This document shows, piece after piece, positions 1-64,000 of a stretch of 64,000 bases of DNA. The stretch lies in assembly GCF_001705515.1 (NCBI RefSeq), contig NZ_MDJS01000001.1:2046001-2110000 (forward strand), read 5' to 3'. The notes beneath the pieces were generated by a model. It saw nothing but the letters and a program-made list of their open reading frames with translations. It made no database searches and was not told the origin of the DNA. The position numbers and the translations under genes are program-made. How positions within the stretch are numbered: position 1 is the stretch's first letter; every line of letters begins with the position of its first letter. Source of the stretch: Mucilaginibacter sp. PPCGB 2223. GTDB taxonomy: Bacteria > Bacteroidota > Bacteroidia > Sphingobacteriales > Sphingobacteriaceae.

Positions 1-1157
1 AATTCGGCATGAACGATATCCGGCACATACCGGTTATGCTGCGTCTCGGAATAATGTACCGTGTCATTCGGCAAAAAAACAGTCGTTCCCTGGCTGTAGT
101 CCTGTTTTTGCGTATCGTGCAGGTAGTAGGCATTTAGTTTGAGCTGAACACCTTTGTTCAGGTTCACCAAATTGTTTAGGTTTAAGATCCCTGCCTGGTT
201 AAACAGGTAGCGGTTCCCGGCCAAAGCGGGCGTACTGACCGGCCCGAGCGAAAGCACCGCCGGCGGCACGCTATTGTCGATACGCTGCATATAATCGTTG
301 GAATTGTGCGACAACAGGTCCTGTGTCAGGTCATAACCGATGTTGTTGCCGTTCAGGTAGTTGATCGCCTTGTATTTGTCCTTGAACAGCATCGCGTTCA
401 GCTCCACATCATAATTACCGGGCAAACCGGCACCGATGGTTTCCTGGCCAATCACCTGCAGTTTCGCGCCTTTTTTAATGGTTAGGTTTAAAGCGACGTC
501 ATCGCTCATCACCTTATTTTGCAATGCCTTAATCGGTTGATTGTTCTGCAGCACTTGTACCTGGTCAACCACGCCCTGCGGAATGGTATTGGTGGCGATG
601 CTGTATTTATCGTCCAGCAGGTTATCCCCACCGATGTACACCGTACTGATCGGCTTATTGTTATAGCTGATCGTCCCGTCGGCGGCAACGGTGATGCCGG
701 GCAGTTTTTTGATGATCTCGCCGATGGTCCTGTCCTGCGGGTTGGCAAACTCGGATACTTTGTAACTCAGCGTATCGCCATTGACACGCAGGACCGGCCG
801 GCTGCTTTTGATCACCACGGTCTGCAATTGGTTTACAGCATTCTGTAGTACAAAATCAACAGTTCCCGTACTGGTAACGCCTTTGACCTGGTTTTTGTAG
901 CCCATGCTTCGCACTTCTACGGCAAGACTATCCGGGTGTTGCCCCTGCGGAAACGCCAGCGTATAAGTACCATCATCAGCCGTGGTCGTGTAAGCGACGA
1001 TCGCGTTGCTGGCCTTGTTTTTCAGGCTGACGGTGGCGTACGGTGCAGCTTTCCCGGTACTGTCTTTAACCGTTCCCCGGATGTTTCCCTGCGCAAAACA
1101 GAGCGAAGAAAGCACCATGCCGCATAGTAGCAGTAGGAAGAATTTGATAGGACACAT
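1..1157 (-). CDS. TonB-dependent receptor-like outer-membrane protein, 3' part outside window
   Basis: Outer-membrane protein of the large Bacteroidota group with a carboxypeptidase-regulatory-like N-domain followed by a plug and a beta-barrel. I translated it by hand from the ATG at 1155-1157. It begins MCPIKFFLLLLCGM, a signal peptide ending near CFAQ. A domain with the NIRGTVKDSTGKAAPYATV pattern follows (about residues 22-110), then plug-like segments (TIGEIIKKLPGI, VYIGGDNLLDDKYS, MSDDVALNLTIKKG) and barrel-like strands. The reading frame stays open to base 1, so about 385 residues are visible and the C-terminus is missing. The start lies 2 bp after the stop of the GLPGLI gene, so the two are very probably one operon. 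Substrate cannot be told. The family call is confident; active TonB-driven import is inference, because some relatives lack a TonB box. Confidence 0.8.
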   Translation of the reverse strand, partial: MCPIKFFLLLLCGMVLSSLCFAQGNIRGTVKDSTGKAAPYATVSLKNKASNAIVAYTTTADDGTYTLAFPQGQHPDSLAVEVRSMGYKNQVKGVTSTGTVDFVLQNAVNQLQTVVIKSSRPVLRVNGDTLSYKVSEFANPQDRTIGEIIKKLPGITVAADGTISYNNKPISTVYIGGDNLLDDKYSIATNTIPQGVVDQVQVLQNNQPIKALQNKVMSDDVALNLTIKKGAKLQVIGQETIGAGLPGNYDVELNAMLFKDKYKAINYLNGNNIGYDLTQDLLSHNSNDYMQRIDNSVPPAVLSLGPVSTPALAGNRYLFNQAGILNLNNLVNLNKGVQLKLNAYYLHDTQKQDYSQGTTVFLPNDTVHYSETQHNRYVPDIVHAE

Positions 1158-1159
1158 GC

Positions 1160-2059
1160 TTATTTTTCAGGTAATTCTACCGGGTTATTCATCACCGGAC
1201 GGGCCGGACCAGGGCCCGCCTTGACCATAATATGATCCGCTTTAGGACCATTAGCGGCGTTCATCGCTTGCAGCACACCATTAGGGTTTTTTCTCAACGC
1301 CTCCTTCACTTTCTCGAATTCCTTCTCCGTGGTTTTGATCGCCCTCGGCGGCGGCGCGATCAGATTCATGTCATCATCCAGGTCACGCGCTATCGGGGGT
1401 ACATCTTTTTCATCAACCGCAGGTCCGCTATTCGGTGGCGTAGGGATCGTTTTCTCTACCCCGTCAAATTGAAAGACCACTTCATTTTTTGAGTCGCGGG
1501 CATCTACGATCACGCCGGGCAAGCCGTTCAACTTCCATGGCCCCGTATGCACCGGCAGATCGGGGCAATACCATACGATATAATCCCGGCCTTTAAAATG
1601 ACCGGTGGCTTTCTGGCAATGCAAACCGCCGAAAGTTGCCGTGTCACCACTGGTTTTCCATTCAATGGCGGGCATCGGGCCTGTGACCGCATAGCTGTTG
1701 ACCAAGAGGTCTTCCTTGGTGACCAATTTTTTCTGATTCGGATACTGATAATATTCGGTGGGCGTACCCACCCCCTTTCTGTTGATCATCGGGCGCCCGT
1801 CGGGACTTGCTGCTACAGCCTCGGCAAACGCTTTCTTAAACTGCGCTTTATAGACGACCGCATCATAGCTCCTGTAGGCGCCGTCGCTGTTGCCAATGTA
1901 CAACACCATGTTTTCTGTAAAGGGATGCGCCCGGTTGGCGGTGTCCTGTACCCACGAATACTTGTAATGGATCATCATTCGCGCGATATCCGTTTTTTGG
2001 GCCCTGCCAGCGACGACCGCCAACACCAGGGTTGCGGTGATCAGTAATTGCTTTTTCAT
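1160..2059 (-). CDS. GLPGLI family protein
   Basis: Secreted or periplasmic protein of the GLPGLI family, whose biochemical role is not established. The name motif is visible as WKLNGLPGVIVDARDSKN in the second half. The protein starts MKKQLLITATLVLAVVAGRAQ-like with a clear signal peptide. I chose the ATG at 2057-2059 because the longer in-frame alternative, a TTG at 2078-2080, puts eight extra residues ahead of a good signal sequence. Length is about 299 residues, normal for the family. Family members usually sit beside a carboxypeptidase-regulatory/TonB-type receptor, and here such a receptor follows after 2 bp. Expression is divergent from the LytS-like kinase; the gap between the two genes is about 190 bp and could hold both promoters. 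Confidence 0.85.
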   Translation of the reverse strand: MKKQLLITATLVLAVVAGRAQKTDIARMMIHYKYSWVQDTANRAHPFTENMVLYIGNSDGAYRSYDAVVYKAQFKKAFAEAVAASPDGRPMINRKGVGTPTEYYQYPNQKKLVTKEDLLVNSYAVTGPMPAIEWKTSGDTATFGGLHCQKATGHFKGRDYIVWYCPDLPVHTGPWKLNGLPGVIVDARDSKNEVVFQFDGVEKTIPTPPNSGPAVDEKDVPPIARDLDDDMNLIAPPPRAIKTTEKEFEKVKEALRKNPNGVLQAMNAANGPKADHIMVKAGPGPARPVMNNPVELPEK

Positions 2060-2252
2060 CTTCCTAATAATTTTAAGCAATACTATTTTTTACACCTCAG
2101 CTCCTAAAAACTTTGGTACGAACACCATTTTTAAGCGGTTGAAACAGCGATATTTGTTATTTGGGATTTCAAAAAAGCGTAGTTTACACCCTAATCACCT
2201 GGTTTGGTCACCTAAATTTTTAAGCCGATCCCGGTGTCTTACTTTTGTTGGC

Positions 2253-3515
2253 ATGTTTAAGATCAGGAAGAAAGACTGGATAGCGATCGCGCTCCATATC
2301 GCGTTTTGGGCCGGCGTTTTTTACACCGTGCTGTCGCTTACGCAGCCGTATATCAAAATGCGTATAGACAATAATGGTCAAATCCTGGACGAAGATATCA
2401 GTCATCCTTTATCGCCGCATATCTTTCTCACACTCGGTTTCCTGATCGTGTTATTTTATAGCGATATCTTCTGGCTGCTAAAGCAAGCGCTTCACTATAA
2501 GCATCTATTGATCAGGGTAATTTTACCCGTTGCCTGGTTTGGCCTCATCTTCGGGGCAGATTGTTACGTGAATGCCTTGTTGCCGGCGCCGAAAAAATAC
2601 GATACGATGGTGATGGCACCGCAGTTCAACGACGATCGCACAGTTCCTGGTAAAGCAACCGACACGGTGAAGAGCCCGGCTGCCCACCCCGGTAATGGTA
2701 ATGTGATTATGAGACAAGCTGATCATCCCCGACTTGGTGGTCATGTCAGCCGTGACGATGTTCAAAGAGAGGTCGTGCGTCAGCAATCCAGGCCCTTTTT
2801 ATTTGCAGCAGACGGGTTCTCAGATACCTTATTGTTCATTTTCATCGTTATATTCGGTCTCTCCATAGCCTATTTCTTTTTAAAAGAATGGTCGAGGGTA
2901 GAAAAAATGCGCTCGGAACTGGCAGCTGTACAATTGGATACCGAGGTTAAATTCTTAAAGTCGCAGGTGAACCCGCATTTCCTGTTCAATACGCTCAACA
3001 ACCTGTTCTCCATGGCGCAAAAAAAAGGTAATGACAGCCTTGCCGACGGCATTTCCAAGCTGGCAGGCATGATGCGCTACATGATCTATGAAAGCAACGA
3101 AGACAAAGTGCCCTTAGCAAAAGAAATAGCATACCTGGAGGATTGTATCCTGCTGAACAAGCTGCGTTATGCGGATAACGAGGCGGTAGTGCAATTCGGC
3201 TATCCTGCTGATACCAAGGGCGTGCTCATCGCGCCGATGCTTTTCATTCCGTTTGTGGAGAATGCCTTTAAACACGGTATACGGATAGGCGAGTCATCCG
3301 AGATTACTATTGCTATTGCGATAACCAACTACTATCTGACCTTTACCTGCACCAACACCATTTATAGCGTCAAAAAAATGGAGCAGGAAAAGGGTGGCAT
3401 CGGCCTGGAGAATGTGAAAAGAAGGCTGGATCTATTATACCCGGGGAAATACGAATTATTTACAAAAACCGATGATAACAGGTATATTGTCAACCTTGGA
3501 ATTACTTTAGCATGA
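2253..3515 (+). CDS. LytS-type sensor histidine kinase (His_kinase family)
   Basis: Inner-membrane sensor kinase that should phosphorylate the LytTR regulator encoded next to it. Four hydrophobic segments (about residues 8-28, 55-75, 86-106 and 205-227) surround a polar loop at about 110-200. The short His_kinase domain carries QVNPHFLFNTLNNL with phospho-acceptor His242, and the ATPase part shows PFVENAFKHG and GGIGLENVKRRL. I chose ATG 2253, giving MFKIRKKDW and 420 residues. The frame is open upstream to 2037, but that extension overlaps the divergent GLPGLI gene and lacks kinase features. TACTTTTG at 2240-2247 resembles a Bacteroidota -7 box just before the start, which would make a leaderless message; I saw no good -33 box. 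The signal is unknown. Confidence 0.88.
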   Translation: MFKIRKKDWIAIALHIAFWAGVFYTVLSLTQPYIKMRIDNNGQILDEDISHPLSPHIFLTLGFLIVLFYSDIFWLLKQALHYKHLLIRVILPVAWFGLIFGADCYVNALLPAPKKYDTMVMAPQFNDDRTVPGKATDTVKSPAAHPGNGNVIMRQADHPRLGGHVSRDDVQREVVRQQSRPFLFAADGFSDTLLFIFIVIFGLSIAYFFLKEWSRVEKMRSELAAVQLDTEVKFLKSQVNPHFLFNTLNNLFSMAQKKGNDSLADGISKLAGMMRYMIYESNEDKVPLAKEIAYLEDCILLNKLRYADNEAVVQFGYPADTKGVLIAPMLFIPFVENAFKHGIRIGESSEITIAIAITNYYLTFTCTNTIYSVKKMEQEKGGIGLENVKRRLDLLYPGKYELFTKTDDNRYIVNLGITLA

Positions 3516-4204
3516 ATTGCATAGCCATTGACGACGAGCCCAAAGCACTGGAGGTGATCGAAAGGTATTGCCTTAAAAGCGACCTGACCAACCTGAAAGC
3601 CACTTTTCGTGAACCGGTGAAAGCCATTGAATTTCTTCATAAAGAAAAGATAGATCTCATCTTTCTCGACATCAACATGCCCGACCTGAACGGCATGCAG
3701 TTGCTACAAACGCTGGCCTCAAAACCGATGGTCATTTTCACCACCGCTTACAGCAATTACGCGGTGGAGAGCTATAACCTGAATGCCGTCGATTACCTGT
3801 TAAAGCCCATTACTTTTGAGCGTTTCCTGGCAGCGGTCAATAAGGCGTTAAACTTTAGTTCATTAAAAAACGAAACGGTCAAAGAAGCAGAAAACGGCAC
3901 CGTCTTTATCAAAAGCGGCCCACAAACCTACCAGGTAAAGGTGGCCGATATTTTGTATTTGGAAAAAGATGGCAATTATATTACCGTTCACCTGAAGGAT
4001 AAAAAGGTACTGGTACGGGAAAATATGAGTGACATTTTTGACCTGGTACCGGCTGCAAGCTTTGTGCGGGTACACAAATCATACGTGGTGGCCATCAAGC
4101 ATATCACTATGATAGAGGTGCACCAATTAACGGTAAGCGGCCAAAAAATTCCAGTTGGAAGCAGCTATCGCGACGACTTGCGTAACCGCCTGGGGCTGGC
4201 GTAA
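3512..4204 (+). CDS. LytTR-family response regulator
   Basis: Cytoplasmic transcription regulator, partner of the upstream kinase. The receiver domain covers about residues 1-115, with the acidic pair at D7/D8, phospho-acceptor D53 in IFLDINMPDLNG, and the conserved lysine in LLKPI. The LytTR DNA-binding domain covers about 130-228 (ADILYLEKDGNYITVHL, RVHKSYVVAIKHI). The ATG overlaps the kinase stop codon (ATGA at 3512-3515), so the genes are translationally coupled. At 230 residues the length is typical. LytTR regulators bind spaced direct repeats; I could not identify a convincing target nearby. The divergent GLPGLI/receptor operon is a natural candidate, by position only. Confidence 0.92.
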   Translation: MNCIAIDDEPKALEVIERYCLKSDLTNLKATFREPVKAIEFLHKEKIDLIFLDINMPDLNGMQLLQTLASKPMVIFTTAYSNYAVESYNLNAVDYLLKPITFERFLAAVNKALNFSSLKNETVKEAENGTVFIKSGPQTYQVKVADILYLEKDGNYITVHLKDKKVLVRENMSDIFDLVPAASFVRVHKSYVVAIKHITMIEVHQLTVSGQKIPVGSSYRDDLRNRLGLA

Positions 4205-4354
4205 CCTTCAAGCCGTTCTTTTATTAGACGAGAACATTTAAACCTTTGAAACTGGATGAAGGTCCGACAAACGGGGGACTTGGCGATACCCGACACTTTG
4301 CCCCCTATTTATTTGATTATCAACAAAATAGCACACAATCAACTGAAAAAAATT

Positions 4355-4398
4355 GTCTAATTTACTGATTTTCACCACAATAAATCAATAAATTAGAC
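4355..4398. repeat. 44-bp near-perfect inverted repeat
   Basis: The left arm GTCTAATTTACTGATTT (4355-4371) pairs with bases 4382-4398 at 16 of 17 positions, around a 10-base loop. There is no U-run in either direction, so it is not an ordinary intrinsic terminator. It lies alone in AT-rich non-coding DNA between the LytTR gene and a broken DUF4287 gene. It may be a transposon end, a miniature element or a protein-binding dyad. Short GATAG/CTATC motifs recur just downstream at about 4475-4545. Confidence 0.6.
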
Positions 4399-4570
4399 GA
4401 TTTGAAGTGGAGCGGCGCGGCTTGGTGGAAATCTGGCGAAACGAAAATGAACAAGTTTTCGTGGTGTTGCCGGATAGCTCGATAGGATGATAGTTTGCTA
4501 TATTTTTAGTTTGATAGGAAGCTAAAATGCTATCAGTTTTTATTTAGTTTTATGGTATCATAATAAAAAA

Positions 4571-4797
4571 ATGAGTACGATAAACTTACCGGCATACTTT
4601 GAAACCATTAAAAAGAAAACAGGGAAGAGACCGGAAGACTTTAAGTTGCTGGCAGAAGAAAAAGGCTGGTGGCTAATGGAAGCTTCAAGCCGACTGTTAA
4701 GGCTATGGATGTTTTCAATTGGTTGAAAGATGATTATGGCTTGAGACGGGGACATGGAATGGCCATTTACCATGGTTTGAAAGAGGGTCTGGTTTGA
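4571..4797 (+). pseudogene. DUF4287 domain protein, frameshifted
   Basis: The start MSTINLPAYFETIKKKTGK and the following RPEDFKLLAEEKG match the small DUF4287 family, which has no known biochemical function. After the A-rich run near 4660-4667 the frame goes off and stops early. In the -1 frame the family's second half continues cleanly: SFKPTVKAMDVFNWLKDDYG, then HGMAIYHGLKEGLV and a stop at 4795-4797. Joined, the product would have about 75 residues, the usual family size. One missing base in or just after GAAGAAAAAGG explains it. The A-run has only five As, so programmed slippage looks unlikely. A real mutation or a sequencing error in a homopolymer are both possible. It sits within a decaying accessory stretch. 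Confidence 0.7.
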
Positions 4798-4815
4798 TGT
4801 TTTTTTGGTTCTGAA

Positions 4816-4849
4816 TTTGCTATTCAGTTTATATTATTTTGTATCTTTG
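4816..4849 (+). promoter_or_regulatory. Predicted Bacteroidota housekeeping promoter
   Basis: TTTG at 4816-4819 and TATCTTTG at 4842-4849 match the Bacteroidota -33 (TTTG) and -7 (TAnnTTTG) boxes with a 22-base spacer, close to the usual 19-21. Transcription would begin near 4855. No open reading frame follows, but a hairpin-rich segment ending in a strong terminator does, which fits a small RNA gene. Confidence 0.5.
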
Positions 4850-4902
4850 TGGTATAAATAATTGTTCTTTAAGCGGTTTCAAACGGATACAAGGTGAAGG
4901 TA

Positions 4903-4924
4903 GGTACTACTTTCGGTACCCATA
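4903..4924. other. att-like motif copy 1
   Basis: GGTACT-N6-GGTACCCATA: two GGTAC half-sites facing each other around a 6-base spacer. Tyrosine-recombinase core sites have this layout. The 13 bases TTCGGTACCCATA (4912-4924) recur exactly at 5174-5186. The copy lies inside the candidate small RNA. Confidence 0.35.
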
Positions 4925-5028
4925 AAAGTTTGATTTGCTGTAAATTATTGATAATTAAGAAGTTTCTAATACGAAATACGATCCCAGCGGGATCACAGAG
5001 GTCAAAAAAAAGACCACTGATTTTTGGT

Positions 5029-5059
5029 AAGAGCTTCTTGAAAAAGAAGCTCTTTTTTT
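5029..5059 (+). terminator. Strong intrinsic terminator
   Basis: Perfect stem AAGAGCTTCTT / AAGAAGCTCTT with a GAAA tetraloop, running into seven Ts (5053-5059). It terminates plus-strand transcription and defines the 3' end of the candidate small RNA. Confidence 0.85.
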
Positions 5060-5164
5060 GTTCTTAGGCGTTTTTTAGCTAAAAACAAGGATGCCGGTAT
5101 ATCCGCCGTGAGCTTCTTTTTCAAAATTCCAATTAAAATTAAGGCAACTTCAGTCAAGGAAAAA

Positions 5165-5215
5165 GGTACCCTATTCGGTACCCATATGTTTTTTGTGATT
5201 TTTATGAGTACCGAA
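5165..5215. repeat. att-like motif copy 2 with inverted third arm
   Basis: GGTACC-N6-GGTACCCATA at 5165-5186 repeats the architecture of 4903-4924. A third, inverted copy TATGAGTACCGAA at 5203-5215 matches TTCGGTACCCATA with one mismatch, 16 bases away. It lies about 80 bp upstream of the integrase stub, where attP-type arm sites would be expected. Calling it an att site is inference. Confidence 0.4.
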
Positions 5216-5297
5216 TTGATCAGGTATGCATTAATCTACTTTGTATCAGTTTGATTTTCAGTTCAAAGAGCATGGTTTAACTTAAAAAATTTGAAGG

Positions 5298-5447
5298 ATG
5301 AAAATTAATGAAGAGTTGTCGATTTTATTTTGGTTGAAGCGGGATAAGGGTGGAGATTCCGTTAATATTGTTACGGCGACGGGTCTTCTTTTTTTAACTC
5401 TTCTCAGATGGAAAAGCGCTGAAGTTTCAGTGGTTTTTCGAAGGTAA
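5298..5447 (+). pseudogene. Tyrosine integrase, N-terminal fragment
   Basis: A 49-residue frame starting MKINEELSILFWLKRDKGG matches the typical beginning of Bacteroidota phage/ICE integrases, the arm-DNA-binding domain, where (I/L)LFWLKRDK is followed by a strand on extracellular-style repeats. After GGDSVNI the similarity fades, apart from a short WKSAEVSV stretch resembling the usual 'KRAEFSL' segment. It ends at TAA 5445-5447. The SAM-like and catalytic domains (R..HxxR..Y) are absent. I read it as the remains of an integrated element. It may alternatively be an unrelated short frame, but the N-terminal match plus the nearby att-like repeats make that less likely. Confidence 0.55.
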
Positions 5448-5820
5448 TCTGTTTTCCGTTATATAACTCTTGCAGCGCTTTCGGAGATAGATTTGAGTGG
5501 GTAATTAAAACGGGATCATCACCTTATAAATCCTTTCCATGGTTTTGCAAAAACAATAAACTTTAATGGTTAATACATGACTTTTTTATTATTAATACGG
5601 TTTGTGCTGTTTTTGTTTGACACAGCGCTATATACAATAAGTTAAGCGAACCCCGGGGGTAAATAAACAGCACCCGTCTTTATACAGGCGCTGTCTCTCA
5701 CTTTTAACTGACTTATAAAGAACTAAATAAAGACTTTTTTTAACCTATCAGCCAAACCGCAATTTCCTTTTCAGGGTATTAAAATCAGGCCTGGTTAATG
5801 TTGTACCGAAGCCAACCTAT
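5448..5820. other. Non-coding stretch with weak dyad
   Basis: I see no gene here. GACACAGCGC (5619-5628) and GCGCTGTCTC (5688-5697) form an imperfect inverted repeat (9 of 10) about 60 bases apart, enclosing a CCCCGGGG palindrome. No clear terminator for the dsbD operon, which ends at 5821 on the minus strand, could be found. Confidence 0.4.
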
Positions 5821-7449
5821 TTATTTGCCGGCATAAGCTTTAACTCCACTATCTAAAAATTTCAAATAATTCACCGGGTCGTAATCAGCCCCACCGGGCT
5901 GCACCAACAGGTTGCCTTCATTATCCAGCAAAACATAAAATGGCTGCGAGTTAGCCTGAAACTTCGTTGCTTCCAGGTCGCTCCACTTATTACCGATGGT
6001 TTTAATATGCCTGCCTTGCAGCGTGGTGGTTTGTTCGTTAGCTGCCAAATCAGTTTTATCATCAACATATAGTTGGATCAAAACATAATCCTGTGTGATA
6101 CGCTGGTAAACAGTCTTATCCGTCCACACGTTGGCTTCCATTTTGCGGCAGTTAACACAAGCATGGCCTGTAAAATCTATCATCACCGGCTTATGCACCT
6201 TTTTGGCATAGGCCATGCCCTCGTCATAATCAAAATAGGGGTTAAAACCTTTGGGCTTATCAAACAGGTTAGCATATTTGTGCACCGGTCCATCATCCGC
6301 CGGCTTTGCACCTGCCGAACCCACGGTATACAGGTCAAAATCCTGGGTCGATTGCGGCGGCAGTAATGCCGATATTGATTTTAAGGGGGCTCCCCATAGA
6401 CCGGGCACCAAATAAATGGTAAATGCAAATACCACGATGGCCACAAACAACCGGGGGACCGAGATATGACTTAATTCGCTATCGTGAGCGAACTTTAGCT
6501 TACCCAACAAATAAAGTCCCGCTAAGGCAGCTATCGCTATCCACAGCACTAAAAACACCTCCCGGTCAAGGAAATGCCAGTGATAGGCCAGATCAACGTT
6601 CGACAAAAATTTAAATGCCAGCGCTAACTCCAAAAAACCTAACATTACTTTCACGCTATTGAGCCAGCCGCCTGATCTCGGCAACGAAGCCATCAGGCTT
6701 GGGAACATGGCAAACAAAGCAAAAGGTATGGCTAATGCAAACGAAAAACCGAACATGCCTACTGCCGGTCCCAATAATGCACCTGTAGTGGCGGCTTGTA
6801 CCAACAACCCACCTATGATTGGACCGGTACAGCTAAAAGACACCAAAGCAAGCGTGGCCGCCATAAAGAAAATGCCCGCCCAGCCTCCCCTATTGGAGTT
6901 TGCATCCATTTTATTGATCCAGGAGTTAGGCAATGTCAGTTCGAATGCCCCCAGGAACGAAGCAGCAAATACAACCAATAGTAAAAAGAAGAAGAAATTA
7001 AAAATACCGTTAGTCGATAAGCCGTTAAGTGCATCGGCACCAAATAACACCGTAACCAGCAAGCCGATTATTACGTAGATGGAAATAATAGAAAAGCCAT
7101 AGATCAGGGCTTTACTTACCCCCGTACGCCTATCATCGCCGCTTTTAGTAAAAAAACTCACTGTCATGGGCAACATAGGATAGATACAGGGCATTAACAA
7201 TGCTGCAAAACCACCCAGTAAACCGGCGATAAATATGGCCCATAAGCTGCGTTTTTCCTGGCGGTTATCCGTCTTTTGTATTCGTGTTACTTTCTCAGGA
7301 ACCTTCGTCACTACAGTATCTGCCGAAACGGTCGTAAACTGCACTCCGGCGGTCGAAACGGTATCCTGGCTTAACACCACTGCCGGGAAGCCCACAAATA
7401 AGGCTAATGCAGCCACTACGAACAATAATAGTTTAAGTTTACTTAGCAT
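5821..7449 (-). CDS. dsbD: DsbD-type thiol:disulfide interchange protein (membrane and C-terminal domains)
   Basis: Moves reducing equivalents from cytoplasmic thioredoxin across the inner membrane to periplasmic proteins. After a signal/first membrane segment, the DsbD transmembrane domain spans about residues 70-360. It holds the two redox cysteines expected there: C88 in LLMPCIYPMLP and C207 in SFSCTGPIIGG. A thioredoxin-like C-terminal domain (about 400-542) carries HACVNCRKME (C431, C434). The usual N-terminal DsbD domain is missing and is supplied by the separate gene just upstream, one base away. Length is 542 residues. The operon starts with a cysteine-synthase-like gene, linking it to sulfur or thiol balance. 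The family call is firm; electron flow to the separate N-domain protein is inferred. Confidence 0.92.
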   Translation of the reverse strand: MLSKLKLLLFVVAALALFVGFPAVVLSQDTVSTAGVQFTTVSADTVVTKVPEKVTRIQKTDNRQEKRSLWAIFIAGLLGGFAALLMPCIYPMLPMTVSFFTKSGDDRRTGVSKALIYGFSIISIYVIIGLLVTVLFGADALNGLSTNGIFNFFFFLLLVVFAASFLGAFELTLPNSWINKMDANSNRGGWAGIFFMAATLALVSFSCTGPIIGGLLVQAATTGALLGPAVGMFGFSFALAIPFALFAMFPSLMASLPRSGGWLNSVKVMLGFLELALAFKFLSNVDLAYHWHFLDREVFLVLWIAIAALAGLYLLGKLKFAHDSELSHISVPRLFVAIVVFAFTIYLVPGLWGAPLKSISALLPPQSTQDFDLYTVGSAGAKPADDGPVHKYANLFDKPKGFNPYFDYDEGMAYAKKVHKPVMIDFTGHACVNCRKMEANVWTDKTVYQRITQDYVLIQLYVDDKTDLAANEQTTTLQGRHIKTIGNKWSDLEATKFQANSQPFYVLLDNEGNLLVQPGGADYDPVNYLKFLDSGVKAYAGK

Positions 7450-7450
7450 C

Positions 7451-7897
7451 TTATTTAACCATTATGCTAAAGTCCAGATCTTCGGGGGGCAGGCACTGAT
7501 GATCGTTACAGGTCATGTATTGTAAAGTGCCTTTTACGGTTACCTGCCCGGCCTTTAGTTTAACCCTTTGCTGAAAAATCACTTCGTGTTCAAAAAAGCT
7601 CACATCCATATTAAAAACCTTTTCGTTCCGTGTAATGGGTGTTGGTTCGATGGTCTTACCAACGAGGGTGTATAACTTTGAAGCGGGAAAAGTAAACGTG
7701 GTTTTAACAGGCCCGCCCTCTTTCACTGTTTGTGAATAGAGATGCCAGCCTTCGTCAATGGTGGCCTTCATCAATACCACAGCTTCATCTTTACTGATCT
7801 TTTTAGCTCCATAACTCCAGTGAACAGGGGTTAATATCTGCGCTTTTACTAACGTGCCGCTAACAATCAGGATAGCGATTATGAGTATTTTTTTCAT
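7451..7897 (-). CDS. Stand-alone DsbD N-terminal domain protein
   Basis: Periplasmic redox carrier of the DsbD-alpha/DsbC type. It has a signal peptide (MKKILIIAILIVSGTLVKAQ) and an immunoglobulin-like domain with LYSQTVKEGGPVKTTFTF and the cysteine pair in YMTCNDHQCLPPEDLDF. That pair corresponds to the redox cysteines of the E. coli DsbD N-domain (CxxxxxC there, CxxxxC here by eye). The product has 148 residues. Its stop codon precedes the dsbD start by one base, so it is a split version of a single-chain DsbD. Its partners would be periplasmic oxidoreductases such as the TlpA-like proteins at 9690 and 28612; that link is inference. Confidence 0.85.
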   Translation of the reverse strand: MKKILIIAILIVSGTLVKAQILTPVHWSYGAKKISKDEAVVLMKATIDEGWHLYSQTVKEGGPVKTTFTFPASKLYTLVGKTIEPTPITRNEKVFNMDVSFFEHEVIFQQRVKLKAGQVTVKGTLQYMTCNDHQCLPPEDLDFSIMVK

Positions 7898-7912
7898 ATG
7901 AGAGTGTTTTTA

Positions 7913-8968
7913 TTAGTTGTTTAATCTGCCTATGGGATGATATCCGGTAAATTCTGTTTGGGCCGACACATGATCTGGCCTAACCGGTTCTTCTTTCACC
8001 AGATCGGTACTTAAGTATTTCTTATTATCGTCGCACAGCAAGGTAACAACGGTAGTAGTTTCGCCCATTTTTTCACGTAGCCTGATCGCGCCGATAACAT
8101 TAGCGCCGGAAGATATGCCCACAGCTAAACCTAACTGTTTAGATAGTTTTTGCGCCATAATGATTGCGTCCCCATCACTCGCCTGGATAACGCTGTCTAA
8201 TTCGCCCAGTTTAACAATAGCAGGTATAAACTCATCGGATATGCCCTGGATGCGGTGGCTGCCCACCTTATAGCCGGTAGTTAATGTTGGCGATTCGGCA
8301 GGCTCCAAAGGGTGCACCTTTATTGCCGGGTTTTGCATCCGAAGGTAATTCCCTATGCCCATAATGGTACCGCCTGTCCCCACACCCGCAACTATTGCAT
8401 CAGGTGTTTTACCGATACTCTCCAATTGTTTCCATATCTCGGGCCCGGTTGTTGTTTCGTGCGCTTCTGCATTACATTGATTTTCGAATTGCTGAGGCAA
8501 AAAAACCGTATCGCTTTGGTGAGCCAGATACTCAGCTAAACGTATGCTGCCCAAAAATCCCCCCTGTTCTTTACTGATCAGGATAACTTCGGCTCCCATA
8601 CTTTTGATAATATCTATCCTTTCCTTACTTAACCAGTTTGGCATAATGATCTTCACCGGATGACCTAATGCCTTTCCGATAGCGGCAAAAGCTATCCCGG
8701 TGTTGCCGCTTGTGGCTTCAACAATGGTATCCCCAGGCTTAATTCTACCATTTTTATAAGCATTGTACATAATGTGCAGGGCCATCCGGTCTTTTATACT
8801 GCCGGTCAGGTTATAGTTCTCACATTTAACATACACCATACCCGGCTTATCCTGGTAAACATATTGTAGCTCCAGCATTGGCGTGTTGCCTACCAGGTGC
8901 CATAATTGTTTGAATTTGTCTTCAAGGTCGGGCGATAATGTATTGATAAGCACATCTTCAATTATCAT
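7913..8968 (-). CDS. PLP-dependent cysteine synthase family protein
   Basis: Fold-type II PLP enzyme of the O-acetylserine sulfhydrylase / cystathionine beta-synthase group, cytoplasmic, probably making or cleaving cysteine-type bonds. Visible features: the [10 protein letters not shown] start, the PLP lysine K59 in [10 protein letters not shown], the substrate loop [12 protein letters not shown], and the phosphate-binding [10 protein letters not shown]. The product has 351 residues and ends without CBS domains. It is about 40 residues longer than CysK because of N- and C-terminal extensions. Fifteen bases separate it from the DsbD N-domain gene, and it is divergent from an Lrp-type gene with a palindrome in between. 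Whether it is a true cysteine synthase, a cysteine desulfhydrase or another beta-replacement enzyme cannot be settled from sequence. Confidence 0.85.
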
Positions 8969-9030
8969 GTTATCTTAATTTATTTTAGGTAAATATCTAT
9001 ACAGCCGAAAACAAATACAATAATTCATAT

Positions 9031-9055
9031 TATATCCATAAATTTTTTGGATATA
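9031..9055. promoter_or_regulatory. Palindromic operator candidate between cysteine-synthase and Lrp genes
   Basis: TATATCCA (9031-9038) and TGGATATA (9048-9055) form a perfect 8-bp inverted repeat around nine A/T-rich bases. It lies 63 bp upstream of the cysteine-synthase start and 87 bp upstream of the Lrp start. Lrp/AsnC proteins bind AT-rich imperfect palindromes of this size, often next to their own gene. Confidence 0.5.
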
Positions 9056-9141
9056 GCCGTTTTTATAGTAAAATATTCGGTTTATATGTTTTATATTCGC
9101 TTTTATTGTTTGTTTTTTCGCTTGTCACTTAACCTGTATTC

Positions 9142-9606
9142 ATGATGAACGACCTGGATCACACCGATATAGAGATATTAAAGCTTTTGCAGCGGGATGC
9201 ATCGCTTACCAACAAGGAGGTTTCCTATAAGATCAATAAGTCTATCGCCACAGTTCACGAAAGAATAAGGCGGCTCAAAGAGCATGGGTATATCAAACGG
9301 ACGGTGGCCATACTTGATCGAAAAAAAGTTAACAAAAGTTTGATTGCTTTTAGCCAGGTTATTTTAAACGACCATGCGGATAGTACCCTTCAGCAGTTCA
9401 CACAGGAGGTTGCCAAATTTCCGGAGGTGATGGAATGTTTTCAAATGACCGGATCAAGCGATTTTTTGCTTCGTATTGCCACCAGCGACATGGAAGCATA
9501 CAGCGATTTTTACAACAATAAGCTGGCTAAATTGCCCAATATTACAACTGTGCAAAGCTTTTTTGTTTTAAAAGAAGCAAAAAGTGATACTGCTTATCCT
9601 TTATAA
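9142..9606 (+). CDS. Lrp/AsnC family transcriptional regulator
   Basis: Cytoplasmic DNA-binding regulator responding to an amino acid or related ligand. The N-terminal AsnC-type winged helix (DHTDIEILKLLQRDASLTNK, SIATVHERIRRLKEHGYI) is followed by the RAM ligand-binding/oligomer domain (about residues 65-150). The product has 154 residues, a normal length. ATG 9142 and ATG 9145 are both possible starts. It is transcribed away from the cysteine-synthase/DsbD operon with a shared upstream region of about 170 bp containing the palindrome at 9031-9055. Known cysteine-responsive Lrp proteins (DecR type) control neighbouring desulfhydrases, so cysteine or cystine is the likely ligand; this is inference from context. 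Confidence 0.9.
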   Translation: MMNDLDHTDIEILKLLQRDASLTNKEVSYKINKSIATVHERIRRLKEHGYIKRTVAILDRKKVNKSLIAFSQVILNDHADSTLQQFTQEVAKFPEVMECFQMTGSSDFLLRIATSDMEAYSDFYNNKLAKLPNITTVQSFFVLKEAKSDTAYPL

Positions 9607-9651
9607 GGCCGATCGTGTGTTATTGACTGCACGAACTATCCGGTTTCAATA

Positions 9652-9682
9652 TACCGGCGATAGGTATGCACTATCGCCGGTA
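9652..9682. terminator. Hairpin between convergent genes
   Basis: A perfect 12-bp stem TACCGGCGATAG / CTATCGCCGGTA with a 7-base loop sits between the ends of the Lrp and TlpA-like genes. It is followed by As on the plus strand and lacks a U-run on both sides, so it is at best a weak intrinsic terminator. Its position suggests a 3' end or RNA-protecting structure. Confidence 0.5.
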
Positions 9683-9689
9683 AAAAACA

Positions 9690-11192
9690 TTAACTTTTGG
9701 CTTTAGCCATATCAATCATCATTGATATTTCATCAACCGCGGCTTCTTTGCTGCCATCAAAACCGGTCAGTTTAAAACGGATGTTACCTTTTTCGTCGAT
9801 AACAAACTTGGCGGGGATGCCATAGACCTTATAACTCGTTACTACGTTATTGATCTTGGTTTCTGGATTCTTTGTATCCATCAGCACCTGAAAGTTGTAT
9901 TTCATGCTTTCGATATACGCCTTAGCGTCTTTTGCAGGGGTGGCTGTTTTTTCCCAGGTATGGATAAATAAAAATTTAACATTAGGGTCATTCTTATATT
10001 TATCTACTGCCATTTGCATTGCCGGGAACGAGGCCTTACATGGGCCGCACCAGGTAGCCCAAAAATCAAGTACCACTACTTTTCCTTTCAAATCGGCCAG
10101 CGACACTTTGTTTCCCTGCAGATCAGTTAAGGTAAATTGTGCCGCAGGCTCCTTAACCATATCTTTAACCAGTCTTTTTTGTATGCTTTCAATTATTCCC
10201 TTCCGTATATCCGCCTGGTAAGCTTCCAAGCCAGCCTCGCTGCCTTTAACCTTCACATACAATACTTTAAACAGGTCCGACATCTCCTGGGTTGCCTTGC
10301 CAGATTTTACTGCCGCATCCATATTTTCGAACGCCTGCTGATTGCGGTTTAAGGCTACCAATATCTGGGCATAGCGGTAATTAAAATCCGCCCGTGGCGC
10401 AGGGGTGATTTTAATGGCCAGTTCTATATATGTTAATGCTTCATTATACTTTTTTTGTTCATACAACATTTTAGCGTACGTACCGCATAAACCGGGATAA
10501 CCCGACGCGGCAAATTTAGCCGCGTTACTGTTCCCCTTCTTTCCATCGGCGTATGGTCCGGCACTTTCTATTGCCTTTTTTTGGTAGATAGCCGCATTGG
10601 TTAAATCACCCGTACTATAAAATGCCTCGGCCAAACCACTATATCCGTTGCCTTTCCAAAAATCTGCTTCCAGCAAACCGGCATAGTAAATTGCTTTCGC
10701 GGTGTTCTTTTCTTTCGCATATCGAACGGCGAGGGCGCTACGCACATAATCGTAAATTACACGGTCTTCGCCCAGTGGTAAAGCAGGATAGCTTTCGGGC
10801 GGGAATTTCTTCACCCAATCCTGATAGGCAGTCTCCATACTGGCTAAATCCTTAATTTCATAAATAGCTGCCTGCGCTTTGTTGCGTGCCTGCATGCCTT
10901 TCGGAAATTTGGTCACTTCGGCTGCAAATATCGAATCGGTGGCCCGTTGGTTTTTCAGGCGATAGTAATATTGGGCGGCAACGGTCATTTCGTTTTCATC
11001 GTTACTGGCCGCCAATGATTTTAAGCGGTCATTCAATGTTTTTTGCTCCGCAGCATCTTTCGAGGCTATCAACTTATCCAGTTGCTTCCTGGTGCTGTCA
11101 ACAGATTGTTTTGATTGTGCCCGTGCGCAATAGCATATCAACGCAAGTGGTAAAACACTTAAACAGGTCACCAAACTTTTGTTCTTTCTCAT
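9690..11192 (-). CDS. TlpA-like thiol-disulfide oxidoreductase with helical repeat N-region
   Basis: Periplasmic thioredoxin-fold protein. A signal peptide ends near CARAQ, then about 330 residues of alanine-rich helical, TPR-like sequence follow (for example LAEAFYSTGDLTNAAIYQKK and YAKMLYEQKKYNEALTYI). The C-terminal TlpA/redoxin domain (about 345-490) has DFWATWCGPCKASFPAM with C382 and C385. It has 500 residues. The gene lies just downstream of the SusD/SusC/FecR/sigma unit on the same strand (44 bp after susD), so it probably belongs to that operon. TlpA-like proteins beside SusCD pairs are common in Sphingobacteriaceae, but their substrate proteins are not known. Reduction could come from the DsbD system encoded at 5.8-7.9 kb. 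Confidence 0.85.
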   Translation of the reverse strand: MRKNKSLVTCLSVLPLALICYCARAQSKQSVDSTRKQLDKLIASKDAAEQKTLNDRLKSLAASNDENEMTVAAQYYYRLKNQRATDSIFAAEVTKFPKGMQARNKAQAAIYEIKDLASMETAYQDWVKKFPPESYPALPLGEDRVIYDYVRSALAVRYAKEKNTAKAIYYAGLLEADFWKGNGYSGLAEAFYSTGDLTNAAIYQKKAIESAGPYADGKKGNSNAAKFAASGYPGLCGTYAKMLYEQKKYNEALTYIELAIKITPAPRADFNYRYAQILVALNRNQQAFENMDAAVKSGKATQEMSDLFKVLYVKVKGSEAGLEAYQADIRKGIIESIQKRLVKDMVKEPAAQFTLTDLQGNKVSLADLKGKVVVLDFWATWCGPCKASFPAMQMAVDKYKNDPNVKFLFIHTWEKTATPAKDAKAYIESMKYNFQVLMDTKNPETKINNVVTSYKVYGIPAKFVIDEKGNIRFKLTGFDGSKEAAVDEISMMIDMAKAKS

Positions 11193-11236
11193 TCTTTTAT
11201 TTATTAAAGATCAACTTCAATTTTTAATTCAATTAT

Positions 11237-12634
11237 TTAATAACCGGGATTTTGCGTTAACGATGTATTTAACTGCCGCTGCGCATCCGGGATTGGGAAT
11301 AAAGCAGACCGGGTTGCATTCCAGGATGGTTTTAATACACTTAGCACGGAGTTTGCCTGCCCGGTTCTTAACAGATCAAACCAGCGGTGGCCGTATTCGC
11401 CAAACAGTTCAACTTTTCTTTCCTGCGCTACAGCGGCAAGTAAAGTACTTTGAGTTGCTGCAGTAGTCACTGCCAGCCCTGCCCTGGCACGTATCGTGTT
11501 GATATCTGCTGCTGCCCCGGTCAGGTTGTTTTGTTGCGCCCTTGCTTCAGCCCTTATCAGGTATAACTCGGCCAATCGTAATACAACATTAAACTCGTTG
11601 CCCGCGCCGGCAGTAGCTGCGGTATAAATTTTGTACTTGTTGATACGGTAAAATTTAGAACCGCTCACAGTCGAATCGACCCAGTTTGCTTTGCGGTTAT
11701 CGCCTGCCTCAAAGCTGTTGGCAATAGTGCTGGTTAACACGTAAGTTGGTGGTGCTATATTGGTGGCAGATGATGCTGTACGGTACAGCGTAGCATAAGC
11801 CGAATAGCCATAATAGGTGGCAAACTGCAATATAGTTTCGGTACTGGTATTGATAAATGCCGAACCGGTGGCAGCAAGGCTATATGTACCCGAACCGATG
11901 ACAGCTGTTGCCATGGCTTCGGCATTCACATAATCTTTTTGATACAAATATACTCTGGCCAGCAAAGCAGTAGCAGCATATTGGTTAACTCTCGATTTTA
12001 AGGTACCTACATAGGTAACCGGCAATAGTCCTTGCGCATCTTTTAAATCGCTCACAATTAAAGCCCAAACCTGGCTGGCTGTAGATCTTGCCAAATAAGC
12101 ATTGGTTAACGGATCGTTACCCGTTAGTGGCACGCCGCCATAATAGTTAACCAGGTAAAAATTAACAAATGCCCTGAAAAACTTCGCCTCGCCCAATAAT
12201 TGGTTTTTTACCGATGGGGTTAGGGTTGTCGAATTGGTTATCCCTGTTATCGCATCGTTTGCCTCCAGTAATTCGGAATAAGCATACGCCCAAAAGGTAG
12301 CATTTGTATTGCTCCCGATCGAAATAGCGTTATTTTCGATCTCGGTAATTTCGGGCGTAGTTGTTAAGGTGTAATGCAATTCATCGGCGCTTATACCGGC
12401 GTATAAGGCCAGGCCTTGTTGCAAACTATTGAAGGAGTTAAATATGCCATAGTTATACAAAGCTATAACGGCTGCTGTGGCCGAGCCATCTGTTGTATAT
12501 GCCGATGATGCATTTACTTTATTTACAGGTGCGTCTAACTGTACATATTTATTACAGGACGAAGCCATGATCAAAACGGGGATGCCCACGCAGATCAATA
12601 TCAATTTAGATAAACTATATGTTAATATTTTCAT
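11237..12634 (-). CDS. SusD/RagB family outer-membrane lipoprotein
   Basis: Surface lipoprotein that caps the partner SusC channel and captures ligand. The N-terminus MKILTYSLSKLILICVGIP ends in a lipobox-like MASSC, with the Cys lipidated. The family pattern follows: FRAFVNFYLVNYYGGVPLT, AATALLARVYLYQKDYVNA, and near the end VAQERKVELFGEYGHRWFDLLR and SLTQNPGY. I chose ATG 12634; the longer frame from 12661 adds nine residues that overlap the susC stop region. The length of 465 residues is normal. The ligand is unknown: no glycoside hydrolase sits in this unit, and a TlpA-like protein follows instead, so the cargo could be a peptide or other non-sugar compound (inference). Confidence 0.9.
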   Translation of the reverse strand: MKILTYSLSKLILICVGIPVLIMASSCNKYVQLDAPVNKVNASSAYTTDGSATAAVIALYNYGIFNSFNSLQQGLALYAGISADELHYTLTTTPEITEIENNAISIGSNTNATFWAYAYSELLEANDAITGITNSTTLTPSVKNQLLGEAKFFRAFVNFYLVNYYGGVPLTGNDPLTNAYLARSTASQVWALIVSDLKDAQGLLPVTYVGTLKSRVNQYAATALLARVYLYQKDYVNAEAMATAVIGSGTYSLAATGSAFINTSTETILQFATYYGYSAYATLYRTASSATNIAPPTYVLTSTIANSFEAGDNRKANWVDSTVSGSKFYRINKYKIYTAATAGAGNEFNVVLRLAELYLIRAEARAQQNNLTGAAADINTIRARAGLAVTTAATQSTLLAAVAQERKVELFGEYGHRWFDLLRTGQANSVLSVLKPSWNATRSALFPIPDAQRQLNTSLTQNPGY

Positions 12635-12648
12635 GATGCTCTGATTGA

Positions 12649-15600
12649 TTAAAATGCGCAATTAATACCTAATACCATTGTACGTAACTGGGGCATAGCA
12701 ATATACTGCCCTGTACCCAGGCCCGGTGCAGCCCCCGAAACCGCAGTTTCCGGATCGTAGGTATACTTTTGTTTAGCCCATGTATACAGGTTTTCTCCCC
12801 TGGCAAATACTGATAAACTATTAAAACCTATCTTTTTTGTCCAAACTTTGGGCAGTGCATAGTTAAGATTAACTGTTTTTAATTTGATAAAGGAAGCATC
12901 GCCCCAGTTTGCATCAGATGAGTTGTAATTTGAATAGGAGGTTGAACTCACTGTAGTTGCACCGGGATATAAAGCGTTTTCGCCGGCTGTCATCCAACGC
13001 TGCAACGCACTTGCATTTTGATTGGCTAAACCGGTAGCATAAGGGTATGATGAAGTGTTGTTGATGTAACCCATCCTGTGATTGAACAGGAAGGAAACAT
13101 CCAACGTTAAACCTTTATAGGTAAAACTATTGGTAATACCACCGTAATACGGATGTCCCAGTGGCGCAGGAGCCCTGTCTCCTGCAAAAGTAATCGAGCC
13201 ATCACCGTTCAGATCCTGGTAAGTAGGTACCCCTGTTGCCGGGTTAATGCCGGTAAAGTGATACAACAATATTCCGTTTACCGGCTGCCCAACCAGATAG
13301 GTGCTGAATAACTTTGATGGATCGGTAATACTTAAAATAACATTACGCTGAATGGTAAGGTTTGCCAACGTCGTCCATTTAAAGTTTTTTGATTGAATAT
13401 TGGTGGTGCTTAATTCGAACTCAAAACCATTGTTTTGGATAACAGCCGGGAAATTTGCTGTATAACTGTTAAATCCGGCTTGCGTTGGTACGGCTATCGA
13501 CAACAGTTGATCGGATGAGCGGTTGCGGAAATAATCGGCTTTCAGATAGATCCTGTCTTTCAGGAATCCAAGTTCAACGGCAAAATCCAGCTTTTTATTG
13601 GTTTCCCAATGCAGGTCCGGATTAGGAATATTGCTTGGATAGAGGATCGACTGCCCCTGATAACTGGCGGTTGTGCCTCCCGTAGTAAAATAAGGATCGT
13701 ATTGATAGTTGCTGATTTGATCGTTACCGGTTAAACCGTAGCTTCCGCGTACTTTACCAAAGCTAAGCCACGCCATATTTTGCATGAAAGCTTCGTGGGT
13801 AAATATCCACGCGGCGCCAACGGCCCAAAAGTTCCCGAAACGGTTATTCGCAGCAAAACGTGATGAACCATCACGGCGGAAAGTACCATTCAACAAGTAT
13901 TTATCTTCCCAATTATAGTTTACCCTGCCAAATACCGCATTGTATTTATAATCGGAATTATTACTGCCGGAGTTAACAATTGAGGCGGCATTATTGATCG
14001 AACCAATGAGGGCATCGCTGCTAAACCCTGTTCCGGTGAGAGATATCCCATCCACGGAAGTTTCCTGAAAAGTAGCGCCAACCAAAACATCCAAAGCCCC
14101 TTTTGATATTTTCCGCCGATATTCAACCTGAGGTTCTACAATATAATTTGATGTGGTATTATTAGCATACCGCATTGAGTTTGTTGGTGCAGCTAAATTT
14201 ACATTAGCCGGGTTTAACGATGTTAAAGGGCTTTCTAAGGTTTGCTTCAGACCGGTTAACGAATAACCTAAGTTAGTTTTCAGAGTTAAGCCTGGCAATA
14301 AATAATAATACAGATCCATGTTAGTCAATAAATTGGTGGTTGTATTACTATATGGCTTAAGCAAATACGATAATGGGTTGGTTACCGAAGAGTTCCAGTA
14401 TAAAGTTCCGTCAGCATTATATAAGGGTAAATTGGGTGGCAAATTATACAAGGTAGACAGATCTGTACCTATCAGGTCATTCTGTTGGTAGGTATAATTA
14501 ATGCTCAGGTTAATACCGAAACGGTTATTCTCGCTTTTATGGCCTGCATTTAAACGGTTTGAAAATGTATTGGCACCAAAGCTTCCCGGAAAAACTGTCC
14601 CCTCATGACGGTAATTGGAGGTAAACAAAAAGGTGTTTTGAACAGAACCGCCGGCTACGGAAACATCTGCATTGGTTGTATTAGCCGTGCCGCCTATAAA
14701 TTTTTGTTGCCAGTTGGTATATGCATTTTGATCCCACACCAACAGATCGGGAGCATTGGTAGTGGTTGCAACTACGCCCGACGCCGCGAATGCCGACCGG
14801 CGTAATGCCAGGTAATCCTGCGTATTCAGCTCATCAATAAAATGTGCTACTTTACTTGCCCCCTGGTAAAAATTGACAGCATATCTTGTTTGTCCGGCAG
14901 TACCTTTTTTGGTGGTGATTAATACCACGCCGTTTGCACCTTTTGACCCATAGATCGCGGTTGCGTCAGCATCTTTCAAAACATCGATACGCTCAATATC
15001 GTCCGGATTGATCATGCCTAACGGGCTGCTTTCGCCACCATTTGCGCCACTTATGCCGTATGCATTTAATCCGTCGGTGGCAGGCACCGATCCGTTAAAC
15101 AAGGTAAACGGTACACCGTCAACCACATAAAGCGGCAAGGTTCCGCTCCCTATCGAGCCAATGCCTCGTATTTGGACTCTGAAGCCCGCGCCAGGCAGAC
15201 CATTATTCTGCGTGATCTGTACACCTGGAAGCTTACCCTGCATAGCTGCTAACGGGTTAGATACAGGCTGGTTTTCGATGTCTTTTGCTGTGATCGAACT
15301 CACCGAACCCGTATTGAGCGCGCGGGTTGTGGTACCATAACCTACTACCTGAACTTCGTTTAATGTGCCGATAGCAGGTTTCATTATAATGCGGATACCT
15401 ATTCCTAATTGTTTAACAGGCAACTGCTGCGTTTGGTACCCGATAAAACTGATGATCAGTATATCGTCGTCCCGGTTAATTTGAATACTGAAATGCCCGT
15501 TTACATCGGTTGCCGTGCTATTTTGCCTGTCAACCTTGAAGCGTATGCTTACACCAGGTAAAGGCAAACCGTTCTCGTCAACTACCATACCTGTAATTTT

Positions 15601-16017
15601 GCGGGCATTAAAAACTTCGTTAGCTTTTATAACCACTATCAAATTATTGCTCAGTAATTTATAAGTAAAGCCGGTGTTGTTTAAAACCTGTGTCAATATA
15701 TCAGCTACTGAAAGATTGGTTACGTCTATGCTAACTTTGTTATCCGATGGGAAAATGTTGTTGTTGTAAACAAATTTGTAAGGGGTGTTTTTTTCAATAG
15801 TCCTGATCACCTTGCTTATGGCAGCATCCTTTAGACTCATAGACATTTTCACATCCTGCGAGTGCACCGTTGTTGCCGAAACCGTAAGGCAACTTATAAT
15901 AACCAGGGTGAGTACTAATTTCATGACAAGGAGAATTTTACTAAAAGGGGAAGTAAAAAAAAGTGCACCTTTTTTTGTGCTTTTTTGCATAATTTTACAT
16001 GATTTAAAGTTTAACAT
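12649..16017 (-). CDS. SusC/RagA-type TonB-dependent receptor with STN domain
   Basis: Outer-membrane active importer. The order is: long signal region (to about residue 53, HSQDVKM), STN signalling domain (about 58-125, ISKVIRTIEKNTPYKFVYNN), carboxypeptidase-regulatory-like domain (about 137-215, GMVVDENGLPLPGVSIRFKV), plug with RGIGSIGSGTLPLYVVDGVP and DADATAIYGSKGANGVVLI, then the beta-barrel to the C-terminus. It has 1122 residues. The STN domain matches the FecR/ECF-sigma pair encoded upstream: ligand binding at this receptor should signal through FecR to the sigma factor. Two starts are possible (16017, or MQKST at 15990); both precede the same signal sequence. The susD partner follows immediately. 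Confidence 0.93.
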   Translation of the reverse strand: MLNFKSCKIMQKSTKKGALFFTSPFSKILLVMKLVLTLVIISCLTVSATTVHSQDVKMSMSLKDAAISKVIRTIEKNTPYKFVYNNNIFPSDNKVSIDVTNLSVADILTQVLNNTGFTYKLLSNNLIVVIKANEVFNARKITGMVVDENGLPLPGVSIRFKVDRQNSTATDVNGHFSIQINRDDDILIISFIGYQTQQLPVKQLGIGIRIIMKPAIGTLNEVQVVGYGTTTRALNTGSVSSITAKDIENQPVSNPLAAMQGKLPGVQITQNNGLPGAGFRVQIRGIGSIGSGTLPLYVVDGVPFTLFNGSVPATDGLNAYGISGANGGESSPLGMINPDDIERIDVLKDADATAIYGSKGANGVVLITTKKGTAGQTRYAVNFYQGASKVAHFIDELNTQDYLALRRSAFAASGVVATTTNAPDLLVWDQNAYTNWQQKFIGGTANTTNADVSVAGGSVQNTFLFTSNYRHEGTVFPGSFGANTFSNRLNAGHKSENNRFGINLSINYTYQQNDLIGTDLSTLYNLPPNLPLYNADGTLYWNSSVTNPLSYLLKPYSNTTTNLLTNMDLYYYLLPGLTLKTNLGYSLTGLKQTLESPLTSLNPANVNLAAPTNSMRYANNTTSNYIVEPQVEYRRKISKGALDVLVGATFQETSVDGISLTGTGFSSDALIGSINNAASIVNSGSNNSDYKYNAVFGRVNYNWEDKYLLNGTFRRDGSSRFAANNRFGNFWAVGAAWIFTHEAFMQNMAWLSFGKVRGSYGLTGNDQISNYQYDPYFTTGGTTASYQGQSILYPSNIPNPDLHWETNKKLDFAVELGFLKDRIYLKADYFRNRSSDQLLSIAVPTQAGFNSYTANFPAVIQNNGFEFELSTTNIQSKNFKWTTLANLTIQRNVILSITDPSKLFSTYLVGQPVNGILLYHFTGINPATGVPTYQDLNGDGSITFAGDRAPAPLGHPYYGGITNSFTYKGLTLDVSFLFNHRMGYINNTSSYPYATGLANQNASALQRWMTAGENALYPGATTVSSTSYSNYNSSDANWGDASFIKLKTVNLNYALPKVWTKKIGFNSLSVFARGENLYTWAKQKYTYDPETAVSGAAPGLGTGQYIAMPQLRTMVLGINCAF

Positions 16018-16076
16018 TTGAAGAGGGTGCCAACGCCAATTGATTAACCTTTCTTCTTTGATATTTTAACTCGCAG

Positions 16077-16105
16077 AGGGGATACAGATTGTATTCCCTT
16101 TTTTT
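16077..16105 (+). terminator. Intrinsic terminator facing against the susC/fecR genes
   Basis: A stem of nine pairs (GGGG ATACA at 16078-16086 with TGTATTCCC at 16090-16098, one G-U pair) and loop GAT is followed by seven Ts on the plus strand. The G-U pair forms only in plus-strand RNA; in minus-strand RNA it would be an A/C mismatch. It therefore seems made for plus-strand transcripts, although both neighbours are minus-strand genes. It lies 60 bp upstream of the susC start. Confidence 0.6.
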
Positions 16106-16118
16106 GTGTGAATAATGC

Positions 16119-17219
16119 TTAGTAAATAATGATTACACTATCCTCCTTTCTGTAATTAAAGTTTGAGGATAATTTGAGCGCTTCTAATACTTGGATGATA
16201 TCTTCATGATCGAACGTGGCTGTAAAGCGGTAGGCTTTTATAGCCGGGCTTGTGATCTGTATTTTCACACCGTACCATCTTTCCATTTGCAGGGCTATGT
16301 CATCCAGTGATGAATCGTAAAATGTTAGTTTGTTTTCTTTCCAATCCGTTTCAACTACCGAGTTGGTGCTTGCATTGGTGGTAATATGGCTGATAGCGAA
16401 AGGCTGTTTCACGGTTTTCTGTTCGCCCGGCGAACCCGTAACATTATTATCAATGATAAATTTATTATTAGGCAATAGTACAATGGTGTTTTGATGCAAA
16501 CGTTTGGCAACAGCATTATTATTAATCGTTATTTCAATTCGCCCCTTGATCAGTGACGCTTCCGTTGTTTTATCGGTAGCGTAAGCCTTGATATTAAACT
16601 CGGTACCAATATCTTTAACGTTGATCTTTTTAGTATGCACTACAAATGGCTTGGCCTCGTTGTGAGCAACCACGAAATATCCTTCGCCAATTAATGTAAC
16701 ATCGCGCTTATGAAGATTAAAATCTTTAGATACCACCAAACTGCTACCGCTGTTTAGTGTTACTACCGATCCATCGGTTAGTTTTAAAGTGAGTTTTTTA
16801 CCTAAAGGTGTATTGTAAGATAAGTCTGTAACCAAAGCCTGGTTCGTTTTGTTTTTTTTGAAAAGGAACAGCCCAAACGCCACGAGCATACAAGCAGCCA
16901 CACCGGTTAATGTAAACACCAGGCTGTTATTACTTTTGCGGATACGAATAATTTTAACGGGTTCAGTTAAATTCAACACACCGCCAAAGGCGTTTTTAAA
17001 TGCTTCAAAATCTTTGTGAAAGCTTTCGGCGCTGATATTACCGTTTAATGTATAGTATAAAGAGCGTGCACTGTTTGCTGCTTTTAGTTTTTCAGGGTGT
17101 TTGGCCAGCCACGCTGTCCAAAAAGCAACCGCTTCCTCGTTGGTACCTACGCAGTACTCAAGGAAGGAGGTATCGCATAAAAAGTCTTCAACACCAAATT
17201 TCGAATAGTCCATTTGCAA
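16119..17219 (-). CDS. FecR family anti-sigma/sigma-regulator protein
   Basis: Inner-membrane regulator that holds or activates its ECF sigma factor in response to the STN-domain receptor. The cytoplasmic N-part (about residues 1-95) contains the short anti-sigma region. One membrane segment follows at about 103-121 (LVFTLTGVAACMLVAFGLF). The periplasmic FecR domain (about 150-250) has TDGSVVTLNSGSSLVV, GEGYFVVAHNEAKPFVVHT and DIGTEFNIKAY. The C-terminal DUF4974-type domain has DDIALQMERWYGVKI and TATFDHEDIIQVLEALKLS. The length of 366 residues is normal. It sits between sigma (upstream, 95 bp) and susC (downstream, 101 bp). Confidence 0.93.
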   Translation of the reverse strand: MQMDYSKFGVEDFLCDTSFLEYCVGTNEEAVAFWTAWLAKHPEKLKAANSARSLYYTLNGNISAESFHKDFEAFKNAFGGVLNLTEPVKIIRIRKSNNSLVFTLTGVAACMLVAFGLFLFKKNKTNQALVTDLSYNTPLGKKLTLKLTDGSVVTLNSGSSLVVSKDFNLHKRDVTLIGEGYFVVAHNEAKPFVVHTKKINVKDIGTEFNIKAYATDKTTEASLIKGRIEITINNNAVAKRLHQNTIVLLPNNKFIIDNNVTGSPGEQKTVKQPFAISHITTNASTNSVVETDWKENKLTFYDSSLDDIALQMERWYGVKIQITSPAIKAYRFTATFDHEDIIQVLEALKLSSNFNYRKEDSVIIIY

Positions 17220-17314
17220 CGTTTAGCCTATTGATGCTTGAGTTTGCAATTTTTACTATGAAAAAGTGAAAATAATTGATGTTTTTTAAAAACAGATTGG
17301 TTTTATTGCCAAAA

Positions 17315-17938
17315 TCAACGCAAAAACTGATCTATTGCAATAAAATTGATAAAAAAAAGAAGCATAGAGTACAAATAATCACTATTTCCCTCCCTGCTTA
17401 AGTCGGTTTTGAGTTTTTGAAGCGCATCGTAGATAATATTGTACGCCGTTCTTTTTGAAATGCCACATTTTAAGGCAATTTCGTCGTAATCCATGTTATC
17501 AAAGAAGCGATATTGTAGTAGCTCTTTTTGTCTTTCCGTTAACTTACTTAGGCTTTGCTGCAGCCGTTCCTTAACTATCTTATCGGTTTGCAGGCTTGTA
17601 ATATATTCTTCATAAGGCAACTCTTCCTGAACGATCAGCGAATGTGCAATGGTTTCTTTAGTTTCCCTTAGCTTCTCCGATCTGAACTTTTGAAAGACAA
17701 GCGTCCGCAAACAACTCATCAAATAACTTCGTACATTATCCACTTCAGGCAGCCTACTACGTTTTTCCCACAAGGCCAACAGTATTTCAGTAATACAGTC
17801 ATTAGCGTATTGCCTGTCGCCGGTTAGTTTAATGCCGTAATTAATCAGACCCAGGTAATGCTGTTTATACAGATCGTTTAAAGCTTCATGGTTGCCTTCA
17901 ATAAATTGATGCCATGTCTCTTTCAAACGCTCCGCCAT
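17315..17938 (-). CDS. ECF-type RNA polymerase sigma factor
   Basis: Sigma-70 factor of the Bacteroidota FecI-like group that directs RNA polymerase to the susC promoter region. Region 2 covers about residues 12-80 (FIEGNHEALNDLYKQHYLGL, YANDCITEILLALWEKR). Region 4 covers about 125-185 (LSKLTERQKELLQYRFFDNM, DYDEIALKCGISKRTAYNII). The last 20 residues are hydrophobic (YLYSMLLFFINFIAIDQFLR), unusual but often seen in this group, and possibly a membrane or FecR contact. It has 207 residues. It is the first gene of the sigma/FecR/SusC/SusD/TlpA unit. Confidence 0.92.
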   Translation of the reverse strand: MAERLKETWHQFIEGNHEALNDLYKQHYLGLINYGIKLTGDRQYANDCITEILLALWEKRSRLPEVDNVRSYLMSCLRTLVFQKFRSEKLRETKETIAHSLIVQEELPYEEYITSLQTDKIVKERLQQSLSKLTERQKELLQYRFFDNMDYDEIALKCGISKRTAYNIIYDALQKLKTDLSREGNSDYLYSMLLFFINFIAIDQFLR

Positions 17939-18239
17939 AGTCCAAATATACCATTTTGCATTAATGAATTGTTAAAGTAATATAACCAAACCTAATTACG
18001 GCAATGGCTTTGTACTCGGAAGTTCAAGATTATTATTGACTGGGTCGCCGCCTGCACAATACATAGTACTTGCTCGCATACAGTTGAGTTATATGCTATG
18101 AGCGTTTCCACCCCAAAAATTAAAGATGCAAATTCAACCGGATAATCTTACATTGGGTAACTCTAATTGGTTCAATAATCCTATTATGTGTCATGCAACA
18201 GCATACCAAAAACTGGATGTTATAGGTATTCCTCTGTCT
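17939..18239. other. Intergenic region upstream of ECF sigma
   Basis: About 300 bases between the sigma factor start and the 3' end of the hybrid sensor, both on the minus strand. It must contain the sigma operon promoter, but I could not name one with confidence. No coding frame or hairpin stands out. Confidence 0.4.
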
Positions 18240-21026
18240 TTAGAATTCACCTGGCCATTGCTTTTTCTTAAAGTCAGTTGGAGTGCAACCATATTTGTTT
18301 TTAAATACAGTGGCGAAATAGTTTGGATTGGAAAAACCGACCATATAAGTGATCTCGGCAATGGTGTGATTTTCGTTATTCAGCAGATATTTTGCTTTCT
18401 TCAATCTCCGGTTCAGGATATAATCTGTAATACTGCATCCCATCAATGCCTTAACCTTACGGTAAATCTGTATCCTGGATATCCCGATTATTTTGCAAAT
18501 ATCGTCCACGTTAAATTTATCGTTACTGAGGTTTTGCTCAACGATCCCCGCAAAGTCATTTAAAAACTTTTTGTCAAGACCGTGAACGACCGGTAACTTT
18601 TCTGCAGGACTAATATCACTGATAAAATGTTCCTTTAAAATTCCCCTGTTTTTGATCAGATTTTTTACGCTGGCCAATAAAAATTCCCGGTTAAAAGGCT
18701 TTGTAATATAAATATCAGCCATGGCTTGTATGCCTGCGATCTGCTGCTCCAGTGTGACCTGCGCAGTCAACAGTACGATAGGTATATGTGAGGTCCTCAG
18801 ATCAGATTTTATTTTCTCAGCTAATACCTTACCTGAAAATCCAGGTATCACAACGTCAGTAATGATCAAGTCTGGCACCTTCTCATAAGCCTCCGTTAAA
18901 GCGCAGTTACCACTTGTGGCGGTATATACCTCATATTCATCTATAAATATTTCGTTCAGGTAGGCTAATAACTCCGGGTTATCTTCCACGATCAGTAGCG
19001 AATGCTCTTTGGGCTGACTAAACACGTCAAGCGTTTTCAGGTTAGCTGTTTGCAACTCGTCAAACTGATAATAGCTTGCTTTTGATCTGATATCTGAAAA
19101 GTTAAACGATTGTTCATCTTTTTGTACAGCCAATAGGTGGCTGTCGCCAAGAGGTAGGTTCACCGTAAAAGTAGCGCCTTTCCACTTTTGACTTTTTACG
19201 CGGATGCTGCCGCCGTGTAACCGGACAATTTCCTTGGATAACGCAAGACCAATGCCCGACCCCCTTCTATCGTTATGTTCAGCCTGATAAAACTGATCGA
19301 ATATCTTTTCCATTTCATCCGGCGCTAACCCTATGCCATTGTCGGTCACGTCGATGTGTATACTTCCCTCACCCTGATAGATGGAGACAGTCACCTGTCC
19401 TTTTTTTTGACTGAACTTGATCGCGTTGGAGATCAGATTAAAAAAAGCCTTGTCCAGCATGTTCGGATCAAACCAGACCCCGATCTCTTTTGCTTCGGTA
19501 GAAAAACGAAGATCAATATGCATTTTACGGGCATGCTGACTGAAGCTTGTAACGATATCCCTGATAAATTCAACAATATTGTTTTCGGATACCCTTAACT
19601 GCTGTTTATCGTACTCTATTTTTCGGTAATCGATCAACTGGTTAACTAAGTGCAGCAGCCTGCTCGTATTCCTATGAACCATTTTAAGATGTTTCCCCAC
19701 CGTAGCCGATAACTTATCGTTTTTTAAAAGGTCCTCTAAAGGTGAATGAATCAATGTCAGTGGTGTGCGGAACTCATGTGATATATTGGTGAAAAAATTG
19801 AGCTTGGCTTCAGTAGCGGCTTCTGCCTTGACGGAAAGATCGATCAATTGGTTACGTTGAGAAAGGATCTCAGCATTTTTGGCCTCGAGGCTTCTGTTAG
19901 CCCTGCGGTTCTCTGCCAGAAAATAAAAAGCCAGGCCGCAGGAAATTACTGTAAATACTAAGGCAATTACAATGACATCTAAAACGGTTTGCTGGTTATT
20001 ATAAATAGACTCCTGCTCTTCCAGCAGGTTTTTTTCCTTTTCGATATCCCTTTGCTGACTAATGATCCGGTTCCATTGCATTTTCATCAATTGGACATTG
20101 CTGGAATCGATCACGAGGGACTCCAGAATGTTTTCCCTTGCGAAAGGTTCCTTGTTCAGGATATGAAAGGCGGTCACGATCGCTTCTTTCCCACCCGTCG
20201 GATAAAGCAAGCTGGCATACAGTTTTTTATCAGCAACCATTTGTAACCCGCCTCCCGCGCCAGGTAAAGCATCTATTCCCACCACCTTGGTTTTTTCAGA
20301 TAAATGGAATTGGTGCAAGATCTCACTTGCGCCTGAAGCCATCATATCATTATGTGCGAAGATGAGATCGATCCCCGGCAGTTCAGCCTTGGCATCCAGC
20401 AACCTCGCCTTGGCGTTTACCTTGAGCCAGTCGCCGTATAATTTTGACCGGATAGTCACATTGCTGAATGGTTTGATTCCGTCGACAAGTCCGCGATCCC
20501 GTTCGATAGCCGGCGATGAACCAGGCAGGCCCATTACTTCTAAGATATTGATATGGCCTTTTAATGTCGTGCCTATATAAGTACCTGCCATTCGCCCTAA
20601 CTGGTAATTATCTGCTCCAACATACGCCGTATATAAGGAAGAGGTCGTTTTACGGTCAATCACGATCACCGGTATGCCTTTGTTATAAGCTTGCTCTACG
20701 ATCGCGGTGAGGGGTCGCGCCTCATTCGGGGAAATGATCAAAAGATCAATACCACGGTCCAACATCGATTTGACCTGGGCAATTTGCCTTTGGCTGCTGT
20801 TCTCCGCATCAGCATATATAAAATCAGCTCCCGGATGCAGGGAAAGCTCCAGTTTCATCTCTTCCAGCATCGTTTGTCTCCAAAGATCAGATCCGACACA
20901 TTGAGAAAAACCGATCAAATATTCTGTTTTTTTATCAACATGCTTGCAGCTAAGAGAACTGGTCATTAGCAACGCCCATAATAAAGCGTAGCTGACCCGC
21001 ATAATGGATGAAAACTTCAGGCCCAT
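18240..21026 (-). CDS. Hybrid two-component regulator with periplasmic sugar-binding domain (fructose-sensor type)
   Basis: One-piece sensor, kinase and transcription factor in the inner membrane. Order: signal peptide (SLSCKHVDKK at its end), periplasmic-binding-protein type I domain (about residues 37-320; GIDLLIISPNEARPLTAI, IPVIVIDRKT, YVGADNYQLGRMAG, LIFAHNDMMASGA), membrane helix (about 350-371), coiled linker, HisKA with H417 in NISHEFRTPLTL, HATPase (NLISNAIKFSQ, DNGIGL, GSGIGLAL), receiver with D724 in LIITDVVIPG, and a C-terminal AraC HTH (about 840-925). It has 928 residues. B. thetaiotaomicron BT1754 has the same rare sensor type, binds fructose and controls a fructan locus. The genes divergent from this one are exactly that kind of locus. 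Confidence 0.92.
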   Translation of the reverse strand: MGLKFSSIMRVSYALLWALLMTSSLSCKHVDKKTEYLIGFSQCVGSDLWRQTMLEEMKLELSLHPGADFIYADAENSSQRQIAQVKSMLDRGIDLLIISPNEARPLTAIVEQAYNKGIPVIVIDRKTTSSLYTAYVGADNYQLGRMAGTYIGTTLKGHINILEVMGLPGSSPAIERDRGLVDGIKPFSNVTIRSKLYGDWLKVNAKARLLDAKAELPGIDLIFAHNDMMASGASEILHQFHLSEKTKVVGIDALPGAGGGLQMVADKKLYASLLYPTGGKEAIVTAFHILNKEPFARENILESLVIDSSNVQLMKMQWNRIISQQRDIEKEKNLLEEQESIYNNQQTVLDVIVIALVFTVISCGLAFYFLAENRRANRSLEAKNAEILSQRNQLIDLSVKAEAATEAKLNFFTNISHEFRTPLTLIHSPLEDLLKNDKLSATVGKHLKMVHRNTSRLLHLVNQLIDYRKIEYDKQQLRVSENNIVEFIRDIVTSFSQHARKMHIDLRFSTEAKEIGVWFDPNMLDKAFFNLISNAIKFSQKKGQVTVSIYQGEGSIHIDVTDNGIGLAPDEMEKIFDQFYQAEHNDRRGSGIGLALSKEIVRLHGGSIRVKSQKWKGATFTVNLPLGDSHLLAVQKDEQSFNFSDIRSKASYYQFDELQTANLKTLDVFSQPKEHSLLIVEDNPELLAYLNEIFIDEYEVYTATSGNCALTEAYEKVPDLIITDVVIPGFSGKVLAEKIKSDLRTSHIPIVLLTAQVTLEQQIAGIQAMADIYITKPFNREFLLASVKNLIKNRGILKEHFISDISPAEKLPVVHGLDKKFLNDFAGIVEQNLSNDKFNVDDICKIIGISRIQIYRKVKALMGCSITDYILNRRLKKAKYLLNNENHTIAEITYMVGFSNPNYFATVFKNKYGCTPTDFKKKQWPGEF

Positions 21027-21167
21027 CTTTCAGTAGTTCTTAATCGTGAAAAGTTAGTGCCGCGGCACAGGGAAATTGGTTAGCAAAAAATCTGATCTAA
21101 AATTACATATAAAGAATGCGGATAACAAATTGTCGGCCCGGGCCGATGTTTTAACAAAGGGCAGCAA

Positions 21168-21198
21168 ATGTAACATAAGCAGAGATTACATGTAACAT
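21168..21198. promoter_or_regulatory. Direct repeat, candidate binding site of the hybrid regulator
   Basis: ATGTAACAT occurs at 21168-21176 and again at 21190-21198, start-to-start 22 bp, about two helical turns. The second copy lies within the palindrome TTACATGTAA (21187-21196). Tandem direct repeats on one face of the helix are typical AraC-family targets. The site lies in the 336-bp region between the hybrid regulator and the MFS transporter, which otherwise holds no gene. Confidence 0.45.
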
Positions 21199-21362
21199 GG
21201 CTGAAGATGGCCGGAAAATACTTTTCGTATTTAATTTTATTTAGCTGTTTGTCAGCCATTTACAAACAGTTCAAAAAATGAAGAAGATTGTTACAGGATC
21301 AATCACGGCATGTACCTAACCCGGTTACTTTCGTCTTGTAAACCAATAATACCCATTATATT

Positions 21363-22691
21363 ATGAATAAGAATCTTGTCCTGGCTTGGTCCATGGTCGT
21401 AGCGCTTGGTGGCTTTTTGTTTGGCTTTGATACGGCTGTCATCTCCGGGGCTGAAAAATCTATCCAGCAATTTTGGCAGCTTTCGGTCTTTGAACACGGG
21501 CTCACCATTTCAATAGCGCTGATCGGTACTGTTATCGGCTCCCTTTTAGGTTCCAAACCCTCAGACCATTTCGGCAGAAAGCCAACGCTATACTTTGTAG
21601 CCGCAGCCTATCTGGTTTCCTCTCTGGGTACCGCCTTAACAGACAGTTGGTATATATTCCTCCTTTTCAGGTTCTTGGGTGGATTAGGGGTAGGCGCATC
21701 ATCGGTCACTGCGCCTATTTATATATCAGAGGTATCTCCGTCTGGTAACAGGGGGCGCCTGGTAGGGTTGTTCCAATTTAACGTGGTGCTGGGGATACTG
21801 ATCTCCTACCGTTCCAACTACTTGATCAGCCAAGGCGGCGAGGCATCCTGGCGATGGATGCTGGGTGTTCAGGCCCTCCCAGCGCTGATATTTTTGATAT
21901 TGATCCGCTTTATCCCCGAGAGCCCCCGGTGGCTCATCTTAAAAAAAGGCCATACGGAACAAGCACTGAAGATATTAAGGGTTATCACTCCCTTAAATTG
22001 CGATGAGGAACTGGCTGCTATCCAACAGTCAAAACTGGGCGTTGATCAGGATGGCGATACCGGGCTTTTTTCCGCTAAATATAAAAAACCGGTGATACTT
22101 GCTGTGCTATTCGCCTTTTTTAACCAGGTGTCCGGGATCAACGCTATTATTTATTATGCGCCAAGAATCTTTGAAATGGCCGGGCTAGGCGCACATTCTT
22201 CTTTATTGTCAACTGTAGGCATCGGGATGATCAATTTCATTTTCACCTTGCTGGCGATCAATGTGATAGACAAAGTGGGCAGGCGAACGTTGATGCTGAT
22301 CGGTTCGGCAGGATTGATCACCTCTTTGTTTCTGGTCGCTTACACCTTTTACACCGGCCATTTCAGCGGGTTTTCCATTCCCATCTATATGATGATCTTC
22401 ATCGCCTTCTTTGCTTTTTCGCAAGGGGCGGTTATCTGGGTATTTATTTCGGAGATATTTCCGAATCAAGTCAGGGCGAAAGGACAGACATTGGGAAGTT
22501 CGACCCATTGGATCATGGCCGCGATCATCGCCTTCAGCTTCCCATACCTGGCCGAGACTTTGGGTGGAGCGGTTACCTTTTCCTTTTTTGGAACCATGAT
22601 GGTGCTACAGCTGATTTTTGTATGGCAGCTGATGCCCGAAACCAAAGGCAAATCACTGGAGCAGATCGAAACCAATATCCTGATACATTAA
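21363..22691 (+). CDS. MFS sugar porter (probable fructose/hexose transporter)
   Basis: Inner-membrane sugar:proton symporter of the GLUT/XylE-type sugar porter family, with 12 predicted helices in 442 residues. Signatures seen: GGFLFGFDTAVISG in helix 1, RFLGGLGVGASSV, the loop motif PESPRWLI, the central QVSGINAIIYYAP of helix 7, DKVGRRTLM, and PETKGKSLEQIE at the C-terminus. It is the first gene of the locus divergent from the hybrid sensor; the fructokinase-like gene follows after 5 bp. It would import fructose released in the periplasm, as the MFS carrier of the B. thetaiotaomicron fructan locus does. Exact hexose specificity is inferred from context. Confidence 0.9.
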   Translation: MNKNLVLAWSMVVALGGFLFGFDTAVISGAEKSIQQFWQLSVFEHGLTISIALIGTVIGSLLGSKPSDHFGRKPTLYFVAAAYLVSSLGTALTDSWYIFLLFRFLGGLGVGASSVTAPIYISEVSPSGNRGRLVGLFQFNVVLGILISYRSNYLISQGGEASWRWMLGVQALPALIFLILIRFIPESPRWLILKKGHTEQALKILRVITPLNCDEELAAIQQSKLGVDQDGDTGLFSAKYKKPVILAVLFAFFNQVSGINAIIYYAPRIFEMAGLGAHSSLLSTVGIGMINFIFTLLAINVIDKVGRRTLMLIGSAGLITSLFLVAYTFYTGHFSGFSIPIYMMIFIAFFAFSQGAVIWVFISEIFPNQVRAKGQTLGSSTHWIMAAIIAFSFPYLAETLGGAVTFSFFGTMMVLQLIFVWQLMPETKGKSLEQIETNILIH

Positions 22692-22696
22692 ACAAA

Positions 22697-23611
22697 ATGA
22701 TCATGCATAACACTATTAACCGGACACCGGCTATTTGCTTTGGTGAAATTCTTTGGGATATGCTCCCCGACGGGCCCCTACCTGGCGGTGCGCCGCTCAA
22801 TGTGGCTTATCACCTGAATAAATTGGGGGTAGCAGCCAGCATAGCCACCCGGATCGGGAATGATCATAACGGACAAAAGCTCGAACTGCTGCTGGATGGT
22901 TGGAACATTAAAAAAGGCCTGCTGCAAAAAGATACGGTCCATCCGACCAGTGAAGTGATTGCCCGTATGAACAACGGTAACGAGGTATCCTATGATATCC
23001 TGTTTCCCGTGGCCTGGGATTTTATTGGAGAAAGCAATAAGATCAAAGCACAACTGGAGCCTTCGTCCTATTTGATCTTTGGTAGCCTGGCTTCCAGGAA
23101 CAAGATCTCCAGGGATACCCTGATGGACGTACTGGAAGCCGACTCAAAGAAGGTATTCGATATCAATCTCAGGCCGCCATTTGTTAACCGCGACATATTG
23201 GAAACCCTGCTGTTCAAGGCTGATATTGCCAAATTTAATGAGTCGGAGCTGGAAACCGCGCAGTTGTTGTTTGGCGGCTCTTTCAACAATGAAGCTTTAC
23301 AAGTCAAGTTCATCCAGGAACATTTTGGGATACCGGAGATCATTGTGACCAAGGGGGAGTTCGGGGCCTCTTATTATAAAAATAGCGAAGCTTTCCGTGT
23401 CTGGGGCCAAGAAGTAAAGGTGAAGGACACCATAGGTAGCGGCGACGCGTTCTTAGCCGCGTTTATCGCTAACCATTATTTGAATAATGATCCTATGACC
23501 ACCATCAAACACGCCGCAGCCATGGGGGCTTTCATCGCCACAAAGAAAGGAGGTTGCCCTGATTACAAAATAGAAGAATATCAACAAATAACAGCAGCAT
23601 ATTACAATTAG
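22697..23611 (+). CDS. PfkB-family carbohydrate kinase, probable fructokinase
   Basis: Cytoplasmic sugar kinase of the PfkB/ribokinase family that likely converts fructose to fructose 6-phosphate. Visible: N-terminal ICFGEILWDMLPDGPLPGGAP with the substrate-binding GGAPLNVAYHLNKLG, and C-terminal DTIGSGDAFLAAFI, whose Asp is the catalytic base of the family. I chose ATG 22697 (MIMHNTINR), 5 bp after the transporter stop. The frame is open to 22508, but that part lies inside the transporter gene. It has 304 residues, a normal size. 22 bp separate it from susC. The fructose assignment rests on the operon (GH32, fructose-type sensor) and the typical GGAPLN motif. Confidence 0.88.
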   Translation: MIMHNTINRTPAICFGEILWDMLPDGPLPGGAPLNVAYHLNKLGVAASIATRIGNDHNGQKLELLLDGWNIKKGLLQKDTVHPTSEVIARMNNGNEVSYDILFPVAWDFIGESNKIKAQLEPSSYLIFGSLASRNKISRDTLMDVLEADSKKVFDINLRPPFVNRDILETLLFKADIAKFNESELETAQLLFGGSFNNEALQVKFIQEHFGIPEIIVTKGEFGASYYKNSEAFRVWGQEVKVKDTIGSGDAFLAAFIANHYLNNDPMTTIKHAAAMGAFIATKKGGCPDYKIEEYQQITAAYYN

Positions 23612-23633
23612 ACCAATCTATAAATTAAATTCA

Positions 23634-26600
23634 ATGAGAAAACTATTACTAATTTGTTCGTTACTTATGATGGTCATAAGTAAAGGATATGCACAATCCC
23701 GCATCATTACGGGAATTGTCAAAGACAACTCATCCAAACCTATGGACGGAGTTACCGTGGTGGTTGTAGAAACCCAGAAAGTTGTCTTTACTGACGCAAC
23801 CGGGGTTTTTAAAGTCTCGGCAGCAAATGGACAGACGATCCGGTTTACGTATATAGGATTAAAAACGATCAATATTGTCGTCACATCGGATATCAAAGAC
23901 TTGCAGGTTCAATTTAAGGATTCAGAAAGTAATAGTTTGAACGAGGTGGTGGTGACCGGTTATACCGCAGAAAGAAAAAAAGATCTGACAGGCGCCGTTT
24001 CCGTTGTCAACATCAAGGACATCAAGAATGTGCCATCCAGCAGCCCTTTATTGGCCTTGCAGGGGCATGTGCCGGGCTTATACATTTCGACAGACGGCTC
24101 ACCTACAGGAGCCAACAACAGGCAGATCCTGATTCGGGGCGTTAATTCGCTTGGCGATGCCAGTCCGTTGTATATTATTGATGGCGTACCCACCACCCGC
24201 TACGAAGCTTTTTCGTCCCTGAACTCAAACTCAATAGCCTCCATACAGGTTTTAAAGGATGCCTCGGCCGCCTCGATTTACGGTTCAAGGGCCTCTAACG
24301 GCGTGATCATTGTAACCACGATTGACGGACACTCCGCTAAGGACAAGGTGAACATTTCTTTGAACACAAGCTACACGGCGCAAACGCTTAATCCCTGGGA
24401 AACACCGGTACTGAACGCGCAGCAAAGGGCGCAGGCACTTTGGCGCGCAGCGGTAAATGATGGTACGGATCCCAATCTGACTTTGCCAAATATCTACACT
24501 TACAACTGGAATAATGACTATAAGAACCCGGTATTGAACCAGGTCAACATCAATCCCCTGGTTGGTGGCTCGGCTTCGGAACCAGTGGGCGATACTAACT
24601 GGCAGAAGGCATTGTATAAAACAGCTTACATTAGCGCAAACGACCTGACTATTGCTTCAGGAAATGGCAAAAGCGGTATGTTATTAGATTTTGGCTATTA
24701 TAACAATACGGGCCTGATCGATTTTACGGGGTACAAAAGATACAATGGCAGGATCAATGCCCACACTTCAGCGTTCGACGGGAAACTGAGGATAGGCGAG
24801 AATTTATTAGTGAGCCATTCCTCGGAAGTTACGGCAGTCAGGGACGTCGGCGGCGTATCTACTCCAAATCTGGCACTTACACTGGCACCCACTATTCCGC
24901 TCTACAAAGCAGACGGCAGCTATGGCGGGCCGATCGGCCCCGGTTATTCCGACCGGAATAACCCGGTAGATATGCAGTTTCTGAACAAGGATAATACCCA
25001 TCAGCAGTTGATCGGTTTCGGTAATGCCTATGCCGAGATCGAGCCCATCAAGCGCCTGGTGTTCAGAACCAGCATCGGTTTTGATTATGCAGATGACATG
25101 ACCAGGACGATTTTACTGGTTGGGAATGAAGGCCCGGTAAGATCCGTTAACAGCCTGGCGTTACAGCAAGGGAAGGAACTGACAACCACCTGGACCAATA
25201 CGGTCACCTACAATTATGAATTCGGAAAAAGTAAACTGAATTTCCTCGGCGGTACAGAAGCGATCAAAGATGACTACCAGACATTTGGCGCTTACCGTGA
25301 AAATTTTGCGCTTACAGACCCCAGTTATTTCCAATTTGATGCCGGCTCAGGAACGATCAATAACAATGGCAGCGCTACGGGGTTTCGTTTATTGTCCCAG
25401 TTTGCCAAGATAAATTACAGCTACACCGGAAAATACCTGCTTTCAGCGACTATTCGCCGTGACGGCTCTTCACGCTTCGGCTCCAACAATCCTTACGGTT
25501 TCTTCCCTGCGGTAACCGCAGGCTGGCGGATCAATCAGGAAGATTTTATGAAAAATATTTCCCAGATCTCCAATCTTAAGCTCAGGGCAGGGGTCGGGCG
25601 CGTAGGTAACCAACAGATCGGGAATTTGGCCAGCTATGGGTTGCTTAAGGCTAATTACGGTACGATCGCGGCACCGCTTGGGGTGTTCCCCGGCGGCTGG
25701 CTGAATACCGGTACGGCTTATGACCTGAATGGAGCCAATACCGGTACTTTACCTTCAGGTTACGTTCAGATACAGGCTGCAAATCCAGATCTGAAATGGG
25801 AGTCGACAGATGAAATAAACGCGGGTATCGATTTCGGTTTATTTAACGATAAGATCACCGGTACCTTTGACTACTTCAGCAGGAATACCAGTAATATTCT
25901 GATCCAACCGCCCGTTGCCGGCGCAGTGGGCGAAGGTCAGTTACAATATGTGAATGGTGCTTCGAAAAGCAATAAAGGATGGGAGTTTACTTTGTCCTAT
26001 GCAAATCATACGGATGGCGGGCTAAATTATATGATTTCTGCGAACGCTGGCCATTTTCACGATGAGATAACGGCATTGCCGGCATCAGTTCGCGCGGCAT
26101 ATCCGGGCGATATCAATCATCCGATCATCGGTCATTCGCAATATTCGTTTTTCGGCTATAAAACGGACGGCATCTTTCAAAGTCAGGCGCAGGTGAACAG
26201 TTCTCCAACACAAGCCGGTGCTGCTCCCGGCCGCATCAAATACGCCGACCTTAATGGCGATGGTAAAATCGACGTCAACGATCAGGACTTTTTAGGCACC
26301 TCGCTCCCAGGTTTGGAATATGGTTTAAACATCACCCTTAATTATAAACAATTTGACCTTTCGATCTTCGGCTCAGGCGTGGCCAGCAAAAAAGTTTTTG
26401 ATAACTCCAAATTCTTCGGGTCATTCATTGATGTCAGAAATAACTTTGGCCCGGGGGTTCTGAATGCCTGGACACCGCAGAATACCGGATCGAAAACTCC
26501 GGCGTTATCATTGCTCAATTTAAATAACGAGGATCGCACCTCTGATTTTTACATCGTTAACGGCGATTACTTTAAGATCAGGAATATTCAGATCGGTTAT

Positions 26601-26783
26601 AGTCTGCCAAAATCGATCGCCAGCCGGTTTAAGATAGAAAATATCCGGTTCTATCTTCTGGGGCAGAACTTAGCCATATTTAAATCCAAGGATTACTCCG
26701 GTAAGGATCCGGAAGTGGGCGGTAACGTTGATAATGTACCCATCCCTACTTCAGTAACTTTTGGTCTGAACGTCACTTTTTAA
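23634..26783 (+). CDS. SusC/RagA-type TonB-dependent receptor of the fructan locus
   Basis: Outer-membrane oligosaccharide importer working with the SusD lipoprotein encoded next. A signal peptide (MRKLLLICSLLMMVISKGYA) is followed by the carboxypeptidase-regulatory-like domain (about residues 24-100, ITGIVKDNSSKPMDGVTVVV), the plug (LNEVVVTGYTAERKKDLTGA, IRGVNSLGDASPLYIIDGVP, DASAASIYGSRASNGVIIV) and a long beta-barrel. There is no STN domain, unlike the receptor at 12649, which agrees with control by a hybrid sensor rather than FecR. It has 1049 residues. A Ca-type loop, DLNGDGKIDVNDQDFLG, is present late in the barrel, as usual in SusC proteins. Fructan or sucrose-type cargo is inferred from the GH32 gene. 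Confidence 0.93.
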   Translation: MRKLLLICSLLMMVISKGYAQSRIITGIVKDNSSKPMDGVTVVVVETQKVVFTDATGVFKVSAANGQTIRFTYIGLKTINIVVTSDIKDLQVQFKDSESNSLNEVVVTGYTAERKKDLTGAVSVVNIKDIKNVPSSSPLLALQGHVPGLYISTDGSPTGANNRQILIRGVNSLGDASPLYIIDGVPTTRYEAFSSLNSNSIASIQVLKDASAASIYGSRASNGVIIVTTIDGHSAKDKVNISLNTSYTAQTLNPWETPVLNAQQRAQALWRAAVNDGTDPNLTLPNIYTYNWNNDYKNPVLNQVNINPLVGGSASEPVGDTNWQKALYKTAYISANDLTIASGNGKSGMLLDFGYYNNTGLIDFTGYKRYNGRINAHTSAFDGKLRIGENLLVSHSSEVTAVRDVGGVSTPNLALTLAPTIPLYKADGSYGGPIGPGYSDRNNPVDMQFLNKDNTHQQLIGFGNAYAEIEPIKRLVFRTSIGFDYADDMTRTILLVGNEGPVRSVNSLALQQGKELTTTWTNTVTYNYEFGKSKLNFLGGTEAIKDDYQTFGAYRENFALTDPSYFQFDAGSGTINNNGSATGFRLLSQFAKINYSYTGKYLLSATIRRDGSSRFGSNNPYGFFPAVTAGWRINQEDFMKNISQISNLKLRAGVGRVGNQQIGNLASYGLLKANYGTIAAPLGVFPGGWLNTGTAYDLNGANTGTLPSGYVQIQAANPDLKWESTDEINAGIDFGLFNDKITGTFDYFSRNTSNILIQPPVAGAVGEGQLQYVNGASKSNKGWEFTLSYANHTDGGLNYMISANAGHFHDEITALPASVRAAYPGDINHPIIGHSQYSFFGYKTDGIFQSQAQVNSSPTQAGAAPGRIKYADLNGDGKIDVNDQDFLGTSLPGLEYGLNITLNYKQFDLSIFGSGVASKKVFDNSKFFGSFIDVRNNFGPGVLNAWTPQNTGSKTPALSLLNLNNEDRTSDFYIVNGDYFKIRNIQIGYSLPKSIASRFKIENIRFYLLGQNLAIFKSKDYSGKDPEVGGNVDNVPIPTSVTFGLNVTF

Positions 26784-26793
26784 CGCTATAATC

Positions 26794-28548
26794 ATGAAAA
26801 GAATTATAAACCAAACAATTATTATCGCGGCGCTTATTATGGTGTCCGGTTGTAAAAAATTCCTGGACTATCAGCCACAGGGGGCATTGAGCATCGATCA
26901 GGCCAGTACACCGGCACAAGTTGACGGATTATGTACCGCGGCCTATGCCGCTATCGGCAATGACTTTTGGGACGGACCGATCACCAGTATGTGGGAATAT
27001 GGGAGCGTGCGCTCGGACGATGCTTATAAAGGTGGCGGCAGCGTATCAGATCAGTTCCAAATGGATGTTTATGAACAGTTCTATCTGCTTAACCCTTCCA
27101 ATAACGGTGCCGGCAATGACGGGTTTACCGCAACCTGGACGCGCTGTTATGGGGCGATTTCAAGAGCCGATGCCGCTTTGCGGGCGTTGAACAGTTTGAC
27201 GGCTGCGCAATTCCCCAACAAGACAAAAAGGATCGGAGAAATGCGTTTCTTAAGGGGACACATGTTTTTCCTGCTCAAAGTTCTTTTTAAATACATACCG
27301 TATTTCGATGAAACGCTGACCAATGATCAGATTGCCAAAGTTTCAAACCGTCAATTTACCAATGATCAGCTTTGGGACAAGATTGCCTCAGACTTTCAAA
27401 CCGCTATCGCCGATCTTCCTTTAACACAGCCCGGCGAACCGGGCCGGGCGAACCAACTTGCAGCTAAGGCATACCTGGCTAAACTCAGGCTTTACCAGGC
27501 TTATACGCAGGATGATAAAAACAATGTCACAGGAATTGACGCAACAAAACTCAGTCAGGTGGTTAGTTTGACCAACGACGTGATCAATTCCGGAATTTAT
27601 CGTTTGAATGATGATTATGCCAAAAACTTCCTTTACGGTTACGATAATGGGCCAGAGTCGGTATTTGCCATACAATACTCCATCAATGACGGAACAGCAT
27701 TTGGGCGATTGAGCATGGCAACCAGTCTGAATTACTTTGCCGGTGCGCCACAATACGGTTGCTGCGCTTTCCACATCCCTTCTCAAAATCTGGTCAATGC
27801 ATTTAAAACAGATGTTAACGGACTGCCGTTATTCGATACCTTCAACACGCCTGGAACGGAAATGGTTAATGCTGCTGATTTTCAGACCAACGGTGTTGAC
27901 CCGCGACTCGATCATACCATCGCGATCGACGGGCACCCTTTCAAGTACAACCCGGCCATTCCGTATTCCCATAGCTGGGAACGCGCTGCGGGCATTTACG
28001 GAGGCTTCGGCACTATGAAAGAGTTGCAACTCGCTACCTGCGCCTGTTTTAGCAAAGTTGGGCCATTTTATGGCACCTCGGTCAATCTCGATATTATAAG
28101 GTATGATGACGTGCTGTTAATGCAGGCCGAAGCACAAATCGAATTGGGGAACCCGGCAGCGGCGCTCCCCCTGATCAATCAGATCCGGACACGCGCTGCA
28201 AACAGTACCGCTTTGTTAAAAAATTCCAGCGGCAACAACCCGTCAAATTACCGTATCTCGACCTATTTGCCCGGTGTAAATATCCCTGTTTGGGACCAGG
28301 CCACAGCGCGTAAAGCCTTACGTTTTGAACGACGGGTTGAATTTGCGATGGAAAGCCCAAGATTCTTTGACCTGGTACGCTGGGGAGTTGCAGCCGAAAC
28401 ATTGAACGCTTACTTTGCTATTGAAAAATCAAGGCGCCCTTTTTTAACCAATGCAAAATTCACCAAGGGGACACATGAATATTTCCCCATCCCCCAACAG
28501 GAAATACAGTTCACCAATGGGGCTTATACCCAAAACAACGGGTATTAG
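26794..28548 (+). CDS. SusD/RagB family lipoprotein of the fructan locus
   Basis: Surface glycan-binding lipoprotein that forms the lid of the SusC channel. The lipobox MVSGCKKFLDYQPQG is near the start. Family features are RFLRGHMFFLLKVLFKYIPY, QLAAKAYLAKLRLYQAYTQD, DVLLMQAEAQIELGNPAAAL and, near the end, FERRVEFAMESPRFFDLVRWG with YFPIPQQEIQ and the terminal TQNNGY. The length of 584 residues is at the upper side of normal. It begins 10 bp after susC. A strong hairpin-plus-U-run lies directly behind it, so expression of the downstream GH32 gene may be lower or separately driven. Confidence 0.93.
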   Translation: MKRIINQTIIIAALIMVSGCKKFLDYQPQGALSIDQASTPAQVDGLCTAAYAAIGNDFWDGPITSMWEYGSVRSDDAYKGGGSVSDQFQMDVYEQFYLLNPSNNGAGNDGFTATWTRCYGAISRADAALRALNSLTAAQFPNKTKRIGEMRFLRGHMFFLLKVLFKYIPYFDETLTNDQIAKVSNRQFTNDQLWDKIASDFQTAIADLPLTQPGEPGRANQLAAKAYLAKLRLYQAYTQDDKNNVTGIDATKLSQVVSLTNDVINSGIYRLNDDYAKNFLYGYDNGPESVFAIQYSINDGTAFGRLSMATSLNYFAGAPQYGCCAFHIPSQNLVNAFKTDVNGLPLFDTFNTPGTEMVNAADFQTNGVDPRLDHTIAIDGHPFKYNPAIPYSHSWERAAGIYGGFGTMKELQLATCACFSKVGPFYGTSVNLDIIRYDDVLLMQAEAQIELGNPAAALPLINQIRTRAANSTALLKNSSGNNPSNYRISTYLPGVNIPVWDQATARKALRFERRVEFAMESPRFFDLVRWGVAAETLNAYFAIEKSRRPFLTNAKFTKGTHEYFPIPQQEIQFTNGAYTQNNGY

Positions 28549-28570
28549 CCCTTACATAAATAGCTGACCA

Positions 28571-28600
28571 GCGTCGGTCTGCCAGCAGACCGACGCTTTT
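28571..28600 (+). terminator. Intrinsic terminator inside the fructan locus
   Basis: A perfect 11-bp stem GCGTCGGTCTG / CAGACCGACGC with loop CCAG, followed by TTTT (28597-28600). It lies in the 63-bp gap between susD and the thioredoxin-like gene, only 11 bases before the latter's ATG. The short U-run suggests partial read-through. Confidence 0.75.
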
Positions 28601-28611
28601 AAAATACAGTC

Positions 28612-29088
28612 ATGAGCCATCGATTGATCATTTTCTTCCTTTTTATATCTTTCTTCAAGAATACCTTTGCACAACAACCGGCTGAAGCTATACCTGGCTT
28701 TGTTTTTTATCATTTCAACAAAAAGCCGTTCACGGATAAAGATGTTCAAAAAGGTAAAAAGGCTTTTTTCGTTTTTTTTGATTCGGATTGCGATCATTGC
28801 CAAAGGGCAATAGCCACTATCGGTCAGCATTACCAGGAGTTTAATCACGCCATGATCTATTTAGTATCCCTGGACAGTCAGGATAAGATGCAATATTTCA
28901 TGAAAACTTATGGCAAAGAATTGATCAACAGACCAAACGTAATGCTGTTGCAGGACCCGAGAAATGATTTCCTGATCAAGTTCAGGCCAAGAAAGTACCC
29001 GTCGATGTTTTTATATTCAGAAACCGGAACCATATTGATCTACGAAGACAATCCGGAAAACATTTTCCGGATATTTAAACAATTATGA
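28612..29088 (+). CDS. Small thioredoxin-like (redoxin) protein
   Basis: Exported 158-residue protein with a thioredoxin-type fold. A signal peptide ends near NTFAQQ, followed by a redoxin core with FFVFFDSDCDHCQRAIATIG, the CxxC redox pair (C-D-H-C), and PSMFLYSETGTIL holding the cis-proline position. It begins 11 bases behind a terminator hairpin and ends 26 bp before the GH32 gene. A thioredoxin-like protein is not a standard member of fructan loci; it may act on disulfides of the neighbouring surface proteins, though no evidence in the sequence shows this. The DH between the cysteines suggests a rather oxidising DsbA-like character, which is inference. Confidence 0.8.
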   Translation: MSHRLIIFFLFISFFKNTFAQQPAEAIPGFVFYHFNKKPFTDKDVQKGKKAFFVFFDSDCDHCQRAIATIGQHYQEFNHAMIYLVSLDSQDKMQYFMKTYGKELINRPNVMLLQDPRNDFLIKFRPRKYPSMFLYSETGTILIYEDNPENIFRIFKQL

Positions 29089-29114
29089 TCTCACTTACCT
29101 GATCGCGCTTGACT

Positions 29115-30638
29115 ATGAAAAACAAGTCCCTACTTATGTTTGCGTTGATTTTTGTCATCATACATGGCATTGGCATCGCACAGGTTCTTCCTGCACATAG
29201 CTATAATGAGCAGTACCGGCCACAAATTCACTTTTCGCCGAAAAAAAATTGGATGAACGATCCGAATGGATTGGTGTATTATAAAGGGGTATACCATATG
29301 TTTTTCCAATATTATCCTCATAATATTATCTGGGGACCGATGCATTGGGGGCATGCCACAAGCAAGGATATGATCCATTGGAAACAGCAACCGATAGCCT
29401 TATACCCCGATAGCCTGGGTTATATCTTTTCTGGCAGTGTCGTGGTAGACACCAACAATACGACAGGCTTCGGAAAGGATGGAAAAACAGCCATGGTGGC
29501 GATTTTTACCCACCATGACCCTGTGGGAGAAAAAGCCGGAAAAACCAATTTCGAGAATGAAAGTCTTGCTTACAGCCTGGATGAAGGCTTGTCCTGGATC
29601 AAATATACGGCTAACCCAGTGCTGAAGAACCCCGGTATAAAAGATTTTCGCGACCCCAAGGTGATGTGGTACGGACCGCAAAAGAAATGGATAATGACCC
29701 TGGCTACAATGGACCACATTACTTTTTTTTCATCTCCTGATCTGAAGGACTGGAAAAAGGAAAGCGAATTTGGGAAAGACGTCGGTGCCCACGGCGGTGT
29801 GTGGGAATGCCCTGATTTGTTCCCTTTGCCGCTAAATGGCATTATGCACTGGGTGTTAATTGTCAATCTAAACCCGGGAGGGCCAAATGGGGGCTCGGCA
29901 ACCCAATATTTTGTGGGTGATTTTGACGGTAATAAATTTGTGCCGGATGACCAGCAAACGCGGTGGCTGGACTACGGCCCGGATGAATATGCCGGAGTTA
30001 CCTGGAGTAATACGGGAAATCGGAAAATATTTCTTGGATGGATGAGCAATTGGGAATACGCCAACTTGGTGCCTACAAAAGAATGGCGCAGCGCCATGAC
30101 TATTCCGCGTGAACTATCTCTCAAAAAAATAGACGGACAGATTTTATTAGCATCGCTGCCGGTAAAAGAATTACAGGGTACTGTATTAAAAAGGGTGAAC
30201 CTACCTAATAGCTATGTTCGTGATCGTTTCGATACCGGGGAATTGCCGGGTCAATTCATCTTAAAGTTCAATACGCGCAAATTAAAGAGTTACCGGATCA
30301 GATTAGCTAACAATAAGGGTAACTATTTAGTTATTGGCTATGATGAAAAATCCAACCATTATTTCATCGATCGGGGAAACTCCGGGAAGGCAAACTTTCA
30401 AAGTTCATTTTCCGGGTTGTCCACGGCACCCAGGCTTTCAAAATTCAAGAAATCGGATCTGGTTCTGGTTGTTGACCGGGCATCAGTTGAGCTCTTTGCC
30501 GATGAAGGCCTTACGCTGATGACCGCCATATATTTTTCGGCAGAACCTTATAACCACCTAACAATTGAAAGCTCAGATACGCTGTACATGAAACAGTTAG
30601 AATTAACCGCGTTAAAATCGATATGGGCCGATAATTAA
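29115..30638 (+). CDS. GH32 glycoside hydrolase (levanase/inulinase/sucrose-type)
   Basis: Hydrolyses beta-fructosyl bonds in fructans or sucrose-type sugars. All three GH32 catalytic motifs are present: nucleophile D49 in NWMNDPNG, transition-state stabiliser D180 in FRDPK, and acid/base E231 in WECPD. A signal peptide (HGIGIAQ) places it outside the cytoplasm. The five-bladed propeller covers about residues 35-350 and a beta-sandwich domain follows (to 507). I chose ATG 29115; the frame extends two codons to a TTG. Whether it acts inside (endo) or at the chain end (exo), and on levan or inulin, cannot be seen. The intact catalytic set and the locus make fructose release the expected result. 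Confidence 0.93.
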   Translation: MKNKSLLMFALIFVIIHGIGIAQVLPAHSYNEQYRPQIHFSPKKNWMNDPNGLVYYKGVYHMFFQYYPHNIIWGPMHWGHATSKDMIHWKQQPIALYPDSLGYIFSGSVVVDTNNTTGFGKDGKTAMVAIFTHHDPVGEKAGKTNFENESLAYSLDEGLSWIKYTANPVLKNPGIKDFRDPKVMWYGPQKKWIMTLATMDHITFFSSPDLKDWKKESEFGKDVGAHGGVWECPDLFPLPLNGIMHWVLIVNLNPGGPNGGSATQYFVGDFDGNKFVPDDQQTRWLDYGPDEYAGVTWSNTGNRKIFLGWMSNWEYANLVPTKEWRSAMTIPRELSLKKIDGQILLASLPVKELQGTVLKRVNLPNSYVRDRFDTGELPGQFILKFNTRKLKSYRIRLANNKGNYLVIGYDEKSNHYFIDRGNSGKANFQSSFSGLSTAPRLSKFKKSDLVLVVDRASVELFADEGLTLMTAIYFSAEPYNHLTIESSDTLYMKQLELTALKSIWADN

Positions 30639-30687
30639 ATGTAACTAAAAGCTATCCGTCAGAAGCATTCCCTAACAATATCAAGTT

Positions 30688-31530
30688 ATGCTTTATCAAA
30701 GAGTACCTACTATCACCGACAGATCGGTTTTATCCATTAACAGATATCTGACAGAAGTCGGCCAATTAAATAAATCCAGGGACACCTGCTCAAAAAACGG
30801 AGTTCAAAATACGGAGTTCAATTTAGCCCGCCATCAAAAAAAATTGGTCATCAATAACTTAGCCTTTGTCATAACAATAGCCAAGCAATATCAGTTCAGA
30901 GGCCTGCCTTTGGAAGATCTCATCAATGAGGGGAATATCGGTCTGATCCGTGCATCCAAAACATACAAAGACCAGGGTCATAAATTCATTACATATGCTG
31001 TTTGGTGGATACGCGAGTCGATTACCAGTGCCATTTCAAACCACGGCACTATCGTTAGGCTTCCTGACAACAAACTGAACACATTAAACGGGATCAGGAA
31101 ATTCACCGCCTTATTTGAACAGCAGCATTTACGTGTCCCGACATCAGCTGAACTGGCTGAAGCTTTAGATGATAATGTAGAAACCATTGCGAATGTCTTG
31201 CGGAGTCAACTTATCGAACAACCCAGTTGTGCTGCGGGAAATGATCAAAAGGAATCTGATCTGATGGACCAGTTATCGGATAACACTACTTTTGCTGACG
31301 ACGGTTTAAACAGAGAATATTCTACAACAATAGTCCGTGATTTATTAAATAACTTAAATTTAAGAGAACGTCAAATACTAGAGTTCCATTTCGGATTAGG
31401 TAATCACACGCCCCGTTCCTTTAAAGAAATTGCCGGATCTTGCGGAATAACGTCCGAGCGGGTGAGGCAAATTAAAGAGCAGTCCCTGGTTAAACTTCGA
31501 AAATTTATCAGCCGTGATCTTTTGGAATAA
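30688..31530 (+). CDS. Primary-type sigma-70 factor paralogue
   Basis: RNA polymerase sigma factor with regions 2, 3 and 4. Region 2 shows INEGNIGLIRASKTYKDQGH and FITYAVWWIRESI; region 2.4/3 shows GTIVRLPDNKLNTLNGIRKF; region 4 shows LNLRERQILEFHFGLGNHTP and GITSERVRQIKEQSLVKLRK. At 280 residues it is close to the compact housekeeping sigma of Bacteroidota (around 287). However, region 1.2 and the conserved acidic stretch are divergent: RDTCSKNGVQNTEFNLARHQ stands where the housekeeping protein has a different sequence. I therefore read it as a group 2 alternative sigma. It starts 49 bp after the GH32 stop on the same strand, with no terminator seen. A link to fructan use is positional only. 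Confidence 0.88.
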   Translation: MLYQRVPTITDRSVLSINRYLTEVGQLNKSRDTCSKNGVQNTEFNLARHQKKLVINNLAFVITIAKQYQFRGLPLEDLINEGNIGLIRASKTYKDQGHKFITYAVWWIRESITSAISNHGTIVRLPDNKLNTLNGIRKFTALFEQQHLRVPTSAELAEALDDNVETIANVLRSQLIEQPSCAAGNDQKESDLMDQLSDNTTFADDGLNREYSTTIVRDLLNNLNLRERQILEFHFGLGNHTPRSFKEIAGSCGITSERVRQIKEQSLVKLRKFISRDLLE

Positions 31531-31547
31531 ACGTAATAACCCAAAAG

Positions 31548-32024
31548 TTACAATCTTGTTAATAAAGAAAATCAACTGGCAGTGGATAATGCCAAGCTTG
31601 ATGACACTTTTCCACCAAGTTAAATTAAAGATCAGTTCGCCGTTGCATCAGTTGCTATTAACAGGTCCTTTTTATCTGCCCCATGCTACGACGACGGCAA
31701 GCAATAGGAGGTATAACATCGTATGAATCGACCTCGGTTCACCTCATGATAGATTTAGGAAACAATGTGAAAGCCTTTGAGATCAAAAGCGCCAACTCGA
31801 ATAATTTGATCGCCCAAGCTATTTGCGCGTATTGCCCGCTTTTCCAAAACATACCGTACGCTATCGCGGCTTTGAACGAAAAGGAAGTATACGGAAAAAA
31901 GATTGCGCTGAAACAGGCGAAAGAAAAGGAGCCGCAAAGCAGAGGTAATAATTTTCAGCGGAGGGGACGGGAATACCGGGTGTCCGGAAATGATGGACAG
32001 GAAGAAATTGACGGGAATAAATAG
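31548..32024 (+). pseudogene. Decayed RRM-type RNA-binding protein gene
   Basis: Pieces of a small RRM protein appear in three different frames. IN-W at 31571-31579 is followed, one base back, by AVDNAKLDDTF (31579-31611), the usual start of Bacteroidota RRM proteins. VASVAINR (31642-31665), resembling strand 2, comes after an in-frame stop. The last part, IPYAIAALNEKEVYGKKIAL followed by KQAKEKEPQSRGNN and an Arg/Gln-rich tail, is the typical RRM C-terminus and ends at 32024. The RNP1 motif (GFGFVEM) is not recognisable. At least two frame changes and a stop separate the pieces. The open frame 31683-32024 alone might still make a peptide, but it would lack a complete RRM. Confidence 0.5.
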
Positions 32025-32462
32025 TAAGAAACAGCCGCTATCTTTCCGGCTGCTGGCCCATCAGGAGGCTGGCCTGCAGCTGTTTTAATTCAAAGAATGC
32101 AGGGTATTTCCCCGGCCTTTCTGCGTATAGGTATCGATATTGACAAATTGCGTTTCCCCGGCGCAGCTTAATATAAATCCATTACAAAAGGTATTCAAAG
32201 GCAAATGTGTCTAAACGGCGCCTCGATAACAGTGGTCGGAATTATATTTAAAGTTTAGTCGTTATTTTTAGATCTTTCGTCATAGATCATTTATTAAAAT
32301 AATAAGTGATGAAAAACTGATTTACATCGAACACCATAGCCATATTTTGTTCACAAAAACTAAAAAGCCACAACTTACTCAGGATCAGGCTCCTGAATCT
32401 TAATAATAGCTTGTAAGTCTTCTGCGAAATTTTCGGAAAAAATGCCTGCCATGCTCACTTAA

Positions 32463-32495
32463 GGAGACGATCAAATTTGATTGTCGCCTTTTTTA
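32463..32495 (+). terminator. Orphan intrinsic terminator
   Basis: GGAGACGATCAAA / TTTGATTGTCGCC stem (32463-32488, with G-U and two weak pairs) runs into TTTTTT. No gene ends just before it on the plus strand; the nearest is the broken RRM gene 440 bases upstream. Confidence 0.55.
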
Positions 32496-32553
32496 TTTTT
32501 ATTAACCAACTGTTTTTTAGTGCTTTAAGAGGAAATTTCAAACCATAGAGCGC

Positions 32554-32577
32554 TTCGATATTTTCGTAAATATCGAA
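32554..32577. repeat. Perfect 10-bp inverted repeat
   Basis: TTCGATATTT and AAATATCGAA around a TCGT loop, without U-run on either strand. It may be an operator or an RNA hairpin behind the Crp/Fnr gene, whose 3' end is 200 bp away. Confidence 0.55.
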
Positions 32578-32777
32578 CCTTATTCCATGACAAAGTGATT
32601 ATATCGACCATTAATTACTTCAAATAATGATTTCATGTTCGATTTCCCTTTCAGGAGAATTATCTGATTGGACATCGGAAGTTTGGCCACGATGCATTTT
32701 AGCGGGTAAGTAAAGAAAATCCAGTATCACTTTGACTTGCTTTTCATTTGCCACTTCTTAGCGATGACTTTTCACCC

Positions 32778-33482
32778 CTACTGATAATTGGATTTTTTGA
32801 CCAGTAGCCCGATGTCTTTGACAGCGATCTTCCGGCCATCCGTTTCTATGATGCCTTCGGCTTTAAACTCTTTTAACAAGCGGATCACGTTCTCCTCGGC
32901 GATGCCGGCCATGTTCGCCAGGTCCATCCGGGAAATGTTCAGCACAATATCCTGATCGGCTGATCCTTCTTTATATTTTTCCCGGAGCACGATCAAAGCG
33001 ATGGCCAGCCGTTCTGCTGCTGTCCGCTGCGCTATAACGGAAATGCTGTTCGTCAGTACTGTAAATTCATGACTTAAAGCTTTTAACAAGCGCGCGGTAA
33101 AAACAGGGGAGCGCTGTAAAATAGCCGTAAAATCCTCTTTGGGGATAAAACTGAGCAGGCTGTCCTCGATGGTAGCGGCGGAATCGGGATACCGTTCTTC
33201 CGACAAAACAGCATGATAACCAATCAGTTCGCCCGGTCCGGCTACGTAAATAATCTGTTCCTTCGACAGATTATTCACTTTGTATTTTTTGACCTTGCCG
33301 CTGCGGATCAGGTAGATTCCGGAGGGAACGGTACCCTCCCGGAAGATCATATCACCCTTCCGGTAGGCCAGTTCGCTCTGGTGCGCCAGCAGGTCGGTAC
33401 GATCCGCATCGGACAGCACGCTCAATGTGGATCCAGTGGTGAAATTCCACCGGTCAATGGGGAAAATTCCGGACAGGCTCAT
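32778..33482 (-). CDS. Crp/Fnr family transcriptional regulator
   Basis: Cytoplasmic regulator with an N-terminal cyclic-nucleotide-binding-like beta-roll (about residues 18-135; YRKGDMIFREGTVPSGIYLI, GELIGYHAVLSEERYPDSAA) and a C-terminal winged helix (about 150-225; ISRMDLANMAGIAEENVIRL). The sequence has no cysteines, so it is not an oxygen-sensing iron-sulfur FNR. The cAMP-type phosphate cassette (RxS) is not evident, so the ligand is unknown. It has 234 residues, a normal length. Divergent from the methyltransferase/SulP genes; an FNR-like palindrome (33507-33520) lies between them. Confidence 0.9.
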   Translation of the reverse strand: MSLSGIFPIDRWNFTTGSTLSVLSDADRTDLLAHQSELAYRKGDMIFREGTVPSGIYLIRSGKVKKYKVNNLSKEQIIYVAGPGELIGYHAVLSEERYPDSAATIEDSLLSFIPKEDFTAILQRSPVFTARLLKALSHEFTVLTNSISVIAQRTAAERLAIALIVLREKYKEGSADQDIVLNISRMDLANMAGIAEENVIRLLKEFKAEGIIETDGRKIAVKDIGLLVKKSNYQ

Positions 33483-33506
33483 ACGTAAAGGTACGCATTT
33501 TGGAAA

Positions 33507-33520
33507 CTGATAAAAATCAG
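33507..33520. promoter_or_regulatory. Crp/Fnr-type operator candidate
   Basis: CTGAT-AAAA-ATCAG is a perfect palindrome with the N4 spacing of Fnr-type boxes (TTGAT-N4-ATCAA), differing only in the outer base of each half. It sits 24 bp from the Crp/Fnr start and 58 bp from the first methyltransferase, so it could serve both directions. Confidence 0.5.
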
Positions 33521-33578
33521 CTTTTGCGTTGACCTGTTTCGGTAAACCGGGTGTCCTTACTGCTTAAATTAGCGGATC

Positions 33579-34226
33579 ATGAAAGTTTACCCTTCTTCTC
33601 CTTTCCCGCCGGTACCGGACGGACTGGCCGGGCCGAAAAAAGTGCAGCCGAATGCGGGCCTGTTCAATAACGACGCCGCCTTTGATTGGCTATACCCGGA
33701 GCATTTGCAATTATTGTCGCTCCGGCACTGGACACCTCTTGCCATTGCCCGGATGGCGGCGAAGTTCATGGCGGAACCGGGTGCCCGGGTGCTGGACATC
33801 GGCAGCGGGATCGGCAAATTCTGCCTGGCTGCCGCTTATGAGTTCCCCGAAACCTATTGGTACGGAGTAGAACAGCGGCATGAACTGATCTACCATGCCG
33901 AGGAAGCCAAAGGCTTTACCCGGTTGCCTAACGTGCATTTCATCTATGCCAATATGACCCAGGTGAACTTTAATGAGTTTGATCATTTTTATTTGTATAA
34001 TGCCTTTTACGAGAATATCGATCCGGAAAACCCGATCGATGATACGATCGAAATATCCGAAAGCCTGTACAACTATTATACCCGTTATCTATTCAACGCC
34101 CTGGAAGAGAAGCCCGCCGGGACCCGCCTGGTCACCTTTCATCTCTCGGGAGAAGAGGTCCCGCCCGCTTACCGGCTGGTGAACGTCGCCTGCGACACCT
34201 TGCTGAAAATGTGGGTCAAAAGCTAA
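33579..34226 (+). CDS. Class I SAM-dependent methyltransferase (first of a tandem pair)
   Basis: Cytoplasmic methyltransferase with a Rossmann-type core: motif I GARVLDIGSGIGKFCLAA (about residues 69-86), the acidic end of strand 2 in WYGVEQRHELI, and a motif IV-like YLYNAFYENI. The DIGSGIGKF...GVE pattern resembles the DOT1-like and small-molecule methyltransferase groups; the substrate cannot be named. It has 215 residues. The N-terminus is proline-rich and unstructured, then NNDAAFDWLYPEHLQLLS, shared with the next gene. The second copy follows after 4 bp. The G+C content is visibly higher than that of the DNA before 32.7 kb. Confidence 0.8.
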   Translation: MKVYPSSPFPPVPDGLAGPKKVQPNAGLFNNDAAFDWLYPEHLQLLSLRHWTPLAIARMAAKFMAEPGARVLDIGSGIGKFCLAAAYEFPETYWYGVEQRHELIYHAEEAKGFTRLPNVHFIYANMTQVNFNEFDHFYLYNAFYENIDPENPIDDTIEISESLYNYYTRYLFNALEEKPAGTRLVTFHLSGEEVPPAYRLVNVACDTLLKMWVKS

Positions 34227-34230
34227 ACTT

Positions 34231-34881
34231 ATGGAAATCCTGAACTTACTGCGACGCCCCTTTCAAACTCGCCGGACAGACCCGCCCACGCGCAGCGATC
34301 TGTTCAATTTTACCCTTTTTCGTAACGATGCCAGCTTTGATGAACTTTACCCGGAACATATCCAGGCGCTTTCCCCGATGCACTGGACGCCGGTGGCTAT
34401 TGCCCGGAAGGCGGCTGATTTTCTGGCGATCCCCGGTGCCAGGGTGCTGGATATCGGCAGCGGGGTCGGCAAGTTCTGCATGATCGCTGGCTTTTTTCAC
34501 CCGGAAACCACTTTCTGCGGGATCGAGCAGCGGAACGAATTGCATACGATCGCCGGGATCACCAAAGCGGAAATGGACCTGCCCAATGTTCACTTTATGC
34601 ACGGGAACCTGACAGAGCTGGATTTCGGCGCTTATGACCATTTTTATTTCTACAACCCGTTTTATGAAAATATGGAGCCGGACAGCCGGATCGATCATGC
34701 CGTGGAGGTTTCCTTTGAACTGTATGACGAGTACAGCAGGCTGATTTACCGGATGCTGTCCGAAAAACCGCCCGAAACCAGGTTAGTGACTTTTCACGCC
34801 CCGGACAGCCAGGTCCCTCCGGGTTACCGATTAGCGGAAAATACGTATAGCCGGGTACTGAAAATGTGGATCAAAGAATAA
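34231..34881 (+). CDS. Class I SAM-dependent methyltransferase (second of a tandem pair)
   Basis: Paralogue of the preceding gene, alike over the full length (by eye roughly half of positions identical) and with the same landmarks: RNDASFDELYPEHIQALSPM, GARVLDIGSGVGKFCMIAG, GIEQRNELHTI and YFYNPFYENM. The motif IV residue differs (NPF versus NAF in copy 1), so the two may have different acceptor preference or one may be less active. It has 216 residues. It starts 4 bp after copy 1 and ends 3 bp before the SulP ATG, so all three are one operon. Tandem duplication followed by divergence is the simplest history. Confidence 0.8.
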   Translation: MEILNLLRRPFQTRRTDPPTRSDLFNFTLFRNDASFDELYPEHIQALSPMHWTPVAIARKAADFLAIPGARVLDIGSGVGKFCMIAGFFHPETTFCGIEQRNELHTIAGITKAEMDLPNVHFMHGNLTELDFGAYDHFYFYNPFYENMEPDSRIDHAVEVSFELYDEYSRLIYRMLSEKPPETRLVTFHAPDSQVPPGYRLAENTYSRVLKMWIKE

Positions 34882-34884
34882 GTG

Positions 34885-36504
34885 ATGTTTAGACCAAAAC
34901 TGATCGATACTTTAAAAGACTACCGCAGGGAGCAGTTTTACAAGGATGCCGTTGCCGGGATCATCGTGGGGATTGTGGCACTGCCTTTGGCCATTGCTTT
35001 CGCCATCGCTTCCGGCGTATCCCCCGAAAAGGGGATCTTCACGGCGATCATAGCGGGTTTGATCATTTCTGCATTAGGTGGCAGCCGGGTGCAGATCGGC
35101 GGGCCAACGGGCGCCTTTATCGTGATCGTTTACGGTATCGTCCAGCAATTTGGCATCAACGGCCTGATCGTGGCCACTTTCATAGCCGGGATCATCCTGA
35201 TCATTATAGGCATCACCAAATTAGGCAGTGCCATCAAATATATTCCCTATCCGCTGATCATCGGTTTTACCACCGGGATCGCGCTGATCATCTTTTCTTC
35301 CGAGGTCAAAGACCTCCTGGGCCTGCACATGGGTGCCGTCCCTGCTGACTTTATCAGTAAATGGATCGCGTTCGGCGGGCATATCGCTTCTGCTAATTTT
35401 TATGCGATCGGTATTGGCTTGCTCACGCTTTGGCTGGTCCTGCTGTGGCCGAGGATCACCCACAAGGTGCCCGGCTCCCTGATCGCCATCATCCTGACCA
35501 CTTTTGCCGTCAGCTTTTTTCATTTGCCCGTCGAAACGATCGGCAGTCGTTTTGGAAGTATCCCTTCCTCGCTGCCGGGGCCGGTTATACCCGCCATCAG
35601 CTTTGGCACCTTGCAGCAACTGATACGGCCGGCGATCACCATCGCGCTGCTGGGCAGTATCGAATCCCTGTTATCCGCTGTGGTAGCCGATGGCATGACC
35701 GGGGGGAACCACCGCTCCAATACCGAACTCATTGCCCAGGGGATCGCCAATATGTGTTCGGCCATCTTTGGGGGCATTCCCGCGACCGGGGCCATCGCCC
35801 GGACCGCTACCAATATCAAAAGCGGGGGCAGGACGCCCGTTGCGGGCATCATCCACGCGCTGATCCTACTGGTCGTTATGCTTTTTGTGGGCAAATGGGC
35901 CGCCCTGATCCCGATGGCCACACTGGCCGGGATACTCGTGGTGGTGGCCTGGAATATGAGCGAGCTGGAAAACTTCCGGGCTGTGCTGCGAGGCTCCAAA
36001 AGCGATGCGGCCGTTTTACTGACCACTTTCGGGCTGACCGTTTTAGTGGACCTGACCGTCGCCATCGAGATCGGCATGATCCTGGCGGTTTTCCTGTTCC
36101 TGCGGAAAATGATGCAAGCGAGTTCGGTACAGCAAACAGATGAAGTGCTGGATACCGAACTTCCTAAAGGTGTGGAGGTGTTCGAGGTCAACGGCCCATT
36201 GTTCTTCGGCGCAGCTTATAAATTTAAAGAGGCGATGAAAGTCATCGAAAAGCCGCCGAAGGTGCTCATCATCCGGATGCGGAACGTGCCCGTGATCGAT
36301 GCGACGGGTATCCGGGTACTAAAAGAGGTCCACGCCGCCATGAACAGGCAGGGAACTAAATTGCTCCTTACCGAGATCGGCAGCGAGCAGGTAACCAATG
36401 AATTAAAAAAAGCGCGTTTATTGTTCCGGATCGGAAAAGGCAATATCAGGGATACGTTTGAGCAGGCGCTCCGGCGGGCGAATGACCTGACCCTACCCGG
36501 GTAA
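34885..36504 (+). CDS. SulP family anion transporter with STAS domain
   Basis: Inner-membrane carrier for sulfate, bicarbonate or a related anion. The membrane part (about residues 20-410) shows the SulP signatures VGIVALPLAIAFAIASG, IGGPTGAFIVIVYG, and later ANMCSAIFGGIPATGAIART. A C-terminal STAS domain (about 430-530; FEVNGPLFFGAAYKFKEAM, IRMRNVPVIDATGIRVL) is included. It has 539 residues from ATG 34885; a GTG at 34882 is an alternative. The operon with two methyltransferases and a divergent Crp/Fnr regulator does not tell the anion. Bicarbonate-type SulP proteins are often paired with carbonic anhydrase, which is absent here. Confidence 0.9.
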   Translation: MFRPKLIDTLKDYRREQFYKDAVAGIIVGIVALPLAIAFAIASGVSPEKGIFTAIIAGLIISALGGSRVQIGGPTGAFIVIVYGIVQQFGINGLIVATFIAGIILIIIGITKLGSAIKYIPYPLIIGFTTGIALIIFSSEVKDLLGLHMGAVPADFISKWIAFGGHIASANFYAIGIGLLTLWLVLLWPRITHKVPGSLIAIILTTFAVSFFHLPVETIGSRFGSIPSSLPGPVIPAISFGTLQQLIRPAITIALLGSIESLLSAVVADGMTGGNHRSNTELIAQGIANMCSAIFGGIPATGAIARTATNIKSGGRTPVAGIIHALILLVVMLFVGKWAALIPMATLAGILVVVAWNMSELENFRAVLRGSKSDAAVLLTTFGLTVLVDLTVAIEIGMILAVFLFLRKMMQASSVQQTDEVLDTELPKGVEVFEVNGPLFFGAAYKFKEAMKVIEKPPKVLIIRMRNVPVIDATGIRVLKEVHAAMNRQGTKLLLTEIGSEQVTNELKKARLLFRIGKGNIRDTFEQALRRANDLTLPG

Positions 36505-36753
36505 AAGTCATTGCGTGCTCATCTGCTTGGCTATAGCTTGTTTAAGGCATTGAAGGTCCGTGGCGATCGCTTTCTGGTTCCGGGCAGGTGAGCCCGGGCG
36601 GGTTCCGGCTACCGGCAGCGGTCGGGTAAATAAGGTTGATCTTCTTCATGTCAATCCCAATAAAAGGGATCGCTATTTTTGAACGACATATTTTTTTAGC
36701 AATAAGGTGAAAAACAGGGCATTATCTCATCATAAATAGCTAACTTGGTGATC

Positions 36754-37167
36754 ATGAAAAAGCTATTTTTGATGGCCTGCCTGTTGGTGCTCGCCCACAG
36801 CGGCTACAGCCAAACGAATGAAAAACTGCTCCGCAATTATTATCGCGCGTATGAGCAAAAGAACTGGAATCTACTGAAGTCTATTTTAAGCCCGGGCTTT
36901 CATTTCAGCAGCCCGGTTGATCAGCCACCTATTGATCTGGAAACCTACCACCGGCGGTGCTGGCCAAACTCGAAGAATACGAAACGGTTCGACCTGGAGA
37001 AAGTGATCATGGGTAACGATGATGCCTTTGTGACCTATAACGGTCACACCAATGACGGCCGGGTCTTCCGCAATACCGAATACTTTAAATTCAAGGACGG
37101 CAGGATCACCGAGAATGACTGCTATTTCGGGCCGGGCGTAAATTTCCCGAACAGCGGAAAAAAATAA
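36754..37167 (+). CDS. Secreted NTF2-like (SnoaL-type) small protein
   Basis: Exported 137-residue protein with an NTF2-like cone fold. The signal peptide MKKLFLMACLLVLAHSGYSQ precedes the core: YYRAYEQKNWNLLKSILSPG, FHFSSPVDQPPI, and VTYNGHTNDGRVFRNTEYF. Such proteins are often written off as ester-cyclase or ketosteroid-isomerase-like, but many have no known activity. I chose ATG 36754 over upstream TTG/GTG codons because it begins the signal sequence. It stands alone, 250 bp after SulP; I see no operon partner and nothing else in the preceding gap. It converges on the YjdM-like gene. Confidence 0.7.
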   Translation: MKKLFLMACLLVLAHSGYSQTNEKLLRNYYRAYEQKNWNLLKSILSPGFHFSSPVDQPPIDLETYHRRCWPNSKNTKRFDLEKVIMGNDDAFVTYNGHTNDGRVFRNTEYFKFKDGRITENDCYFGPGVNFPNSGKK

Positions 37168-37177
37168 GCTTACCGGA

Positions 37178-37516
37178 TCAGGCTTTTTTAACGAATGCTG
37201 ATTTGAGTGCCATCGCGCCAAATCCCTCGATCTTGCAATCGATATTGTGATCGCTGTCTACCAGACGGATGTTTTTGACCTTCGTGCCGGCTTTGATGGT
37301 TTGCGAGGTGCCTTTTACGGGGAGGTTCTTAATTGTGACGACCGTATCGCCATCCTGCAGCGTATTACCATTGCTGTCTTTTACCACAAAAGCCGTATCA
37401 ACCGCCGGCTCTTCCGCAGCGTTCCATTCGTGCCCGCATTCCGGACAAACCAGTAAGCTGGCCAGTTCATAAGTATAAGAGGATCGGCAGATCGGACAAG
37501 GTGCAAGTTCAGTCAT
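37178..37516 (-). CDS. YjdM/PhnA family zinc-ribbon protein
   Basis: Small cytoplasmic protein with an N-terminal zinc ribbon (C7-x2-C10 and C24-x2-C27 in [10 protein letters not shown]) and a C-terminal beta-barrel domain with [15 protein letters not shown] and [16 protein letters not shown]. These match the YjdM (formerly PhnA) family at full length (112 residues). Despite the old name, the family is not established as part of phosphonate breakdown, and its function is open. It is a single gene between the NTF2-like and VOC genes. Confidence 0.9.
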
Positions 37517-37610
37517 GACTATTCAATTGGTTGAATTGCAAAGGTAACAAATGTTACGGACTGCCGGGATGCGTCTTTTCTGTTTAAATGTCCTTTTGGC
37601 AATACAAGGA

Positions 37611-38060
37611 CTATTTATTACTCAACTCCTCCGCCAGACCTATAAGAAGCCCCTCAACTCCGCGAATATAGCACAACCGATATAAGTTTTCATATTGTAC
37701 AATCTCGCCAACAAGCTGAGCTCCATGCTTTTTCAGTCTTGATACCAATTCTTCAATATTCTCTACGGTAAACATCAGGCGTAAATAACCGAGAGCGTTT
37801 ATAGGAGCCGCCCGGTGGTCTGAGAGGACAGGTGGGGTAATAAATCGTGAAATCTCCAGACGACTTTTGCCATCGGGTGTAACCATCATAGCAATTTCAA
37901 CAGATTGCGAACCTAATCCGGTTACACGGCCGGCCCATTCGCCTTCTATCATTGCACGTCCTTCAAGCCCCATGCCCAATTCTGAAAAAAAAGAGATGGC
38001 GCTATCGAGGGATTCCACAACGATACCCATATTATGCATAATCAATTTGCCTTTTTCCAT
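37611..38060 (-). CDS. VOC (glyoxalase-like) family protein
   Basis: Vicinal-oxygen-chelate fold protein with two beta-alpha-beta-beta-beta modules: LIMHNMGIVVESLDSAISFF in the first, ALGYLRLMFTVENIEELVSR in the second, and NLYRLCYIRGVEGLLIGLAE near the end. The metal ligands expected for glyoxalase I (H/E sets) are only partly evident (H9 and E133-like positions), so a detoxifying or antibiotic-binding role is possible but unproven. It has 149 residues. The gene is divergent from the TetR regulator; TetR operator site A lies in the shared gap, so it could be controlled with the efflux system. Confidence 0.75.
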   Translation of the reverse strand: MEKGKLIMHNMGIVVESLDSAISFFSELGMGLEGRAMIEGEWAGRVTGLGSQSVEIAMMVTPDGKSRLEISRFITPPVLSDHRAAPINALGYLRLMFTVENIEELVSRLKKHGAQLVGEIVQYENLYRLCYIRGVEGLLIGLAEELSNK

Positions 38061-38175
38061 GATTTGGTCGTTATAAATTTCAGGTAGATAAAATTACCTT
38101 AAATATTCACGGCTTTCTGTAAGCCATCAATTTTTAAATGACAAACGCATGAATAAACTTTTAAATAAACACCTG

Positions 38176-38206
38176 TATATTTGCCTAACACTGTTAGATA
38201 ATCTAA
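38176..38206 (+). promoter_or_regulatory. TetR gene promoter and operator site A
   Basis: TATATTTG (38176-38183) fits the Bacteroidota -7 box for the TetR gene. Immediately behind it, at the expected transcription start, lies the palindrome CTAACA-C-TGTTAG (38185-38197), followed by ATAATCTAA, which is also found at site B (38924-38932). Bound repressor would block the start site, so autorepression is expected. Confidence 0.6.
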
Positions 38207-38219
38207 AGCAGTGAAACAA

Positions 38220-38837
38220 ATGGCCAGTGCTGATAGAAAGCTACGCTTAAAAGAAGAGACCAGGAGAAACATCCTGGACGCAGCTATGCGTATAGGGAGG
38301 GAAGAAGGATGGCAGGCATTGAGTATGCGCAAGATTGCGGATATCATAGAATATACTCCGCCGGTTATTTACGAATACTTTGCCAACAAAGAAGCTTTGA
38401 TGCTGGAGCTGACCAAGGTTGGTTACCGTATTCTGGCTAAAGACATGAAGGCCGCAAAAGAAAAACACCGCTTGCCCGAAAAGCAACTGGAGGATATGTG
38501 GCTAACCTATTGGAACTTTGCTTTCGCCGAAAAAGAGCTGTACCAGCTGATGTTTGGCATTGAGGTAAACTGTTGCGTTTGGGACAACTCGGTACCCGAA
38601 GCCGAAATACCGGCCAACATGATCTGGGAGGTGATCGGTGAACTGACAGGAATGGAGAACCCGCCCGAGGAGTTGATCTGTAAAAGGTATTACACATTCT
38701 GGTCGGTAGTGCACGGACTGATATCAATTAACCTGGTGCGCCAGGGTGTGCCCGACGGGATGAACGAAGAGGTATTGAAAGATGCCCTTGGCGGTATTAT
38801 CCGCTCTATCAAGCCTGAAGCGAACTTGCTTCGTTAA
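38220..38837 (+). CDS. TetR/AcrR family transcriptional regulator
   Basis: Repressor with the N-terminal TetR helix-turn-helix (about residues 10-55; RRNILDAAMRIGREEGWQAL, MRKIADIIEYTPPVIYEYFA) and an alpha-helical ligand domain. The C-terminal part fits the TetR_C WHG type (RYYTFWSVVHGLISINLVRQ). I chose ATG 38220; a GTG three codons earlier is possible. It has 205 residues. It precedes the RND efflux operon by about 300 bp on the same strand. Three copies of one palindrome flank it and the efflux genes, so it should repress itself and the pump, with a pump substrate as likely inducer. Confidence 0.9.
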   Translation: MASADRKLRLKEETRRNILDAAMRIGREEGWQALSMRKIADIIEYTPPVIYEYFANKEALMLELTKVGYRILAKDMKAAKEKHRLPEKQLEDMWLTYWNFAFAEKELYQLMFGIEVNCCVWDNSVPEAEIPANMIWEVIGELTGMENPPEELICKRYYTFWSVVHGLISINLVRQGVPDGMNEEVLKDALGGIIRSIKPEANLLR

Positions 38838-38905
38838 GGTCTCTAATTAAAATTATTATTCACACTTAATCCATCTGCCTATGAAAACTAAACATTTCTA
38901 TAACA

Positions 38906-38928
38906 ATTATTTAACACTGTTAAATAAT
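38906..38928. promoter_or_regulatory. TetR operator site B
   Basis: A perfect 23-bp palindrome centred on C38917; its core TTTAACA-C-TGTTAAA shares AACACTGTT with site A. It lies between the TetR gene and the efflux operon, about 215 bp upstream of the membrane-fusion-protein start. Confidence 0.65.
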
Positions 38929-39020
38929 CTAACTAAGTAATATTATTACAAACCTGCCCGCTAAGCAGGCAATCATTTTAACATTTAGTAACATGACCAT
39001 TAACGACTGCGATCCATATC

Positions 39021-39045
39021 ATTTTATTAACGGTGTTAATAAAAT
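39021..39045. promoter_or_regulatory. TetR operator site C
   Basis: Perfect 11-bp arms ATTTTATTAAC / GTTAATAAAAT around GGT. The core AACGGTGTT is the reverse complement of the site A/B core with one change. It lies 98 bp upstream of the efflux operon's first ATG, in the likely leader or promoter region. Confidence 0.6.
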
Positions 39046-39142
39046 TAACATCAATAAACACTCAGACACTACTGATACCATATATATCGGCGGCGCATAC
39101 GCTGCCTTAGGTTCCATTAATAATCAATCAAAAACAACCATC

Positions 39143-40273
39143 ATGAAAATTATCCTTTCAGCTATTATAGCCATAGCACTATTCAGTTGCGCGCCTAAGC
39201 CGCAAACAGCACAGGCCCCACCTGCGCCCTCGTTACCTGTAGCGGTCATTCGACCTGGTACCGATACCACTTACCAGGAGTATCCAGCATCTATAGAAGG
39301 TGTTGTAAACGTGGAGGTGCGCCCGCAGGTAAGCGGCTCGTTAGACAAAGTATTTGTAGATGAAGGCGCTTTTGTAAGAGCAGGCCAGCCCTTATTTAAA
39401 ATTAACGAACAGCCTTTTCGCGCGGCTTTAAACAATGCCCTGGCAAGCCAGCACGCCGCCGAAGGGGCCTTAGCTAATGCCCAGTTGGAGATCGATAAAT
39501 TAACTCCGCTGGTACAGAACAAGGTAATATCTGATTACCAGCTAAAAGCGGCAAAAGCAGCTTATGATATCGCAAAAGCCAATATCGAACAAGCTAAAGC
39601 CAACGTAGCGACCGCAAAAATTAACTTAAGCTATACGCTCATCAGCGCACCGGTAAGCGGTTATATAGGTCGCTTGTTAAAGAAACAAGGCAGCCTGGTT
39701 AGCCCGACCGATGTGCAGGAACTCACTCAGCTATCTGACGTGCACGATGTACACGTTTACTTTTCGTTAAGCGAAAAGGATTTTGTGGATTTTAAAGAAC
39801 AATATCCGGGCGCCACACTGGGCGATAAACTGCAACACTTGCCACCGGTAAACCTGTTATTGTCTGACAACACCACTTATGCTAAGAGTGGTAAGATAGA
39901 TATGATCGACGGCCAGTTTGATAAAACCACCGCCGCGATCACGATACGCGCCAGTTTTGCAAACCCCGATGGTTTGCTGCGTGCCGGTAATACAGGCAAG
40001 GTACGCCTGGGCCTGCAGCATAAAGATGCATTGATCGTGCCCGAATCGGCCACTATCGAAATGCAGGATAAGGTATTTGTATTTGCCCTGGCCGATAGCA
40101 ACAAGGTTAAAAAGGTGCCCATCGGTATTGCTGGCAAAAGCGGCACAAATTATCTGGTTAACCGCGGCCTGAAAGCCGGCGATCAGATTGTGTTAAGCGG
40201 CATCGACCATTTACAGGAAGGTACCGTTATTCAGCCCCAAAAAACTGCCGAAAAGGTAGCAGCATTGCAATAA
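39143..40273 (+). CDS. RND efflux membrane fusion protein (AcrA type)
   Basis: Periplasmic adaptor linking the RND pump to the outer-membrane channel. It is a lipoprotein: MKIILSAIIAIALFSCAPK with the lipobox Cys. Domains in order are barrel-sandwich/lipoyl (VNVEVRPQVSGSLDKVFVDE, then SYTLISAPVSGYIGRLLKKQ), a helical hairpin rich in Ala, Lys and Gln (about residues 95-160), a beta-barrel (VHVYFSLSEKDFVDF) and a membrane-proximal domain. It has 376 residues. I chose ATG 39143 because the open frame from 38993 adds 50 residues with no homology that run through operator C. It is the first gene of the operon; the next begins 95 bp on, with an intergenic repeat between. Confidence 0.93.
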   Translation: MKIILSAIIAIALFSCAPKPQTAQAPPAPSLPVAVIRPGTDTTYQEYPASIEGVVNVEVRPQVSGSLDKVFVDEGAFVRAGQPLFKINEQPFRAALNNALASQHAAEGALANAQLEIDKLTPLVQNKVISDYQLKAAKAAYDIAKANIEQAKANVATAKINLSYTLISAPVSGYIGRLLKKQGSLVSPTDVQELTQLSDVHDVHVYFSLSEKDFVDFKEQYPGATLGDKLQHLPPVNLLLSDNTTYAKSGKIDMIDGQFDKTTAAITIRASFANPDGLLRAGNTGKVRLGLQHKDALIVPESATIEMQDKVFVFALADSNKVKKVPIGIAGKSGTNYLVNRGLKAGDQIVLSGIDHLQEGTVIQPQKTAEKVAALQ

Positions 40274-40279
40274 TCAGAG

Positions 40280-40353
40280 TAAAGAATTAAGAATCAGGAA
40301 TCAAGACTTTAAAAAAACAGAAAAAGACAGTTTGTCTTGAGTCTTGCTTCTAA
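40280..40353. repeat. Intergenic inverted repeat within the efflux operon
   Basis: AATCAAGACT (40299-40308) and AGTCTTGCTT (40340-40349) form an imperfect inverted repeat in the only non-coding gap of the operon. The surrounding AAGAATTAAGAATCAGG / TCTTGAGTCTTG style is known to me as a dispersed intergenic repeat in this family of bacteria. It may act as an RNA stem setting adaptor-to-pump expression. Confidence 0.45.
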
Positions 40354-40368
40354 CTAATCAAAAAAGCC

Positions 40369-43300
40369 ATGTTCAAGAAATTTATAGAAAGGCCGGTACT
40401 ATCCACCGTTATCTCCATTTTACTGGTGATACTGGGTATACTCGGCTTAACCAAATTGCCGCTGCAGCAATTCCCCGATATCGCCCCGCCCGCAGTACTG
40501 GTATCCGCGGTATATCCGGGCGCCAATGCCGAGACCGTATTACGGTCGGTAGCGCCATCGCTCGAAGAATCCATCAACGGTGTGGAAAATATGAGCTATA
40601 TGAGCTCGACCGCCAGTAATGACGGCACCCTGGCCATCACCGTTTACTTTAAACAAGGTACCAACCCCGACCAGGCCGCGGTAAACGTGCAGAACCGTGT
40701 GGCCCAGGCCACCAGCCAACTGCCTGCGGAAGTGGTTCAACAGGGTATCACCACTACCAAACAACAAAACAGCCTCATTGGTGCCGTAGGTATGTATACC
40801 GAGGATAGTACCAAATACGACCAGGCATTTGTGGCTAACTACGCGCAGATCAATATCATCCCCGAGTTAAAACGGATACCGGGCGTAGGTTCGGCCAGTA
40901 TATTCGGAGGTGTTAAAGATTACTCGATGCGGGTATGGCTCAACCCTGCGCAGATGGCAGCTTACAAGATCACTCCTGCCGAAGTAATGAACGCCATACA
41001 GGATAAGAACCTGGAGGCCGCTCCCGGTAAATTGGGCGAACGCAGTAAAGAGGTTTTTGAGTATGTGATCAAATACAAAGGTAAACTTACCAAGCCGGAA
41101 GAGTACGAGAATATTGCCATCCGTGCCAATGCCGATGGCTCGGTGCTACGCCTCAAGGATGTAGCCAGGGTTGAACTGGGATCGTACTCGTACACCAGCA
41201 TGACCCACCTGAATGGGCACGATGGTATCGCAATAGGCGTAATACAATTGGCCGGGTCGAACGCTAACGATATACAGATAGCCGTAGATAAGCTGATGGA
41301 AAAAGCATCGAAAGATTTCCCTGCCGGCATCAAATACAATAACTTCTATCGTACTAAAACTGCACTCGACGAATCGATCAGCCAAGTGGAGCACACACTG
41401 GTGGAAGCCTTTATACTGGTGTTCCTGGTGGTGCTGATTTTTTTACAGGATTTCCGCTCTACCCTGATACCGGCTATCGCTGTACCAGTGGCCATATTGG
41501 GTACTTTCTTTTTCATGAGCCTGTTTGGTTTCTCTATCAACCTGCTTACACTCTTTGCTTTGGTACTGGCCATTGGTATCGTGGTCGACGACGCGATTGT
41601 AGTAGTAGAGGCCGTACATGCCAAAATGGAGCATGAACACCTGGCGCCAAAAGCAGCCACAACCAAGGCCATGCACGAAATTACCGGCGCCATCGTGTCT
41701 ATTACATTAATTATGGCCGCGGTATTTTTACCGGTAGGCTTTATGACTGGCTCAACCGGGATATTTTACCGCCAGTTTGCGTTTACCATGGCTATCGCTA
41801 TCGTGATATCGGCAGTGAATGCGTTAACACTTAGCCCGGCATTAGCAGCCTTATTTTTAAAGAGCGGCCATATCAAAGCTGATGGCGAAGTAGTTAACAG
41901 GAGCTTTAAACAGAAGTTTTACGATGGCTTTAACCACAGCTTTAACGCGATGAGTGAGCGGTACCTGGGCGCCGTTAAATTCCTCATCAAACGGAAAGCC
42001 ATTGCTTTGGGCGGACTGGCTGTGATCATTGCGGCAACTGTTTACCTGGTAAGTACCACTAAATCGGGCTTTATCCCTACCGAAGACCAGGGTTTCATCG
42101 CTGTATCGGTATCAACGCCATCGGGCACGTCGTTACACAACACTACAGCTATATTGAAACAGGCCGAAGATGCCGCCCGCAGCTTGCCTGCCGCAAGGTT
42201 TGTTACCGCGATATCGGGCTTTAACCTGTTGACCAGCTCTACCAGCCCGTCGGCAGCAGTATTTTTTGTATTGTTGAAACCAAACGAAGATCGTGGTGCT
42301 GTAAAAAACATTGATGAGATACAGAACGTGTTGCGTGGCAAATTGGGTGCAATAACCGGCGGCAGCTTCTTTGTGTTCAGTTTCCCTACGGTACCGGGGT
42401 TCAGCAACGTGGAGGCGCTCGACGTGGTATTGCAGGATAAAACCGGCGGCAAGCTGGATAGGTTTAGCGGCGTGGCCAATAACTTTATCGGCAAGCTGAT
42501 GGCTAAACCGGCTATTGCGTATGCATTCACCTCTTTCAAGGCCGATTATCCACAGCTGCAACTGGAGGTAAATGATGATAAGGCAAACCAGTTGGGTGTG
42601 AGTGTGAAGGATATCTTACAAACCATGCAGGCCTACTTCGGCAGCGCACAGGCATCGGATTTTAACCGCTTTGGTAAATATTACCGCGTTGTGGTGCAGG
42701 CCGATATCGCCGACCGTACCGACCCTTCTGCTATCGACCGTGTATTTGTAAAAAACAAAGCCGGCGAAATGGTACCGATCAGCACGCTGGTGAAACTGAC
42801 CCGTGTTTATGGTTCGGAAACGGCATCGAGGTATAACCTGTTCAATTCTATCGAAGTGAACGCAATACCGAAACCGGGCTACAGCTCAGGCGACGCGATC
42901 AAAGCCATTCAGCAAACCGCCCAGGAAGAATTACCATCGGGGTTTGCCTATGAGTTTTCTGGCCAAACCCGCGAGGAGATCTCATCGGGCGGGCAATCGG
43001 CCATCATATTCGTGCTTTGTTTGGTGTTCGTTTACTTCCTGTTAGCCGCGCAGTACGAAAGCTATATCCTGCCGCTGGCCGTTATCCTGTCAATCCCAAC
43101 AGGTATCGTTGGTACATTTATCGTATTGGGTTTAACCGGTATCGAAAATAACATCTATGTACAGGTAGCACTCATCATGCTCATCGGTCTGCTGGCTAAA
43201 AACGCCATCCTGATCGTCGAATTTGCCGTACAGCGCCGCAGGGCCGGGCAACCGTTGGTTGCCGCCGCCATGGAGGCCGCCAAATTGAGGCTGCGCCCGA

Positions 43301-43575
43301 TCATCATGACCTCGCTGGCATTCGTATTCGGCTTGTTCCCGATGAGCATCGCTACCGGTCCGTCGGCACAGGGCAACCACTCGATCAGTATTGGCGCTGC
43401 CGGAGGGATGGTTTCGGGAGTAATACTTGGTCTGTTTATTATCCCTGTACTGTTCGTGATCTTCCAGGCGTTGCAGGAAAAAGTAACCGGTGTACCGATG
43501 GCGGTTTTAATGGAAAATAACGGGCACCAGAACGGCCACGCGGTTAAAGAGTTACAGCAGGAATTTACCGCTTAA
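40369..43575 (+). CDS. RND efflux permease (AcrB/HAE1 type)
   Basis: Inner-membrane proton-driven multidrug exporter. It begins MFKKFIERPVLSTVISILLV as family members do, with 12 membrane helices in the usual two groups of six and two large periplasmic loops. The proton-relay aspartate pair is present in GIVVDDAIVVVEAVHAKMEH. Other landmarks are FPDIAPPAVLVSAVYPGANA, the pore loop GVGSASIFGGVKDYSMRVWL, and late GLLAKNAILIVEFAVQRR. The length of 1068 residues is normal. It works with the adaptor upstream and the outer-membrane factor 16 bp downstream. The drug range cannot be predicted from sequence. Confidence 0.95.
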   Translation: MFKKFIERPVLSTVISILLVILGILGLTKLPLQQFPDIAPPAVLVSAVYPGANAETVLRSVAPSLEESINGVENMSYMSSTASNDGTLAITVYFKQGTNPDQAAVNVQNRVAQATSQLPAEVVQQGITTTKQQNSLIGAVGMYTEDSTKYDQAFVANYAQINIIPELKRIPGVGSASIFGGVKDYSMRVWLNPAQMAAYKITPAEVMNAIQDKNLEAAPGKLGERSKEVFEYVIKYKGKLTKPEEYENIAIRANADGSVLRLKDVARVELGSYSYTSMTHLNGHDGIAIGVIQLAGSNANDIQIAVDKLMEKASKDFPAGIKYNNFYRTKTALDESISQVEHTLVEAFILVFLVVLIFLQDFRSTLIPAIAVPVAILGTFFFMSLFGFSINLLTLFALVLAIGIVVDDAIVVVEAVHAKMEHEHLAPKAATTKAMHEITGAIVSITLIMAAVFLPVGFMTGSTGIFYRQFAFTMAIAIVISAVNALTLSPALAALFLKSGHIKADGEVVNRSFKQKFYDGFNHSFNAMSERYLGAVKFLIKRKAIALGGLAVIIAATVYLVSTTKSGFIPTEDQGFIAVSVSTPSGTSLHNTTAILKQAEDAARSLPAARFVTAISGFNLLTSSTSPSAAVFFVLLKPNEDRGAVKNIDEIQNVLRGKLGAITGGSFFVFSFPTVPGFSNVEALDVVLQDKTGGKLDRFSGVANNFIGKLMAKPAIAYAFTSFKADYPQLQLEVNDDKANQLGVSVKDILQTMQAYFGSAQASDFNRFGKYYRVVVQADIADRTDPSAIDRVFVKNKAGEMVPISTLVKLTRVYGSETASRYNLFNSIEVNAIPKPGYSSGDAIKAIQQTAQEELPSGFAYEFSGQTREEISSGGQSAIIFVLCLVFVYFLLAAQYESYILPLAVILSIPTGIVGTFIVLGLTGIENNIYVQVALIMLIGLLAKNAILIVEFAVQRRRAGQPLVAAAMEAAKLRLRPIIMTSLAFVFGLFPMSIATGPSAQGNHSISIGAAGGMVSGVILGLFIIPVLFVIFQALQEKVTGVPMAVLMENNGHQNGHAVKELQQEFTA

Positions 43576-43591
43576 TTAAAAAGATAAAAAA

Positions 43592-45010
43592 ATGAAAAAA
43601 TATATAAGCGCTTTAGCATTGATCAGCCTGATCATCAGCGCCTGTTCGGTATCCAAGGATATCAAAACACCCAAAACGGAGTTGCCTGAAAATTTCCGCA
43701 ACGCTGCGGTTACGGCAACCGCCGACACCAGCAGTATTGCCGATATACCCTGGAAGCAGTTTTTTACCGAACCTGCTTTGCAGAAATTGATCGACAGTGC
43801 AATAGCTAAAAATTACGATATGCAGATCGCCATTAAAAATATAACGGCGGCGCAATTATTGCTTAACCAGGTTAAGTGGGACTATGTACCCGAAATTAAT
43901 GCGAACGTAACTGCTACTTCTACCCGCCCGGCAGACAATAGCCTGAACGGTTTGAGCCTGAGCCAGTATAATATCGGCCAAAAACATATCGAAGATTATT
44001 CGGCTAATGTTTCACTTTCGTGGGAAGCCGATATCTGGGGCAAGATCCGCAGCAAACAGCAGGGCGCTTTAGCTGCCTACCTGCAAACCACCGAGGCCAA
44101 AAAATTGGTGCAGACCGACATCGTGGCCGGCGTATCGCAGGGATATTATAACCTGCTGATGCTGGATGCTCAATTGACCATTGCTCAAAAAAATGTAAAA
44201 CTGAACGATAGCACTTTGCGGATTATTCGTTTGCAATACAATGCGGGTCAGGTTAGTTCGCTGGCTGTACAACAGGCCGAGGCGCAGCGCCTTGCAGCCG
44301 CGCAGCTGGTGCCTCAATTTGAGCAGAACATCGCCATACAGGAAAACGCCCTGCGTATATTGAGCGGGGTATTGCCCGATAAAGTGGCCCGGGGCGCCGA
44401 TCTGGAGCAGATCTCCGTTTCCGGAAACCTGAACACCGGAGTACCGGCTAACCTGATCAGCCGCCGCCCCGATGTGCGCAGTGCCGAATTGCAGCTGACC
44501 ATCGCTAATGCCAATGTGGGTATCAGTAAAGCCGCTATGTACCCTGCATTAAGTATAACTGCCAGCGGTGGCGTTAATTCGTTTAAGGCCAGCAACTGGT
44601 TCAACGTGCCGGCATCGTTGTTCGGTGTAGTTGCCGGCGGTGTGGTGCAGCCCTTGCTTGATCATAAAGAACTAAGCACCCGGTACAAGGTAGCGCAGGT
44701 CGAACGCGAAAAAGTGGTGCTGCAGTTCCGCCAGTCGGTACTGAACGCCGTGGGCGAGGTATCCGACGCGCTGGTGAGCATCGAAAAATTGAAATCGCAG
44801 GAACAAATCGCCGCTAACCGTGTGGGTACACTGCAAAAAGCTACAGGCAATGCCGATCTGCTGTTCAGGAACGGGTTGGCTAATTACCTCGAAGTGATCA
44901 CCGCTCAAGGCAATGTGCTGCAAAGCGAACTGGAACTGGCGACCATCAAAAGAAATGAGTTGAATGCCATATCGGCCTTGTACCGTTCGTTAGGTGGCGG
45001 TTGGAAATAA
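43592..45010 (+). CDS. RND outer-membrane factor lipoprotein (TolC/OprM type, NodT group)
   Basis: Outer-membrane exit channel of the pump. The lipobox is in LISLIISACSVSKD. Two OEP repeats follow, with the family's helical motifs: IPWKQFFTEPALQKLIDSAI, SLSWEADIWGKIRSKQQGAL, VGISKAAMYPALSITASGGV and NGLANYLEVITAQGNVLQSE. It has 472 residues. It is the last gene of the TetR-controlled operon and is followed directly by a strong terminator. Confidence 0.94.
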   Translation: MKKYISALALISLIISACSVSKDIKTPKTELPENFRNAAVTATADTSSIADIPWKQFFTEPALQKLIDSAIAKNYDMQIAIKNITAAQLLLNQVKWDYVPEINANVTATSTRPADNSLNGLSLSQYNIGQKHIEDYSANVSLSWEADIWGKIRSKQQGALAAYLQTTEAKKLVQTDIVAGVSQGYYNLLMLDAQLTIAQKNVKLNDSTLRIIRLQYNAGQVSSLAVQQAEAQRLAAAQLVPQFEQNIAIQENALRILSGVLPDKVARGADLEQISVSGNLNTGVPANLISRRPDVRSAELQLTIANANVGISKAAMYPALSITASGGVNSFKASNWFNVPASLFGVVAGGVVQPLLDHKELSTRYKVAQVEREKVVLQFRQSVLNAVGEVSDALVSIEKLKSQEQIAANRVGTLQKATGNADLLFRNGLANYLEVITAQGNVLQSELELATIKRNELNAISALYRSLGGGWK

Positions 45011-45017
45011 GTCGATA

Positions 45018-45050
45018 AAAAAGGCCCGCTTTAATAAAGCGGGCCTTTTT
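45018..45050 (+). terminator. Intrinsic terminator of the efflux operon
   Basis: AAAGGCCCGCTTT and AAAGCGGGCC form a GC-rich perfect stem with a short AATA-type loop and five Ts after it, 13 bp behind the outer-membrane factor gene. The preceding A-run makes it work in both directions. Confidence 0.9.
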
Positions 45051-45113
45051 ATGACGCATTATCTCGCTCCAGGATCAGCAGGCTTAACAAATAGTGAAAC
45101 CCTGGTTCTCATT

Positions 45114-45485
45114 TCACTTAATGGCTTGGCAAAACCGCAAAGTATTGCCATCTGCATCGGTAACATAAAATTCACGCCGGCCCCAGGTTTGGTCGGTTGG
45201 CCCCTGGTGTACCGGAGAGTTTGGTTTATGTGAAGTATCCAGGCCACGATTCTTGTATTCGGCAAACAACAAATCAACATCGTTCACCCAAACATAGATT
45301 ACTGAGCCGAAGAGGCGTTCGCTTTCGTAAGTGGTAATCTGTAACTCCGTATGTTCATGGCCAAGGTCAACGACCGGAGAGTCGGGCGTATCTTCGGGGC
45401 AGGTCATTACAAAATCGAGCACTTCGGTATAGTGCCTGATAGCAGCTCTCATATTGCTTACCTTGAAAAGAGGAATTATTTTCAT
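45114..45485 (-). CDS. VOC family protein (bleomycin-resistance-like)
   Basis: Compact 123-residue VOC-fold protein. It has KIIPLFKVSNMRAAIRHYTE at the start, a typical first beta-strand and helix, then GSVIYVWVNDVDLLFAEYKN and REFYVTDADGNTLRFCQ at the end. The final E/D-G-N-x-L-x-F pattern is typical of bleomycin-resistance and glyoxalase relatives. Ligand and activity are unknown. It stands alone, tail to tail with the efflux operon; its promoter should lie in the 45.5-45.8 kb gap, where I see no other gene. Confidence 0.8.
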   Translation of the reverse strand: MKIIPLFKVSNMRAAIRHYTEVLDFVMTCPEDTPDSPVVDLGHEHTELQITTYESERLFGSVIYVWVNDVDLLFAEYKNRGLDTSHKPNSPVHQGPTDQTWGRREFYVTDADGNTLRFCQAIK

Positions 45486-45787
45486 CGCACCAATTAATTA
45501 TGTTGATGATCGTTTCATTCTTTTATACTTTTATCTCGGAGTTAACCAAAATTAATAGTTTATTCAGATCTTCTTTAATAATGAAGGTCTTAAATTCGAT
45601 GACACAAGTTCTCCTGCCCCCAGGTTGATTGCAAGGCCTGCAAACCTGCTGACTTTACTGCTATGGATTTATTCCATAAACCAATTACAATTTCCAAAAT
45701 ATGGAAATCTACAAATCAAGAAAACATATCAAATATCTAATAATCAATAAGTTATGTTATTGGCACAAGCTATGTATCGAACTTGGT

Positions 45788-46192
45788 ATGAAAACGACCA
45801 ATCCACAACAAGTACAAGTTTTTTTAATCGATGGGGATGAGTCTCATCGTAACAGCTACCTTCATTCATTAAATGCAGGTGGAATTTCGAGTTGCCGGGG
45901 CTTTGCAAGCGTTGAAGACGGCATATCCGGATTAACAAACGGGCAGCCTGATGTCATCGTATTAGCCTATGGTATGTTAACCAGCAACGGTACCGACGTA
46001 CTGCAACGCATCAGAGATCTCGACCCATTTATTGATGTAGTATTATTGCCCGGCCCGTCCTACGCTAATGCGATGGAGAAGCTGACCCAGCTAAGCGGGT
46101 ACAATTACCGGCGGCGCGAAAACACCGACTATATACTGGATTATCTGTTAACGATCCTGTCCCGCGCTTCCAGAAGCAAACGTTCTGCCTGA
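45788..46192 (+). CDS. Pseudo-receiver domain protein
   Basis: Single response-regulator receiver fold (134 residues) with no output domain. VQVFLIDGDESHRNSYLHSL corresponds to the first strand with the acidic pocket (D15, D17), and GFASVEDGISGLTNGQPDVIV follows. The strand that normally ends in the phospho-acceptor Asp reads IVLAYGML: the acceptor is replaced (A60). The switch Thr/Ser and conserved Lys regions are also changed (LLPGPS; YNYRRREN). It is thus unlikely to be phosphorylated in the normal way and may be a protein-interaction module. I chose ATG 45788; 29 residues of unrelated sequence precede it in the open frame. No kinase is encoded nearby. Confidence 0.7.
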   Translation: MKTTNPQQVQVFLIDGDESHRNSYLHSLNAGGISSCRGFASVEDGISGLTNGQPDVIVLAYGMLTSNGTDVLQRIRDLDPFIDVVLLPGPSYANAMEKLTQLSGYNYRRRENTDYILDYLLTILSRASRSKRSA

Positions 46193-46219
46193 TCATCCGG
46201 TTTATTTTGTTCTGGTTAT

Positions 46220-47710
46220 TTAATTCATCAAACTATTTAACACATATCGCTGCCATTGCTCAAAAACCTGGTGAGGATATTGGTCTGCAATATTGGGTGT
46301 AATTGACGGTTTTTCGCCAATGAGTACACCGATCTCCTGCAAATCCGAAAATATCCCGGATTTCAGCCCCGCAAGGAAAGCCGCACCCATTGCCGAAGCA
46401 TCTTTGTTGCCGTGATACAATTGTTTACCCAACAGGGTTGCCAAAAACTGCAGCACAAAGCGGTTACCCGTCATGCCGCCGTTTAGCGACAGGCTTTTAA
46501 GCTGCACCTGCCCTTTCGTCTCCATATCGGCAATCACTTCATTGATCTGGAAAGCAATCGTTTCGAGCAGAGCACGCACGAGGTGGTTACGGTTACAATC
46601 GAAAGTCAGGCCGTAGATTTCGGCCTTCCGGCTCATATCCCAATGCGGAGCGCCCAGGCCGCTAAAGGCCGGCACAAGGTACACACCGTTGTTATCGGCT
46701 ACGGCGGTAGCCATGGCTTCGGTTTGGGCAGCATCTGTAAACAGGCCCATCTCGTTCTTTACCCATTCCACCATCGATCCGCAGGATACGATCACCCCTT
46801 CCAAAGCATAATGCACTTCCTTTTCGGTGCTCCAGCAAATGGTGCCCACCATGCCTTCACCGCCATCGGGCAATATATCGCCGGTATTGATCAGGATAGA
46901 GCAACCCGTTCCTAAGGTGGCCTTGGCCTTACCCTTTTCAAAGCAACCTTCGCCAAAGGCAGCAGCGTGCGAATCGCCGATCATCGCGTTTACCGGCATC
47001 GCCGACGGTAATATCCCTTCAAAATCAGTCTCCCCAAAGGCAGATGCCGATGCCTGGACGTTTGGCAAGTTAAGGTTCTCTAACCCAAATTGGCTTAGCA
47101 GCTCTTTATCCCAGTTTAAACTTTCCAGGTTAAAAAACAGCGTGCGAGATGCATTGGTATAATCGGTACGGTATTGCCGCCCACCGGTCAATTTATACAA
47201 CAGCCAGGTATCTACCGTTCCGAAATAAGCTTCGCCGGCATCGATGGCTTGCTTAACTTTAGTATGATATTGATAGAGCCAGATCACTTTACTTCCTGAA
47301 AAATAAGGGTCGATCAACAAACCGGTTTTGCTTTTGATTTCGGGTTTCAGGCCACGTGTTTCCAGTTCGCGGCAAACACCAACCGAACGCTTGCACTGCC
47401 AAACTACCGCGTTATACAAAGGTTCGCCTTGCTTATCCCAAAGTACAAAAGTTTCGCGCTGATTGGATATGCCGCACGTTTTGATATCGGCGATGTTTCC
47501 GCCGTTAGCAATAAAAGCATCTGTGCAGCCCTTAACAGCAGCCAATACATGTGTATAAATCTCTTCGGGATCCTGCTCCACCAAACCGCCTTCGAGGTAA
47601 GTGGTTTTCAGCGGCTCGGTAAATTTGCTTACGATACGCCCCTGCTCATCAGCAATGATACACTTGGTGCCGCTGGTACCCTGATCGATAGAGAGTATGT
47701 ACCGGCTCAT
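46220..47710 (-). CDS. GlpK-like FGGY carbohydrate/polyol kinase
   Basis: Cytoplasmic FGGY kinase, closest in pattern to glycerol kinase: SIDQGTSGTKCII, ISNQRETFVLWDKQGEPLYN, VVWQCKRS, GTVDTWLLYKLTGG, DYTNASRTLFFN, PAFSGLGAPHWD. Of the glycerol contacts known for E. coli GlpK, R85, E86, W104, Y136 and D246 are present. The two others differ: S247 stands where E. coli has Gln246 and S271 where it has Phe270. This opens the pocket and argues for a larger substrate. It has 496 residues. It is the last gene of a sugar operon with an Rbs-type importer, split transketolase and isomerase, and overlaps the permease stop by 4 bp. A ketose such as apulose would fit; plain glycerol remains possible. Confidence 0.82.
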   Translation of the reverse strand: MSRYILSIDQGTSGTKCIIADEQGRIVSKFTEPLKTTYLEGGLVEQDPEEIYTHVLAAVKGCTDAFIANGGNIADIKTCGISNQRETFVLWDKQGEPLYNAVVWQCKRSVGVCRELETRGLKPEIKSKTGLLIDPYFSGSKVIWLYQYHTKVKQAIDAGEAYFGTVDTWLLYKLTGGRQYRTDYTNASRTLFFNLESLNWDKELLSQFGLENLNLPNVQASASAFGETDFEGILPSAMPVNAMIGDSHAAAFGEGCFEKGKAKATLGTGCSILINTGDILPDGGEGMVGTICWSTEKEVHYALEGVIVSCGSMVEWVKNEMGLFTDAAQTEAMATAVADNNGVYLVPAFSGLGAPHWDMSRKAEIYGLTFDCNRNHLVRALLETIAFQINEVIADMETKGQVQLKSLSLNGGMTGNRFVLQFLATLLGKQLYHGNKDASAMGAAFLAGLKSGIFSDLQEIGVLIGEKPSITPNIADQYPHQVFEQWQRYVLNSLMN

Positions 47711-48675
47711 TCGTTTTTGGAGCTTGCTTTATCAATGATGACGGCCAGTAATATCACTGCACCCTTAACCACCTGCTGCCAAAACGGCGAAACGTTCAAT
47801 AACACCAAACCATTGTTTAATACACCTATAATGACCGCGCCCAAAACCGTACCCCAGATGGTGCCTTTGCCACCCGATAACGAAGTACCGCCTATAACCA
47901 CCGCGGCGATGGCATCTAACTCATAGCTGATACCGGCATTAGGCTGGGCCGAATCTAACCGTGAAGTCACCAATAAACCACCAACAGCAGCGAGTGCCCC
48001 GGCCAGTGCATACACCGTGATTTTTACTTTGGATATCTTAATGCCGGATAACCGGGCCGCATTTTCGTTACCGCCAATAGCATAGATATACCTGCCCAGC
48101 TGAGTTTTATTGGTGAGCACCACAGCGCCCAATACTACGATAGCTGATATCCAAACGGGTACCGGGATGCCTAAAAACCAGCCCGTACCAATAAAATCGA
48201 AATGATCGCCTAAAACAGAAATAGGAAAACCTTTGGTATATAACAATGTCAAGCCTCTGGCGATAGTCAGCATAGCCAGCGTGGCCACAAAAGGAGGTAC
48301 TTTAAAGCGAGTAATGGTGAATCCGTTAAATGCACCGACCGCCGAACCGGTGAGCAAACCCGCCATGATGGCGCCAAACAGGGTAAAACCAATATATAAA
48401 TCGCCCGAGGGAACATCCACACCATTTTTGAGCAAACCGGCAGTAATAGCACCGCAAAGGGCCAGTACTGAGCCTACCGAAAGGTCGATACCTGAGGTGA
48501 GCACCACGAGCGTCATCCCAACTGCAATGCAGATATTAACAGATATCTGCCGCATCACGTTCCAGCCGTTATCAACCGTCAGGAACTTATCCGACAGGCA
48601 GCTTAGCACAATACACAGGATGACCAGCGCTATAAGCGACTGGAACCGTGCCAAATTTTTTGTATTCAAACTCAT
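47707..48675 (-). CDS. Ribose-type ABC transporter permease (RbsC family)
   Basis: Inner-membrane permease of a CUT2-class sugar importer. It has 322 residues with about ten hydrophobic segments and the family motif VLTSGIDLSVGSVLALCGAI, as well as NENAARLSGIKISKVKITVY, the cytoplasmic loop that docks the ATPase, and AVVIGGTSLSGGKGTIWGTV. It forms a transporter with the RbsA-like ATPase (8 bp upstream) and the binding protein. The substrate should be the same small sugar handled by the isomerase, transketolase and kinase of the operon. Confidence 0.92.
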   Translation of the reverse strand: MSLNTKNLARFQSLIALVILCIVLSCLSDKFLTVDNGWNVMRQISVNICIAVGMTLVVLTSGIDLSVGSVLALCGAITAGLLKNGVDVPSGDLYIGFTLFGAIMAGLLTGSAVGAFNGFTITRFKVPPFVATLAMLTIARGLTLLYTKGFPISVLGDHFDFIGTGWFLGIPVPVWISAIVVLGAVVLTNKTQLGRYIYAIGGNENAARLSGIKISKVKITVYALAGALAAVGGLLVTSRLDSAQPNAGISYELDAIAAVVIGGTSLSGGKGTIWGTVLGAVIIGVLNNGLVLLNVSPFWQQVVKGAVILLAVIIDKASSKNE

Positions 48676-48683
48676 CTCCGGGT

Positions 48684-50189
48684 TTATAGGGTTTTAGGGA
48701 TAGCTGCTTTTAAAATATTGTCTTCGGATGCTTCTGCAGCGGTAAATTGGGCGGTAATACAGCCTTCGGCCATCACGAGCACACGATCTGATATGGTTAA
48801 TATCTCCGGCAGCTCCGACGATACTACGATAACGCCCATACCACCTGCCGCCAGCTCCAGTATCAGTTTGTATATCTCGTTTTTGGCGTTGATATCGATG
48901 CCGCGGGTGGGTTCATCCAACATCAAAACCTTCGGATTGGTAGCCAGGCATTTGGCCAGTACTATTTTTTGCTGATTGCCTCCGCTCAGGTTTTTTACCA
49001 ACTGGCTGGCCGACGACGTTTTGATTTGGAGCGAACCGATATATTTTTGCGCCAGTTGCTGTTCCTTAGCTTCGTTCAAAAAGCCCATGCGCTGCATTAC
49101 CGGCAAGGTGGTTAACCCGATATTAGTCTTGACATCCAAACCTAAAATCAGGCCGTCTTTCTTGCGGTCTTCCGGAACGAGGGCAATACCTGCGGCCATA
49201 GCTTCGCCGGGCGAGCGGAAACTTACAATTTGACCATCGATATTCACTGTACCGCCGGATAGACCTTCGTGCAGGCCAAAAATAGTTTCCAGCAGTTCTG
49301 TACGCCCGGCGCCCATCAAACCAAAAATGCCCAGCACTTCGCCGCGGCACAGGTTAAACGAAATATTTTTGAGCAGTTCGCGGTTTTTATGTTCGGGATG
49401 CTTAAGGTTGATATGCTGTACGCTCAGCACCGGAGCTTCGGCAGAAGCGATTTTGTTGTTGCGGATGACATTGATATCGCGACCAACCATTTTACGGATG
49501 AGTTCATCTTGAGTGATGGCTTTCATCTCGCCGGCCTCGATGGTTTTACCATCGCGCAATACAATGTAACGATCGGCAATCTTAAACAATTCATCCAGCT
49601 TATGTGATATGTAAACGATCACCTTGCCCTCGTTACGCAGTTCGGTGATGATACCGAACAGCACCTCCACCTCACTTTCGGTTATGGCCGATGTCGGTTC
49701 ATCCATAATGATCACTTCACAGTCGGTCAGCAAAGCTTTGGCTATCTCCACCACCTGTTGCTGGCCGACTTTCAGATCGCCAACAAGTGTATCCGGGTCG
49801 ATATTAAGCTTTAATCGCGAAAGCAATCGCTGTGTGCGGGTTTTCATCGCGTTCGCGTTAAGCATGCCCCAGCTATTGGTCAGTTCGCGGCCCAGAAAAA
49901 TATTTTCGGTAATACTAAGATATGGCACCAGGTTCAGTTCCTGGTGAATGATGGCGATACCGGCATTTTGCGCTTCGCGCGGATTGTTAAAATTCACCTG
50001 TTCGCCGCGCAGCAAAATACGGCCCTCGTAATCAGGGTAAACGCCCGAGAGTATTTTCATCAGGGTTGATTTGCCCGCACCATTCTCGCCCAAAATAGCG
50101 TTCACCTTTCCGGGATAGAGTTCCATACTCACATCCTGCAAAGCAATTACGCCGGGGAACTTCTTGGTGATATTTTGCGCGACCAGCAT
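48684..50189 (-). CDS. Ribose-type ABC transporter ATPase (RbsA family)
   Basis: Tandem-domain ATPase (501 residues) of a CUT2 sugar importer. The first domain has a canonical Walker A (LGENGAGKSTLMKILSG), signature region (VGQQQVVEIAKALL) and Walker B (VIIMDEPTSAI). The second domain has the degenerate Walker A FGLMGAGRTELLETIFG normal for this family, then the signature LSGGNQQKIVLAKCL and LMLDEPTRGIDI. It is placed between the DUF2291 gene (1 bp gap) and the permease (8 bp gap). Confidence 0.93.
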   Translation of the reverse strand: MLVAQNITKKFPGVIALQDVSMELYPGKVNAILGENGAGKSTLMKILSGVYPDYEGRILLRGEQVNFNNPREAQNAGIAIIHQELNLVPYLSITENIFLGRELTNSWGMLNANAMKTRTQRLLSRLKLNIDPDTLVGDLKVGQQQVVEIAKALLTDCEVIIMDEPTSAITESEVEVLFGIITELRNEGKVIVYISHKLDELFKIADRYIVLRDGKTIEAGEMKAITQDELIRKMVGRDINVIRNNKIASAEAPVLSVQHINLKHPEHKNRELLKNISFNLCRGEVLGIFGLMGAGRTELLETIFGLHEGLSGGTVNIDGQIVSFRSPGEAMAAGIALVPEDRKKDGLILGLDVKTNIGLTTLPVMQRMGFLNEAKEQQLAQKYIGSLQIKTSSASQLVKNLSGGNQQKIVLAKCLATNPKVLMLDEPTRGIDINAKNEIYKLILELAAGGMGVIVVSSELPEILTISDRVLVMAEGCITAQFTAAEASEDNILKAAIPKTL

Positions 50190-50190
50190 A

Positions 50191-50808
50191 CTATGGCAAT
50201 ACTTTTAAAGTAACAGGTATAACTTCGGGATCCTCTACATTCAAGCGCGCCTGGTTAAGTTCAATAGCTCCGGTAAACTCAACTTTGCTGCCTTTTTTCA
50301 CTACAGCTTTAAACGGCGGTATCACCTTGGCACGGATGATCTTGTTCACTTCCGACGAAATATTGCTCAGGTCGACCGTATTGCTGAAATCGTTCAGATT
50401 AATCAAACCCGAAGCATCGCGTATAGCATTACCAAACACAAACTCGGTAGCTATATACACGTTGTTATGACCGGTGGTGACCAGTTTTACATCGCTTTCA
50501 TCAATAGCGTCAACTTCGCCGGCACCTTTCACCATAAAAAAGCGTATGCTGCCAATGGTGAGCGCATGGCCATAGGCTGAAAAAGCTTCATTAGGCTGCG
50601 ATTTGATCTGCGTAAATAACTCATCTATAGTTATGGCTTTTTCGGTAACGGCCGGGAGTTTGTTATTCAGCATATCCTGAGCATAGGATGCGGCGTTGAA
50701 CGTTTTGGCGGGGGCTTTCATTTCGCTCAGCTTCCGAAAATAAACCGAGTTGTAAAGTGTGAAAGCAATGATCACAACCCAAATACCATATTTGTATACT
50801 TTTTTCAT
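50191..50808 (-). CDS. DUF2291 family protein
   Basis: Membrane-anchored periplasmic protein of 205 residues: one N-terminal helix (YGIWVVIIAFTLYNSVYF), then a mixed alpha/beta domain with FFMVKGAGEVDAIDESDV, the T-T-G-H-N-N-V-Y motif and FVFGNAIRDASGLINLNDFS. DUF2291 proteins occur almost only within ABC sugar-import operons, but their role is not established. Here it lies between the binding protein (6 bp) and the ATPase (1 bp). A role as an accessory subunit of the importer is the natural inference. Confidence 0.8.
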   Translation of the reverse strand: MKKVYKYGIWVVIIAFTLYNSVYFRKLSEMKAPAKTFNAASYAQDMLNNKLPAVTEKAITIDELFTQIKSQPNEAFSAYGHALTIGSIRFFMVKGAGEVDAIDESDVKLVTTGHNNVYIATEFVFGNAIRDASGLINLNDFSNTVDLSNISSEVNKIIRAKVIPPFKAVVKKGSKVEFTGAIELNQARLNVEDPEVIPVTLKVLP

Positions 50809-50814
50809 GCCTGC

Positions 50815-51750
50815 TTATTTTTTGCCGTAGGCTATGTAATCGGATATATTCTTTTGCGTCACCACCTCTACACCAACCTGTATCTTTTTCGGAAAATCGC
50901 GCTTGCCTTTAAAATATTCATCGGCATAATTGGCGGCAGTTTGTGCCATCACTTTGGGAAACTGCATGGCAGTAGCCAGTATCTTACCCTCCTTAATGCC
51001 TTGGATGGCATCCTCGGCACCGTCGAAACCCATCACTTTTACCTTATTGGCTTTGCCTGCGGCAGCCAGCGCCTGGTAAGCGCCCATAGCCATGGCATCA
51101 TTACCGCAAAAAACGCCGTCAATATCCGGGTGAGCCTGCAGTATGGATTCCATCACTTCCATGCCTTTATTTCTGTCAAAATCGGCGCTTTGCTGGGCAA
51201 CCATCTGCAAACCGGGATAATAATCAACCACGCTATGAAAACCTTTGCTGCGGTTCCAGGTGTTGTTATCGGCTACTATGCCCAATATCTCTACGTACTT
51301 GCCTTTTTTATGCATCTGCTGTACGAAGTATTTACCCAAATCGACACAGCCCGAATAACTATCGGAAAGTATCTGCGAGGTTGGCCCGGTAACTGAGTTT
51401 ACCTCCCTATCCATACAAAAAACCGGCACTCCGGCGGTTTTGGCCTTGTTCACATTTACCACCGAGCCATTGGCGTCGGTAGGGTTAAACAAAATGGCGC
51501 TGTAGCCCGCGGCAATGGCATTCTCAAAATTATCGGTCTCGGTAGCGGTGTTGTTTTGCGAATCGAATATCTTGGTCTCGTAGCCCAGGCTTTGCGCCTG
51601 CGCAGCAGCAGTTTGCGCCAGAAACACAAACCAGGGGTTATTGAGTGTCGATACGATAACGGCTACCTTTTTGGCCTTCGCTTCGACATTTTTATTATGA
51701 CAACCCGTCGCCGCAATAAGCAGCAGTAACAATATGATGATTCTTCTCAT
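50815..51750 (-). CDS. Ribose-type sugar-binding lipoprotein (RbsB family)
   Basis: Periplasmic binding protein of the CUT2 importer. The lipobox is in LLLIAATGCHNKNVE. The type I binding fold shows VAVIVSTLNNPWFVFLAQTA, SAILFNPTDANGSVVNVNKA, VPVFCMDREVNS and GVFCGNDAMAMGAYQALAAA. It has 311 residues. The ligand-binding Asp/Arg pattern (FNPTDAN, MDRE) resembles ribose/allose-type proteins, so a pentose or similarly small sugar is likely; D-apiose-binding proteins also belong to this group. Confidence 0.9.
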   Translation of the reverse strand: MRRIIILLLLLIAATGCHNKNVEAKAKKVAVIVSTLNNPWFVFLAQTAAAQAQSLGYETKIFDSQNNTATETDNFENAIAAGYSAILFNPTDANGSVVNVNKAKTAGVPVFCMDREVNSVTGPTSQILSDSYSGCVDLGKYFVQQMHKKGKYVEILGIVADNNTWNRSKGFHSVVDYYPGLQMVAQQSADFDRNKGMEVMESILQAHPDIDGVFCGNDAMAMGAYQALAAAGKANKVKVMGFDGAEDAIQGIKEGKILATAMQFPKVMAQTAANYADEYFKGKRDFPKKIQVGVEVVTQKNISDYIAYGKK

Positions 51751-51787
51751 GCAATATGCAGTATATATTCAGGTTCATAATTGGTTC

Positions 51788-51875
51788 AGGCCCCCTCTAA
51801 ATTGCGTTAGCAATCATGAATTCCATAAAAACTAACACTTATGAATAATCTCCCCTGTAGGGGAGGTTTTCTCTT
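51788..51875. repeat. Intergenic repeat, CT-rich hairpin type
   Basis: CCCCTCTAAATTG and AATCTCCCCTGTAGGGGAGG, with CTCCCC-tgta-GGGGAG as a stem (51850-51863). The same words occur at 53674-53765. It lies between the transketolase and binding-protein genes, the longest gap inside the operon, and may moderate the RNA level of the two halves. Confidence 0.5.
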
Positions 51876-51876
51876 C

Positions 51877-52842
51877 TTATTGCTTAAGTATTTTTAACGC
51901 TTCCGCGGATATGCCATCGGCCGATACGCCGTAGTGATTCAGTATCTCTACCTGCGAGCCGGTAACGGTATACTCGTCGGGTATGCCCATAATTTTAAAC
52001 GGCTTTTGATACCCTTGCTGTAACAGGTACGATGCGCAGGCTTCGCCCATGCCGCCGTTCACCATATGTTCTTCAACGGTTACTATTGCGCCGGTTTCTT
52101 CCGCTATAGCCGACAGCAAAGCGGTGTCTAAAGGCTTGACCGTGTGCATGCTTACCACTGTTGCGGCAACACCTTGCTCAGCCAGTTTTTGCGCAGCTTG
52201 CAACGCCGGGTAAACTGTTTCGCCGTTGGCGATGATAGCGATATCTTTTCCTTTCGTTACGACTCTGCCTTTGCCTATCTCAAAACCGACAGTCTCATCA
52301 TCGGTTAAAAGCGGCATCGATTTTTTGCCGAAACGCAGGTAAACAGGTTTGTTGCTTTTCACGGCGGCTTTTACTGCCTGCTCGGTTTCAAAATTATCGG
52401 CAGGCACTACTATAGTAATATTGTTGATGGCACGCAGCACGGCAAAATCGTGCAGGCTGTGATGTGTGGTACCTAAAGCACCATAACTTACACCAGCGCT
52501 GATGCCGACCAACCTTACCGGGTTGTCGCTATAGCATACATCATTCTTGATCTGCTCTAAGGCCCTGGCAGTTAAAAAACACGCCGGCGATACGGCAAAA
52601 GCCTTTTTTCCTGCCGATGCCAGCCCAGCGGCAACGCCCACCAAATTCTGCTCGGCAATGCCTATCTCCACAATTTGCTCCGGCAAATCAGTACCAAATT
52701 TGACCAACTTACCAGATCCGCGCGAATCGCTGGTTACGGCAATAATATCGCGATCGGCTGTGGCCAGTTGTTGTAAAACTGCGGCAAATACATCCTGATT
52801 CGGCTTGCCGTTAATACTGGTATCTGTTGTAACTGCTCCCAA
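51877..52842 (-). CDS. Transketolase, C-terminal subunit
   Basis: Second half of a split transketolase: pyrimidine-binding domain (about residues 15-180; IVEIGIAEQNLVGVAAGLAS with the catalytic Glu, and TTHHSLHDFAVLRAINNITI) and C-terminal domain (SMHTVKPLDTALLSAIAEET, VEEHMVNGGMGEACASYLL). It has 321 residues. It pairs with the N-terminal subunit encoded 5 bp upstream to make a TPP enzyme that moves a two-carbon unit. In D-apiose breakdown, a split transketolase (AptA/AptB) converts apulose 4-phosphate and glyceraldehyde 3-phosphate into xylulose 5-phosphate and dihydroxyacetone phosphate. A similar role here is inference. Confidence 0.9.
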   Translation of the reverse strand: MGAVTTDTSINGKPNQDVFAAVLQQLATADRDIIAVTSDSRGSGKLVKFGTDLPEQIVEIGIAEQNLVGVAAGLASAGKKAFAVSPACFLTARALEQIKNDVCYSDNPVRLVGISAGVSYGALGTTHHSLHDFAVLRAINNITIVVPADNFETEQAVKAAVKSNKPVYLRFGKKSMPLLTDDETVGFEIGKGRVVTKGKDIAIIANGETVYPALQAAQKLAEQGVAATVVSMHTVKPLDTALLSAIAEETGAIVTVEEHMVNGGMGEACASYLLQQGYQKPFKIMGIPDEYTVTGSQVEILNHYGVSADGISAEALKILKQ

Positions 52843-52847
52843 AATTG

Positions 52848-53672
52848 TTAAATATTAGCCAAAACCGAATCCAGTTCGGCAATGGCGGTTTCGTATTGCT
52901 GCTGATCAGGCACACCATGGTGCCATTTCAACGTGTTTTCCATAAAGCTTACGCCTTTACCTTTTACAGTATGCGCTATCACCAGACTTGGTTTGCCTTT
53001 TTCGAAAGGAACGGCGTTCAAGACTTCTTTCAAAGCTTTCACATCATTACCATCCACCTCGCGCACTGCCCAGCCAAAACTTTCAAATTTGGCGTCGATA
53101 GGGTCTGTATCGCACACCTCGGTATTGGGCCCGGTTATCTGCAGTTTATTGTTATCGATGATGGCGCAAACGTTATCCAGTTTGTAGTGCGCAGCAGTCA
53201 ATGCGGCTTCCCAATTAGAGCCTTCGGGCAGCTCTCCATCGCCCAGCATAGTGAAAACCCGGTATGCTTTTTTATCCATTTTCGCGGCAAGCGCAGTACC
53301 TACGGCAATAGGCAAACCATGTCCAAGCGCACCGGTATTTTGCTCAACTCCGTGTACTTTTCTGGTAGGATGGCCAATGTAATGTGATTTGTATTTGCAC
53401 AGAGTCTCCAGGTCGCCCTCCGGGAAAAATCCCTGGTCGGCCAGCACCACAAACAAGGCTTCCACGCAATGCCCTTTACTTTGGATGTAACGATCACGAT
53501 CCGGCGAACCAAAGTTTTCTGGTGATACGTTTAATATTTCATTATAAAGCACATTCAAAATATCGGTACACGACAGGCTGCCACCGGTATGCCCGGCTTT
53601 GGCACCTACAATATACTTGAGTATCTTTTTGCGGTACTCTGCTGACTTTTTTGCTAATTCCTTATTCGTCAT
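52848..53672 (-). CDS. Transketolase, N-terminal subunit
   Basis: First half of the split transketolase: the diphosphate-binding domain with the TPP motif GDGELPEGSNWEAALTAAHY and DNNKLQITG, the N-terminal H-x-GGSLSCTDIL substrate loop, and HTVKGKGVSFMENTLKWHHG near the end. It has 274 residues. The Mg-TPP and substrate histidines of the family appear intact. Separate N and C subunits are usual for transketolases of sugar-specific operons, while the housekeeping enzyme is mostly one chain; this supports a dedicated role in this pathway. Confidence 0.9.
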   Translation of the reverse strand: MTNKELAKKSAEYRKKILKYIVGAKAGHTGGSLSCTDILNVLYNEILNVSPENFGSPDRDRYIQSKGHCVEALFVVLADQGFFPEGDLETLCKYKSHYIGHPTRKVHGVEQNTGALGHGLPIAVGTALAAKMDKKAYRVFTMLGDGELPEGSNWEAALTAAHYKLDNVCAIIDNNKLQITGPNTEVCDTDPIDAKFESFGWAVREVDGNDVKALKEVLNAVPFEKGKPSLVIAHTVKGKGVSFMENTLKWHHGVPDQQQYETAIAELDSVLANI

Positions 53673-53673
53673 A

Positions 53674-53765
53674 CCCCTCTAAATCTCCCCTAAAGTGGAG
53701 ACTTTCTTGTTTAATGGTTATTTAAGTTTTTTATCTCCTCCCCCTTTAAGGGGGGCGGGATGGGT
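53674..53765. repeat. Intergenic repeat, two CT-rich hairpins
   Basis: CCCCTCTAAATCTCCCCTAA with its partial complement TGGAGACTT, then CTCCTCCCCCTTTAAGGGGG. This shares words with the repeat at 51788-51875 and belongs to a dispersed repeat type typical of Sphingobacteriaceae genomes. It fills the gap between the isomerase and transketolase genes. Confidence 0.5.
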
Positions 53766-55172
53766 TTAGTGCGTATACACTTCCCAACCCATATAATTAC
53801 CCAAAGCCTCTTTTAAAATACCCGCAGTCTTCGATGCGTTCATCACCACGTGGTGCTCAAAACCGTTGCGGCAAACGTATTGCATCAAACCCTGCAGATC
53901 CGGTATCTGCGCCACGGCGCGGTTGCCGAAAGTATTGAGCGTATCGTCGGTCAAAACACCTTCGCCGATATAAGCTTTAATGATCCCTTTCGGATCATCG
54001 GTACTGATACGGCCGTAAGTCAATGGCGATGCCGGCGTTCGTCCCGCCAACGCGCCGTAAGTATTCTCTACACCTACGCTGGTACCCAATATCGGTGCGT
54101 TGCTGATCTCGATATCTGGTAAAAATGATTTGGCCCAGTTACCACAGTGGAAAAGCACGCACTTGTTCTCATCATCCGCGTAGTTATTGTTCCAGTCAAC
54201 CAGCGCGCTCGGCGAGCCTGATGCCAGTTGCATGGCGTACATGGTGAGTGTACCAGTAACATCCACCTCGCAGGCGCTTGGCAGCATATTCTCGCTCATG
54301 ATGCTCATACTGGTACACACGTTGCAACCATAGTTTTTTTGCAGCGATGTCCAGCATTGGATGGCCGTAGCGTCCAGCGCGTTTTCCTCCATAAAATGGT
54401 TAAGCACCACGTCGAGCTTGGCTATTTGTATCATGGCTTCATCGGGCGTAACGCCCTTTGATGCGTAGGCGTTTATCTTTTCGAGATGGGCTTTTACTTC
54501 GGCATCGTCTTTAGTGAGCTTGTTTGCATTACCCAATATTTCCGAAAGGTCGACCGTAGTAACCGTAATACCGTTGCGTTGCAGTATCTTTTCACTGTAG
54601 CGCACAGTATTAAATGCGCCGGGGCGGGCACCAACCGCCCCGATACGCACTTTACGCAATCCTTTAACCACGCGGCACACGGCCACAAAATTGAGTAGAT
54701 CGGTAGTAAATTCGGCCGATGAGGGGTGCACCACATGGCTGTTAGTCAGTGTATATTTTATGCCGTATTGATACAGGTTATTGCAAACCGATACTTTACC
54801 GCACCACGAATCGCGGCGGCGGGCAACATCCAGCTTGTTCAGTTCGTCGGGATAAGCCTGTATCAGTACCGGTACATCCAGGCCGGATAATTTAATCGTA
54901 TCGGCCACGCCCTTTTCATCACCGAAATTTGGCAGCAATACTAAGATGCCGCTGATCTCGTCGCGGTGCTTAGCGAACAATTCGGCGCATTTCTGTGCGT
55001 CCTTAAAAGTTTCGACGCCACCAAGCTTGGATGAGGCCTCATCCAGCATAACGGGTGTAATATTCAGCTTATCGAATAAAGCAACGATATCGGTACGCGA
55101 CTCCGACACCAAACGGTCGGGAAAGAAATCGCGGTTGCCGATGATAACGCCTAAAGTAGCCTTGGTGCTCAT
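53766..55172 (-). CDS. L-fucose/L-arabinose isomerase-fold sugar isomerase
   Basis: Ketol isomerase of the FucI/AraA superfamily, first gene of the operon. It starts with ATLGVIIGNRDFFPDRLVSE, an N-domain typical of the group. A middle Rossmann-like domain follows (RKVRIGAVGARPGAFNTVRY). The metal-site region shows MEENALDATAIQCWTSLQKN (Glu) and PSACEVDVTGTLTMYAMQLA (Glu/Asp), with HCGNWAKSF later. It has 468 residues, shorter than FucI (about 590) and near AraA size. Substrate cannot be read from sequence. The order isomerase, transketolase, importer, kinase would fit aldose to ketose, phosphorylation and C2 transfer. Confidence 0.82.
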   Translation of the reverse strand: MSTKATLGVIIGNRDFFPDRLVSESRTDIVALFDKLNITPVMLDEASSKLGGVETFKDAQKCAELFAKHRDEISGILVLLPNFGDEKGVADTIKLSGLDVPVLIQAYPDELNKLDVARRRDSWCGKVSVCNNLYQYGIKYTLTNSHVVHPSSAEFTTDLLNFVAVCRVVKGLRKVRIGAVGARPGAFNTVRYSEKILQRNGITVTTVDLSEILGNANKLTKDDAEVKAHLEKINAYASKGVTPDEAMIQIAKLDVVLNHFMEENALDATAIQCWTSLQKNYGCNVCTSMSIMSENMLPSACEVDVTGTLTMYAMQLASGSPSALVDWNNNYADDENKCVLFHCGNWAKSFLPDIEISNAPILGTSVGVENTYGALAGRTPASPLTYGRISTDDPKGIIKAYIGEGVLTDDTLNTFGNRAVAQIPDLQGLMQYVCRNGFEHHVVMNASKTAGILKEALGNYMGWEVYTH

Positions 55173-55362
55173 TATATCCTGTAAAATTGTTTCAAATTGG
55201 TTACGGCATAATAGTATAACTAAATACCGGGCAGCGAAAAACGGATGATACGCTGTTAGCCAAAACTATAGTAAACTGTTGGTTAATTGTGATGATAGGT
55301 TATCCGAATATTATGAAATATTAGCATGGAAATCTTAAGAATGATACCCTGCGGTGGAAAAC

Positions 55363-55392
55363 AAAAAGGGCGCAAGCTATCAGCCTGCGCCC
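55363..55392 (-). terminator. Intrinsic terminator of the YtxH-like gene
   Basis: GGGCGCAaGC / GCcTGCGCCC stem (55368-55392), continuing on the minus strand into TTTTT, 24 bp behind the stop of the small membrane protein gene. Confidence 0.8.
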
Positions 55393-55415
55393 TGTATTAT
55401 TTGATTTAAAAAGAG

Positions 55416-55712
55416 CTATTTGGTCAGATCGGGATGCTCATTGATCACCTCATGATGCAGCAACTCTTCCCTGTCGGTTTTTGGCGCTTTACGCGACTTC
55501 TTTAAATAAGCTGCGGGCTCTTCGTGCACTTCCGCTGCTTTTTTCGAAAACATATTGCCCAGTTTGCCAAAACGTTCGGCAATCCGTCCGCGGATACCCG
55601 AACCTCTCTCTGTCAGGAATAAATAAGCGGTCGCACTCGCGGCAACCGAACCAAGCGCAATGGCTGCCACCAACGCACCGTTGTTATGTTGTTTTACAAA
55701 TGGATTTTTCAT
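55416..55712 (-). CDS. Small YtxH-like membrane protein
   Basis: 98-residue protein with one N-terminal membrane helix (ALVAAIALGSVAASATAYLF), followed by a basic amphipathic stretch (GRIAERFGKLGNMFSKKAAE) and a charged tail. This layout is typical of YtxH-type, stress-associated small proteins; function is not known. Single gene with its own terminator, divergent from the HD-PycTM gene (124 bp between the starts). Confidence 0.65.
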   Translation of the reverse strand: MKNPFVKQHNNGALVAAIALGSVAASATAYLFLTERGSGIRGRIAERFGKLGNMFSKKAAEVHEEPAAYLKKSRKAPKTDREELLHHEVINEHPDLTK

Positions 55713-55836
55713 GGTCTATCATATTTCTTTCATCAACAATACAGCTCAATAATTGTTCGATAGCATTTAATAATGACGTAATAAACATTTTAAGGTCGCA
55801 ACTGTATATACCAATGGACATTTAAGAACTATACAG

Positions 55837-57081
55837 GTGAATTACGAAAAAACACTGGAACTGGTACGCGAACATGTACTATCACTTTTTAAAACACGCG
55901 CTGATGACCGGCTGACCTATCATAACGCCGCACATACGCAAAGCGTGGTATCATACGCCATACAGATAGCCGACCATTACCAGTTGAACGATGATGATTT
56001 TTTTGCTGTATGCGCTGCGGCATGGTTTCATGATAGCGGGTATATGCTGGATCTGCACAACCACGAAGATAAGAGTATCGAAATAGCGAGGGAGTTCTTC
56101 TCTGATCATCACATCAAGGCAGCTGTACTTGATAGGATAATTGCTTGCATTGAGGCTACCAAGATACCACAAAACCCCAAAGGGCTTTTGGAAAATATTT
56201 TATGTGATGCCGATCTGTTCCATTTAGGCACTGATGACTTTACCGGGAAAAGTAAACAGTTACGTCAGGAGGTTGAGGCTCTGCACAATACCAGGATAGA
56301 TAGGGCCGAATGGCGGCAAAGGAATATCGACCTGCTTGAGGGGCACCGCTATCATACCGACTATTGCCGGCTTCTGCTTCACGACAGGCTACAAGAAAAC
56401 CTTAACAAATTGCGCAATAAACAACAAAAGACTGCAAGTAAAGAGCAACGCCCGGTGCCGGAAACGCAGGATACCCCTCCCGGATTTGAGCCTGCACAAG
56501 CCGAAATAGTAAACATCGTAAACAATGCGCCGCATTTAAAAGTTAAAAAGGATAAAAAACGCAGCAAAGGCGTTGAAACCATGCTGCGGATAACGGCCAG
56601 CAACCAGCAACGTTTAAGCAACATGGCCGATAGCAAGGCGCATATTATGATATCAGTCAACTCCATTATTATATCACTGCTGTTAAGTTTACTGTTGCGT
56701 AAGATAGACGAGCATCCCAACCAACTAATACCGGCCATTATTTTACTGGGCATCAACCTGGTCACTATTGTTTTTGCCATACTGGCTACACGCCCCAATG
56801 TTACACAGGGTACCTTCACCGGCGAAGAAGTTAAAAACCGTAAAGTGAACCTGATGTTCTTCGGTAATTTTTTTAAGATGCCTTTTGACGATTATGAAGC
56901 CGGCATGAACGATATGATGAACGATAACAACTTTTTATACGGCAGCATGGTGAAGGATATGTATTCGCAAGGTGTGGTGCTGGGCCGCAAATACCACTTG
57001 CTGCGTATGTCGTACAACGTGTTTATGTATGGCCTGGTGATCTCGGTAGTGGCGTTTGTTATATCAACCCTGGCCGTATAA
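55837..57081 (+). CDS. HD-domain protein fused to a Pycsar-type membrane effector (PycTM) domain
   Basis: Two-part inner-membrane protein of 414 residues. The N-terminal HD phosphohydrolase has H33, H65-D66 (AAWFHDSGYM) and D124/D126 (ILCDADLFHLG) as metal ligands. A charged linker (about 190-245) follows. The C-terminal region (about 250-414) carries LSNMADSKAHIMISVNSIII and membrane helices at about 270-288, 297-318 and 394-414, with LMFFGNFFKMPFDDY in between. This is the pattern of PycTM, the membrane-damaging effector of Pycsar anti-phage systems. No nucleotide cyclase is encoded nearby. It begins with GTG 55837 and its stop overlaps the ppk1 start by one base. Whether it is a defence effector or a signalling protein is open. 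Confidence 0.8.
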   Translation: MNYEKTLELVREHVLSLFKTRADDRLTYHNAAHTQSVVSYAIQIADHYQLNDDDFFAVCAAAWFHDSGYMLDLHNHEDKSIEIAREFFSDHHIKAAVLDRIIACIEATKIPQNPKGLLENILCDADLFHLGTDDFTGKSKQLRQEVEALHNTRIDRAEWRQRNIDLLEGHRYHTDYCRLLLHDRLQENLNKLRNKQQKTASKEQRPVPETQDTPPGFEPAQAEIVNIVNNAPHLKVKKDKKRSKGVETMLRITASNQQRLSNMADSKAHIMISVNSIIISLLLSLLLRKIDEHPNQLIPAIILLGINLVTIVFAILATRPNVTQGTFTGEEVKNRKVNLMFFGNFFKMPFDDYEAGMNDMMNDNNFLYGSMVKDMYSQGVVLGRKYHLLRMSYNVFMYGLVISVVAFVISTLAV

Positions 57082-59132
57082 TGATGAGCACGCCGGCATT
57101 TACACCTGTTTTTTTTGACCGCGACTTAAGCTGGCTGAAATTTAACGAACTGGTGCTGGAACAGGCTGAGAATCCTGCCGTACCTGTTTTAGAGCAGATC
57201 AAATTCTTATCCATCTTTTCATCAAACCTGGATGAGTTTTACCGTGTACGGATGCCCGTGTTGCACGCCGTTGATAAGATCGTAAAAAAAGGCAAAAAAG
57301 AGATCAATATCCAATCTTCAGCAGTACAGGCCGTCGCTCTCATCGAAGATCAGCAGCAAAAATTCGGCCGGATACTTAAGGATCAAATTATTCCCGAACT
57401 GGAGAAAAACAATATCACCTTTTGGTATGATAAGCCGCTGGATAATGGGGTATTCAGTGAAACATCCAATTGGTTTTATAGCCAGGTACTGGCGTTCCTG
57501 CACCCTGCACATATCATAAAAGATAAATTTTATCCAAAAAACAACAGGCTTTATTTTTTGATCTTCCTAAAAAAACAGGATCAAGGCGAAGAACAGGTGG
57601 TTTTAAATATCCCCAGTGATAAACTGCCGCGTTTTTTTTCTATCAACCAAAATAAAAAACAGCACATTGTTTTTTTAGATGATATCATCAGGTTTCACCT
57701 GCCGGCGATATTTAAAAACTGCACGATAAAAAACTGCTACAGCTTTAAAATAACGCGCGATGCCGAGATCGACCTGAAAGATGAATATGAGGGCGACATA
57801 GCCGAACAGATTGAAAAACAGCTCGAGAAACGGGAGTTTGGTTATGCTACCCGCCTGCTTTACTCGCCAGGCATGCCGTTAAGGGTTTTGGAAATGCTGA
57901 TAGACCGGTTTAACCTTCATCATGCCAACCGCATGCCGGGCGGCGTATATCACAACCTGAAAGACCTTTTTGATTTCCCGGTTAAGAACACCGGTTTAAG
58001 TTACCACGAGTGGCCCGCGGTCATCGCTCATCCTGTCCAAACACAAAGCCCGGTTTTCGATGATATAAGCAAGGGCGATATCATCGTACATACACCTTAT
58101 CAAAGCTACAATATCATACTTCGTTTCTTCAACGAAGCCGCTATTGATGCCGGTGTAGAAGAAATATACGTAAGCCTTTACCGTGTCGCCAGCGATTCGC
58201 GCATTGTGAACGCCCTTATCAGCGCGGCTAAAAACGGTAAAAAAGTAAATGTGCTGGTAGAGTTAAAGGCCCGCTTTGATGAGGCAAACAATTTAAAATG
58301 GGCTAAGAAGCTTAAAAACGCAGGTGCAAGTATCATCTACAGCGTTACTGCCTTAAAGGTGCACGCCAAGATAGCCCTGGTAAAACGCAGGCAGCACGGC
58401 AGGCTTAAATATTTTGGATTATTAGGTACCGGCAATTTTAACGAAGGCACAGCCAGGGTTTATACCGATCATATCCTGATGACCGGCAACGGCGACCTGT
58501 TGCGCGAGGTAGAATTGCTGTTCATCTTTTTGGCCAAGCGTGTTAAACCCGAAAAGCACCCGCCCATCTATTTTGAACATTTACTGGTGTCGAAATTTAA
58601 TTTGCGGCAACGCTTTATAGGGCTGATCGACCGTGAGATCGAACTGGCAAAACAAGGCAAACCGGCCAGAATAACCCTCAAGATTAACAATATTGAGGAA
58701 CAGGTATTGATCTCGAAATTATACGAGGCATCCAACGCGGGCGTAAGTATCAATATTATTGCCCGGAGTATTTGCTGCCTGATGCCGGGGGTGAAGGGCA
58801 TGAGCGAAAATATCCGGGTGACCCGCATTGTTGACCGTTACCTGGAGCACGGCCGTGTTTTCATTTTTAATAACGATAACAAACCGGAGGTCTACCTCGG
58901 TTCGGCCGACTGGATGAACCGGAATATTTATCATCGTATCGAAGTTTGTTATCCCATTTATGATCCGCAAATCAAACAACAACTGCTTGACATTGTAGAT
59001 ATACAATTAAAGGATGATGCACAGGCCGTGGCGATAGATGATCAGCTGAACAATGTTCCGTTTCAACACAACGCTAAGCCACAGCAATCGCAATTACAGA
59101 TCTACAACCTATTGAATAAAACATCGCATTGA
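57081..59132 (+). CDS. ppk1: Polyphosphate kinase 1
   Basis: Builds polyphosphate from ATP and acts reversibly, at the inner face of the membrane. The order is N-domain (FFDRDLSWLKFNELVLEQAE), head domain, then two phospholipase-D-like catalytic domains. VELKARFDEANNLKWAKKL and ALKVHAKIALVKRR hold H428, which matches the autophosphorylated His of E. coli PPK (H435). LLGTGNFNEGTARVYTD and GSADWMNRNIYHRIEVCYPI complete the active site. At 683 residues it compares with 688 in E. coli. The start overlaps the HD-PycTM stop, the next gene begins 1 bp after its stop; the coupling implies joint production. Confidence 0.95.
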   Translation: MMSTPAFTPVFFDRDLSWLKFNELVLEQAENPAVPVLEQIKFLSIFSSNLDEFYRVRMPVLHAVDKIVKKGKKEINIQSSAVQAVALIEDQQQKFGRILKDQIIPELEKNNITFWYDKPLDNGVFSETSNWFYSQVLAFLHPAHIIKDKFYPKNNRLYFLIFLKKQDQGEEQVVLNIPSDKLPRFFSINQNKKQHIVFLDDIIRFHLPAIFKNCTIKNCYSFKITRDAEIDLKDEYEGDIAEQIEKQLEKREFGYATRLLYSPGMPLRVLEMLIDRFNLHHANRMPGGVYHNLKDLFDFPVKNTGLSYHEWPAVIAHPVQTQSPVFDDISKGDIIVHTPYQSYNIILRFFNEAAIDAGVEEIYVSLYRVASDSRIVNALISAAKNGKKVNVLVELKARFDEANNLKWAKKLKNAGASIIYSVTALKVHAKIALVKRRQHGRLKYFGLLGTGNFNEGTARVYTDHILMTGNGDLLREVELLFIFLAKRVKPEKHPPIYFEHLLVSKFNLRQRFIGLIDREIELAKQGKPARITLKINNIEEQVLISKLYEASNAGVSINIIARSICCLMPGVKGMSENIRVTRIVDRYLEHGRVFIFNNDNKPEVYLGSADWMNRNIYHRIEVCYPIYDPQIKQQLLDIVDIQLKDDAQAVAIDDQLNNVPFQHNAKPQQSQLQIYNLLNKTSH

Positions 59133-59133
59133 C

Positions 59134-60003
59134 ATGATGAAAAACACGATCATATACACCGCCATCCTGTTGATGTGCTCCGCTTTTGCGGGATGTGCAC
59201 AAAAGCAGGTTTATACAAGTCCGCCCGGTTACGACCTGACCAAACCTGTAAAATATATCATGCCCGATAGTCTGCATGAAATATCGGGCATAGCCTTTAG
59301 ACAAGGCAACGCGGGCATGCTTTACGCGGAAGAAGACGAGCATGGCCGTGTGTACTATCTGCACTTAGGCGATAAAACAGCAAAGTATACCCAGTTCAGG
59401 CCTAAAGGCGATTTTGAGGATATGGCCATTTGCGGGCAGCAGGTGGTAATGCTGCAAAGCAAAGGTGTACTTTTTACCCTGCCGCTTGCCGAAGTAGGCA
59501 AACCGCAAACTAATAATGTACAAAAATGGGAAGGTATCTTACCCGACGGGGAGTACGAAGGTTTGTATGCCGACGAAAAGGCCCAGCAGGTTTACGTATT
59601 GTGTAAGCATTGCAGCATCGATAAAACGAGCAAAACCAACAGCGGCTTTATTTTCGACCTGGGAGCCAACGGGGGCATAAAAAAGTCGGGCGATTTTGTG
59701 ATCAGCGTAAAGCATATCGAAGATATCACCGGGCAGGACAAGGTGCGTTTCCACCCGTCCGGCCTGAGCCAAAACCCGGTTAACGGCGACTGGTGGATAC
59801 TTTCATCCGTTAACAAAATGCTCGTTGTGGCCGATAGCAAATGGAAAGTAAGGCAGGTTTATTTGTTAGACCCCGCACTGTTCACCCAACCCGAGGGCAT
59901 TACCTTCGATAACCAGAACAACCTGTACATCTCGAATGAAGGCGGCGACTCACCCCATGCTAACGTCTTAGAATTTCCTTATCAAAAAACCTCAGGAAAT
60001 TGA
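59134..60003 (+). CDS. SdiA-regulated-like lipoprotein
   Basis: Exported lipoprotein (lipobox in LLMCSAFAGCAQK) with a beta-propeller-like domain that resembles the SdiA-regulated family: DSLHEISGIAFRQGNAGMLY, GDFEDMAICGQQVVMLQSKG, EYEGLYADEKAQQVYVLCKH, and QPEGITFDNQNNLYISNEGG. It has 289 residues. The phytase/NHL-like propeller repeats suggest binding of a phosphate-rich or acidic ligand, though I see no catalytic set. It starts one base behind ppk1 and overlaps the next gene by 4 bp. A link to phosphate or polyphosphate is from context only. Confidence 0.75.
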   Translation: MMKNTIIYTAILLMCSAFAGCAQKQVYTSPPGYDLTKPVKYIMPDSLHEISGIAFRQGNAGMLYAEEDEHGRVYYLHLGDKTAKYTQFRPKGDFEDMAICGQQVVMLQSKGVLFTLPLAEVGKPQTNNVQKWEGILPDGEYEGLYADEKAQQVYVLCKHCSIDKTSKTNSGFIFDLGANGGIKKSGDFVISVKHIEDITGQDKVRFHPSGLSQNPVNGDWWILSSVNKMLVVADSKWKVRQVYLLDPALFTQPEGITFDNQNNLYISNEGGDSPHANVLEFPYQKTSGN

Positions 60004-63000
60004 TGAAAAAGGCAGCGCTATTTTTACTTTTAACAATACCGCTTTGGTTAAAGGCACAAAACAACATCCAAAGCCGGGTAATTTTAATTGGCGATGCCGG
60101 CGAGATGGATAGCCAGCAAGCTTTTGTGCTCCGCAACGCCGCGTCGAAGATAATTAAAGGCAAAACCACCGTGCTTTACCTGGGCGATAATGTTTATCCT
60201 ACAGGCATGGGTTTGCCGGGCAGCCCCGATGAGCAGACCACAAAAAATATATTGCGCACGCAGTTTACCCCTATGCGCCAGGCCGGTGCGCCTGTTTACT
60301 TTGTACCGGGCAATCACGATTGGGACCGGATGGGCCCGCTGGGCCTGGCAAAGATCAAAAGACAATCGGAGTTTTTAGCCGAGCAAAAAGACTCTCTGCT
60401 GCGCGCGGCCCCGGCCAACGGCTGCCCCGATCCTACCGAGATCAGCGTATCCGACAACATGGTCATCATCGCTTTCGACTCAGAGTGGTGGCTCTATCTT
60501 TACAATAAAGACAACCCTATAGCGGATTGTGATTGCAAAACCAACGATGAGATACAGGCACGTTTTGCCGAATTGCTGTATAAAAACCGTAATAAAGTGA
60601 TTTTACTGGCCGATCACCACCCTTTCGAATCGTACGGGCACCATGGTGGCAGCTATATTTTTAAGGATTATCTCTTCCCTTTAACCTCAGTAAAGGAGAA
60701 CCTGTATGTACCGATGCCGGTATTGGGCGCATTATATCCTTTTTTGCGTGGGACTTTTGATGTCCCCGAGGATAACGGGCACCCGTTGTACCGTACCATG
60801 GTAAAAATGATCGGCGATGTTTTTAACGGCGACCCGAATGTGATCCATGTGTCGGGCCACGAGCATGGATTGCAGTTTATCCGCGATGGCGATTTTACCC
60901 AGGTGGTAAGTGGTTCGGGCGCCAAAAGGGCAGTAGTAAAAAAAGGCAGGAACTCGCTCTTCGCGCAAAGCATAGGTGGCTATGTAACCGTTGACCAAAT
61001 GGACGATAAGAGCATAAAATTTACTTACTACGCCAATACCGCAGATAGCACACTGAGCCCTGTTTTTACCTATACCAAACCCTATGTTAAAATAAAGATA
61101 CCCGTTGAAAGAAGCGACGAGATTATCAAAGGCGATAGTATTACCATCGCCGCCAAGCCATCTTTTGATAAAGCCGATAAAGCCCACCGTCTGATGTTCG
61201 GTGAAAACTATCGTAAAGAATGGGCTGCCCCTGCACGGGTTCCGGTTATCAAAATGAGCACCTATAAAGGTGGCCTTACGCCGGTATCATTCGGCGGCGC
61301 GCACCAGAAACAAGCGCTGGTGCTTAAAGATGCGTCCGGCAAAAAATACGTGCTGAGCAGCATCGAAAAATACCCTTTAATTTTATTGCCGCAAGCCTTA
61401 AGCCAAACCTTTGCCAAATCGTGGCTGAGCGATGCCATGTCGGCTCAACATCCGTACGGCGCGTTAATAGCGCCGGTTATTGCGCAGGCGGTAAAGGTGG
61501 CGCACACTACGCCCGTCATCGGTTACGTTGCGGCCGACCGGCGCCTTGGTTATTACGAAAAAGAGTTTGCGGGCACCTTATGCCTGCTCGAAGAGCGTGA
61601 ACCTGGCGGCGATAGTTCGATCAACACGGGGAACATGATCAGGGAGCTGGACAGGAACAATTCGAACCGGCTGGACAGTATCGAGTTTTTCCGCGCCAGG
61701 CTATTGGATTGGTTTTTGGGCGACTGGGATCAGCGGGCCGATCAGCTGCGCTGGCTGGGTATACAACGTGGGCCGATCAGATATTTTTCGGCCATCCCCC
61801 ACGATCGTGCCGTAGCCTTCTATATCAACGAGGGTATCCTGCCGCAGGTTGCATCAAGGCAATATGTAGCACGATACCTAAAAGGGTATGAGGCACCGCC
61901 GGGCTCGATCATCGATTTCTTCTATAATGGACATGATCTCAACACGCGCTTTTTAAGCCAGATAAGTTATGAAAAATGGATGCAGGTAACACGTGAGTTT
62001 GCTGCGGCATTGACCAATGATGTTCTCGAGCAATCGCTCAGGCGGCTGCCGCTGGCCATTTACCGGATCAGTCACGACAGGTTGTTAAAAGATATGAAAT
62101 ATCGCCGCGACCATTTGATGGAAGCATCGGATATCTATTTCCGGTTCTTAAATAAAATAGTCGACATTAAAGCGACAGACAAAAGCGAGCTCTTTATCCT
62201 GAAAGACACTTTAAAAAACAGCCTGATCGTAAGAGTCAATAAACTACCCGTTACCGGTGTAAAAAGCACTGTATATTTTAAGGTGTTCGATCCGGCTTTT
62301 ACCAAAGAGGTAAGGCTGTTCGTGGCCAAAGGGCAGGACAGTATCGTGGTGAACAATACCACATCGCCGATAAAAATACGTATAGTTGGCGGTGATGGCA
62401 ACCGGGTATATAACCTGCAAAACAACACCAAAAAGATAGATATTTACGAAAAGGTAAACACGGCAACGTTTACAGGTAGTGGCAAAGTGATTGTAGATAA
62501 AAAACTATCGAACGACTCGGCTAACGTGGCCTACCTGCCTACCACGCGTTATAATACCGGTATCCCCTTATTTACTACGGGCTATGACCGCGATCAGGGC
62601 TATTTTATTGATGCAGGTGTAAAATACCTGCGCCAGGGCTTCCGTAAAAATCCATCAACCACGCAAACGCTTACAGTAGGGCATGCATTTGGCTACGAGG
62701 CTACCCGGGTTAATTTCATTGCCGATATCAATAGCGGCCCCCAAAAGGCCGACGCCGAATTGCAGTTTAAAGGTTATTTCCCAAATAACATTAACTTCTT
62801 TGGCCGGGGCAATACAAGCGCATATAATAAAACCGGCGATTACGTTAATTTCTATCGCGCCAAATTCAATTTCCTTACCGCCGATGCAAGCCTGCGCTGG
62901 CAAAACATAGCGGCAACGCAAAGTGTGCGGTTGGGGCCGTCTATCCAATACTATCATTATTTAAACGATTCCTCGCCCAACCTCATCAATCATCCCAAGC

Positions 63001-63608
63001 TGGTTAACAGTTACGATAGCCTGAACTATACACAAAATAAACTGCACATAGGTTTTATGGTGACTTATATTGATGATAAGCGCGACCGGAAGATACTGAC
63101 CTCGTGGGGCGCATACGTCAATTCGCGCATACAGGCCTACGCAGGTATAGGTAATACGGCAAAAACTTTTCTGCAATGGATGACAGAAGCCATACTGTAC
63201 AAAAGTGTAGACACCTACTCGAACTTTGTGATAACCGAGAAGGCCGGGGCCGGGGTAACGCTCGGCAAAACCACTTTTTACCAGGCCATGTTTTTGGGTG
63301 GCGAAAATAACCTGATCGGTTACCGGCAAAACCGCTTTGCCGGCGAGCAAATGTTTTATAATAACCTCGAGGCGAGGATAAAGTTCAACAATCTGTTCTC
63401 CTATATTCTGACAGGGCAGTACGGCATTACGGCTGCCTATGATATCGGCCGTGTCTGGGACCGTTCTGAACAGTCGAACGCCGTTTGGCATAATGGTTTT
63501 GGTGCAGGCGTTTATTTTTCACCGTCGGATATGGCGCTCCTGCAGGCCAAGGCAGGCTACTCCGTCGAAGGCTGGTACCCGTCGATCAATTTTACCTTAA
63601 CATTTTAG
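60000..63608 (+). CDS. Metallophosphoesterase with kinase-like middle region and Omp85-like barrel
   Basis: Very large exported protein (1202 residues). Signal peptide (PLWLKAQ), then a calcineurin-like phosphoesterase domain with a full metal set: VILIGDAGE (D32), LYLGDNVYPTG (D63, N64), FVPGNHDWD (N105, H106), ADHHPFESYG and VSGHEHGLQ (H287, H289). The middle part (about 400-700) contains LVLKDASGKKYVLSSIEKYP, LLDWFLGDWDQRADQLRWLG (D575, D577) and IPHDRAVAF (D602), which resembles the catalytic region of atypical HipA/Fam20-like kinases. The last 350 residues are beta-strand rich, with LIGYRQNRFAGEQMF (R1109) like the conserved L6 loop of Omp85 proteins and a C-terminal Phe. It should sit in the outer membrane. 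The ATG overlaps the previous stop. The kinase reading is my inference. Confidence 0.8.
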   Translation: MMKKAALFLLLTIPLWLKAQNNIQSRVILIGDAGEMDSQQAFVLRNAASKIIKGKTTVLYLGDNVYPTGMGLPGSPDEQTTKNILRTQFTPMRQAGAPVYFVPGNHDWDRMGPLGLAKIKRQSEFLAEQKDSLLRAAPANGCPDPTEISVSDNMVIIAFDSEWWLYLYNKDNPIADCDCKTNDEIQARFAELLYKNRNKVILLADHHPFESYGHHGGSYIFKDYLFPLTSVKENLYVPMPVLGALYPFLRGTFDVPEDNGHPLYRTMVKMIGDVFNGDPNVIHVSGHEHGLQFIRDGDFTQVVSGSGAKRAVVKKGRNSLFAQSIGGYVTVDQMDDKSIKFTYYANTADSTLSPVFTYTKPYVKIKIPVERSDEIIKGDSITIAAKPSFDKADKAHRLMFGENYRKEWAAPARVPVIKMSTYKGGLTPVSFGGAHQKQALVLKDASGKKYVLSSIEKYPLILLPQALSQTFAKSWLSDAMSAQHPYGALIAPVIAQAVKVAHTTPVIGYVAADRRLGYYEKEFAGTLCLLEEREPGGDSSINTGNMIRELDRNNSNRLDSIEFFRARLLDWFLGDWDQRADQLRWLGIQRGPIRYFSAIPHDRAVAFYINEGILPQVASRQYVARYLKGYEAPPGSIIDFFYNGHDLNTRFLSQISYEKWMQVTREFAAALTNDVLEQSLRRLPLAIYRISHDRLLKDMKYRRDHLMEASDIYFRFLNKIVDIKATDKSELFILKDTLKNSLIVRVNKLPVTGVKSTVYFKVFDPAFTKEVRLFVAKGQDSIVVNNTTSPIKIRIVGGDGNRVYNLQNNTKKIDIYEKVNTATFTGSGKVIVDKKLSNDSANVAYLPTTRYNTGIPLFTTGYDRDQGYFIDAGVKYLRQGFRKNPSTTQTLTVGHAFGYEATRVNFIADINSGPQKADAELQFKGYFPNNINFFGRGNTSAYNKTGDYVNFYRAKFNFLTADASLRWQNIAATQSVRLGPSIQYYHYLNDSSPNLINHPKLVNSYDSLNYTQNKLHIGFMVTYIDDKRDRKILTSWGAYVNSRIQAYAGIGNTAKTFLQWMTEAILYKSVDTYSNFVITEKAGAGVTLGKTTFYQAMFLGGENNLIGYRQNRFAGEQMFYNNLEARIKFNNLFSYILTGQYGITAAYDIGRVWDRSEQSNAVWHNGFGAGVYFSPSDMALLQAKAGYSVEGWYPSINFTLTF

Positions 63609-63637
63609 CCTTTCGTTTGTAGTAATAGTACGGTAAA

Positions 63638-64000
63638 ATGCAAACAGCTATACTTGATATTAAGGAGAACGCGGTAGAGAACGAACTGGTGGAAACCGCC
63701 TTTTCGTTTAAATCGTTTATCAACTATCTCAAAAAGCGCGTGGATGCGGAACAAACCATTAAAGGCGAGTTCTACCGTTTCGTGCTCAACAAGTTCAAGT
63801 ACTATCCCGAGCTTGAAACAAAGACGCTAACCGCCCATGAGGCAGGAAAATATACCAGTGTTCTGGAATTGGTGTATACTATCCTCTCGCCCGCCATTGA
63901 AGATGAGACCAGGTTTTTCTGGGCATTAAGCACGCCACTGCCGTCGCAGATAGTTTATAGCACCGACGCCTTTTTTAGTTTTTTAGCCAAACAGAATGAG
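63638..64000 (+). CDS. Unrecognised protein, 5' part only
   Basis: Open frame of 121 codons from ATG 63638 (MQTAILDIKENAVENELVET) that continues past the window edge. There is no signal peptide; it is helix-rich, with AFSFKSFINYLKKRVDAEQT and YRFVLNKFKYYPELETKTLT. I have seen this type of N-terminus in large GAF-domain signalling proteins of Sphingobacteriaceae, but nothing visible here proves that. It lies 29 bp behind the phosphoesterase/barrel gene on the same strand, so it is probably the last or a later member of the ppk1 operon. Confidence 0.65.
   Translation, partial: MQTAILDIKENAVENELVETAFSFKSFINYLKKRVDAEQTIKGEFYRFVLNKFKYYPELETKTLTAHEAGKYTSVLELVYTILSPAIEDETRFFWALSTPLPSQIVYSTDAFFSFLAKQNE

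Follow-up and report, generated by a model that had tools for sequence, protein, structure and literature searches.

A putative outer membrane protein of Mucilaginibacter that joins a purple acid type phosphatase, a predicted kinase-like fold and an Omp85-type barrel

Fusions of a PF00149 domain with an Omp85 barrel are already known. Heinz and Lithgow (2014) catalogue them as the "Metallo" subfamily and report that Omp85 sequences whose N-terminal domains are not POTRA fall into groups of their own; the cited portion of their article labels PF00149 a metalloprotease, leaves the topology open and describes the "Metallo" group as conserved at the genus level only (PMC4104836). The terms "kinase" and "phosphat-" are absent from the main text of the article (PMC4104836). 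PlpD, a patatin-Omp85 protein of the so-called type Vd, likewise has an N-terminal enzyme and a 16-strand Omp85 barrel, and the cited sections on it describe POTRA and a lipase (PMC11116518). A third point of comparison is CotH of B. subtilis, where D228 and D251, with a spacing of 23, are reported as essential in the section cited (PMC7821199). The Riemerella metallophosphoesterase (Niu 2021), which was considered as a possible relative, is entered in a review table as a type IX secretion effector (PMC10202324, table entry). In two articles dealing with TamL and the BAM complex of Bacteroidota, a search by term gave no occurrence of "phosphatase" (PMC12611786, PMC12045153).

The top-ranked full-text literature matches, drawn mainly from open-access papers, describe no kinase fold within any Omp85 or outer membrane barrel protein, including fusions of the PF00149-Omp85 kind. 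To our knowledge, little is known of kinase folds outside the Gram-negative cytoplasm.

The locus described here lies in a 64,000-nucleotide stretch of the genome of Mucilaginibacter sp. PPCGB 2223 (NZ_MDJS01000001.1, positions 2,046,001–2,110,000), termed the window. From the sequence alone, one open reading frame had been proposed to combine a phosphatase, a kinase-like region and an Omp85-like barrel in a single polypeptide, and Pfam domains and fold models agree with this. The protein shares the N-terminal PF00149 domain and the Omp85 barrel with the "Metallo" subfamily and shows neither the POTRA nor the lipase of PlpD. Compared with the genus-level conservation given for the "Metallo" group in the cited portion of the catalogue (PMC4104836), relatives of the middle region (query residues 381–833) are present in 111 of 296 genomes sampled across the phylum, its own genome counted; beyond this phylum, two loci of Gemmatimonadales also hold relatives. 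The features of the locus are as follows.

55837–57081, + strand: HD-type hydrolase motif fused to a PycTM transmembrane domain (PF18967, E = 1.1e-31; HDIG below cut-off, E = 0.02)
57081–59132, + strand: polyphosphate kinase PPK1 (TIGR03705, E = 1.7e-204)
59134–60003, + strand: lipoprotein-like gene with SdiA-regulated similarity (PF06977, E = 6.1e-6; lipobox in the sequence)
60003–63608, + strand: whole gene, with predicted signal peptide, purple acid phosphatase, PKL domain, all-beta domain and Omp85-type barrel (ORF, Pfam, structure model)
60069–61037, + strand: purple acid phosphatase domain, residues 24–346 (PF00149; fold match to human TRAP)
60090, 60183, 60309, 60609 and 60855, + strand: phosphatase ligand motifs GDAG, GDNVY, GNHD, ADHHP and GHEH, respectively (sequence)
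61128–62159, + strand: predicted PKL domain, residues 377–720 (AF2 model, fold searches, hhalign with CotH, conservation)
61293, 61356, 61719 and 61800, + strand: PKL landmarks, i.e. Gly-rich GGAHQ loop, K457 in SSIEKY, GDWDQR and HDRAVAF, respectively (sequence)
62160–62549, + strand: all-beta domain, residues 721–850, at the expected POTRA position (DSSP of both models)
62556–63605, + strand: Omp85-type barrel, residues 853–1202, with L6 loop LIGYRQNRFAG and C-terminal Phe (PF01103, model)
63638–64000, + strand: 5′ part of a downstream 783-aa gene that extends beyond the window (GAF match, sub-threshold)
about G000:C1:2112005-2114617, own genome, beyond the window end and 2.4 kb downstream of the main gene: kinase-barrel paralogue without phosphatase, with canonical active site

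The reading frame is open from a TTG at 60000 through the stop codon at 63606–63608, i.e. 1202 codons counted from the TTG, and residue numbers of the window protein are counted from this TTG. The ATG at 60003 appears the likelier start, and the product would then have 1201 aa. This ATG shares its A with the TGA of the upstream lipoprotein-like gene (the stop of one gene overlaps the start of the other), has an AGGA 5 bases upstream, and is followed by the signal-peptide-like stretch MKKAALFLLLTIPLWLKAQ. Metallophos (residues 26–225, E = 1.2e-7) and Omp85 (residues 958–1171, E = 3.9e-10) both score above the Pfam cut-off on the one chain. The full-protein model covers residues 21–1202 and was built from a 50-row alignment (mean pLDDT 83.6, pTM 0.72). 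Sequence and model together indicate an exported protein in three parts: phosphatase, kinase-fold domain and barrel. Its nearest full-length relatives are from Mucilaginibacter, with about 62–64% identity; one partial relative has 69%.

Purple acid phosphatases have a characteristic set of ligand motifs (DxG, GDxxY, GNH, xxH and GHxH), and the window phosphatase carries all five. A calcineurin-type metal site had been predicted; its ligands are intact and the type can be refined to purple acid, since human TRAP (2bq8) matches the predicted phosphatase model with Z = 28.9 and an rmsd of 2.8 over 269 residues. D32, D63, Y66 (in GDNVY), N105, H206 and H207 are invariant in 73/73 aligned members, H287 is kept in 75/75 and H289 in 73/75. 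About 45 residues of the domain (roughly 216–260) are of low confidence in the full-protein model. The fold and the ligand motifs, including the GDNxY tyrosine, are those of the small mammalian purple acid phosphatases (TRAP/uteroferrin), but unlike these the window domain is fused to an outer membrane protein. By sequence and model, then, the N-terminal domain is a predicted purple acid type phosphatase with its metal ligands in place.

The middle region is covered by no family in Pfam or NCBIfam. PDB sequence searches with the single protein (best E = 0.65) and with a profile of 63 middle-domain relatives (best E = 0.16) yielded no kinase. A Pfam scan of the 63 relatives gave no consistent family, and the Fam20C and PI3/PI4 kinase families are absent among the Pfam matches listed (25 of 30). 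Neither the CotH model PF08757 nor the HipA_C model PF07804 matches any protein of the own genome at E = 0.001; unlike CotH and HipA, the middle domain fits neither model and its family has a signature of its own, RKDDRHQWRDRD. A calcium-binding function was considered and set aside: two of the 63 relatives match an EF-hand model, at best with E = 0.069, and conservation of the EF-hand-like loop (residues 551–562) is only partial.

An AF2 model of the middle domain built from the 63 sequences (pLDDT 88.7, pTM 0.89) displays a two-lobe kinase fold. With Foldseek the top match is CtkA (E = 1.1e-6), a remote one with an rmsd of 7.8 and TM-scores of 0.33 (query) and 0.49 (target). Next comes PI4KII-alpha, and then, below E = 0.001, CotH, Rio2, WaaP and Golgi casein kinase. 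VIA-align gives Z-scores of 15.8 for PI4KII-beta, 14.4 for CotH, 13.7 for CtkA, 10.8 for HipA and 10.4 for Fam20A, with matches that cover model residues about 1–348, i.e. protein residues 372–719; families that VIA-align does not list were not counted as absent. The kinase-like nature proposed for this region, by resemblance to HipA and Fam20, is supported by these scores. A viral fold search matched PI3/4-kinase-like and other kinase proteins, none of them decisive.

A comparison that is independent of the predicted model was made with sequence profiles. An earlier hhalign run against CotH with the 63-sequence profile was weak (probability 2.7 percent), and a 123-row kinase-domain profile with controls was used. 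This profile aligns to CotH with a score of 33.8 (P = 0.0032, probability 10 percent), a weak similarity when taken by itself. Among the controls, the CotH-HipA pair (positive) gives a nearby score of 36.6 and reversed CotH 22.6, and no column shuffle out of 30 exceeds 22.2. Against HipA the score is only 24.1, with 16.0 for reversed HipA. In the CotH alignment GDWD pairs with the xxWD loop and PRDRD with IPWD of CotH. CotH and, by prediction, the window domain have a PKL fold in common, and both active-site loops align; the aspartates are spaced 25 residues apart in the window protein versus 23 in B. subtilis CotH (PMC7821199, section cited). Unlike CotH, the window kinase-fold domain is fused to a phosphatase and a barrel.

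In this alignment GDWDQR appears catalytic-loop-like and HDRAVAF metal-Asp-like. The GDWDxR...DR spacing pointed out in the original prediction is real and conserved: among 123 relatives D575 is present in 122, D577 in 121 and D602 in 117. In one detail that prediction is off: K457 in SSIEKY (123/123), and no lysine of the KDxxGK stretch, is the invariant one. All four residues are found together in 114/123 relatives, including the window protein, and their putative roles are assigned by way of CotH. The middle domain is concluded, from sequence and model, to be a new family of the PKL superfamily with remote fold matches. Neither a lack of kinase lobes or of conserved D575, D577 and D602, nor a barrel unrelated to Omp85, was found.

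DSSP of both models shows strands from about residue 720 onward and no helix of four or more residues save one near 840. This pre-barrel region is all-beta apart from that short helix. Accordingly, the model shows no POTRA ahead of the barrel, and there is also no POTRA family among the Pfam hits. The barrel model matches BamA (Z = 27.3) and TamA (Z = 27.2), as expected for the Omp85-like barrel that had been proposed. A hand count in the DSSP list gives 16 long strands, with two 3-residue strands omitted, and by the same count the L6 loop sits between strands 11 and 12. The usual Omp85 L6 motif is RGF/Y. At position 1106 Arg is present in 40/91 members and the window protein has Ile; G1107 is present in 90/91 and F or Y at 1108 in 88/91. 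The barrel is thus, by sequence and model, of a predicted BamA/TamA type with 16 strands and without POTRA.

Which side of the membrane the enzyme parts face can be judged by analogy. N-terminal domains of characterised Omp85 proteins, PlpD included, are periplasmic according to the cited sections (PMC11116518), and the phosphatase and kinase parts of the window protein would most likely face the periplasm as well. The original prediction allowed for display on, or movement through, the outer membrane, with PlpD as the secretion precedent for an enzyme fused to an Omp85 barrel. Neither display at the surface nor passage through the barrel is supported: the model lacks a POTRA, and a 2024 revision reports, from protease and disulfide data, that the PlpD enzyme domain stays in the periplasm (PMC11116518, sections cited). 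Secretion of a type Vd-like kind, in which the barrel would bring the two enzyme parts to the cell surface (the original proposal for PlpD), would be in keeping with an enzyme fused to an Omp85 barrel, and it is one option offered for PF00149-Omp85 fusions in the cited portion of Heinz and Lithgow 2014 (PMC4104836). We consider it very unlikely, in view of PlpD, of the missing POTRA, and of two loci (L106 and L039) where the phosphatase and kinase are exported as two individual lipoprotein-like products.

The three parts also occur apart from one another. The 123 kinase-domain open reading frames comprise 78 of over 1000 aa, 31 of 690–1000 aa and 14 that are shorter (78, 28 and 12 without five truncated or broken frames). 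The fused or unfused state has changed at least seven times, with these five frames left out. L106 has a row of three genes, one each for the kinase (545 aa), the phosphatase (403 aa) and the barrel (395 aa), and at L039 and L094 (Gemmatimonadales) the phosphatase and kinase are adjacent separate genes. Kinase-only forms of 423–425 aa (L100–L102 and L109) have an N-terminal membrane anchor and stop near the expected start of the all-beta domain. Most of the split forms inspected, by a crude script and by eye, have an N-terminal export signal, lipobox or membrane anchor.

The order HD-PycTM, PPK1, lipoprotein-like gene, main gene and 783-aa gene is common to many loci. HD-PycTM is found near the gene in 40/58 related and 18/29 distant loci, the lipoprotein-like gene in 44/58 and 9/29, and the 783-aa gene in 40/58 and 8/29. 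The coupling to polyphosphate kinase that had been suggested recurs, with PPK1 in 36/58 and 6/29. It should be noted that the 29 distant loci were hand-chosen and that contig ends shorten several loci in these counts. Given that HD-PycTM is a single-copy gene in the own genome, finding it no more than some 7 kb away in 18/29 distant loci would be far above chance. The lipoprotein-like gene has a Phytase-like match only below cut-off. Other neighbours are PAP2 (8/58 related, 4/29 distant loci), CotH (5/29 distant loci) and a histidine phosphatase (L150, L167). Close to the gene, L160 and L167 also have matches to phosphate-selective porin O/P models that barely clear the cut-off.

A defence reading was tried with PADLOC on six proteins; its models match the PycTM part of the HD-PycTM neighbour and, weakly, PPK1 (DrmC).

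Several of these neighbours would suit a periplasmic phosphate scavenger, where the phosphatase releases phosphate, the barrel serves as a pore, neighbouring proteins import or store the phosphate, and the kinase fold is of minor importance. The frequency of PPK1 and PAP2 and the two porin matches point in this direction. However, we know of no Omp85 barrels that act as nutrient pores, kinase-barrel paralogues exist that have no phosphatase at all, and an HD-PycTM neighbour is ill-suited to plain scavenging; the scavenger interpretation is thus held to be unlikely.

The window protein departs from its family at the kinase active site. Twelve active-site positions carry the family signature in 92/123 relatives, and at these positions the window protein reads SKDDQRQLRDRA. 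Relative to the family consensus it has R453S, R578Q, H579R, W583L, D604A, D673N and Y714F. It belongs to a monophyletic Mucilaginibacter clade of 14 members (support 1.0), none of which has the exact signature, versus 92 of the other 109 sequences. Five clade members have Asn at the metal-aspartate position 602.

In eight of the 14 clade genomes, the window's included, the gene is adjoined by a phosphatase-less kinase-barrel paralogue, and the exact signature is present in 8/8 of these. Four of the remaining six genomes have phosphatase-less relatives of 855–878 aa elsewhere in the genome. In the other two (L071 and L076, both metagenome-assembled) only the altered gene and no paralogue was found, and a paralogue partner therefore cannot always explain the altered signature. 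Five further loci carry both copies, both with the exact signature; thus two copies alone do not bring about the change.

Mean identity within the clade is 0.710 for the phosphatase, 0.592 for the kinase and 0.545 for the barrel, versus 0.643, 0.579 and 0.580, respectively, for 14 hand-chosen canonical sequences (pairs at least 90 percent identical in the phosphatase left out). Relaxed evolution of the kinase was considered from these figures and dropped, as the clade barrel has diverged even more. With both kinase and barrel less tightly conserved in the clade than the phosphatase, the divergence is no proof of kinase decay.

The substitutions themselves suggest that the window copy probably combines an intact phosphatase with a weakened kinase; the changes have probably left the kinase part weak, with another specificity, or with a structural role only. 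Because the kinase signature of its clade is altered, this protein may be incapable of phosphate transfer, and we infer a loss of kinase activity in this copy, which with K457, D575, D577 and D602 retained may still be active.

An alternative is that, throughout the family, the PKL domain is a pseudokinase or has another PKL chemistry (e.g. nucleotide transfer), and regulates the phosphatase or barrel by means of a bound nucleotide or phosphorylated ligand. In its favour, the protein has been kept across a clade of 14 despite the signature changes, and two genomes of this clade show no paralogue. The periplasm is moreover poor in ATP as far as is known, and the Trp-rich DQWRW stretch after the catalytic loop is not a known feature of established kinases. 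Against this, the four residues K457, D575, D577 and D602 are kept together in 114/123 relatives, beyond the usual need of mere binding, and exported kinase-only forms occur. We consider a pseudokinase family rather unlikely.

The preferred interpretation, which we consider reasonably probable, is that of a periplasmic phosphatase anchored in the outer membrane and opposed by a kinase on the same anchor, the window kinase having been weakened. The Omp85-type barrel would anchor the protein in the outer membrane, and the purple acid phosphatase would strip phosphate from periplasmic phosphomonoesters. In most relatives the middle domain, with nucleotide and metal bound, would phosphorylate a protein, lipid or glycan of the envelope, so that phosphatase and kinase may oppose each other on one anchor. 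The neighbourhood would tie this system to polyphosphate metabolism. In the own genome, the second kinase-barrel gene, which lacks a phosphatase, keeps the canonical site and the window kinase appears to have changed. Sequence and prediction give the three domains, the metal ligands, the PKL fold, the recurring neighbourhood, the split genes and the altered signature; the periplasmic side, enzyme activities, phosphoryl donor, substrate and opposing roles are what we infer. A lipid is one candidate substrate, since the cited sections report PlpD to be a periplasmic protein that acts on lipids of the membrane (PMC11116518).

The phosphoryl donor is a difficulty for this interpretation, in that the periplasm is not known to contain much ATP. 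A bolder version of the proposal, which we regard as very doubtful, would have a phylum-wide family of outer membrane-anchored kinases, each sharing its polypeptide with a purple acid phosphatase, carry out reversible phosphorylation of an envelope substrate in the periplasm with a donor other than cytoplasmic ATP (e.g. polyphosphate or a lipid pyrophosphate). In many Mucilaginibacter genomes, a phosphatase-leaning copy and a kinase-only one would then share out the work.

For the "Metallo" Omp85 proteins, the PF00149 label of metalloprotease, as it stands in the cited portion of the catalogue (PMC4104836), can be corrected: this domain is a phosphatase by family and, in the protein described here, by predicted fold. 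Should the family be active, Bacteroidota would possess a phosphorylation system at the outer membrane, and its donor would become a question. With an altered and an intact copy side by side in one genome, there is a natural test of the purpose of the kinase part.

Shortly past the window end, a second kinase-barrel gene is found, and two other genes adjoin or accompany the phosphatase-kinase-barrel gene:

Window 55837-57081: fusion of an HD-type hydrolase motif with PycTM, a Pycsar-effector-type membrane part
Window 63638-64000, running onward past the window end (L099:1639-3987 in the fetched locus): 783-aa gene, with GAF similarity below the cut-off
Contig G000:C1, about 2112005-2114617 (L099:4006-6618): kinase-barrel paralogue without the phosphatase

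The paralogue displays 30 percent identity to the main-gene protein across residues 377-1198, and its active-site signature is exact. The 783-aa gene is a recurring neighbour, present in 40 of the 58 related loci, and the HD-PycTM gene lies close to main-gene relatives in 18 of the 29 more distant loci. In three Niabella assemblies (L095, L096, L098) the main-gene relative and several neighbours are broken into pieces; sequencing error seems a likelier cause of this than decay.

The kinase C-lobe contains an EF-hand-like loop, DRNNSNRLDSIE (residues 551-562, window 61650-61685). Its Asp residues are kept at position 553 in 99, at 555 in 89 and at 559 in 97 of the 123 relatives.

Kinase domains without a barrel are also found, three adjoining at L103:5129-10148 and two at L104:4436-7775. 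Several are lipoprotein-like, and one domain of each set has Ser in place of Asp577.

Six fetched loci (L145, L152, L153, L160, L167 and L107) hold CotH-family genes in the same stretch as the main-gene kinase-fold family. Thus, two exported PKL families share neighbourhoods.
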